Assembly: GCA_913063525.1 (NCBI GenBank)
Contig: CAJXYV010000013.1
Coordinates: 1 to 32,573, forward strand
Source of the DNA: an uncultured Verrucomicrobiota bacterium
Lineage (GTDB): Bacteria; Verrucomicrobiota; Verrucomicrobiia; Verrucomicrobiales; Akkermansiaceae
Length of the DNA: 32,573 bases
Direction: 5' to 3'
The position numbers and the translations under genes are program-made. The notes under the pieces are model-generated. The model was not told the origin of the DNA. It searched no databases and was given only the letters and a program-made list of their open reading frames with translations. This document shows positions 1 through 32,573 of this stretch, piece by piece (within the stretch, counting starts at the first letter, position 1; the number at the start of each line of letters is the position of its first letter).

Positions 1-416
1 AACTCATCCGCCAGCTCGGCCAATCCCACACCGTGCTCATCTCCACCCACATCCTCTCCGAAGTGGAAATGACCTGCAACCGCGTCATCATCATCGATGG
101 CGGGCAAATCAAAGCCGCCGACACCCCCACCAACCTCATCGCCGAAATGCGGGCCGCCGGCCGCATCCAAGTCGAAATCCAAGCCAACACCGAAGTCGTC
201 GCCGCAGCCCTCAACCGCCTCGACCACGTCAAAAAAGTCACCTCCGAACCGCTCGATGGCGACTGGACCCGCTACACCGTCTGGGTCGAATCCGGCACCG
301 ACACCCGCGAACACATCGCCCAGCTCGCCTCCCAATACGGCTGGCCCCTGCGCTCACTCTTCCGCCACGTCGCCACCCTCGAAGACGTCTTCGTCGAACT
401 CACCCGCAAAGACTGA
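1..416 (+). CDS. ABC transporter ATP-binding protein, C-terminal part (5' end outside window)
   Basis: The frame is open from the window edge; the track start at 33 is only an internal Met. The fragment begins just before the H-loop (VLISTHILSEVE), with the switch histidine in STH. It continues through the usual post-H-loop stretch (CNRVIIIDGGQIKAAD) into a C-terminal alpha/beta extension of about 80 residues, ending in LEDVFVELTRKD. This ending is typical of COG1131-type exporter or gliding-type ATPases (CcmA/GldA-like). Walker A, the signature motif and Walker B lie upstream of the window. By family, the protein would energise an inner-membrane exporter; the substrate cannot be told. The gene is followed 4 bases after its TGA by the palindromic repeat at 421-494. 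Confidence 0.9.
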   Translation, partial: LIRQLGQSHTVLISTHILSEVEMTCNRVIIIDGGQIKAADTPTNLIAEMRAAGRIQVEIQANTEVVAAALNRLDHVKKVTSEPLDGDWTRYTVWVESGTDTREHIAQLASQYGWPLRSLFRHVATLEDVFVELTRKD

Positions 417-420
417 CGGA

Positions 421-494
421 AGAAGTGCGGAGCGCGGAGTTTAGAGTGCGGAATATCTTTTATTCCACACTCCGCACTCGAAACTCCGCACTTC
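421..494. repeat. Imperfect 34-bp inverted repeat abutting two convergent stop codons
   Basis: The left arm (421-454) contains GAAGTGCGGAG and the right arm (461-494) contains CTCCGCACTTC. They form a long imperfect hairpin whose tip is GGAATA-tctttt-TATTCC. The right arm carries a 26-bp word (469-494) that recurs exactly at 1138-1163. It lies between the stop of the ABC ATPase (416) and the stop of the DUF5615 gene (493), so it may act as a bidirectional terminator or 3'-end stabiliser. The sequence and symmetry are seen directly; the function is inferred. Confidence 0.75.
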
Positions 495-843
495 AACGAC
501 CGCGGGTGAATGTTTCGAGCGCATGCGGATGGACTTCGATGAGGTCAGCCTCCTCGATGAGGTCGATGATTTTTGGCCAGAGTTGCAATAGAGTACTCTC
601 CAAATCGCGCTTCCGAATGTTGCCCAGTCGAACCCAGATAACTTTAGGCGGCGGACCTTCCAGCATCAGTCGATCAAAAAAATCGGTATCCCTCGTAAGA
701 ACGACCCAATTATTTTGGCGGGCATGACGCCAGAGCTGCAGGTCGGTGGGGCGCTCACCTAAATCACTGGCATGAGTGCCATCGATCAGCAGATGATCGA
801 GAAGCGATGCTGGGAGATTTTCGTCGACGAGCAGGTGATTCAC
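493..843 (-). CDS. DUF5615-type PIN-like toxin
   Basis: A 116-residue protein starting MNHLLVDENLPASLL, the N-terminal acidic signature (DEN) of DUF5615/Mut7-C-like PIN proteins. It also carries the second conserved block VVLTRDTDFFDRL. These proteins are predicted Mg-dependent RNases acting as toxins beside DUF433 antitoxins. The ORF track extends to 900, but the better start is GTG at 843, which overlaps the antitoxin stop in a 4-base GTGA and implies translational coupling. The upstream 19 codons duplicate antitoxin coding sequence in another frame. Its TGA is followed directly by the inverted repeat. Toxicity is inferred from family and context. Confidence 0.85.
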   Translation of the reverse strand: MNHLLVDENLPASLLDHLLIDGTHASDLGERPTDLQLWRHARQNNWVVLTRDTDFFDRLMLEGPPPKVIWVRLGNIRKRDLESTLLQLWPKIIDLIEEADLIEVHPHALETFTRGR

Positions 844-1064
844 GACGCCCGTTGCACGGTCGTGCGTGCAGAGCTCAGGCGACGCGCATACTCGATACAA
901 GCCAGAACAGCAGCTTGGTCGAGGCTGGGGTGCGCCAACATCACATCATCCACCGTGTCACCCGCGCTCAAATACCCGAGGATGGTATCCACCGTGATTC
1001 GAGTACCTTTAACGACGGGACGGCCGTTGCAAATTTCTGGGTTAATCTCAATCTGTGCTGTCAT
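840..1064 (-). CDS. DUF433 family antitoxin
   Basis: A 74-residue protein with the DUF433 core: EINPEICNGRPVVKGTRI followed by VDTILGYLSAGDTVDDVM. The winged-HTH-like fold is known to bind DNA and pair with DUF5615 or other PIN toxins. It is the first gene of a two-gene minus-strand operon and overlaps the toxin by 4 bases. The ATG at 1064 is supported by a good promoter whose -10 box ends 8 bases upstream, which leaves no room for a Shine-Dalgarno site. By analogy with other TA operons it probably represses its own promoter; no operator was identified. Confidence 0.9.
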   Translation of the reverse strand: MTAQIEINPEICNGRPVVKGTRITVDTILGYLSAGDTVDDVMLAHPSLDQAAVLACIEYARRLSSARTTVQRAS

Positions 1065-1072
1065 TGATTGGT

Positions 1073-1101
1073 AATTTACCGCAATCGGCCTGAAGGCGCA
1101 A
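1073..1101 (-). promoter_or_regulatory. Promoter of the DUF433/DUF5615 operon
   Basis: On the minus strand the order is TTGCGC, 17-base spacer, TAAATT, 8 bases, ATG. The spacing is ideal for a sigma-70-like factor. The predicted transcription start falls on or next to the start codon, so a leaderless mRNA is expected. Confidence 0.55.
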
Positions 1102-1103
1102 CA

Positions 1104-1163
1104 CAGAGTTTCAGAGTTTCAGAGTTTTAGCTTCCGCACTCCGCACTCGAAACTCCGCACTTC
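1104..1163. repeat. CAGAGTTT triplet repeat plus second copy of the 26-bp word
   Basis: Three exact tandem copies of CAGAGTTT (1104-1127) are followed by an exact second copy of the 26-bp GC-rich word of 469-494 (here 1138-1163). The minus-strand reading begins one base after the stop codon of the CPXCG gene, the same placement as the other copy relative to the DUF5615 stop. The sequence is seen directly; the role is unknown. Confidence 0.8.
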
Positions 1164-1164
1164 T

Positions 1165-1329
1165 TCACTCCCCTTTGGCGTAGACGTCTTCTTCGGTGAA
1201 GACAATCATCATCGGGCGGCAGCAGATTTCGCAATCGTAGTCCACCTCGGTCGGCATTTCATCGGGGTGTGGTACGGCGACTTCGAAAACTTCAAAACAG
1301 GTCGGACAAGTGACTTCGGCGAATTCCAT
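1165..1329 (-). CDS. Small CPXCG-motif cysteine-rich protein (zinc ribbon)
   Basis: A 54-residue ORF below the track's length cut-off. It starts MEFAEVTCPTCFEVFEV and contains YDCEICCRPMMIVF, ending VYAKGE. The CPxC ... CxxCCRPM arrangement, acidic centre and length match the CPXCG-motif cysteine-rich family, thought to be a small zinc-ribbon protein of unknown function. The ATG at 1329 lies 5 bases after a promoter -10 box (TAGATT). It is monocistronic and divergent from the membrane-protein gene at 1647. Its TGA is followed after one base by the GC-rich repeat. The cysteines are seen directly; zinc binding is inferred. Confidence 0.85.
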   Translation of the reverse strand: MEFAEVTCPTCFEVFEVAVPHPDEMPTEVDYDCEICCRPMMIVFTEEDVYAKGE

Positions 1330-1334
1330 GCCTC

Positions 1335-1363
1335 AATCTATCAGAGAAGTTCGCGCGACTCAA
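1335..1363 (-). promoter_or_regulatory. Promoter of the CPXCG gene
   Basis: Minus strand: TTGAGT, 17 bases, TAGATT, 5 bases, ATG. The -10 hexamer is the same as that of rnpB in this window. The layout predicts a leaderless or nearly leaderless transcript. Confidence 0.55.
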
Positions 1364-1646
1364 TCGAGAATCGCCTCATCGTTCACAACCTCCTGCGTGC
1401 TGCGGGGTACCGATCCCAATTAACAGACATGCAATCGAGTCCCCCAAGATTTAAATTGCACTCATCGCCGGCCACACCAACCCACCCAGATTATGCAGGA
1501 TTGAGATGATATCAGAGTAAAAAATCAATGCGTCGAGACCAAGGATCAACGCGTGGTATCCAAGGATCGGCAAAGATTCGGAGACGGCGACTGGCTTTTT
1601 ACTTTCCCAAAGCAATCTCTGCGTTTTGAATCGTTGAAGAATCAGC
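1364..1646. other. Intergenic region between divergent genes, no gene seen
   Basis: The full gap from 1330 to 1646 is 317 bases. Apart from the CPXCG promoter it shows no coding pattern; the 67-residue minus-strand ORF at 1451-1654 has no recognisable family features. A 9-base word CCAAGGATC occurs twice about 20 bases apart near 1540-1568. No convincing promoter for the gene at 1647 was found. Confidence 0.5.
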
Positions 1647-2423
1647 ATGTCCAATCACAAACCACCGCAAGAGCATCCGCTGGCTAACATTTTGATCAAT
1701 GTGATCATTCCCGTGCTGATTCTGAGCTACCTCAGCAAGGATCCGGCCCTGCAGGAGAAACTCGGAAAGATGGTCAAACCTTGGCACATCGGCCCGCTCA
1801 AGGCGATGATCCTCGCGCTGGCTCTGCCGCTCGGCTACGGGGCGTGGCATTACCTGAAGACTCGCAAGGGCAACTTTTTCTCGGCGCTCGGCCTGATTTC
1901 GGTCGCACTTTCCGGCGGCTTGACCCTCTATTTATGGAATGCGAATGGCACGGTGAAGCCGCACGCGGGGCTGCTCTTCGGGATCAAGGAGGCATTGATC
2001 CCGCTGGTGCTGGGGATCGCGATTCTCACCTCCCACCGGACGCCGACGCCGTTGATCCGCGTCTTTCTTTACAACGATTCGATTTTCGACATCCCGAAGA
2101 TTGAAAATCGAGTGGCCGAGAATTCCAGCCACGCCGAATACGAGCGGATCTTGCTGGGGGCGACCCAACTCTTTGCCGCCTCATTTTTCCTCAGCTCGCT
2201 GATGAATCTGGGTCTCGCCCAGTGGTTTTTTCGCGGCTTTGACGCGGCGGCGTTCGATGCCTTGGAGAATTTCAACACCATCATTGCCAGAGTCACGGGT
2301 TGGGGCTTTGCCGTGATCGGCGTGCCGACTCTGATCTTCCTGTTTTTCACCCTGCGCCGTTTGCTCAAAGGCCTCGGCAAGCTCACCGGCTTGACCGATG
2401 ATGAGCTGATGCTCCCCCGCTAA
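1647..2423 (+). CDS. Polytopic membrane protein, VC0807-like
   Basis: A 258-residue protein with about six hydrophobic segments: near residues 13-27, 50-65, 77-95, 108-127, 175-195 and 217-240. The opening HPLANILINVIIPVLILSYLS and the following short loop resemble the VC0807 family of inner-membrane proteins of unknown function; this is a resemblance, not a confirmed assignment. No catalytic motif or transporter signature is visible. It stands alone, facing phhB across a shared terminator. The role is unknown. Confidence 0.6.
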   Translation: MSNHKPPQEHPLANILINVIIPVLILSYLSKDPALQEKLGKMVKPWHIGPLKAMILALALPLGYGAWHYLKTRKGNFFSALGLISVALSGGLTLYLWNANGTVKPHAGLLFGIKEALIPLVLGIAILTSHRTPTPLIRVFLYNDSIFDIPKIENRVAENSSHAEYERILLGATQLFAASFFLSSLMNLGLAQWFFRGFDAAAFDALENFNTIIARVTGWGFAVIGVPTLIFLFFTLRRLLKGLGKLTGLTDDELMLPR

Positions 2424-2426
2424 TGC

Positions 2427-2460
2427 AAACAAAACAGCGCCGCCAACTGAGGCAGCGCTG
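2427..2460 (-). terminator. Hairpin terminator between convergent genes
   Basis: The arms CAGCGCCGCC and GGCAGCGCTG pair with one mismatch around a short loop. Read on the minus strand the stem is followed by TTTTGTTTGC, as expected for the end of the phhB transcript. It may also slow transcription from the plus-strand gene. Confidence 0.6.
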
Positions 2461-2489
2461 CTTGCTTTGAAAAAGGCAAATGGGCAAGG

Positions 2490-2774
2490 TCAGTCCACCA
2501 GATTATCCACTCGCTGTGCGAGTTCGATATCCAGATCCGTCACGCCACCGGCGTCGTGGGTGGTCAGCTTCAGCGACACCTTGGTGTGCTTGATGATGAT
2601 GTCGGGGTGGTGCTGCGCTTCCTCGGCGATCTCGGCGAGATCGTTGACGAAATCAATCGCTTCCGTAAATTCCTCGAACTCAACAGTCCGAGTGATGGCT
2701 TTTTTTTCGTAATCCCACTCGGGACATTTTTTCAATGCGGCGGTGAGATCGTCGTCTTCGAGAAGGTCGGACAT
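2490..2774 (-). CDS. phhB: 4a-hydroxytetrahydrobiopterin dehydratase (pterin-4a-carbinolamine dehydratase)
   Basis: A 94-residue protein, the normal size for this family. It shows the catalytic EEAQHHPDI block (paired histidines) and the conserved tail KVSLKLTTHDAGGVTDLD. The enzyme dehydrates 4a-hydroxytetrahydropterin, regenerating pterin cofactor for aromatic amino acid hydroxylases; in some bacteria without such a hydroxylase it may serve molybdopterin enzymes. No hydroxylase is visible in this window. The start at 2774 gives the usual N-terminus (MSDLLEDDDLTAALKKCPEW). It is monocistronic. Confidence 0.92.
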   Translation of the reverse strand: MSDLLEDDDLTAALKKCPEWDYEKKAITRTVEFEEFTEAIDFVNDLAEIAEEAQHHPDIIIKHTKVSLKLTTHDAGGVTDLDIELAQRVDNLVD

Positions 2775-2874
2775 AAGGAGTATTTGGGAAAAAGTTCGAC
2801 GGAAGTTTGCCGCTCATGGTTCACCATTGGCAAGCTCGTTTCTCCTCAATCATCAAAAATGATGATGCCATCCG

Positions 2875-2903
2875 TTGCATCGTTGCCGATCTAGGCTTAT
2901 AGT
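2875..2903 (+). promoter_or_regulatory. Promoter of the lipoprotein gene at 2914
   Basis: TTGCAT, 17-base spacer, TATAGT, then 10 bases to ATG. This decides the start at 2914: the track start at 2875 would lie upstream of the transcription start. Confidence 0.6.
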
Positions 2904-2913
2904 CACCACTGTC

Positions 2914-3351
2914 ATGAAAAGACCCCTCACCGCATTGCTGGCCGCTTTTGCATTTTCATCGTGCGTCCCGCCCATCACGCCCCAGACCCGGATCGCGGCC
3001 AATCCGCATCAATTCGCCGAGCTCAGTGCGAAGGAAAAAGATCTGGTCAGCCACGGCCAGATCACCCGCGGCATGTCGCCCTCTGCGGTTTTTTTCGCGT
3101 GGGGCAACCCTTCGCAGCGCTATGAAGGATCGGCGGATTCAAAGAAAACAGAGCGCTGGGATTACGTCGGCTCACGCCCCGTTTACACCACCAACTTCTA
3201 CGGCGGCTATGGCATCGGCCACTACGGACCCTATGGCCACCACGGCTATTCCACCCTAGGCGTCGGACCCGAGATTGCCTACATCCCCGATCGTTTGGCG
3301 TCGGTATGGTTTGTCAACAATCGCGTGGACGCATGGGAACGCACCCGCTAA
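2914..3351 (+). CDS. Small Gly/Tyr/His-rich lipoprotein
   Basis: A 145-residue protein with a lipoprotein signal (MKRPLTALLAAFAFSSC, predicted lipidation at Cys17). A short middle region (QITRGMSPSAVFFAWGNPSQRYEG) resembles the SmpA/OmlA-like theme of small outer-membrane lipoproteins that sense a start-of-helix GMS motif. A flexible segment (YGGYGIGHYGPYGHHGY) follows, then a C-terminal strand ending VWFVNNRVDAWERTR. No enzyme motif is visible. It is probably anchored in an envelope membrane. The start was taken at 2914 rather than 2875 because of the promoter and the signal peptide. The family assignment is tentative. Confidence 0.75.
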   Translation: MKRPLTALLAAFAFSSCVPPITPQTRIAANPHQFAELSAKEKDLVSHGQITRGMSPSAVFFAWGNPSQRYEGSADSKKTERWDYVGSRPVYTTNFYGGYGIGHYGPYGHHGYSTLGVGPEIAYIPDRLASVWFVNNRVDAWERTR

Positions 3352-3451
3352 CCGCGAATCCTGGGATTGAAGACGCGAATCGGCACGACCTGATCCGCTC
3401 GCGCTTGCCACTCTTTCTTATCTTACCCGTGTTTCAAAGTTTGCATTATTT

Positions 3452-3479
3452 TTGAAAATCACGAGGCTCTTCGTAAATC
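3452..3479 (+). promoter_or_regulatory. Promoter of the L,D-transpeptidase gene
   Basis: TTGAAA, 16-base spacer, TAAATC, then 7 bases to the ATG at 3487. The implied leader is essentially absent. Confidence 0.45.
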
Positions 3480-3486
3480 ACAGCAC

Positions 3487-4167
3487 ATGAATCTTAAATC
3501 CGTACTCACTCTCGCAGCAGCTATCTCCACCGCCGCTCTGTTACCCTCCTGTTCGAATCTTTCCTCGCGCAGCGGGAGTCTGGCAGCGTACCACGCCTAC
3601 GACCGCCCGACCCAGCAGCCGAAAAACCCCAACAACGTTAGCGTGAAGGTATCGCTCAGCAGGCAACGCGTTTACGTCATGGAAGGGTCGACCGTCCTAC
3701 TCGCCATGCCCGTATCCGTAGGCGCAGCAGGCAGCGCAACCCCTGCCGGTAGTTTCACGATCTTCAACAAGGAACAAAAAAAACGCGCCAACACCCACGG
3801 TTATGCCTACAACGGCAGCATGGTTCGAAAAACCATGCTCAGCAGCAAACCCGCAGGCTGGAATTTCAAGGGAACCCCGATGCCGTTCTGGTGTGAATTC
3901 AAACCCAACTACGGCTTTCACACCGGCTGGGTCAAACACGAGCCCTGCACCCACGGCTGCATCCGCATGCACGAAAACCTCTCTCCCAAGTTCTATCGCC
4001 TCGTCAAGCTCGGCACTCCCGTCAACATTGCCTATTCGCAGCCACAAGACGCCACCTGCGGCAACATCCCCCTGCCGCCAGACGCCGGACCACTGCCCGA
4101 CTACGACGGCAGTATGTACACCGGCGATGGCTATTTCAGCCAACACAATCAAACGAAGTTAGACTAG
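3487..4167 (+). CDS. L,D-transpeptidase (YkuD domain) lipoprotein
   Basis: A 226-residue protein. Residues 1-22 form a lipoprotein signal with lipobox LLPSC. The YkuD domain runs from about residue 52 (VSVKVSLSRQRVYVMEG) to 185. It carries the active-site signature HTGWVKHEPCTHGCIRMH, with the nucleophile Cys158 in THGC and the conserved His145. By family it forms 3-3 (L,D) crosslinks in peptidoglycan or attaches proteins to it, in the periplasm. A short proline- and asparagine-rich tail follows. It is a single-gene unit with its own promoter. Substrate specificity cannot be predicted. Confidence 0.9.
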   Translation: MNLKSVLTLAAAISTAALLPSCSNLSSRSGSLAAYHAYDRPTQQPKNPNNVSVKVSLSRQRVYVMEGSTVLLAMPVSVGAAGSATPAGSFTIFNKEQKKRANTHGYAYNGSMVRKTMLSSKPAGWNFKGTPMPFWCEFKPNYGFHTGWVKHEPCTHGCIRMHENLSPKFYRLVKLGTPVNIAYSQPQDATCGNIPLPPDAGPLPDYDGSMYTGDGYFSQHNQTKLD

Positions 4168-4254
4168 TTCCACGGAAAAAACGGTTTGTGCTTGGCGTGC
4201 GGGCCGGCGCGATCGTATAACATTCGGATGCTTTACAGCTCGTATTTTTTCGGC

Positions 4255-4332
4255 TTGCATCGCTAAAGTATGCCATTAAAATAAATAACGACGTAAACAT
4301 TCATCTGAATCGAACCGTTAAAAAACTAAAAT
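4255..4332 (+). promoter_or_regulatory. AT-rich promoter region of the RHH gene (two candidates)
   Basis: The distal candidate is TTGCAT (4255), 16 bases, TAAAAT (4277-4282). The proximal candidate is CTGAAT (4305), 16 bases, TAAAAT (4327-4332), then 7 bases to ATG. The distal one has the better -35 box; the proximal one has the near-leaderless spacing seen elsewhere in the window. They may be tandem promoters. Confidence 0.45.
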
Positions 4333-4339
4333 AACCACC

Positions 4340-4555
4340 ATGGTCCCTATTCCAGTCCGTTTATCCACCGAAATGATCAGCCGCCTCGACCGCGTTGCTG
4401 GTCAAATGTCAATCTCACGATCCGCCATCCTGAGACTTGCAATGCAACAGTGGCTTGATGCTGTCGAGCAATACGGTTCAAATCCGCTATTGGCACCTCC
4501 GAACTCCGAACGACGTGGCAAAGCTGCGTCTTCCGGAAAAGGGCACACGTTCTGA
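4340..4555 (+). CDS. Ribbon-helix-helix (CopG/Arc-like) DNA-binding protein
   Basis: A 71-residue protein. Residues 1-45 form a ribbon-helix-helix: strand VPIPVRLSTEM, then ISRLDRVAGQMSISRSAILRLAMQQWL. These proteins bind DNA as dimers and are often antitoxins or small repressors. The remaining 25 residues are polar and probably disordered. No toxin gene is adjacent: the nearest downstream gene is a secreted glycosidase, behind a perfect terminator. It is therefore a lone regulator with its own promoter and terminator. Confidence 0.8.
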   Translation: MVPIPVRLSTEMISRLDRVAGQMSISRSAILRLAMQQWLDAVEQYGSNPLLAPPNSERRGKAASSGKGHTF

Positions 4556-4579
4556 ATCAGCGCCTGCCGCTTGATCCAA

Positions 4580-4619
4580 CAGCCATTATCGTGCTAAGGC
4601 GCGATAATGGCTGTTTTTT
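4580..4619 (+). terminator. Strong Rho-independent terminator of the RHH gene
   Basis: A perfect 12-bp stem (CAGCCATTATCG / CGATAATGGCTG) with a 10-base loop, followed by TTTTTT. The track ORF start at 4607 lies inside this stem, one reason the GH43 start was moved downstream. Confidence 0.92.
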
Positions 4620-4708
4620 CAGGGGGGGAGGAAGACACGGCTCAGCTGCCTGAGCTTGACTCGTCAGTTCGAACTGGAATCTTGTTTATACCCCTATTTT
4701 CCACCCCG

Positions 4709-5677
4709 ATGTCCGATCTGTCACGAGCCGCCGCGTCCATCCTGTTCACGATTCTGTCGTTGCCCTGCGCATTGGCAGCCGCCTCGCCAACGCCGCAGCA
4801 GCAGAGAACTCCGCGCTTTCACGATCCATCAACACCCGTCCGCCATGGCGATACTTGGTCCATTTTTTCCACGGGCAACGGCATTGCCACCCGCTACTCG
4901 CAGGATTTAAAAACATGGACGGAGGGCGAGCCTGTTTTCAAGGAACTCCCCGCGTGGCACCGGGAAATGATCCCGGGTCAAAAGGGCCATCTGTGGGCCC
5001 CCGACGTGATCCAGCGCGGCGGGCGCTACCTCCTCTATTACTCCGTCTCGACATGGGGCAAAAACACTTCTGCCATCGGCCTCGCCAGCAGCCCCACACT
5101 CGACTTCAAGGATCCCGCCTACCGCTGGAAAGACGAAGGCTGCGTGATCCGCTCCGACGATCGCACGCCCTACAACGCGATCGACCCCCAACTTTTCGCC
5201 GATCCGGACGGCAGCCTGTGGATGGTCTTCGGTTCGTTCTGGACGGGTATCCAACTCATCGAGCTCGATCCCAAGACCGGACTCCGCCACCCGCAACGCC
5301 AAAAAGTCCGCCAGCTCGCCTGGCATGAATCCATCGAGGCTCCTTCCCTACTCAAGCACCGCGGCTATTACTACCTGTTTGTGAATTGGGGAATCTGCTG
5401 CAAAGGCCTTGCCAGCAGCTACGAAATCCGAATCGGCCGCAGCCGCAAGGTCACGGGCCCCTACCTAGACGCCGCAGGAAGCGACCTCGCTACCGGTGGT
5501 GGCAGCATTTTCCTCAAGTCCGAGGGCGACCGCATCGGTCCCGGCCACGCCTCGTTCATCGAGGAAGCGGGGAGCACCCGCGTCTTTTTTCATTACTACG
5601 ATCGCAAGCGCTTCGGTGCCCCCACCCTCGGCAATCTCCCTCTCCATTGGACAAAAGACGATTGGCCCGAAATCTAG
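4709..5677 (+). CDS. Secreted GH43 family glycosidase, arabinan endo-1,5-alpha-L-arabinosidase-like
   Basis: 322 residues from ATG 4709. A signal peptide (about residues 1-25, ending ALAAA) is followed by a single five-bladed propeller of GH43. Candidate catalytic residues are the base Asp39 in FHDPS, the pKa modulator Asp159 in YNAIDPQLF, and the acid Glu210 in IEAPSLL. HLWAPDV (94-100), GSFWTGI (175-181) and GPGHAS (277-282) are also typical. By family it hydrolyses alpha-1,5-arabinan from pectin outside the cytoplasm. The track start at 4607 lies in a terminator. A TATTTT -10-like box ends 8 bases before 4709, though no good -35 accompanies it. Confidence 0.88.
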   Translation: MSDLSRAAASILFTILSLPCALAAASPTPQQQRTPRFHDPSTPVRHGDTWSIFSTGNGIATRYSQDLKTWTEGEPVFKELPAWHREMIPGQKGHLWAPDVIQRGGRYLLYYSVSTWGKNTSAIGLASSPTLDFKDPAYRWKDEGCVIRSDDRTPYNAIDPQLFADPDGSLWMVFGSFWTGIQLIELDPKTGLRHPQRQKVRQLAWHESIEAPSLLKHRGYYYLFVNWGICCKGLASSYEIRIGRSRKVTGPYLDAAGSDLATGGGSIFLKSEGDRIGPGHASFIEEAGSTRVFFHYYDRKRFGAPTLGNLPLHWTKDDWPEI

Positions 5678-5805
5678 CCCGCAATCTTCACACGGCGCGT
5701 TCTGAAATGGATGGCGTCCGGTTCCTTGGCCCACGGCGACGCTCAATGATGAGATCGCATTCTTTTTGTTTTGTGGTAGATTGAACCAATCCCCCTTGAA
5801 GACGC

Positions 5806-7512
5806 GTGAATCCCCCCTCGCTCAATCCCTGCCAAGGCGACACCATCGCCTACTTCTCCATGGAAATCGCCTTGGAGCCAGGAATGCCGACCTACAGCGG
5901 CGGCCTGGGAATGCTGGCGGGAGACACTGTGCGCTCCGCCGCCGATCTGCGGGTGCCGATGGTCGCCGTGACACTCGTGCACCGCAGGGGCTACTTCCGC
6001 CAGCACCTCGACCCCAGCGGTTGGCAGACGGAAGAGGAAGTGGCTTGGGAGGTCGCGAAGTTTTGTCAGGAATTGCCAGAGCGCGTGCAAGTCAGCATCG
6101 AGGGCCGCGCCGTCCACATCCGCGCGTGGCAATATATCGTCACCGGCATCAGCGGCCACGTTTTACCCATCATTCTATTAGACGCGGATCTGCCCGAGAA
6201 CGCGGATTGGGACCGCACCCTCACCCACTACCTCTACGGTGGCGACTCTCACTATCGGCTTTGCCAGGAAATCATCCTTGGCATGGGAGGCGTCCGGATG
6301 CTGCGCGCGCTGGGCTACCAGCAGGTGCGACGCTTCCATTTAAACGAGGGCCATGCAGCCCTGCTAGGCGTCGAATTGCTCGATGAACGGGCCCGCAGCT
6401 TCAATCGCGCAGTCTTCAACACGGAAGACGTGCAAGCCGTTCGCGAGCAATGTGTCTTCACCACCCACACGCCCGTCCCCGCAGGTCACGACAAGTTTCC
6501 GCTCGACCACGTGGCGCACGTCCTCGACCGCTCGGACTTGTTCACCATGTCGGAAGTCTTCTGCTGCGCCGATGAATTAAACATGACTTACCTGGCCCTC
6601 AACCTCTGCCACTACGTCAACGGCGTGGCAAAAAAACACGCCGAAGTTTCCCGCCAGATGCTCATTCCACACGACGGACTGCATCACTATCAAATCGACT
6701 CCATCACCAATGGCGTCCACCTCGGCACCTGGACCGCCCCCTCGTTTGTCCAATTGTTCGACCGCCATATCCCCGGCTGGCGCACCGATAATGCCAGCTT
6801 GCGCAGCGCCCTGCGCATCCCGAAGGAGGAAATCTGGCGGGCGCATCAGGCCGCCAAGGCCCGCGCCATCGACGAAGTCAACCGCCGCACGAACGCCCAC
6901 TTCGACCCCGAAGTCTTCACCATCGGCTTCGCCCGCCGCGCCACTTCCTACAAGCGCGCCGACCTCATCCTCACTGATCCGGCGCGGCTGCGCGAAATCG
7001 CCACCTGCCAAGGCCGCCTGCAGATCATTTACGCCGGCAAGGCCCACCCGTGCGACGAAGCAGGCAAAAAAATCATCCAGCAAATCTACCAAATGCGCGA
7101 CAGCCTGCGGCCGGAAGTCCTCGTCGTTTACCTCGAAAACTACGATTGGGAGCTAGGCCGACTACTCACCGCCGGCGTCGACCTGTGGCTCAATACGCCT
7201 CTGCCGCCAATGGAAGCCAGCGGCACCAGCGGCATGAAAGCCGCCCTCAACGGCGTGCCCAGCCTTAGCGTGCTCGACGGCTGGTGGATAGAAGGTTGCA
7301 TCGAAGGATTCACCGGCTGGTCCATCGACGACACCGTCAAAGATCCCGCCGCCTCGCTCTACCACCAACTCGAAAACGTCATCCTCCCGCTCTATCATTA
7401 CGAGCGCAACCACTTCATCCGAGTGATGCGCCACGCCATCGCCCTCAACGCCTCCCACTTCAACACCCAGCGCATGGTTGGGGAATACACGGTCAAAGCG
7501 TACTTTGAGTGA
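5806..7512 (+). CDS. glgP: Alpha-glucan phosphorylase (GT35, short type)
   Basis: 568 residues from a GTG start. Family markers of the alpha-glucan phosphorylase branch are present: [31 protein letters not shown] (about 177-187), [14 protein letters not shown] (218-231), [21 protein letters not shown], and [14 protein letters not shown] with the PLP-binding lysine near residue 478. It releases glucose-1-phosphate from glycogen or maltodextrin using phosphate, in the cytoplasm. It starts directly at the catalytic fold and lacks the roughly 100-residue N-terminal domain found in many relatives. It may work with the neighbouring glycosidase in carbohydrate use, although the two substrates differ and the gap is 128 bases. 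Confidence 0.92.
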
Positions 7513-7536
7513 GATTTAACCGAAAAATAAGATCTT

Positions 7537-9930
7537 TCACTCATGCGAGCTGACTTGATAGCCCATGCTCCGATAGGCAACGAGACGCTTGCGGTGCATG
7601 TGCGCCGTGAGTGGATGTTCTGGCTCAACGTAGTCGTAAATGCGAACTTCATCTTTGCCGGCACATTCACGATGGAGGCGGCCGGCGTATTGAACCAAGC
7701 GCCCCTTGAAAGACAGCGGAAGCGTGAGGAATAAAGTGTTTAGCTGCGGCAAATCAAATCCTTCGCCGAGAAGTGACGAAGTAGCGAAAAGAACAAATCC
7801 TTCACCGACGAGGCAATGTGCATCGATATTTTCCATAATCGCCGTACGTTGCTTTTTGCCCATGGCACCATCGATTCTATGGATTCGCGCGGCGAGACTC
7901 GGATTCACCGCTTTGAGCAAGCTCTCAAGAATTTCTAAATGTTCCCTCCGGTCGCTTAACACTGCACAGTTGCGACCTTCGGCTAGAGCGGCGGCAACAT
8001 CTGCGTTAATCTGCTCGTTTCTCCCCGTGTGATTGACTAGAAGATCCCAAACTTGGTGAATCGGCATTCGTGCTTCTTCAGCTGGGAGACCAAGGTGAAT
8101 ATCGCGAACGATAAGTTTACGAAGTATTCCAGATTCGTCTTTTGAATCCATCCGGTGATGGATCGGCCCGCATTGGAGGAACAATATCTTCTGAAGTCCA
8201 TCTTTCCGAATCGGCGTGGCTGTGAGCCCCAGAAAAAATCGACAAGGACAAACCTTCATCACCGCCTCAAACGACGCTGCCGGAATATGGTGACACTCAT
8301 CGACGATGACCTGAGTGAAGGGCTCCAATAATGAAGGGGGATTCGGGGCTTTGGCGAGTGTTTGCACCATACCAACCACGACTCCACACGATAACGAATC
8401 AGACTTCTGGCCAAGAATGCCAATTTCTTTGGGATCCAATCCCAGAAAATCCCCCAGTCGCAAGCGCCATTGCTCAAGCAGTGGCTTACGGTGAACGAGG
8501 ACGAGCGTGGAAACATTGCGAGCAGCAATGATGGCACAACCCATAACCGTTTTCCCCGCTCCGGGCGGAGCAATCAAAACACCATCCTCATGTTTCAACA
8601 TCGCATCCACCGCGGTTTGTTGAGATGGACTCAATTCACCTTGAAATTTGAAAGAGCCCATCCTTTCCGCGGGACGGGCGTCTTCGATGAGCATGCGACC
8701 ACCCGCTTTTCGACACAAATCTAGCGCCGCTTGCGTGACACCCCGTGGCAGCATCAGCCGATTCGGGTGAATCTCTCCGCAGAAAATGAACCGAGGAATA
8801 TTATACATCCCAAGGCGAAGTCGCTGTTTCTCAAAAAACACCGGATTCGCCAAAGTCGCCAAACGTTTAAGCGCCGCAATCAGGCAAGCAGGAAGCTCTG
8901 AAGTAGAGATTTCCAATTGAGCATACCGTATCGCCTTGGCCGTTCCGGTGAATATACCCCGCGTGATTGCCTCAGGAATCACATCCAGCGCACGATCTTC
9001 GTATCGCACAAATATATCTTGTCCCGATTCCCCCTCCGTTACTGCGGGAGGCAAAGTGAAATCGACGAGATCATTGAGCTGCTCTCGGCTGATTCTTTGA
9101 AGTTCGGAAAGATAGCTCCACTGATCCCGGTGCGGTAAAAATGATTCGTCCACGAATACCGAGTTACCCAGTTCTCTGGGCTTTGCCTGCAAGGGAAGGG
9201 CAATCAAATTTCCAAATCCACCAGCAGGCAACTTGTCTTGATTCGGAAAAAAACGATCATATGACGACAATTTCATCACTGGGCGAAATGATGAGGCCTT
9301 TGCCACAATCAGAGTGCCGAGCCGCCTAGCCATAAGAGCCGGTATTGGCTCACCAAAGAAGATCCATGCGTGGCCACCATCCCCAGAGCGAGAGCGTTCA
9401 ATCGCAGGATCAACCCCCAACTCCTTCGCCGCAGCACAATAAGCCAGAACATCTTCACGCCAACCTTCTCCATCAAAATCGGCAGCAAGGAAGATACACG
9501 AGTCATCCTCACGAATGGCGTAAGTCCCGATCGTTTGCTTGCCCGTTAGATGATCACGCGCAACCAATTCATCAAACGGCGAGAATGCTTGGTGGAGACA
9601 TTGAGAACACTTCACCTGCGGTTTATCACAAATCCCCCTGACCCATTCATTCCGGCAAACGGGAGAATACCCCTTGCGACCTGATTTCGGATTTTCCCAA
9701 AGCCTTGGAAAAACGTCGCCACGGCAACGGAAAAGAGACAGAAACAAGCGGATCTTTTCCGATGGCGGCATCGGGAATGAGACGATACCCGCTTCCTCTG
9801 AAATGCTTGAGGTTACCAGCCTTTCACGTTCGTTGATCAGCGCCTCTCGCTTCTGTTCGAGCTCTAGGAGTTCCACGTCAATCTGGATCAGTCGGTTCAA
9901 CGACCGATTGATATGACTGAAAAACGGCAA
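7537..9930 (-). CDS. TOTE-type archaeo-eukaryotic primase fused to SF2 DEAD/DEAH helicase
   Basis: 797 residues from a TTG start (no ATG is available before residue 54). In order: a coiled coil (about 8-42); a primase module (55-290) with a cysteine cluster (C92, C101, C108, C111), the metal-binding pair in LAADFDGE (D151, D153), SRSGDGGHAW (H187) and SYDRFFPNQD; a linker; then a two-lobed SF2 helicase with Walker A APPGAGKT (454-461), DECHH (544-548), GLTATP (568-573), LLGEGFDLP and QYAGRLHR. This matches the AEP-TOTE plus helicase family proposed to act in conflict with mobile DNA. It lies 51 bases behind a VapC-like gene and is AT-richer than its neighbours, suggesting transfer. Defence function is inferred; the biochemical activity of this subfamily is not established to my knowledge. 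Confidence 0.85.
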   Translation of the reverse strand: MPFFSHINRSLNRLIQIDVELLELEQKREALINERERLVTSSISEEAGIVSFPMPPSEKIRLFLSLFRCRGDVFPRLWENPKSGRKGYSPVCRNEWVRGICDKPQVKCSQCLHQAFSPFDELVARDHLTGKQTIGTYAIREDDSCIFLAADFDGEGWREDVLAYCAAAKELGVDPAIERSRSGDGGHAWIFFGEPIPALMARRLGTLIVAKASSFRPVMKLSSYDRFFPNQDKLPAGGFGNLIALPLQAKPRELGNSVFVDESFLPHRDQWSYLSELQRISREQLNDLVDFTLPPAVTEGESGQDIFVRYEDRALDVIPEAITRGIFTGTAKAIRYAQLEISTSELPACLIAALKRLATLANPVFFEKQRLRLGMYNIPRFIFCGEIHPNRLMLPRGVTQAALDLCRKAGGRMLIEDARPAERMGSFKFQGELSPSQQTAVDAMLKHEDGVLIAPPGAGKTVMGCAIIAARNVSTLVLVHRKPLLEQWRLRLGDFLGLDPKEIGILGQKSDSLSCGVVVGMVQTLAKAPNPPSLLEPFTQVIVDECHHIPAASFEAVMKVCPCRFFLGLTATPIRKDGLQKILFLQCGPIHHRMDSKDESGILRKLIVRDIHLGLPAEEARMPIHQVWDLLVNHTGRNEQINADVAAALAEGRNCAVLSDRREHLEILESLLKAVNPSLAARIHRIDGAMGKKQRTAIMENIDAHCLVGEGFVLFATSSLLGEGFDLPQLNTLFLTLPLSFKGRLVQYAGRLHRECAGKDEVRIYDYVEPEHPLTAHMHRKRLVAYRSMGYQVSSHE

Positions 9931-9981
9931 AAGTCGATCGTGGAAATTGCCACTGCGCTTTTAGACTACTGAATAACCGGA

Positions 9982-10437
9982 CTACGCGCGAAGGAGCAGT
10001 CTCAAGTCGAGACCTTGATCGCGGTGTGCAGCAAAATCCCCATCAAGCGCGACCAGAGTCAATTTCCCGCAGACTGCAAAAGCCGCTAGGTAGGCGTCCA
10101 TCCAAACCTTGGGAGATGCCGAATCAAGGTCCGCAAATTCGTGCCAGAGGTCGCGGGTCCCAGCAGGTTCGGCATCTATCATCCGCACATTGGAATGAGC
10201 ATGGCAGTCGCTGAGTATTTTCAGAGCGTCACGATTACTAACTGGAGCACAATCGTAACGCCGATGCAGTGCTGGCGTGGTGAGGAGACGCAGACACGAT
10301 TGTTCGGTAGCACGGCAGAAGCATGCAGGCGCGTCGGGCGTCGCCTGCGAAAAGAAATCGTTTGCTAGCTCATGGTGATCGTGCCCCTCAAAAGCAGCCG
10401 CAATCCAGAGGTTCGTATCAATCAAGAATCCCGGCAT
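9982..10437 (-). CDS. VapC-like PIN-domain toxin
   Basis: A 151-residue PIN protein. The acidic residues are in FLIDTNLW (D7), RATEQSCLRLL (E45), VWMDAYLAAF (D114) and ALDGDF (D132/D134). The TTPALHRR segment is typical of a VapC subfamily with longer toxins. By family it is a Mg-dependent endoribonuclease that cleaves tRNA or rRNA until neutralised by its antitoxin. It overlaps the upstream antitoxin by 20 bases, so the two are surely co-expressed. The primase-helicase gene follows 51 bases later on the same strand. Confidence 0.88.
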   Translation of the reverse strand: MPGFLIDTNLWIAAAFEGHDHHELANDFFSQATPDAPACFCRATEQSCLRLLTTPALHRRYDCAPVSNRDALKILSDCHAHSNVRMIDAEPAGTRDLWHEFADLDSASPKVWMDAYLAAFAVCGKLTLVALDGDFAAHRDQGLDLRLLLRA

Positions 10438-10723
10438 GGCGAAGGTCTTCCTCTTCGTTGGCTTGCTGGATAATTTTCAGGCTCTCATCCAGAGTCGGTG
10501 GGACAAAACCCGGCGACTTGCGCGAGCGGATGACAGGAAGACCGGTTCTGGGATGAACCCCAAGCTGCGGCTTTTGGCTAGGCATGGTAGATGTGACTGT
10601 CCGAACATCCAAACCACAACGAAGCAAATCAGCAACAAGATCCGCCACCCTTCGACCTTCGCTGGAGGCACGGGCCTTCACGTCCCGAATCAATGGCTCC
10701 GGCAGATCAAAGATCGTTTTCAT
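10418..10723 (-). CDS. VapB-like ribbon-helix-helix antitoxin
   Basis: 101 residues from ATG 10723 (the track's 200-residue version extends through the promoter). The N-terminus MKTIFDLPEPLIRDVKARASSEGRRVADLVADLL is a ribbon-helix-helix DNA-binding domain. The C-terminal half contains GLPVIRSRKSPGF and an acidic helix, the kind of tail that wraps the toxin. It is the first gene of the minus-strand unit vapB-vapC-(primase-helicase). It probably represses its own promoter. Confidence 0.85.
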   Translation of the reverse strand: MKTIFDLPEPLIRDVKARASSEGRRVADLVADLLRCGLDVRTVTSTMPSQKPQLGVHPRTGLPVIRSRKSPGFVPPTLDESLKIIQQANEEEDLRHAGILD

Positions 10724-10729
10724 ACCATC

Positions 10730-10758
10730 ACACTGCCACAAATAAGAATTTTTGTCAA
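10730..10758 (-). promoter_or_regulatory. Promoter of the vapBC / primase-helicase unit
   Basis: Minus strand: a consensus TTGACA, 17 bases, CAGTGT, 6 bases, ATG. The -10 box is weak but the -35 is perfect and the spacing correct. A second TTGAC lies 16 bases further upstream, a possible operator half-site pair. Confidence 0.4.
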
Positions 10759-10855
10759 TTTTGCGATTTTTCGCGTCAAAGGCTGTCACAATTTGCCACG
10801 ACCCGCAGATTTCCTGCGTCTCGACGCGCTTTGCCAGTTGCGCTGTCCGCTCGGC

Positions 10856-11863
10856 ATGGCAAAGTCTGCCAAGAAATCGATGATCACAGATAACTTGCAA
10901 GAACGGATCGAGGAAACCAGTGGCTGGATTCAGTCGGTGAAAAATGAAATGGCGCAGGTGCTCGTCGGCCAGGAGCGCTTGGTAGACAGGTTGCTGATCG
11001 GACTGCTGTGCAACGGCCACATCCTGCTGGAAGGCGTACCCGGCTTGGCCAAAACCTTAGCGGTCAAGGCCCTTTCCGGTTCCTTGCACGCGTCGTTTGC
11101 ACGCTTCCAGTTCACTCCCGACTTGCTGCCCGCCGACCTCGTCGGGACGATGGTCTATCACCCGCAGGAAACGAAGTTCGAGCCGAAGCTTGGACCAATC
11201 TTCAACAACCTGATCCTCGCCGATGAAATTAACCGCGCTCCGGCCAAGGTACAATCCGCTTTGTTAGAGGCGATGCAGGAGCGCCAAGTGACGCTGGGCG
11301 ACCGCTCGTACCCGCTGCCCAAGCCGTTTCTCGTGCTGGCGACGCAGAACCCGATCGACCAGGAAGGCACCTATCAGCTGCCCGAGGCGCAGCTCGACCG
11401 CTTCCTCCTCAAAGTCACCGTCGGCTACCCGACGAAGGATGAGGAGTTAGAAATTCTCGACCGGATGGCGACCTCCACCCCCCCCTATGAAACCAAAACC
11501 GTGGCGATGCCCGAGCAAGTCGCCGCCTCGCGTGACTTGGTCAACGAAGTTTACATCGACCCGGCGATCCGCAAATACATCGTTCAAATCATCCACACGA
11601 CGCGCTTCCCCGGCCTTGTCGATGCGTCTTTGAAAAACCTCGTTCGCTCGGGCGCCTCGCCGCGCGGCACGATCAATCTCGCGCTCACCGCGCGAGCCCG
11701 TGCCTTCATGCAGGGCCGGGCCTACGTCACGCCGCAGGATGTGAAAGACATGGCGCTCGATGTCCTGCGTCACCGGATGTTACTCACCTACGAAGCCGAG
11801 GCCGAGGAGATGACCACCGATGCGGTGATCGAGCGGATCATGAATAAAGTCGCGGTGCCTTGA
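10856..11863 (+). CDS. moxR: MoxR family AAA+ ATPase
   Basis: 335 residues. Walker A GVPGLAKT, Walker B with LADEINRA, sensor 1 ATQNP and the arginine-rich C-terminal lid (RHRMLLTYEAEAE) define a MoxR ATPase. The family acts as chaperone-like assembly factors working with von Willebrand A proteins, which follow immediately. The track start at 10436 runs backwards through vapB. The plausible starts are ATG 10856 (used) and ATG 10880 (MITDNLQERI), and the family alignment fits both. It is the first gene of a six-gene operon ending at 18688. Confidence 0.9.
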   Translation: MAKSAKKSMITDNLQERIEETSGWIQSVKNEMAQVLVGQERLVDRLLIGLLCNGHILLEGVPGLAKTLAVKALSGSLHASFARFQFTPDLLPADLVGTMVYHPQETKFEPKLGPIFNNLILADEINRAPAKVQSALLEAMQERQVTLGDRSYPLPKPFLVLATQNPIDQEGTYQLPEAQLDRFLLKVTVGYPTKDEELEILDRMATSTPPYETKTVAMPEQVAASRDLVNEVYIDPAIRKYIVQIIHTTRFPGLVDASLKNLVRSGASPRGTINLALTARARAFMQGRAYVTPQDVKDMALDVLRHRMLLTYEAEAEEMTTDAVIERIMNKVAVP

Positions 11864-11877
11864 GACATTTCTGATTG

Positions 11878-12771
11878 ATGCTAACAGACGCACAAATCGA
11901 AGAAATGATGGCGCGCGTGCGCAAGCTCGAGCTCAAAGCCCGGCGCTTGGTGCGCGAATCTTTTTCTGGCGAATACCTGTCCTCGTTCCGCGGGCAGGGT
12001 TTGGATTTCGACGATTTCCGCGAGTACCAACACGGCGACGAAGTCCGCTTCATCGACTGGAACGTGACGGCGCGGATGAACCAGCCATTCGTCCGTAAAT
12101 TCCGCGAAGAGCGCGAGCTATCGGTGATTCTGGCGGTCGATGTTTCAGGTTCGGCCGACTATGGCAGCGTGTTCCTGAGTAAACGCGAAGTCGCGGCAGA
12201 GACAGCGGCGGTGCTGGGATTTAGCGCGCTACACAACGGCGACAAAGTAGGACTGCTGATCTTTGCCAACGAGCCGATCCTTTTCATCCCACCCGCAAAA
12301 GGCAGTCGCCACCTGCTGCGGATGATCCGCGAAATCCTCGTCGCCAAGCCGACCCAACCTGGAACCTCCGTCGCGGAAGCCTGCGATTTCCTCGTCCGCA
12401 CGATGCGCCGCAAGTCGCTGGTTTTTCTCATCTCCGACTTCTTCGCCGACTCGTTAGACAAACCCATGGGCAAGCTGGCGCGGAAACACGAGACGATCGC
12501 GCTGCGGGTGTTAGACCCGCTGGAATCCAAACTCCCGACCGCAGGCAAGGTCGTCATGATCGACCCCGAAACCGGATTCGAAACGCTGGTGAATACCGCA
12601 AACCAAAACCTGCGGATGAGCTACTCGAAGCTGATGAAACGCCAGCGCGAAGGCGCGGACGCGGCTTTCAAAAAACACGGCATCGACTCCGCGGATTTAA
12701 AAACCAATGGCGACACGCTGGCGGCGCTGCACCAGCTCTTGAAAAAACGCAGCCGCAAACGCGCTGGATAA
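11878..12771 (+). CDS. DUF58 domain protein (vWA-like)
   Basis: 297 residues from ATG 11878, 14 bases after moxR. The DUF58 hallmark FREYQHGDEVRFIDWNVTARM is followed by a von Willebrand A-like fold with VILAVDVSGSADYGS (a metal-site DxSxS variant, DVSGS) and LVFLISDFF. It is a constant partner of MoxR and Bat proteins; it is predicted cytoplasmic or membrane-associated and its exact biochemical role is not known. No leader, signal peptide or membrane segment is visible. Confidence 0.88.
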   Translation: MLTDAQIEEMMARVRKLELKARRLVRESFSGEYLSSFRGQGLDFDDFREYQHGDEVRFIDWNVTARMNQPFVRKFREERELSVILAVDVSGSADYGSVFLSKREVAAETAAVLGFSALHNGDKVGLLIFANEPILFIPPAKGSRHLLRMIREILVAKPTQPGTSVAEACDFLVRTMRRKSLVFLISDFFADSLDKPMGKLARKHETIALRVLDPLESKLPTAGKVVMIDPETGFETLVNTANQNLRMSYSKLMKRQREGADAAFKKHGIDSADLKTNGDTLAALHQLLKKRSRKRAG

Positions 12772-12777
12772 TTCTTG

Positions 12778-13284
12778 ATGAACGAAAAGTCAGCCACCTT
12801 TCAACTGCTAGAACCACCCTCGCCCGAGGCCTTGGTTCCTCATTCGTGGCTGGAACCGTGGATGATCGCCGTGGCCGTGATCCTAGCCGCGCTGGTCGCT
12901 TTTTTGATTTTCAGAAAGAAGAAAACCGCGGCATTCGACTCGCTTTCTTTGAGGCAGGCCGCCTACGCCAAAGCGGCGGGCGCGTTAGAAAATATCGCCA
13001 CAACCGCCGCGCGGGATGCTGCGGTGCAATGCTCACTGATCCTGCGGAGTTATCTTGCCACCGCCGTCTGCGACCCGATGCTTTTTGAAACTCACGAGGA
13101 AACGCTGTCGCGCCACGACTCATTGAAAGGATTTTCTGACACCGCGCGACTCGCCGCACAGCACGGATTTTCCCGCCTCGCTTCGATGAAATACGCGGCG
13201 GAGATTCCCGACGCCGACGCACGGGAGGTGATCCAAGAATCACACACGCTACTCGAAACCCTGCACCACGGATTCCAATCATGA
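12778..13284 (+). CDS. Single-pass membrane protein, DUF4381-like (Bat operon)
   Basis: 168 residues from ATG 12778, six bases after the DUF58 stop. It has a short N-terminal region with LEPPSPEALVPHSW, one membrane helix (about 28-45, MIAVAVILAALVAFLIF) followed by RKKK, then a cytoplasmic helical domain. Size, topology and operon position match the DUF4381-like proteins between DUF58 and BatA genes, but sequence similarity alone would not prove it. Its stop overlaps the batA start (ATGA), implying coupling. Confidence 0.7.
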   Translation: MNEKSATFQLLEPPSPEALVPHSWLEPWMIAVAVILAALVAFLIFRKKKTAAFDSLSLRQAAYAKAAGALENIATTAARDAAVQCSLILRSYLATAVCDPMLFETHEETLSRHDSLKGFSDTARLAAQHGFSRLASMKYAAEIPDADAREVIQESHTLLETLHHGFQS

Positions 13285-14297
13285 GTGCGTTTTTCCAACA
13301 CTTCCGCTTTGCCCAGCCGGGCTGGCTATTACTCCTCTTGCCCGCGCTCCTGCTGCTGGCCCTGCGCCGTGGCAGAGGCACCGAGGCTGCTGTCATCTTC
13401 CCCAATCTATCAGTTCTTGTTAGCCTCGGCAGCCGTGCCCGCCAGATTGCTTGGAGCCTCGGGCTGCCGCTCGCGTTTCTCGCATTGTTCTGCGCGATCC
13501 TCGCCATGGCCCGCCCGATCTGGCGCAACGAATATCAGACACGTTCCGCCAGCGGCATCGATATCATGATCGCTCTGGATCTATCGCTGTCGATGGATAT
13601 CCCCGATTTCATCGACCGCGGGGAACATGTCAAACGCATCGAAGTCGCAAAAAAAGTCGTCGATGACTTCATTGAGCGCCGTCCCGAAGATCGCATGGGA
13701 CTGGTCGCCTTTGCCGGCCGACCGCGCGATGCCAGCCCGATCACGCTCGACCATCGCTGGCTGAGAAAGTCGTTAGACGAACTCCGCCTCAACGATCAGC
13801 AGGACAATGGCACCATCAAGGAGCAAGGCACGGCCATCGGCTCCGCCCTAGCAGCTGCGGCCGTGCGGCTCGAGGCCCGCGACGCCAAAAGTAAAATCAT
13901 CGTCCTGCTCACCGACGGTGCCAGCAACTCGGGGAAAATCTCCCCGCTCGAAGCCGCCGAACACGCCAAAACTTTGGGGATCAAAATCTACACTGTGGCA
14001 ATCGGCACCACGGAAGGCCGGGTCAGCACCAACGTCATGCGTTTCCCCTATCAGGAATTCGATTTACCCACCCTTCAGAAAATCGCCACGCTCACCGGCG
14101 CGGAACATTACTGGGCGCAGGATCTGGCCGCACTTAAAAAGACCTTCACCACCATCGACAGCCTGGAGAAAAGCAACGCCAAAAGCCTGACCGTCACCGA
14201 CGACACCGAACTCTTTCCGTGGTTCGTCGGGCTGGCACTGCTCGCGGCCCTCGCCTCTGCAGCCTACTTCGCCCTCAACCCACCCCCGTCCGCCTGA
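13281..14297 (+). CDS. batA: BatA-like von Willebrand A membrane protein
   Basis: 338 residues. An N-terminal BatA segment (FAQPGWLLLLLPALLLL) is followed by membrane helices near 15-29 and 56-77. The vWA domain has a complete metal-ion-dependent adhesion site start DLSLS (100-104) and VLLTDGASNSG. A C-terminal helix lies near 312-333. The vWA domain is expected in the periplasm between membrane helices. In the family, Bat proteins are linked to aerotolerance and envelope stress, but the mechanism is unclear. The gene overlaps its upstream neighbour by 4 bases. Confidence 0.88.
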   Translation: MSAFFQHFRFAQPGWLLLLLPALLLLALRRGRGTEAAVIFPNLSVLVSLGSRARQIAWSLGLPLAFLALFCAILAMARPIWRNEYQTRSASGIDIMIALDLSLSMDIPDFIDRGEHVKRIEVAKKVVDDFIERRPEDRMGLVAFAGRPRDASPITLDHRWLRKSLDELRLNDQQDNGTIKEQGTAIGSALAAAAVRLEARDAKSKIIVLLTDGASNSGKISPLEAAEHAKTLGIKIYTVAIGTTEGRVSTNVMRFPYQEFDLPTLQKIATLTGAEHYWAQDLAALKKTFTTIDSLEKSNAKSLTVTDDTELFPWFVGLALLAALASAAYFALNPPPSA

Positions 14298-14301
14298 GTC
14301 G

Positions 14302-16251
14302 ATGAATTTCGCCCAACCCGGCATTCTCTTTTTGCTGATCCTACTTCCGATCTTGGGCGCGGTGGCGATCTTCACGTCGCGCGCGCGGCGGCGGCAGTGG
14401 GCGGTATTCATCGCCCCGCGTTTGCGCGAATCGCTCTTGAAAAAAAGCAGTTCCCTGCCCCGCTGGCTCGCGCTGTTTTTCCTGCTCACCGCCTGCGCCG
14501 CCATCATCATCGCGCTGGCACGGCCGCGCGCAGACGCTGGCACCAAACAGGAAAAAACCCGCGGCCGCAATGTGATGGTCGCCCTCGACATTTCAAAAAG
14601 CATGCGGGTTACCGATGTGAAGCCGGACCGACTCGCCCAGGCCAAAGTCGTCATCTACGAACTGCTGGAAGCGATGCCTAACGAGCGCATCGGCTTCCTC
14701 GGTTTCGCCGGAACACCCAACGTTTACGCCCCGCTCACCATCGACCACAGTGCCGTGCGCGAGACGGTCGATCAGATCGACGAAACCTGGGCGCCGCTCG
14801 GTGGCTCAGACCTGGCCGCCGCCGTCCACCTCGCCACCGAGACGTTGAAAAAGACCGGCCAGAAAAACAACACACTCGTCATCATCAGCGACGGCGAAGA
14901 AATCCAAGACGAAAGCCACCACGGAGAACTCGAATCGATGATCGCCGAGGCGGAACACGCCGGAGTTTACATCGTCGCCATCGGCGTCGGCACCGAGGAT
15001 GGCGGCTTGGTCCCCAATCCGAATTCCCCCACGGGCCAAATGGTGGATCACGAAGGACACCCCGTCGTCAGCCGCTTGGAAGCCGGCGTCATGCGGAAGT
15101 TAGCGGAAGAAACCAAAGGCCGTTTCGCTATCGCCGGCTCCGGTCTAAATATCCCCACGCTGGTGAAATCCGTTGTCATAGGGATGGACGTCTATGAGAT
15201 GAGTGGTCGCGAAAAGCGCCTGTCGATCGAGTTCTACCAGTGGCTGATGTTTCCTGCGATTCTCTTCCTCACCGTCGCCATCGTGGCGGGTACTCGTTGG
15301 AAAGGAATCCGCGCGGCGATATTTCTTGCAGGCACATTTTTAACGATCCCCCGCACGCAGGCAAATGAGGCGGACATCGCTAGGGAAGCACTGGCAGGAC
15401 GACACTACCAAGAAGCCCGCAATGGCTATCACCAACTGGCGGAAACCTCGAAAATCCGGGAGACGCAGGCCCGCTACCGTCTCGGCGAAGCGACCGCCGC
15501 CTACCGCGCAGGAGACTTCCGCGAGGCGCGCAGCGCCTACAGCCAGTCCTTGCTTTCAGTCGATCCCAAGGTTCAAACCAGCGGCCACCTCGGCATCGCC
15601 AACTCGCTGTTCCAGCTCGGTTGGAAAGGTCTATCCGGGGAGAATTACCCCAGCGATCCCGCGTCGCTGCCAGACCTCAATCGCTTCGACACTATCGCCA
15701 AAGAGGCGCTCGCCAAACTCCGCGCCTCCGATGTACCCGACGAAGGCGAAGCCCCCGGCTATGTGCGGATCGAATCGCTGATCACTAACTGGGCCGATGC
15801 ATCTCGCCACTACAGCTCGGCACTCGCCCTGGCTCCCGGCGACTCTGTCGCGCAGAAAAACCGGGAGCTGACGATCACTTTTCTCAAGCGGCTCGATGAA
15901 TTGCTCAACGAGGAAAAAAAGAACACCGAGCAATCGATGCCCCAACACATGCCCGGCACCGGCCCGCCCCAAGAAGGTGAGGATGGCGACCCGAATGACG
16001 GCGAAGACGGCCCGGATGGTCGCAAAAAAAATGGCAAAAGAGGCAAGGGTGACAAGGATCCCAAAGACGGCAGCGACAAAGACGAAACCAAGAAAAAAGA
16101 CGACGCCGATGGCAAAGACAAAGACGGCGAAAACCCCAACGAATCATCCAAAGAACGCGCCCACCGAATTCTGAAGGAAAATGCGGATCTCGAAAAAGGC
16201 CCGCTTGCCCCGGGCCGCCGCGAATTCAAAAACGCAGAGAAAGATTGGTAA
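14302..16251 (+). CDS. BatB-BatC fusion: vWA domain plus TPR and charged tail
   Basis: 649 residues. Residues 1-335 are BatB: two N-terminal helices (7-24, 54-73), a vWA domain with DISKS (96-100) and VIISDGEE, and a third helix near 312-330. A second hydrophobic segment, AAIFLAGTFLTIPRTQA, looks like the relic signal peptide of a separate BatC. TPR-like helices (about 360-500) follow, then a very charged Lys/Asp/Gly/Glu stretch and a conserved-looking end (ERAHRILKENADLEKGPLAPG). Bacteroidota usually encode BatB and BatC separately. Spacing to batA is 4 bases and to the next gene 4 bases. Confidence 0.85.
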   Translation: MNFAQPGILFLLILLPILGAVAIFTSRARRRQWAVFIAPRLRESLLKKSSSLPRWLALFFLLTACAAIIIALARPRADAGTKQEKTRGRNVMVALDISKSMRVTDVKPDRLAQAKVVIYELLEAMPNERIGFLGFAGTPNVYAPLTIDHSAVRETVDQIDETWAPLGGSDLAAAVHLATETLKKTGQKNNTLVIISDGEEIQDESHHGELESMIAEAEHAGVYIVAIGVGTEDGGLVPNPNSPTGQMVDHEGHPVVSRLEAGVMRKLAEETKGRFAIAGSGLNIPTLVKSVVIGMDVYEMSGREKRLSIEFYQWLMFPAILFLTVAIVAGTRWKGIRAAIFLAGTFLTIPRTQANEADIAREALAGRHYQEARNGYHQLAETSKIRETQARYRLGEATAAYRAGDFREARSAYSQSLLSVDPKVQTSGHLGIANSLFQLGWKGLSGENYPSDPASLPDLNRFDTIAKEALAKLRASDVPDEGEAPGYVRIESLITNWADASRHYSSALALAPGDSVAQKNRELTITFLKRLDELLNEEKKNTEQSMPQHMPGTGPPQEGEDGDPNDGEDGPDGRKKNGKRGKGDKDPKDGSDKDETKKKDDADGKDKDGENPNESSKERAHRILKENADLEKGPLAPGRREFKNAEKDW

Positions 16252-16255
16252 CATC

Positions 16256-18688
16256 ATGAACAATTTGAAACATTTCATCTGCGGCATTTATGCCATCACC
16301 GTTTGCGCGCTGCTCTGCAGCCACAGCCATGGCCAGACGTCCAGCCGGCTCTCCACCACCTTTCTCGCCCGCGGCGAACAAGCGCTGTTGGAGGTCGCCG
16401 TCGTAGGAGCCCAACCCACCGAGATCCCAGAAATCGGGATGGTCAAAAACGTCACGATCCGCCCCTCCGGCAGAGGCCCGATGACGAGGATGCTGCCTGG
16501 CCGCAAACTGGAGTGCGTCTTCGAGTATCTGGTCAGCAGCTACGAAATCGGCACTTACGTCATCCCGCCGATCGAGGTCGCGGTGAACGGTGGCAAAAGC
16601 TTCACCGAGCCGCTCGATTTTTTGATCTTCAATCCCGACGAGCTCCAGTGGTCTGAGGTGCAGGCGAGCGGCAAAACCATCCGCTACGCCAGTTCCTTCC
16701 GCACGCTGAACGACAAGCCCTTTGAAAACGAGACGCTAGCCACCGAGATCAAAGTCTTCGTGCCCGAAGAACTGGTCGTCGAAGACTGGGGGATCCCCGA
16801 CTTCGAACGCGATGGAGTGGCCGCGTGGCGCTTCCAGCCGTCGGCCATGCGCAGTCGCATCAACTTGTTAGGGATGCGCTATGTCTCGGTCGCCTACCCT
16901 AGCACCATCACCCCCACCCGCAGCGGCAAGGTCGGCATCGGCCCCGCGAAGATCCGTCTCACCACGCGCGAAGTCGTCATGGACCCGACCACGCGCCAAG
17001 TGAACACCGAGGTCTACCTGCAGGTCCCCAAACTCGAAATCGAGGCCATGCCGCTGCCGGACCGCGCGCCCGCGGGTTTTGAAAACGCCGTCGGCAGCTT
17101 CCGGCTCAGCGCCACCAGCACCGCCAGCGAGGTGCAGGAAGGCGACCCGATCACCGTCGATCTCACGGTCAGCGGCAGCGGCAATCTCGACACGCTGCGT
17201 CCGCCGACACTGGCGGATCCTAACGGCTGGAAAGTTTACGGCACCACCACCGACCCGCGCGGCGACGAGCGCCGCCAGCTTTCCGGCAGTATCAGCTTCC
17301 ATCAGTCGATCCGCCCGCTGGAAATGAAAGCGGAAATCCCGTCATTCCGCCTCATCTACTTCGACCCCAGAGATGAAACCTACAAGACGCTCACCACCGC
17401 GCCCATCCCGCTGCAAATGCACCCCAACCCTGCGGCCAATCTGCCGCCAAGCGCCGTGCCGCAAGCGCCATCCATTCCATTAGAACGCATGACCGACATC
17501 CTCGCCGTGCTTCAGCCGGCCCGCCTCACTGCTCCCGCCACGGCGACTTTTCCCGCATGGATCGGCCACGCCATCGGCTCCTTCGTCGCGCTCTGTCTGA
17601 TCGCCCGAGCCTGGTTTTTGCGCTACGGCGCAAACCGTAGCAAATCCCCCGAGCATCTGGCACGCGTCGCAGCCCTCCGCGAGATCGAAAAATCCAGCCC
17701 CGCCGATGACAGCGCCTTCCTCAAATCCGCGGGAGCTTATATCGAACACTGGCTCGGCAGAAATCAGACTCCAGACGTCCAGGCGATCCTCGCCGAGCGC
17801 GACGCGGTTTGTTTCCGCGCCGAAAAACCCAAATCCGTGTTAGATTTCAAACGCCGCGCCCAAATCCTCGACATCCTCCGCAAGGCCGCCGTCGCGCTCC
17901 TGTTCATCGCCGCCCTCGGCTGGCCCCAGCCCGTGCGCGCCGCAGACATCGCCAGCCAAGCCCTCGCAGCTTACGAATCCGCCAAATACGAAGACGCCGT
18001 CAAACTCTGGCTCAGCGCCGGAAACTACAACGAGCTCGCCGCCGACACGCTCTATAACATCGGCAACGCCTGCTACCGCGCAGGCTCCCCCGGCCAAGCC
18101 GCGCTCTACTACCGCCGCGCCATCGCTCGCAATTCCAGCCACCCCGAAGCCCGCCAAAACCTGCGTTTCCTCGAGCGCAAATACGGTTCGATCGTCGTCC
18201 AGCGGCCCGACTACCAATACGCGCTCGCTAGGTTTCCACTCGGTGCCTGGCAAGCCGCCTGTTGGAGTGGCCTGTGGCTTTGCGGCCTGGCCCTGCTCGT
18301 TTTCCCCGCCACGCGGCCGGGTGCCCGCCTGCGTCTCGTCGCCGTCGGTGCTCTGGTGTTAGGCCCCATCCTCGCTTCGGCCGGGGCACTGGGTTGGCAC
18401 TATTTCCCGGACGACGCCGAGTTTTCGCCGCTCCCAACCCAGGCCGTGGTCATCGAGGAAAAAGTCACCCTCCACGCCGACGCCGCCCGCACCTCGCCAG
18501 AAATTATCGATGCCCCACCCGGCTCGCTGTGCGAAGTCATCAGCCGCTCCGGCCGCTGGGTCTACATCGCCTTCGCCAGCAAAACCCGCGGCTGGGTGCC
18601 CATCGAGTCGATCGAAATGGTGATCCCCAGCCAGCCCCCCGCCCCGCCCAAGTTCCAAAAGCCCAAGGCCGACGGCAAAACGGCCTGA
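16256..18688 (+). CDS. BatD-BatE fusion with C-terminal SH3-like domain
   Basis: 810 residues from ATG 16256; the track start at 16181 overlaps batB-C. A signal peptide (1-26, ending HSHG) leads into BatD beta-sandwich repeats (about 30-400) and a membrane helix near 435-455. Next comes a cytoplasmic stretch, then a second signal-like segment (AAVALLFIAALGWPQPVRAAD) that probably marks the old BatE start. TPR helices follow (YNIGNACYRAGSPGQAALYYRRAI), then two membrane helices and an SH3b-like domain (EEKVTLHADAARTSPE ... RGWVPIESIE). BatD-E are thought to be periplasmic scaffolds for BatA-C. It is the last gene of the operon. Confidence 0.85.
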   Translation: MNNLKHFICGIYAITVCALLCSHSHGQTSSRLSTTFLARGEQALLEVAVVGAQPTEIPEIGMVKNVTIRPSGRGPMTRMLPGRKLECVFEYLVSSYEIGTYVIPPIEVAVNGGKSFTEPLDFLIFNPDELQWSEVQASGKTIRYASSFRTLNDKPFENETLATEIKVFVPEELVVEDWGIPDFERDGVAAWRFQPSAMRSRINLLGMRYVSVAYPSTITPTRSGKVGIGPAKIRLTTREVVMDPTTRQVNTEVYLQVPKLEIEAMPLPDRAPAGFENAVGSFRLSATSTASEVQEGDPITVDLTVSGSGNLDTLRPPTLADPNGWKVYGTTTDPRGDERRQLSGSISFHQSIRPLEMKAEIPSFRLIYFDPRDETYKTLTTAPIPLQMHPNPAANLPPSAVPQAPSIPLERMTDILAVLQPARLTAPATATFPAWIGHAIGSFVALCLIARAWFLRYGANRSKSPEHLARVAALREIEKSSPADDSAFLKSAGAYIEHWLGRNQTPDVQAILAERDAVCFRAEKPKSVLDFKRRAQILDILRKAAVALLFIAALGWPQPVRAADIASQALAAYESAKYEDAVKLWLSAGNYNELAADTLYNIGNACYRAGSPGQAALYYRRAIARNSSHPEARQNLRFLERKYGSIVVQRPDYQYALARFPLGAWQAACWSGLWLCGLALLVFPATRPGARLRLVAVGALVLGPILASAGALGWHYFPDDAEFSPLPTQAVVIEEKVTLHADAARTSPEIIDAPPGSLCEVISRSGRWVYIAFASKTRGWVPIESIEMVIPSQPPAPPKFQKPKADGKTA

Positions 18689-18692
18689 GGCG

Positions 18693-18725
18693 AGCGCGCT
18701 GTCATCGCCGCAGTCGCGCGCTTTA
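18693..18725 (+). terminator. Weak hairpin after the Bat operon
   Basis: AGCGCGC and GCGCGCT can form a 7-bp stem around a 16-base loop, followed by only TTTAA. It is placed 4 bases after the last Bat stop, so it may end the operon, but the T-tract is poor. Confidence 0.35.
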
Positions 18726-18885
18726 ACGGGCGATGGGCTACGTGTACAATCGACAAATCAAGCGGTGCGCTTAATTGAATTAGATTAAATATACATATCG
18801 CACGAATGCCTACGTTTCATAGGTTTATCTACCGTTGCAAGGTATACGTCGAATAAGAAGAACATGAGCTGCTAAAAAAATATGA

Positions 18886-18913
18886 TTGCAATCCGATTTG
18901 GAATCTATATTTT
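18886..18913 (+). promoter_or_regulatory. Promoter of the XRE-type regulator
   Basis: TTGCAA, 16 bases, TATTTT, then 6 bases to ATG 18920, in a clearly AT-rich stretch. It implies a leaderless mRNA and argues against the TTG at 18914 as start. The rest of 18726-18885 shows no gene. Confidence 0.5.
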
Positions 18914-18919
18914 TTGAGA

Positions 18920-19390
18920 ATGTCTTGGTGCTCCGAATGGATACGTGATTGGCTGAAGCAAGGAATAAAGAGAACGCAAAACGATCTCGCCCACCTTGCC
19001 GATATCGATCCTGGTAATGTTTCACGCTGGTTAAGTGGTCAATCACGGCCAGACCCGAAAGCGCTTGGGACGCTCACATCAGCTCTTACCGAACAGGAAT
19101 CTGCGGATCTCTTGGTGGCGTGGGTGAAGGATATGCTGCCTGCGGGCCATGAAAAGCTGGTTCACATTTATTCGCTGGTCTCCGAGACGGAGGCGGGCGA
19201 AACAAAAGAGCCAGCAGGAAAGAAACAGGCTCCAGCCGCTGTCGACGCCACGAAATTCCCAGATGGAATCAGTGCCGACCTCAAGGAGCAGCTGGTCCAC
19301 TTTAGCAAGTTGTCGGTGGAAAACCCCGACATCCGCAAGATCATCGACATCTGTTACGAGGCGATCACCCGGAAATCCGGCGGCGAATAA
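18920..19390 (+). CDS. XRE-like helix-turn-helix regulator with C-terminal helical domain
   Basis: 156 residues. Residues 1-60 are an XRE/Cro-type helix-turn-helix: KRTQNDLAHLADIDPGNVSRWLSG, with recognition helix DPGNVSRWLSG. A hydrophobic helical part follows (QESADLLVAWVKDMLPAGHEKLVHIY), then an Ala/Lys-rich linker and a last helical module (LKEQLVHFSKLSVENPDIRKIIDICYEAI). It is isolated between its own promoter and a strong terminator; no obvious target gene is linked. It could be a phage-like or stress regulator. The function beyond DNA binding is unknown. Confidence 0.8.
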   Translation: MSWCSEWIRDWLKQGIKRTQNDLAHLADIDPGNVSRWLSGQSRPDPKALGTLTSALTEQESADLLVAWVKDMLPAGHEKLVHIYSLVSETEAGETKEPAGKKQAPAAVDATKFPDGISADLKEQLVHFSKLSVENPDIRKIIDICYEAITRKSGGE

Positions 19391-19424
19391 GCCTGATCCC
19401 GAAAACAAAATTCAAGTTCAACCC

Positions 19425-19458
19425 AAAAAGCCCTCGAGCATTCGAGGGCTTTTTTTTC
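19425..19458 (+). terminator. Strong Rho-independent terminator of the XRE gene
   Basis: The stem AGCCCTCGA / TCGAGGGCT has a 4-base loop and is flanked by an A-run and eight Ts. It is placed 35 bases after the stop codon, separating the regulator from ispH. Confidence 0.93.
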
Positions 19459-19495
19459 GTGGTGGCCGCGCTGGGTGGCAACGCGCTAAAATGAG

Positions 19496-19525
19496 TTGGC
19501 CGCTACCGGATTCTGCAGCTATACC
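19496..19525 (+). promoter_or_regulatory. Promoter of ispH
   Basis: TTGGCC, 18 bases, TATACC, then 8 bases to ATG 19534. It favours ATG 19534 over the in-frame GTG 19528 used in the track. Confidence 0.4.
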
Positions 19526-19533
19526 CTGTGCCG

Positions 19534-20763
19534 ATGAGCGAAGCCGCCAGCAATGCGAAGAAGCCCCGCGTCAATGTACGACGGCCGGATGTCATGGAAC
19601 GGGTTTCTGCCGAGGTGGCGATCCATTTCCACTCGACGGTCGTGGAAAAGCTGCGCGACCGCGGTGGTAAAATCACCGTCGGCCACACCACGGTGATGCT
19701 GGCAGAGCAGTTCGGTTTTTGTTACGGCGTGGAGCGCGCGATCGATCTGGCATACGCCTCGCGAAAGGTTTTCCCGGACAACCGGATCTTTCTCATCGGC
19801 GAAATCATCCACAACCCGGATGTGAACCGCCACCTGCGCGAGATGGGAATCGTCTCGCTGCCGTGGCAGGATTTGGATTCGAGTTACGACGATCTCACCG
19901 AAGACGATGTGGTAATCGTGCCGGCCTTTGGGGCACCGACCCTGTTCATGAACAAGGTGGAAGAGCGCGGCTGTTATGTCGTCGATACGACTTGCGGCGA
20001 TGTGATGAAAGTCTGGCGGCGGGTGCGCGGCTACGCCAAGGACGGCATCACCTCGATCATTCACGGCAAGTCGAATCATGAAGAAACCCGCGCCACCGCA
20101 TCGCGCGCGCTGGGCGAAAAGGGCGAAGGCATCTATCTGATTGTTCTCACCCTCGCCGATGTCGATTACGTCTGCGACTACATCCGCCACGGCGGCGACA
20201 AGGCGGCTTTCATGGAGCGCTTCCAAGGCGAGCATTCCGATCATTTTGATCCAGACATCCACCTGCGCCAAGTCGGGGTGGCGAACCAGACGACGATGCT
20301 CAAAAGCGAAACGGAGGAAATCCAACGCCGCATCCGCCAAGCAATCATCGACCGCGATGGCAACGAGGGCGCGTTCCAGATGTTCGATACCATCTGCGGA
20401 GCGACCCAGGAACGGCAGGACGCGCTATTCGAAATGCTGCGCAAGCCGATGGATCTGCTGCTGGTCGTCGGCGGCTACAATAGCTCGAACACGATCCATT
20501 TGGTGGAAATCGCAGAGCCCGAGGTGCCGACGTTTTTCATCCGCAGCGCCGACTGCATCAAGTCGCTTGAGGAAATCATCCACTACGATCTCCACCGCCT
20601 GCAGGAAAAGACTTCCAACTATTCGCAGCTGTTTGCCGGCGACCGCGATGTCGTCATCGGCATCACTGCGGGCGCTTCCTGTCCGAACAACCTCATCGAA
20701 GAGACGCTGATCAAAATGTTCGAGCTCCGCGGCATCGACCGCGAAGCGCTGGCGCTGGCTTGA
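19534..20763 (+). CDS. ispH: 4-hydroxy-3-methylbut-2-enyl diphosphate reductase
   Basis: 409 residues, the long form seen in plants, cyanobacteria and some PVC bacteria (E. coli IspH is about 316). The cluster cysteines lie in GFCYGVERAI, VDTTCGDVM and DTICGATQERQ; NHEET carries the catalytic Glu, and SSNTIHL and GASCPNNLIEE close the site. The enzyme uses a 4Fe-4S cluster to make IPP and DMAPP in the last step of the MEP isoprenoid pathway. Its stop lies one base from the stop of the convergent permease-thioesterase gene, leaving no room for a terminator. Confidence 0.94.
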   Translation: MSEAASNAKKPRVNVRRPDVMERVSAEVAIHFHSTVVEKLRDRGGKITVGHTTVMLAEQFGFCYGVERAIDLAYASRKVFPDNRIFLIGEIIHNPDVNRHLREMGIVSLPWQDLDSSYDDLTEDDVVIVPAFGAPTLFMNKVEERGCYVVDTTCGDVMKVWRRVRGYAKDGITSIIHGKSNHEETRATASRALGEKGEGIYLIVLTLADVDYVCDYIRHGGDKAAFMERFQGEHSDHFDPDIHLRQVGVANQTTMLKSETEEIQRRIRQAIIDRDGNEGAFQMFDTICGATQERQDALFEMLRKPMDLLLVVGGYNSSNTIHLVEIAEPEVPTFFIRSADCIKSLEEIIHYDLHRLQEKTSNYSQLFAGDRDVVIGITAGASCPNNLIEETLIKMFELRGIDREALALA

Positions 20764-20764
20764 A

Positions 20765-22744
20765 TCAAAGGTACTTCATGAAGGCCGTGTAAACCTCCGA
20801 CGGGATGTCCAACAGGCTGTAGTCCTTGGCCGAGACAAACAGCAGGCTTTGCTTGCCCTTGCCTAACAACTCGTTTTCAGAGCCGAAGATTTGGTGCTCG
20901 AGGGTGCAGAACTTGCGGTTAAAGTCTGAGACGCGGATTTTCACGGTGATGGTGTCAAACTCGCGGGCCTCGCGCACGAACTTGTGTTCGAAGGAGCGGG
21001 TGAGGATATAGAAGTGAGTGGTCTTGAGGTCGAAGTCGGGCATCGCCTTGTTGAAAAACAACTCGCGAGCCTTGCCGACAAACATCGCATACATCCCGAA
21101 GTAAACATTTCCCACGGAATTCGTGTCGGAATAACTGGCGATGGATGAATAGACGAACCACTTATCCTCGAAATGACCACCGAAGGCGTGGCCATCTTGA
21201 GGTGCCACCACATCGGAGCCAGTGATCACCGTTGCGGTTTTGGTGATGGCGCGGATCGCGGGAATTTCCGAAGCAGCCTCGATCACCTCCCCGGCTTTTT
21301 CCGTGACCACCCGCAGCAGGTCGGCGTTGAAGACCAGCCAGATCACGTAAACCAGCGGCAAAACCGCGCCGAGAATGAGCAGCGAAGTTTGGCCATTCAA
21401 GTAGCCGAAGGCGAAGATCACCAGCGAGAGGCTGGCCATCGAGAACATCCGGATTTGTGGCAGCGGATTCTGCGAATTGGGGACAAAGCAGCGCGCGATC
21501 GCCAGCGCGGCATAGCCGACAAAAAACGAGGCATAGAATACCATGAAATACTCCAGCTCCAGCTTGGCCCAAATGCCGATCAAGGTGACGAGACCGACGA
21601 TAAGGAATGTAGGAATCGGCGAGCCGAGGATCTGTTTTGGGATCAGCGAAATGAGCATGTTTTCGCTCTTCTCGACGTTCTTTTCGAGGAACCACTTCAG
21701 CGCGACGTAGCCGCTGTCGAGCGTGGTCAACGCACAGATCGCTAGGAAAGAAAAGTAGGCCAGCGGCATCACGCTGCCGGGCTTGAAGGCCTTGGTGAAG
21801 TACTGGGTGACTAGGTCATGGGCGTACATGAACCCGTCGAGCCCCGGCTGTGCGGCGAGCGGCTGCCCCTCCTCAGTCATCACCCACAGCGCCAGGCAGC
21901 CGTGGAACAAAAGCATCAAGAAAAAGATCGACCCGCCAAAAAAGTAGCTGGCGCGGATGGAGGTCTTTTCCCGGTGGATCTGGATCGCCCGCTGCCAGTG
22001 TTGCAGGTCCAACCAAGGCCCGACTAGCAGACCGATGACCAGCGGGATCGCATACCCGAGCAGGGTCGGGCCGGTCCACAGTTTAGGGAATGGCTCGGAC
22101 CACTGAAGACCGGTCGGCACCAAGGGATTTAATCCGAACAGAATCGCCGCCACGCAGGCGACGAGTAGGCCGCCTAACATCGCATGACTCAGTTTGATCT
22201 TCTGAATGCCGAACTCCTCGCCAAACAAACAGCCGGCGACGAGAATCACAAATACCAGCAGACACAGGTAGAGGCTGAAAAGCGGACCCGTCGCTAAGTT
22301 CAACGGCACAAACAGGTACTTCACCAATGCAAACACCGTCAGCGCCAGCGCGACGATCTGGTAGAGATAGAGAATCAGCCGGAACGGTTTGGAGAATTTA
22401 TCAAAGAAAATGGCCAGCGACTCCTGCCCGCCGCTATGGGTTTGCGCCACCCGCTGGGTGAGAAATCCAAACAGCATCAAGCCCAACGCATTGGGGACTG
22501 CGAATAACAGCAGGCCCTGAAGGCCGAACATGAAGGTCATCTGGACGCTGAAAAACAGCCCCAGCCCCCACATCCACGACAATGCCACCGAATTCCCCCA
22601 CAGGACTGCGTTTAACCAGCGAAAGTTCATAAAGGATGCAAAGGAACCCCGATTTGCGCCATGGAGCAAGCCAGATTCCACCGAATTGAAAGAATTGGAT
22701 CTTTCGTCAGTTGAAGAAACCGTTTTGTCAGTTGAAGAAGCCAT
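20765..22744 (-). CDS. Permease (SSS/APC-like) fused to hotdog-fold acyl-CoA thioesterase
   Basis: 659 residues. An N-terminal Ser/Thr-rich stretch (1-38) is coded partly by a 21-bp tandem repeat. Residues 41-470 form about a dozen membrane helices (WGNSVALSWMWGLGLFFSVQ; GPWLDLQHWQRA resembles the helix-6 region of sodium-solute symporters). A linker (480-520) is followed by a hotdog thioesterase (about 520-655) with YSDTNSVGNVYFGMYAMFVGKARELFF. The latter is close to the DTN-x-GNVYF-x-Y signature of 4HBT/enediyne-type thioesterases. By inference it couples uptake or sensing of a small solute to hydrolysis of an acyl-thioester on the cytosolic side. The ATG lies in a repeat unit; M39 (ATGAACTTT) is an alternative start. 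The family of the transporter half is uncertain. Confidence 0.75.
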   Translation of the reverse strand: MASSTDKTVSSTDERSNSFNSVESGLLHGANRGSFASFMNFRWLNAVLWGNSVALSWMWGLGLFFSVQMTFMFGLQGLLLFAVPNALGLMLFGFLTQRVAQTHSGGQESLAIFFDKFSKPFRLILYLYQIVALALTVFALVKYLFVPLNLATGPLFSLYLCLLVFVILVAGCLFGEEFGIQKIKLSHAMLGGLLVACVAAILFGLNPLVPTGLQWSEPFPKLWTGPTLLGYAIPLVIGLLVGPWLDLQHWQRAIQIHREKTSIRASYFFGGSIFFLMLLFHGCLALWVMTEEGQPLAAQPGLDGFMYAHDLVTQYFTKAFKPGSVMPLAYFSFLAICALTTLDSGYVALKWFLEKNVEKSENMLISLIPKQILGSPIPTFLIVGLVTLIGIWAKLELEYFMVFYASFFVGYAALAIARCFVPNSQNPLPQIRMFSMASLSLVIFAFGYLNGQTSLLILGAVLPLVYVIWLVFNADLLRVVTEKAGEVIEAASEIPAIRAITKTATVITGSDVVAPQDGHAFGGHFEDKWFVYSSIASYSDTNSVGNVYFGMYAMFVGKARELFFNKAMPDFDLKTTHFYILTRSFEHKFVREAREFDTITVKIRVSDFNRKFCTLEHQIFGSENELLGKGKQSLLFVSAKDYSLLDIPSEVYTAFMKYL

Positions 22745-22930
22745 TTTGCCTGTTGAAGAGACCGTTTCGCCTGTTGAAGAGACCGTTTTGCCTGTTGAAG
22801 AAACCGTTTTGCCTGTTGAAGAGACCGTTTTGCCTGTTGAAGAGACCGTTTCGCCTGTTGAAGAAACCGTTTTGCCTGTTGAAGAAACCGTTTTGCCTGA
22901 TGAAGAGACCGTTTCGCCTGTTGAAGAGAC
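22710..22930. repeat. 21-bp tandem repeat, about 10.5 units
   Basis: Ten full units with consensus GTTGAAGARACCGTTTTGCC plus T, and a partial eleventh. Units differ mainly at GAA/GAG and TTTTG/TTTCG; unit 2 has GCCATTTTG in place of ACCGTTTTG. All reading frames through it are open because 21 is divisible by three. On the minus strand it codes G-(K/E)-T-V-S-S-T heptads, on the plus strand V-E-E-T-V-(L/S)-P. There are no spacers, so it is not CRISPR. It spans the upstream region and first codons of the permease-thioesterase gene. The rest of the gap up to 23112 shows nothing recognisable. Confidence 0.95.
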
Positions 22931-23112
22931 GCGCTGAGCGGTCGTGCGATGTTTGGGGGCAGCGGGGCCTTTTGTTCCAGTTTCGCGAAAATTTGAACTT
23001 GAGGCCTTGGACGGGATGGAGAGACTCAGCGCTCCTAGCGGTGAATTACCATTGAAGCCGCCGCATTCACCCTCTTTACTTCCGGCGCCAGCAAGGGCAA
23101 CCCTACCATTTC

Positions 23113-24777
23113 ATGATTGAGAATATCCGCAAATACACTGGCCTCATGATCGTGGTCTTCGTGATCCTATTCATTAGCTTCTTCTTCCTCGATACCCGTT
23201 CCGTGCGGAACATGAGTGGGGGCCACGCCGTCATGAAGATCGCCGGTCGTTCCTACAACGACAAGGAGTACCGCAGCCTTGGCACGGGCTCGTTCGAGCT
23301 GACGCGCAATCTCGCCAGCGCGGGCGACTTCGGTCTCTATGAGTTTTTGATGGGACTTTCCAGCGGTGCCACCAGCCAGGATGACGCATCTGAGAAATTC
23401 TTTGTTGGCCGGATGATCCTGCGCCAGGCGAAGGAGGAATTCGGAGTTTACCCGGGCGAAGAGGATATCTCCGCCTACCTCAAGAGCCTCCGCGTCTTCG
23501 CCGGGCCGGATAGCCAATTCAATCCAGAGACCTACCGCAACTTCATCGAAAAGGGCATGGGCCGCCTCGGCCTGACGGAAAAGGATCTGCGCGAGCTCGC
23601 TTCCGACGTGATCGCCTCCAAGAAAATCAACGCCATCGTCGGCAGGGGCCTGAGCGTGGACCGCAATGCCGTGGCGAAGGACCTGGCCCTCGAAAAGCAG
23701 CAGATCTCGGGCGAAGTCGCGAAGCTGGAACTGGCACCGTACGAGGAGAAAATCCAACCGACGGAAGAGGAAATCAAAAAATACTGGGAGACGATCTCCG
23801 ACTCATTCACCACCGAGCCACGCCGCAAGTTCACCTACATCATCGCCACGCCGAACCTGCCTGCTGAACCGAAGGTGGACGAAGCTGCGGATTCCATCGC
23901 CGACGCGACCGCCAGCGAAGACGTGAAAAAAGCCGCCGCGAAGAAGAAGGAAGACGCCAAGGCCAAGCGCGCCGCCGAGTTCGCCGAAGAGCGCCGCAAG
24001 AAGCAGCTCGAGCTCGACTCGCTCGTCGACGACTTCTCCTATCAGCTAGAGCAGCAAAAGGGCTCGGGCTTCGAAGATCTGGCCAAGCAAAACAAGTGGG
24101 AGGTCAAAACATCCGAGTTCTTCTCGCGCACGACCGCACCGAAGGAGCTCGACCTGGCCCTCCGTTCTTCGAGCAAGGGCAGCAAGCTCGCCGAGGAACT
24201 TTTCCGCATCGAGCCGACCAGTGATCCGGTTTCGAAGATTTCGCAACCGATCGCGATCGGCGAAAACCAATGGGCGGTCGCCCGCTTGGACGGCGAAGAG
24301 AAGTCCCGCCCGAAAACCTACGAGGAAGCCCGCGCCGATGCCCGCGCCCAGTACATTTCCGAAAAAGCGAGCGAAGCCCTGAAAGCCGCCGCGACCGAAG
24401 CATCGACGAAAATCAAGAGTGCGCTGGCCGCTGGCAAATCCTTCGCCGATGCCGCCAAGGAAGCTGGCATCGCTGAGACGAAAGCGTTTTCAGCCGTCAC
24501 CAGCAGCTCCAAGCCCGACACAGCGACGCAGCCTGCCAATCTATTCACCGCCGCCCGCACCATCGATCCCGGCAGCCTCGCCGACGTGATCACGGAATCG
24601 GACCGCGCGTTCATCCTCTTTGTCGGCAAACGCGAAGTGGTCAAGGAGGCCGATGCCGCCAAGAGCATCGACGCCGAAGTCGCCTCCAGCACGACCAAAA
24701 ACGAGACCGTCGCTTTCATGTCGTGGATCGCCGCCCGCACCGAGGCCGCCAAGGTCGAGCAACTCTACAAGCGCTGA
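23113..24777 (+). CDS. PpiD/SurA-like membrane-anchored periplasmic chaperone
   Basis: 554 residues. A single N-terminal membrane helix (10-27, GLMIVVFVILFISFFFL) is preceded by a short MIENIRKYT. The SurA_N-like helical region contains AVMKIAGRSYNDKEY and QFNPETYRNFIEKGMGRLGLTEKDLRE, typical of PpiD (which has vFQNGEFDxxxY at this place). The parvulin-like region (RRKFTYIIATP ...) is split by a roughly 60-residue Ala/Lys/Glu coil (KKAAAKKKEDAKAKRAAEF), and no clear parvulin active-site set is visible. By family it helps folding of envelope proteins leaving the Sec channel. A small TPR gene follows after 35 bases. Confidence 0.8.
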   Translation: MIENIRKYTGLMIVVFVILFISFFFLDTRSVRNMSGGHAVMKIAGRSYNDKEYRSLGTGSFELTRNLASAGDFGLYEFLMGLSSGATSQDDASEKFFVGRMILRQAKEEFGVYPGEEDISAYLKSLRVFAGPDSQFNPETYRNFIEKGMGRLGLTEKDLRELASDVIASKKINAIVGRGLSVDRNAVAKDLALEKQQISGEVAKLELAPYEEKIQPTEEEIKKYWETISDSFTTEPRRKFTYIIATPNLPAEPKVDEAADSIADATASEDVKKAAAKKKEDAKAKRAAEFAEERRKKQLELDSLVDDFSYQLEQQKGSGFEDLAKQNKWEVKTSEFFSRTTAPKELDLALRSSSKGSKLAEELFRIEPTSDPVSKISQPIAIGENQWAVARLDGEEKSRPKTYEEARADARAQYISEKASEALKAAATEASTKIKSALAAGKSFADAAKEAGIAETKAFSAVTSSSKPDTATQPANLFTAARTIDPGSLADVITESDRAFILFVGKREVVKEADAAKSIDAEVASSTTKNETVAFMSWIAARTEAAKVEQLYKR

Positions 24778-24812
24778 GCCTCAAACTCAGTCCGGGCCTG
24801 TCCCCCCACCCC

Positions 24813-25151
24813 ATGTCCGCTTCCGAAGACATCCAAGAGCTCTTCGACAACGCCAACGGCCACCTCGCCGTGGGCGAATTCGACGAGGCCATCGCCCTCT
24901 ACCGCCGCTGTGTCGCGCTGGATCCCACGTTTTTCGACGGCTGGCACGCGCTCGGCATGGCCCTGCTGAAAATGGGAGCCGTCAAGGAAGCGATCGGTTG
25001 CGGGCTGCAATCCGTCACGCTCCAGCCGAACGACCTGCTCGCCTGGACCAGCCTTTCCCAGATGTACGTCCGCGACGGCAACATCCCCGAAGCCGAAGCC
25101 GCCAAAGGCAACGCCCGCATCCTCTCGCTGGGCGGCAGGGTGGTGAAGTGA
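24813..25151 (+). CDS. Small tetratricopeptide repeat protein
   Basis: 112 residues from ATG 24813; the track start at 24723 overlaps the upstream gene. Three TPR units are visible: IQELFDNANGHLAVGEFDEAIALYRRCVALDP, FFDGWHALGMALLKMGAVKEAIGCGLQSVTLQP, and LLAWTSLSQMYVRDGNIPEAEAAKGNARIL. TPRs mediate protein contacts. There is no signal peptide, so it is cytoplasmic. It is probably co-transcribed with the PpiD-like gene. Its stop is 8 bases from the convergent RHH gene. Confidence 0.85.
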   Translation: MSASEDIQELFDNANGHLAVGEFDEAIALYRRCVALDPTFFDGWHALGMALLKMGAVKEAIGCGLQSVTLQPNDLLAWTSLSQMYVRDGNIPEAEAAKGNARILSLGGRVVK

Positions 25152-25159
25152 CGCGAGTC

Positions 25160-25399
25160 CTACGAAAGGCGATCCCCTTCGTCGGGCTCAACATCGGGAA
25201 TCAATTCAAGGATGCGGTCAAACTCGGCCAAGTCGGCTTTGGCGGCCCGTTCCTTCAAATAGTCAACGGTTGCCAACGAGGCCAACTTTTCGGCAGCAGC
25301 GGAAATTATAAACTGGTTCATCGAGTAACCATCCTTGGTAGCAAGGTCCTTGATGCCACGGTGGAGAGATTCAGGAATGCGGAGTGACATGGTAGCCAT
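25160..25399 (-). CDS. Ribbon-helix-helix antitoxin (HicB C-terminal-like)
   Basis: 79 residues (or 76 from the inner ATG at 25390). MSLRIPESLHRGIKDLATKDGYSMNQFIISAAAEKL is a ribbon-helix-helix typical of HicB-like or Arc-type antitoxins; an acidic tail (ELIPDVEPDEGD) follows. It starts 3 bases after the PIN gene stop on the same strand, so the toxin gene comes first. Expected roles are neutralising the PIN toxin and repressing the operon. Confidence 0.85.
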   Translation of the reverse strand: MATMSLRIPESLHRGIKDLATKDGYSMNQFIISAAAEKLASLATVDYLKERAAKADLAEFDRILELIPDVEPDEGDRLS

Positions 25400-25402
25400 G
25401 AT

Positions 25403-25816
25403 TCAATAATCGATTCGAGTTAGGGCTTGAGCTGCGGTGATGGCGCGAATGCCAAGCGATTCAGCGCCTCTGAAATCCTTGAGGTTGTTCGTAATAATGT
25501 AGGGGGTACCCGCGGCAAGCGCCAATTCTAACACCATGTCGTCGTCACTATCGGGTAGGTGGGGCCGCCAACTAAAGTAAATCTGCTGCTGACGAGCCAA
25601 GACGCACAAACCATTAATGATAGCCATGATCTGAGCACTGCTAAGCGCTGGCAGCATCCCAGGACGCAACGCCACTTCTTCGTACTCCATCGCCAACGGA
25701 ACCGAAAGAGCGATGCGGATGCTACCCGATCGGATGAGACGCAGTACCCGGTGGCTCGCTCCAACACGGGAACGAAGCGCCGAAATGAGAATATTTGTGT
25801 CGAGCACTGCAAACAC
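25403..25816 (-). CDS. PIN-family toxin (COG1569-like)
   Basis: 137 residues from GTG 25816. FAVLDTNILISALRS carries the first acidic residue, EYEEVALRP the second, LPDSDDDMVLELALA the third, and IITNNLKDF completes a COG1569 PIN fold. The track start at 25870 is a TTG in promoter sequence. There are adjacent GTGs at 25819 and 25816; the latter keeps a 6-base distance from the -10 box like other genes here. It is a predicted Mg-dependent RNase toxin. It precedes its RHH partner. Confidence 0.85.
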   Translation of the reverse strand: MFAVLDTNILISALRSRVGASHRVLRLIRSGSIRIALSVPLAMEYEEVALRPGMLPALSSAQIMAIINGLCVLARQQQIYFSWRPHLPDSDDDMVLELALAAGTPYIITNNLKDFRGAESLGIRAITAAQALTRIDY

Positions 25817-25822
25817 CACGGT

Positions 25823-25850
25823 ATTATTGACGATACCACCGAAAATGCAA
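25823..25850 (-). promoter_or_regulatory. Promoter of the PIN/RHH operon
   Basis: Minus strand: TTGCAT, 16 bases, AATAAT, then 3 bases to the first GTG and 6 to the second. It probably yields a leaderless GTG-started mRNA. Confidence 0.45.
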
Positions 25851-25973
25851 GTCAGGACTACAAAAACCAACTTCCTTCATCCGCACATCCCCGTCCTTGC
25901 GCGGGTGGCGGGTTCTGTGTTTCCCTCGCCGCGACGCCGCTATTCCGTCTGCTCACTTTCTACTTCTTCCAAA

Positions 25974-27554
25974 ATGTTCTACCTGACCACCGCCATCGAC
26001 TACACCAACGGCTCCCCACACATCGGCCATGCCTATGAAAAGGTGCTTGCCGACGTGATCGCCCGCTACCGCCGCCTGCGCGGCGACGAGGTGTTTTTCC
26101 TCACCGGCGTCGACCAGCACGGCCAGAAAGTCCAGCAGACGGCGGAGAAGGAAGGCATCACGCCCGAGGCCTTCGTCAAGCGCACCACCCTGAAATTTTC
26201 CGATCTGTGGCAGAAACTCGGCGTCCAATACGACGGCTGGGCCGAAACCATCGACGAGCGCCACAAGGCCTGCGTTCGCGCCATCCTCAGCGAGCTCAAG
26301 GGCCAAGGCCAACTTTACAAAAAAGCCCACGCCGGCCACTACTCGGTCCGCCAGGAACAATTCCTGCAAGAGCGCGACCGCGACGAGGCCGGCAACTTCG
26401 GCCCCGAGTGGGGGGAAGTCGTCGAGATCGAGGAGGAAAACTGGTATTTCAAACTCAGCGAGCACACCGATTGGCTCAAGGAATTCATCGAGAACCACCC
26501 CGAGGTCATCATCCCCGCCTTCCGCAAGGCCGAGCTACTCAACGCGCTGGAGCGCAATTCCGGCATCGACCTCTGCATCTCCCGCCCTAGGGAGCGCCTA
26601 CAATGGGGCATCGAATTTCCCTTCGACGAAAATTTCGTCACCTACGTCTGGTTCGACGCGCTGATCAACTACATCTCCTTCGCTGGCTACAAGGCCACGC
26701 CGGGTGCGGGTCTACCGGACTTCGCCAAACTCTGGCCCGCCGACAGCCGCCCGGTGCACATCATCGGCAAGGACATCCTCATTCCCGCGCACGGCATTTA
26801 CTGGCTGTGCATGCTGCACGCCATGGGCTTCACGGATGCGCAAATGCCGCGCCTGCTGGTCCACGGTTGGTGGAACATCCGTGGCGAAAAAATGTCCAAG
26901 TCCACCGGCAACATCGTCGATCCCAGTGAATTGGCCGACAAATTCGGCACCGAGGCGCTGCGCTACTACCTCGTCCGCGACATCGTCACCGGCAGGGATT
27001 CCGACTTCGACATGGACCGCCTGATCATGCTCTTCAACACCGAGCTGGCGAACGAACTGGGTAATCTCTGCAATCGCGCGCTCAACATGAGCCAGCGTTT
27101 TACCGAAGGCGTCCTTCAACCCGGCGGCCCGCTGACCGAGGATGATCTCGCACTCCAAGCGTCGCTCGCCGAATCCATCGCCAACTATCAAACGGCGATG
27201 GACGAATTCGACATTTCCAAAGGCCTCGAAGCCCTGAGCCGCCACATCGTCCATTGCAACGGCTACGCCGAGCGGATGAAGCCGTGGGCCCTTAACAAGG
27301 ATCCGGAAAACAAGGAGCGCCTCGCCACCGTGCTCTATCACCTCGCGGAAAGTGTCGCCCACGCCGCCGTCCTGCTGTCGCCCATCCTGCCCGATGCTGC
27401 GGCGCAACTTGCCGACCAGCTGAATTTACCCGCGCTGACTTCCCTCAAACTCGCCGATCTCCACTGGGGACTGCTCCCCGCCGGCCACAAGCTCGGCCAG
27501 CCCAAGCCCGTATTCCCGCGCATCGTGCAAGAAGCGGCTGCGGAAGGCGGATGA
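25974..27554 (+). CDS. metG: Methionyl-tRNA synthetase
   Basis: 526 residues from ATG 25974; the track adds 87 spurious codons that run antisense through the PIN gene. Class I signatures are PHIGHAYEKV (HIGH near 16-19) and EKMSKSTGN (KMSKS near 306-310). The connective domain has GHYSVRQEQFLQERDR instead of a zinc-binding knuckle, so this is a zinc-free form as in alphaproteobacterial and organellar enzymes. There is no C-terminal tRNA-binding (EMAP/Trbp111) domain. It charges tRNA-Met in the cytoplasm. The anticodon-binding helical domain ends the protein (PVFPRIVQEAAAEGG). Confidence 0.95.
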   Translation: MFYLTTAIDYTNGSPHIGHAYEKVLADVIARYRRLRGDEVFFLTGVDQHGQKVQQTAEKEGITPEAFVKRTTLKFSDLWQKLGVQYDGWAETIDERHKACVRAILSELKGQGQLYKKAHAGHYSVRQEQFLQERDRDEAGNFGPEWGEVVEIEEENWYFKLSEHTDWLKEFIENHPEVIIPAFRKAELLNALERNSGIDLCISRPRERLQWGIEFPFDENFVTYVWFDALINYISFAGYKATPGAGLPDFAKLWPADSRPVHIIGKDILIPAHGIYWLCMLHAMGFTDAQMPRLLVHGWWNIRGEKMSKSTGNIVDPSELADKFGTEALRYYLVRDIVTGRDSDFDMDRLIMLFNTELANELGNLCNRALNMSQRFTEGVLQPGGPLTEDDLALQASLAESIANYQTAMDEFDISKGLEALSRHIVHCNGYAERMKPWALNKDPENKERLATVLYHLAESVAHAAVLLSPILPDAAAQLADQLNLPALTSLKLADLHWGLLPAGHKLGQPKPVFPRIVQEAAAEGG

Positions 27555-27776
27555 ATCACGCAAAATCGGACCACCGACCAAGGTCGGCGACCACATCCGG
27601 GATGATTTGACCTAAATTCTGATATTTTACTTTTTTCCTCCTGAATATCGGTTACAAGCGAATCGCTCTGCGTGACTCCGGTCATACAGAGTGCAAGCTA
27701 CATCAGGTTTGGCCAAGTGATTCGGTTAATCTCCGGGGGGAAGTTAACTGGACCTAGTCAAGTCCGTGGCCCGAGC
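27555..27776 (+). other. Non-coding interval with potential hairpins (possible small RNA)
   Basis: This gap between metG and the terminator at 27777 shows no ORF of quality. Potential hairpins include CCGACC-aa-GGTCGG (about 27576-27590), TCTG-cg-TGAC-tccg-GTCA-ta-CAGA (about 27667-27690) and GGAC-ctagtcaa-GTCC near 27750. The strong terminator sits 220 bases beyond the metG stop, so either metG has a long 3' UTR or a separate RNA is made here. It does not match tRNA, tmRNA, SRP RNA or 6S RNA features I can recognise. No clear promoter was found. Confidence 0.35.
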
Positions 27777-27821
27777 ACGCGCGTTGGAGATCCGGGGGGA
27801 GATCCAACGCGCGTTTTTTTT
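27777..27821 (+). terminator. Very strong Rho-independent terminator upstream of rnpB
   Basis: The 12-bp perfect stem ACGCGCGTTGGA / TCCAACGCGCGT with a G-rich loop is followed by eight Ts. It ends either metG or an unrecognised small RNA, and insulates rnpB. Confidence 0.93.
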
Positions 27822-27838
27822 GATGTCGCAGCTTTTCC

Positions 27839-27867
27839 TTGGATCCGCCTGAATTGTGTGCTAGATT
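27839..27867 (+). promoter_or_regulatory. Promoter of rnpB
   Basis: TTGGAT, 17 bases, TAGATT. The first base of the RNA's P1 helix lies 7 bases after the -10 box, a natural ruler for transcription start in this genome. Confidence 0.65.
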
Positions 27868-27873
27868 GAATTC

Positions 27874-28265
27874 GCCGCTCCCCGGACGGTCGCAGTCCCG
27901 CGCAAGCGGGGGTGAGGAAAGTCCGGACACCACAGGGCAACGTGCCTCATGAAAGTGAGGGATGGGAACCGCGAGGAACCTAGACGGAAAGTGCAGCAGA
28001 AAGTAAACCGCCGATGACCGCGCGCAAGCGTGGCACAGGTAAGGGTGAAACGGTGGAGTAAGAGCCCACCGCGCTTTGGGGTAACCCAGGCGGCTCGGCA
28101 AACCCCACGTGGTGCAAGACAGAACAGAGGAAGGGCTGCCCGCCCGTTCATCCTCGGGTATTAGTCGCATCCTGCGCAAGCAGGGCGCTCCGCTCCGGCG
28201 GAGTGAGAGAAATGGCCGTCCAGCCTCGCAAGGGGTGGACAGAATCCGGCTTACAGGGGAGCGGC
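27874..28265 (+). ncRNA. rnpB: RNase P RNA, bacterial type A
   Basis: About 392 nt; the ends are set by the P1 helix GCCGCTCCCC (27874) with GGGGAGCGGC (28256-28265). The universal blocks are present: GAGGAAAGTCCGGACACCAC with CAGGGC (from 27914), AGAAAGTAAACCGCC, the GGTAAGGGTGAAACGGTG element and ACAGAATCCGGCTTACAG near the 3' end. It is the catalytic RNA that trims tRNA 5' leaders. It has its own promoter; no typical terminator follows in 28266-28401, so the 3' end may be processed. Minus-strand ORFs in the track across this region are spurious. Confidence 0.95.
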
Positions 28266-28401
28266 AACTCCCTCACACTCGCAGCCCTGCTGCATGACCT
28301 GGGGTGGCCTAACTCTTTGTTTGCAAAAGCAGTGAAGCCCAAGTTCGCCTGACCTATGGCACACCCGCCGCGAAAAAAAGATCCATTCACCTCAAATCAA
28401 G

Positions 28402-28430
28402 TTGAGAAATCCCCGAATCGCGCTTATCTT
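28402..28430 (+). promoter_or_regulatory. Promoter of the site-2 protease gene
   Basis: TTGAGA, 17 bases, TATCTT, then 8 bases to ATG 28439. It is a good sigma-70-like match with leaderless spacing. Confidence 0.55.
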
Positions 28431-28438
28431 GTCCGGTT

Positions 28439-29530
28439 ATGAAATGGTCACTCAAACTCGGTAGTATTGGCGGCATTGGTGTCTACCTTCATTGGACGTT
28501 CGGCCTGTTGATCGCCTGGATTTTTCTGGCCCACCTTGGTGCGGGTCAGACGACTGGCCAGGCGGTCGTGGGGGTGGCATTTATCCTCGCGCTGTTTGCG
28601 TGCGTAGTGATGCACGAATTCGGCCACGCGCTGGTGGCGAAACATTGCGGGGTGCGCACTCGCGACATCACGCTGTTGCCCATCGGAGGCGTCGCCCGCA
28701 TGGAGCGCATCCCGGACAAGGCGATGCAGGAGTTCTGGGTCTCGGTGGCGGGGCCGGCCGTAAACGCCCTGATCGCGGGCATCTTGTTTATCGTTTTGGC
28801 GCTGTTTGACCATTGGCAGCCGGTCCGGACGCTGGAAGGACTGGAGGGCGGCTTTGTCGAGCAACTCATGTGGGTCAACCTCTTCATTGGCGCCTTCAAT
28901 CTGCTGCCCGCGTTCCCGATGGATGGTGGCCGCGTGCTGCGTTCCTTGCTGGCCACCCGCATGGGCCGCCGCCGGGCGACAGTCATCGCCGCCAATATCG
29001 GTCAGGTGATGGCAATTCTGCTCGGAGTCGTCGGCTTTTTTTACAACCCCGTTCTGATCTTCATCGCAGTTTTCGTTTACCTCGGTGCCCAGGCGGAAAT
29101 GGACTATGTCGAAACCCAGTCGGCGCTCGAGGGCTTGCACGTGCGCGACGCGATGATGACCCGCTTCCGCACGCTCGCAGCCGGCGACAGCGTCGGCACG
29201 GCGGTGGAGGAACTGCTGGCGGGGGCTCAGCAAGATTTCCCTGTTTTGGAGGATGGACAAGTTCTCGGCATCCTGCGCCGCAACGATCTGGTCAAGGCGC
29301 TGACAGATGGTCGCCAGACGGCGACCGTCGCGGACGTAATGTACCGGGAATGCATCCCCGTGGACGAGTCCGATGTGCTGATGATGACGCTGGAATCGAT
29401 GGGCAACAACCAAAACTCCAGCGTGCCAGTGCTTGGCCGAGGCCGCTTCGTCGGCCTACTGACGCTCGAAAACATCAGCGAACTGTTGATGGTCAACGCC
29501 GCCCTGACCGGTGTGGCACCAGCCCGCTGA
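28439..29530 (+). CDS. Site-2 protease family zinc metalloprotease (M50B) with CBS domains
   Basis: 363 residues. The membrane core has the zinc motif HEFGH (about 60-64) within VVMHEFGHALVAKHCGV, and the third ligand region NLLPAFPMDGGRVLR (about 158-172) with the Asp. Helices cover about 12-220. Two CBS motifs follow (VRDAMMTRFRTLAAGDSVGTAVEELL; VADVMYRECIPVDESDVLMMTLESMG), which usually bind adenine nucleotides and may sense energy state. By family it cuts substrates within the membrane, such as anti-sigma factors; none is adjacent. It has its own promoter. Confidence 0.92.
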   Translation: MKWSLKLGSIGGIGVYLHWTFGLLIAWIFLAHLGAGQTTGQAVVGVAFILALFACVVMHEFGHALVAKHCGVRTRDITLLPIGGVARMERIPDKAMQEFWVSVAGPAVNALIAGILFIVLALFDHWQPVRTLEGLEGGFVEQLMWVNLFIGAFNLLPAFPMDGGRVLRSLLATRMGRRRATVIAANIGQVMAILLGVVGFFYNPVLIFIAVFVYLGAQAEMDYVETQSALEGLHVRDAMMTRFRTLAAGDSVGTAVEELLAGAQQDFPVLEDGQVLGILRRNDLVKALTDGRQTATVADVMYRECIPVDESDVLMMTLESMGNNQNSSVPVLGRGRFVGLLTLENISELLMVNAALTGVAPAR

Positions 29531-29646
29531 TCGATCTAGCGGATCGGTGAACGGATTAGGCTGTGCTTTTTTTACTGAAGACTGAAAACTAGCGGCATCG
29601 CCAGCTTTGGCTTGCGCGGCATTGGCAAGAACCCCAAGGATGGTGC

Positions 29647-30414
29647 ATGGACCGTTGGTTTCTCATTGCTGCCACTTTGCTCGCTGCTGCGGGCGGGATC
29701 TGGGGCATGATCTCGGTCCACCGCGGCAAGCGCAGCCCGTGGACGCTGGCGTGGATGTTCGCGGTGCTCCTGTGCCAAATCGGCTTTCTCGCCGTGCGCG
29801 GTGAAATGCGATCGGCCTGTCCGCTGATGGATCGAGGCGAAATCCTCGCCTTCCTCGCTTGGTCGCTGACCTTGTTCTATTTGTTAGTGGGCCCCGCTTA
29901 CCGCATTTCCTTGCTCGGGGTTTTCACCGCGCCGGTCGTGGCGATTTTCCAGCTGGCAGCGCTCATCCCCGGCACGCTGACGGCCAATCCCACCAAATTG
30001 GCGCAAGGGAATCCGTGGCATGAAACCCACTCCGCCATGTCAGTGCTGGCCTACGGCGCCCTCGCCTTGGCCGCCGTGGCAGGCGTGATGTTTCTCGTGC
30101 TCGACCGCCAACTCAAGGAGCAGCATTTGAAGAGCGGGCTATTCCGCAATCTGCCGCCCGTTCGGGAATTGCTGATTTCTCTGGAGCGCCTGCTGTGGCT
30201 GGGCACGGCATTGTTGAGCGTCGGCATCGTGGCGGGATTTTTGATGCCGCGGACTGCGGCGGCTTGGGGCCATTTCATTGCCGCCATCGCGGTCTGGGCT
30301 GCTTACGCCTTGCTGCTGGCAATCAAGCAGGTGCGAGGAATGACGGGTCGGCGGCTTTCGCTGTCGGCGGTGGTTTTGTTTTTGCTGTCACTGGCGGTTT
30401 TTGCATTCGTCTGA
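29647..30414 (+). CDS. HemX/CcsA-like cytochrome c assembly membrane protein
   Basis: 255 residues with eight hydrophobic helices. The core carries the HemX/CcsA-like NPWHETHSAMSVLAYGALALAAVAGVMFL and a later helix with GFLMPRTAAAWG, although the classic WAxxxWGxxWxWDPKE tryptophan motif of CcsA is absent. It is like HemX of Bacillus, which lies beside hemA and modulates GluTR level. This is one of few genes here with a Shine-Dalgarno-like AAGGA 6 bases before ATG. Its stop overlaps the hemA ATG by one base (TGATG), so the two are translationally coupled. Confidence 0.8.
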   Translation: MDRWFLIAATLLAAAGGIWGMISVHRGKRSPWTLAWMFAVLLCQIGFLAVRGEMRSACPLMDRGEILAFLAWSLTLFYLLVGPAYRISLLGVFTAPVVAIFQLAALIPGTLTANPTKLAQGNPWHETHSAMSVLAYGALALAAVAGVMFLVLDRQLKEQHLKSGLFRNLPPVRELLISLERLLWLGTALLSVGIVAGFLMPRTAAAWGHFIAAIAVWAAYALLLAIKQVRGMTGRRLSLSAVVLFLLSLAVFAFV

Positions 30415-31424
30415 TGGAACTTCTTTGTCTCGGCCTCAATCACCGCACCGCACCCGTGGAGGTGCGGGAGCGATTTGCCGTGGGCGCGCCGTTGTTGGGC
30501 AAAGCGGCCAACGAGCTGGTCGAACTAGCGGAGGCGGCGGAAGGCGTGGTCGTCTCCACCTGCAACCGGACGGAATTTTACCTCGTCGCAGAGAATGCGC
30601 GGGAGGCGTTCGGCAAGATCGAGCTCAGACTGGCCAAGAAGATCCAAGTGGACTCGAGCGTGGCGACACACTTTTACCGCAAGGAAAAGACCGCCGCCGC
30701 CCAGCACTTGTGCCGGGTGGTCAGCGGCTTGGACTCGATGATGCTCGGCGAAACCGAGATTTTCGGCCAAGTCAAACAAGCCTACCAAGCCGCGTTGGAA
30801 GCCGGATCGACCGGCGCGGTACTGAACCGCGTATTCCAGCGCGCCTTCGGCATCGGCAAGAAGGTTCGCACCGACACCTCGATCCAAGAAGGCTCAACCT
30901 CAGTCGGCAATGTGGCCGTGGATCTGGCTGAGAAGATTTTCGGCCACCTCAAGAACAGCGAGGTGATGATCCTCGGAGCTGGCGAAATGAGCCGAACCAC
31001 CGCGCAAAGTTTGGTCTCCCGAGGCGCGAAATCGATTTTCGTGGCAAACCGCTCCTTTGACCGCGCGCAGGAATTAGCCACCGAGATGGGCGGCACCGCC
31101 CTGCGTTTCGACGACTGGCAAAGCGTGCTGCAGCGGGTGGACGTCGTGATTTCATCGACCGGCGCCCCACACGCCATCGTCCACCGCGCCGACGTGGAAA
31201 AAGCCCGCCGGGCGCGCAAGTACCGGCCGCTGTTTTTCATCGATATCGCCGTCCCGCGCGATATCGACCCTGCCGTGGGAGAAATCGAAGAAGTCTACCT
31301 TTACGACATCGACACGCTCGAGCAATTGGCCGAAGAAGCGCGCACCCGCCGACAACTCCAAATCGAGCAATGCGAGCGGATCATCGACCTCGAGTTAGAA
31401 AAACTGAATTTACCTGGAACTTGA
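30414..31424 (+). CDS. hemA: Glutamyl-tRNA reductase, short form
   Basis: 336 residues from ATG 30414; the track start at 30195 runs through hemX. The catalytic Cys50 lies in STCNRTE. GLNHRTAPVEVRERF, SGLDSMMLGETEIFGQVKQAY, GAGEMSRTTAQSL (NADPH site) and FIDIAVPRDIDP are all present. It reduces glutamyl-tRNA to glutamate-1-semialdehyde, the first step of C5 tetrapyrrole synthesis. The chain stops after ERIIDLELEKLNLPGT, so most of the C-terminal dimerisation domain (about 80 residues in E. coli, 418 total) is missing. The frame is intact with a normal end, so this looks like a natural short form, not a frameshift. Confidence 0.93.
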   Translation: MELLCLGLNHRTAPVEVRERFAVGAPLLGKAANELVELAEAAEGVVVSTCNRTEFYLVAENAREAFGKIELRLAKKIQVDSSVATHFYRKEKTAAAQHLCRVVSGLDSMMLGETEIFGQVKQAYQAALEAGSTGAVLNRVFQRAFGIGKKVRTDTSIQEGSTSVGNVAVDLAEKIFGHLKNSEVMILGAGEMSRTTAQSLVSRGAKSIFVANRSFDRAQELATEMGGTALRFDDWQSVLQRVDVVISSTGAPHAIVHRADVEKARRARKYRPLFFIDIAVPRDIDPAVGEIEEVYLYDIDTLEQLAEEARTRRQLQIEQCERIIDLELEKLNLPGT

Positions 31425-31632
31425 TTCCCGTCAGGGCTGCTGAAGCCCCGGCCTCATTCATCCGCTGCGGATGCCCCGCACCAAAAGAACGGCCAAAGGT
31501 TTCTAGGACACATGATTCGCATGATTCCCATCATTCGCCTTGCCTTTCAAAAGGCAGATGCAGGCCTAGACGACGATGCCAAATAAAATACCGAATTTCG
31601 CTTATTGCGGTTCATGTGGCTAAAAATGGGAA

Positions 31633-31661
31633 TTGCAAAATCGGCCTGCGGATGTCAGTTT
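31633..31661 (+). promoter_or_regulatory. Candidate promoter of the 31667 gene pair
   Basis: TTGCAA, 17 bases, CAGTTT, then 5 bases to ATG 31667. The -10 box is weak but its position fits the pattern of other genes here. Confidence 0.3.
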
Positions 31662-31666
31662 GACGT

Positions 31667-31984
31667 ATGCCTGTGGGAACTGAAAAAATCATTCGGATTG
31701 CCTCAGACGAATTCCGCAAACTCGCCCCACAAGCCACGGGAATCGAGATCGAGGAAATCGAAGAAACGGCTTCGGGTCACTCCGTCGTGACACTCGGCTA
31801 CTGGATCAAGGATTCAAAACCGGCGCCTTCCAAAAGCGACGGGGACTCGCAACCGATTTTCAAAGGCCTATCCGCCGACTTCATCAATCCTTGGAGAAGG
31901 AGATACAAACGAGTGGAGGTGGATCCCAAATTGAACAAGGCGGTCTCGATCAAAATGTATGAACCGCCGCTGGGTGTGTCATGA
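31667..31984 (+). CDS. Small unknown protein, putative antitoxin partner of the PIN-like gene
   Basis: 105 residues of unrecognised family. It is mixed-charge, with EKIIRIASDEFRKLAPQATGIEIEEIEE at the start and a middle VVTLGYWIKD strand. The basic end (FINPWRRRYKRVEVDPKLNKAVSIKMYEPP) could form a strand-helix. There is no signal peptide or membrane segment. It overlaps the PIN-like gene by 4 bases (ATGA), the classic antitoxin-toxin layout, and the size fits an antitoxin. The assignment is by context only; nothing in the sequence shows a DNA-binding fold. Confidence 0.6.
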   Translation: MPVGTEKIIRIASDEFRKLAPQATGIEIEEIEETASGHSVVTLGYWIKDSKPAPSKSDGDSQPIFKGLSADFINPWRRRYKRVEVDPKLNKAVSIKMYEPPLGVS

Positions 31985-32484
31985 ATCCGAACATTCGCGA
32001 CTTCATTTCCCACTACCACAGCAAAGGAGTGCTGATTGATACTCAGCTATTGCTGGTCATTTTGGTGGGAAACGTGGAGCCGCGTTTAATTGGCAAAGTG
32101 GCACGAACGGATGACTATTCCCGATCTGATTATGAACGGCTGCGGGATCTTCTCGGACATTTCAGCCAATTCATCACCCTTTCGCAAATTTTGACGGAAG
32201 CCGGAAATCTCCTCAAAAGAAACTGTCCGACGCAAAACATCCTGCTCGATCTGAGCCGGGAACTAGCACTCTTTGTCCATGCGGAAAGAACGAGAGAGCC
32301 CCAGTCCCCCTCCAGACAAATCACCCACCATCCCGCATTCTGTCGTCTGGGCTACGCGGATGCTGCAATTTTGACTGCCGCCGCGGGAAAGTATCTCTTG
32401 CTAACGGCAGACCGCCCTTTGCAAGACACGGCTCGAAATACCGGGGTTGATGTTCTGCCATTTCAATGGCTGCAAGCCGTTTAG
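31981..32484 (+). CDS. PIN-like domain protein, putative toxin
   Basis: 167 residues. Acidic residues are in VLIDTQLLLVIL (D20), SQILTEAGNLL (E73), LGYADAAILTAA (D127) and LLTADRPLQDTA (D144). Their order and spacing follow the PIN fold, and the end HGVDVLPF-like (TGVDVLPFQWL) is typical of PIN proteins. It is probably an RNase toxin with the preceding 105-residue protein as partner, with which it overlaps by 4 bases. The family is not one I can name. Bases 32485-32573 show nothing further. Confidence 0.7.
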   Translation: MNPNIRDFISHYHSKGVLIDTQLLLVILVGNVEPRLIGKVARTDDYSRSDYERLRDLLGHFSQFITLSQILTEAGNLLKRNCPTQNILLDLSRELALFVHAERTREPQSPSRQITHHPAFCRLGYADAAILTAAAGKYLLLTADRPLQDTARNTGVDVLPFQWLQAV

Positions 32485-32573
32485 GACAAAATTTGTCGGA
32501 CATGACCCATAAAATTCGTCAGCTTGGACTTGCACCCCGATGCATCAGTGGCCATGGAAAGGGCTGTGCTGCG

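Follow-up and report, generated by a model that had tools for sequence, protein, structure and literature searches.

The window, by which we mean the whole 32,573-nucleotide stretch of DNA that was analysed, contains a complete bat (Bacteroides aerotolerance) operon, as judged from Pfam and NCBIfam matches and from gene order. It encodes MoxR, DUF58, DUF4381-like, BatA, BatB-BatC, and BatD-BatE products, and the succession of MoxR, DUF58, and BatA to BatE with matching domains, seen in Pfam, NCBIfam, and fold matches, is that of a Bat operon. The genes are as follows:

10844-11863, plus strand: MoxR-family AAA+ ATPase, operon gene 1 (PF07726, E 2.4e-62); start inferred, the longest ORF beginning at 10436
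11875-12771, plus strand: DUF58 (VWA-like) protein (PF01882, E 2.6e-77)
12775-13284, plus strand: DUF4381-like small membrane protein (PF14316, E 0.0015, below the cut-off), in the same place as DUF4381 in other bat operons
13281-14297, plus strand: BatA (VWA; PF07584, PF00092)
14302-16251, plus strand: BatB-BatC fusion ORF, 649 aa, proposed polyprotein precursor
16256-18688, plus strand: BatD-BatE fusion ORF, 810 aa from ATG 16256, proposed polyprotein precursor

The ORF at 14302-16251 joins BatA_N/VWA domains (PF07584, PF13519) to TPR-like helices, and the ORF at 16181-18688 contains BatD (PF13584) followed by TPR, a membrane hairpin, and a C-terminal beta-barrel. The more likely start of BatD is the ATG at 16256 (MNNLKHF...), 4 nt past the BatBC stop, rather than 16181; this ATG opens a signal peptide that is conserved in relatives. 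The ORF-finder start at 16181 would overlap BatBC by 71 nt. A match was found in each of the 59 relatives that were searched, and every full copy in the genus is one open frame through the junction, without stops. Each fusion is a single frame over both domain sets that is conserved among relatives. An assembly or frameshift artefact was ruled out, as both fusions are present in all complete genus members.

Other genes of the window were also annotated. Adjoining the bat operon upstream, the minus strand at 7537-9930 encodes a protein of 797 aa in which a TOTE conflict-system archaeo-eukaryotic primase domain (PF22548, E 2.8e-90) is fused to a ResIII/DEAD helicase. At 9982-10437 and 10418-11020, also on the minus strand, lie a PIN-domain protein and a preceding ORF whose C-terminal part resembles a small antitoxin; the second ORF had no Pfam match. 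These ORFs, just ahead of the MoxR gene, possibly form a VapBC-type pair. A 659-aa protein at 20765-22744 (minus strand) has a long N-terminal part that spans the membrane several times and matches no Pfam family, fused to a C-terminal hotdog thioesterase-like domain (PF13279, E 7.9e-10), which is an uncommon pairing. An M50 site-2-type protease with CBS domains is encoded at 28439-29530 (plus strand); proteases of this type are able to clear membrane remnants.

The two fusion ORFs were divided into the following parts:

14302-15294, plus strand: BatB part with TM1, TM2, periplasmic VWA, and TM3 (15235-15291); AF2 helices 6-36, 52-72, and 312-330
15295-15363, plus strand: internal signal peptide 1, with n-region RWKGIR, h-region AAIFLAGTFLTIP, and c-region RTQA; predicted signal peptidase I cut 15363/15364
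15364-16248, plus strand: BatC part with periplasmic TPR domain, disordered tail, and conserved C-terminus
16256-16333, plus strand: BatD N-terminal signal peptide (MNNLKHFICGIYAITVCALLCSHSHG); cut site placed by eye
16334-17560, plus strand: BatD Ig-like periplasmic domains (PF13584; AF2 beta domains)
17561-17635, plus strand: BatD transmembrane helix, out to in (AF2 helix 436-460; downstream stretch net positive in 36/36)
17855-17941, plus strand: internal signal peptide 2, with n-region RAQILDILRK and core plus c-region AAVALLFIAALGWPQPVRA; predicted cut 17941/17942
17942-18685, plus strand: BatE part with periplasmic TPR, TM hairpin (18239-18310, 18326-18400), and C-terminal beta-barrel (18440-18619), SH3-like by position

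In fold searches the best structural matches of the BatB part were the B. fragilis aerotolerance protein 4jdu and the solved BatB 3ibs, and BatDE gave weak Ig-like matches only.

An earlier note on this DNA had drawn attention to an internal hydrophobic stretch followed by a small-residue, cleavage-like site in both Bat proteins. Both strings are present exactly and in frame: AAIFLAGTFLTIPRTQA corresponds to residues 338-354 of the ORF at 14302-16251 (bases 15313-15363), and LLFIAALGWPQPVRAAD to bases 17897-17947 of the ORF at 16181-18688. Each has the n/h/c organisation of a signal peptide, AAIFLAGTFLTIPRTQA/NEAD with the predicted cut after 15363 and AAVALLFIAALGWPQPVRA/AD with the predicted cut after 17941 (the slash marks the cut). 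The internal segments combine a positive n-region, an uncharged h-region, and a small-x-Ala c-region with conservation, as expected of Sec signal peptides. In the AF2 models, the first peptide is a helix at 336-346 only, short and of low confidence, with pLDDT <50 at 346-351, and the second has pLDDT <50 at BatDE residues 547-562; confidence thus breaks at both sites, with well predicted domains on either side.

Conservation of the cut sites was examined in junction alignments of genus relatives (BatB/BatC, n=30; BatD/BatE, n=36). At the BC junction, position -1 is Ala in 29/30 sequences (Gly once; entropy, 0.21 bits) and position -3 is small in 29/30. At the DE junction, -1 is Ala and -3 is small in 32/36 each. 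The hydrophobic core is free to vary, and most neighbouring c- and h-region columns have entropies of 2 to 3.3 bits. Both junctions use every one of the four GCN codons for the -1 Ala, indicating that it is the residue and not the codon that is held, through selection rather than recent ancestry. In the best alignment column, [AGSTVC]-x-A was found in 28/30 rows (BC) and 28/36 rows (DE), compared to small-x-Ala column maxima of 12 and 13, respectively, over 2000 within-row shuffles. The positional conservation of the site at both junctions is therefore not due to chance. Counting motifs as proof of a signal peptide was dropped, because shuffled tails also contain the strict site (37/76 for BC and 37/54 for DE). 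Such a count is weak proof, since roughly half or more of the Ala-rich tails pass it by chance, and the case for signal peptides therefore rests on positional conservation.

We additionally compared bat operons drawn from the same order and phylum, calling signal peptides by rule (positive n-region, uncharged core, small-x-small site) rather than with SignalP. The internal peptide was scored in 77 of the 78 fused BatBC proteins and 53 of the 54 fused BatDE proteins; in the copies missed by the rule (L073, L047), the peptide is visible by eye. Two fused BC loci (L150, L152) pass the permissive rule but have no convincing cut site by eye, and some fusions may therefore remain uncleaved. Where the genes are separate, an N-terminal signal peptide stands at the matching place in 14/14 BatC and 33/33 BatE proteins (for example, MKRSLFGLGALLLSTTVHA/TDPRA in L122), and BatB of the split species ends 1 to 36 residues past the BatB domain, with its final membrane helix. 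These starting and end points indicate that the second gene has kept its signal peptide as the internal segment. The comparison of gene boundaries suggested in the earlier note supports its proposal that separate secreted genes are joined in frame. Its counterargument, namely close relatives of the same length without separate-gene ancestors, describes the close relatives only, and split forms occur further out. On the BatB tree (77 sequences), fused and split states switch at least 5 times (BC) and at least 3 times (DE), and since the tree is unrooted these switches cannot be assigned branch by branch to fusion or fission. The same genome has a second bat-like cluster (G000:C122, L070) in which BatD and BatE are separate ORFs and BatE starts with MNSLLLRGLFCFGLLGSALHA/AES; this BatE is one of the 33 scored above. 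This set and another second bat-like set, G000:C216 (L069), are cut by contig ends. The corresponding second set of the genus relatives L091 and L092 encodes a fused BatBC with a signal peptide inside; in L091 its BatE is a separate protein.

The predicted topology was assessed from charge. Among genus members, the mean net charge was +7.2 in the BatB TM1-TM2 loop (positive in all sequences), +2.3 in the loop from TM3 to the internal peptide (positive in 30/30), +5.6 in the stretch from the BatD helix to the internal peptide (positive in 36/36), and +2.6 in the BatE hairpin loop (positive in 35/35), and the residues past each predicted cut were negative on average. This bias predicts a periplasmic location for the VWA, the BatC TPR, BatD, the BatE TPR, and the BatE barrel. 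The topology predicted for the BatB half, a periplasmic VWA with three transmembrane helices, is that mapped experimentally for the homologue BB0173 of Borrelia burgdorferi, a VWFA protein of the aerotolerance type; unlike BatB-BatC, BB0173 has no fused TPR half described (PMC5700661). A signal peptidase I is encoded in the same genome (G000:C58; PF10502 over the cut-off). From the charge topology, the breaks in the AF2 models, and the signal peptidase I gene, both ORFs are read as precursors.

We consider it likely that each of the two fused pairs of envelope stress proteins, BatB-BatC and BatD-BatE, is a natural polyprotein that Sec threads and signal peptidase I then cleaves; we infer the cut, the enzyme, and a benefit in stoichiometry. 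Each fusion would be translated as a single chain, and its first half would enter the inner membrane with the C-terminal side ending in the cytoplasm, past BatB TM3 or past the BatD helix and a small cytoplasmic domain. The signal peptide that once began the product of the second gene would then serve as an export signal within the chain and thread the TPR half to the periplasm. A cut by signal peptidase I past the conserved Ala would release BatB and soluble BatC from one precursor and BatD and BatE from the other. Being fused, partners in the MoxR/Bat envelope complex would be synthesised 1:1 and delivered together. Such a cut would also leave a hydrophobic remnant on BatB or BatD, which we counted against the polyprotein reading.

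The main alternative, which we regard as improbable, is an uncut signal anchor, in which the segment is a fourth membrane helix and the periplasmic TPR stays tethered to BatB (or BatD). It predicts the same topology, and both the loci L150 and L152, with no good cut site, and the split BatC of Cetobacterium, whose start is anchor-like and has no evident cut site, speak for it, the latter indicating that a tethered TPR can work. However, an anchor has no need for small-x-Ala, yet -3 and -1 are the most constrained positions in an otherwise free c-region. The core of about 11 to 13 residues (11 in the model helix) is also short for a membrane span. Hydrophobic length as a test of transmembrane helix versus signal peptide was uninformative with the heuristic used, which did not separate the peptides from TM1 and TM3, both as short as signal peptides. 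The earlier note had left the choice between membrane anchor and cleavage site undecided; the conserved -3 and -1 positions, the free h-region, and the low-confidence breaks in the models favour a predicted cleavage site over an anchor.

A still less probable alternative is that the junction is cut only upon a signal, with fused versus cut BatBC serving as an envelope stress switch. Regulated cutting of a bacterial membrane protein by signal peptidase has a precedent in RsiV of Bacillus subtilis, which is cut only after lysozyme binding and is then degraded (PMC6066255). RsiV resembles the Bat proposal in being a signal peptidase substrate beyond the ordinary secretory pre-protein but is a single regulatory protein and not a two-protein precursor (PMC6066255). 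Bat-type genes respond to oxygen, being downregulated under aerobic conditions according to one report (PMC5700661), and in the AF2 models the TPR starts as a helix directly past the site. However, the residues from +1 to +12 are mostly variable and acidic near the site, with no evident conserved amphipathic helix as in RsiV, and in split species BatC is a separate protein anyway. Least probable of all, and hardly credible, is additional synthesis of BatC and BatE from in-frame internal starts, the segment being an ordinary N-terminal signal peptide: some members have an upstream in-frame GTG or ATG (ATG with GGAG in L021, L027, and L033), but its position is not conserved, and a start with a Shine-Dalgarno-like motif was found in only 5/30 (BC) and 1/36 (DE) members and at neither junction in the window.

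For the preferred polyprotein reading, the closest mechanism that we know of is that of FbcH, the cytochrome b/c1 precursor of Bradyrhizobium japonicum, in which two membrane/periplasmic partners share one ORF and signal peptidase separates them at the second partner's internal signal peptide. As in FbcH, the signal peptide of the second Bat partner lies at the fusion junction, and the split homologues begin with one. FbcH differs in that it yields unrelated respiratory proteins and in that its processing has been demonstrated experimentally, whereas that of the Bat fusions is predicted. To our knowledge, few bacterial polyproteins are matured by signal peptidase, and a literature search for signal peptides inside bacterial proteins turned up no direct precedent. 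Bat gene fusions themselves have been reported, including batB-batC in Leptospira biflexa and fusions in Francisella, Borrelia (among them the two-gene fusion bb0170), and Spirochaeta thermophila (PMC3557215; PMC5700661). Like the present ones, these place Bat neighbours in one frame, but the available portions of the two reports describe no internal signal peptide or processing (PMC3557215, PMC5700661). A literature search likewise found no report of a retained internal signal peptide or of processing of Bat fusions.

The same arrangement was seen in other phyla, the proteobacterial bat loci having been sampled from plasmid-collection records. Fused BatBC with an internal peptide occurs in the gamma- and betaproteobacteria examined, namely Vibrio, Photobacterium, Catenovulum, Pseudoalteromonas, and Cupriavidus (for example, FRKGLIYLVLVGFLSVPTSFKVSA/NPLD), and a split BatC beginning with a signal peptide occurs in Leptospira interrogans, Bacteroides finegoldii, and Legionella adelaidensis. 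The Legionella BatB ends with ...FRKGWLQKVQQ at the point where the fused Cupriavidus protein continues as FRKGWTIRWIVGIGAAVV.... Since Bat gene fusions were already known, what is new is their probable maturation as polyproteins, recurring over phyla. On balance, we lean towards signal-peptidase-matured polyproteins as a recurrent strategy of the MoxR/Bat envelope complex as a whole in several phyla, with the annotated VWA-TPR and BatD-TPR products representing two proteins each and the cut perhaps regulated in some lineages. If the Bat fusions are cut, many fused VWA-TPR and BatD database entries would represent precursors instead of mature proteins, and the subunit number and the soluble parts would have to be revised in models of the Bat complex. 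Repeated fusion and splitting of secreted neighbour genes would offer a simple evolutionary route at little cost, because the signal peptide still works inside the chain.

In Prevotella sp. oral taxon 299 (L178, 4511-6584), a BatD ORF contains a second, internal signal-peptide-like segment, STALKAILLFLGLQLFALSFVDVKVQA/ANIS, and its sequence suggests that a BatD-BatE fusion of the same kind, signal peptide included, occurs in Bacteroidota as well. The fused BatBC of Vibrio campbellii (L168, 2782-4807) carries more than 100 consecutive glutamines beyond the TPR domain.
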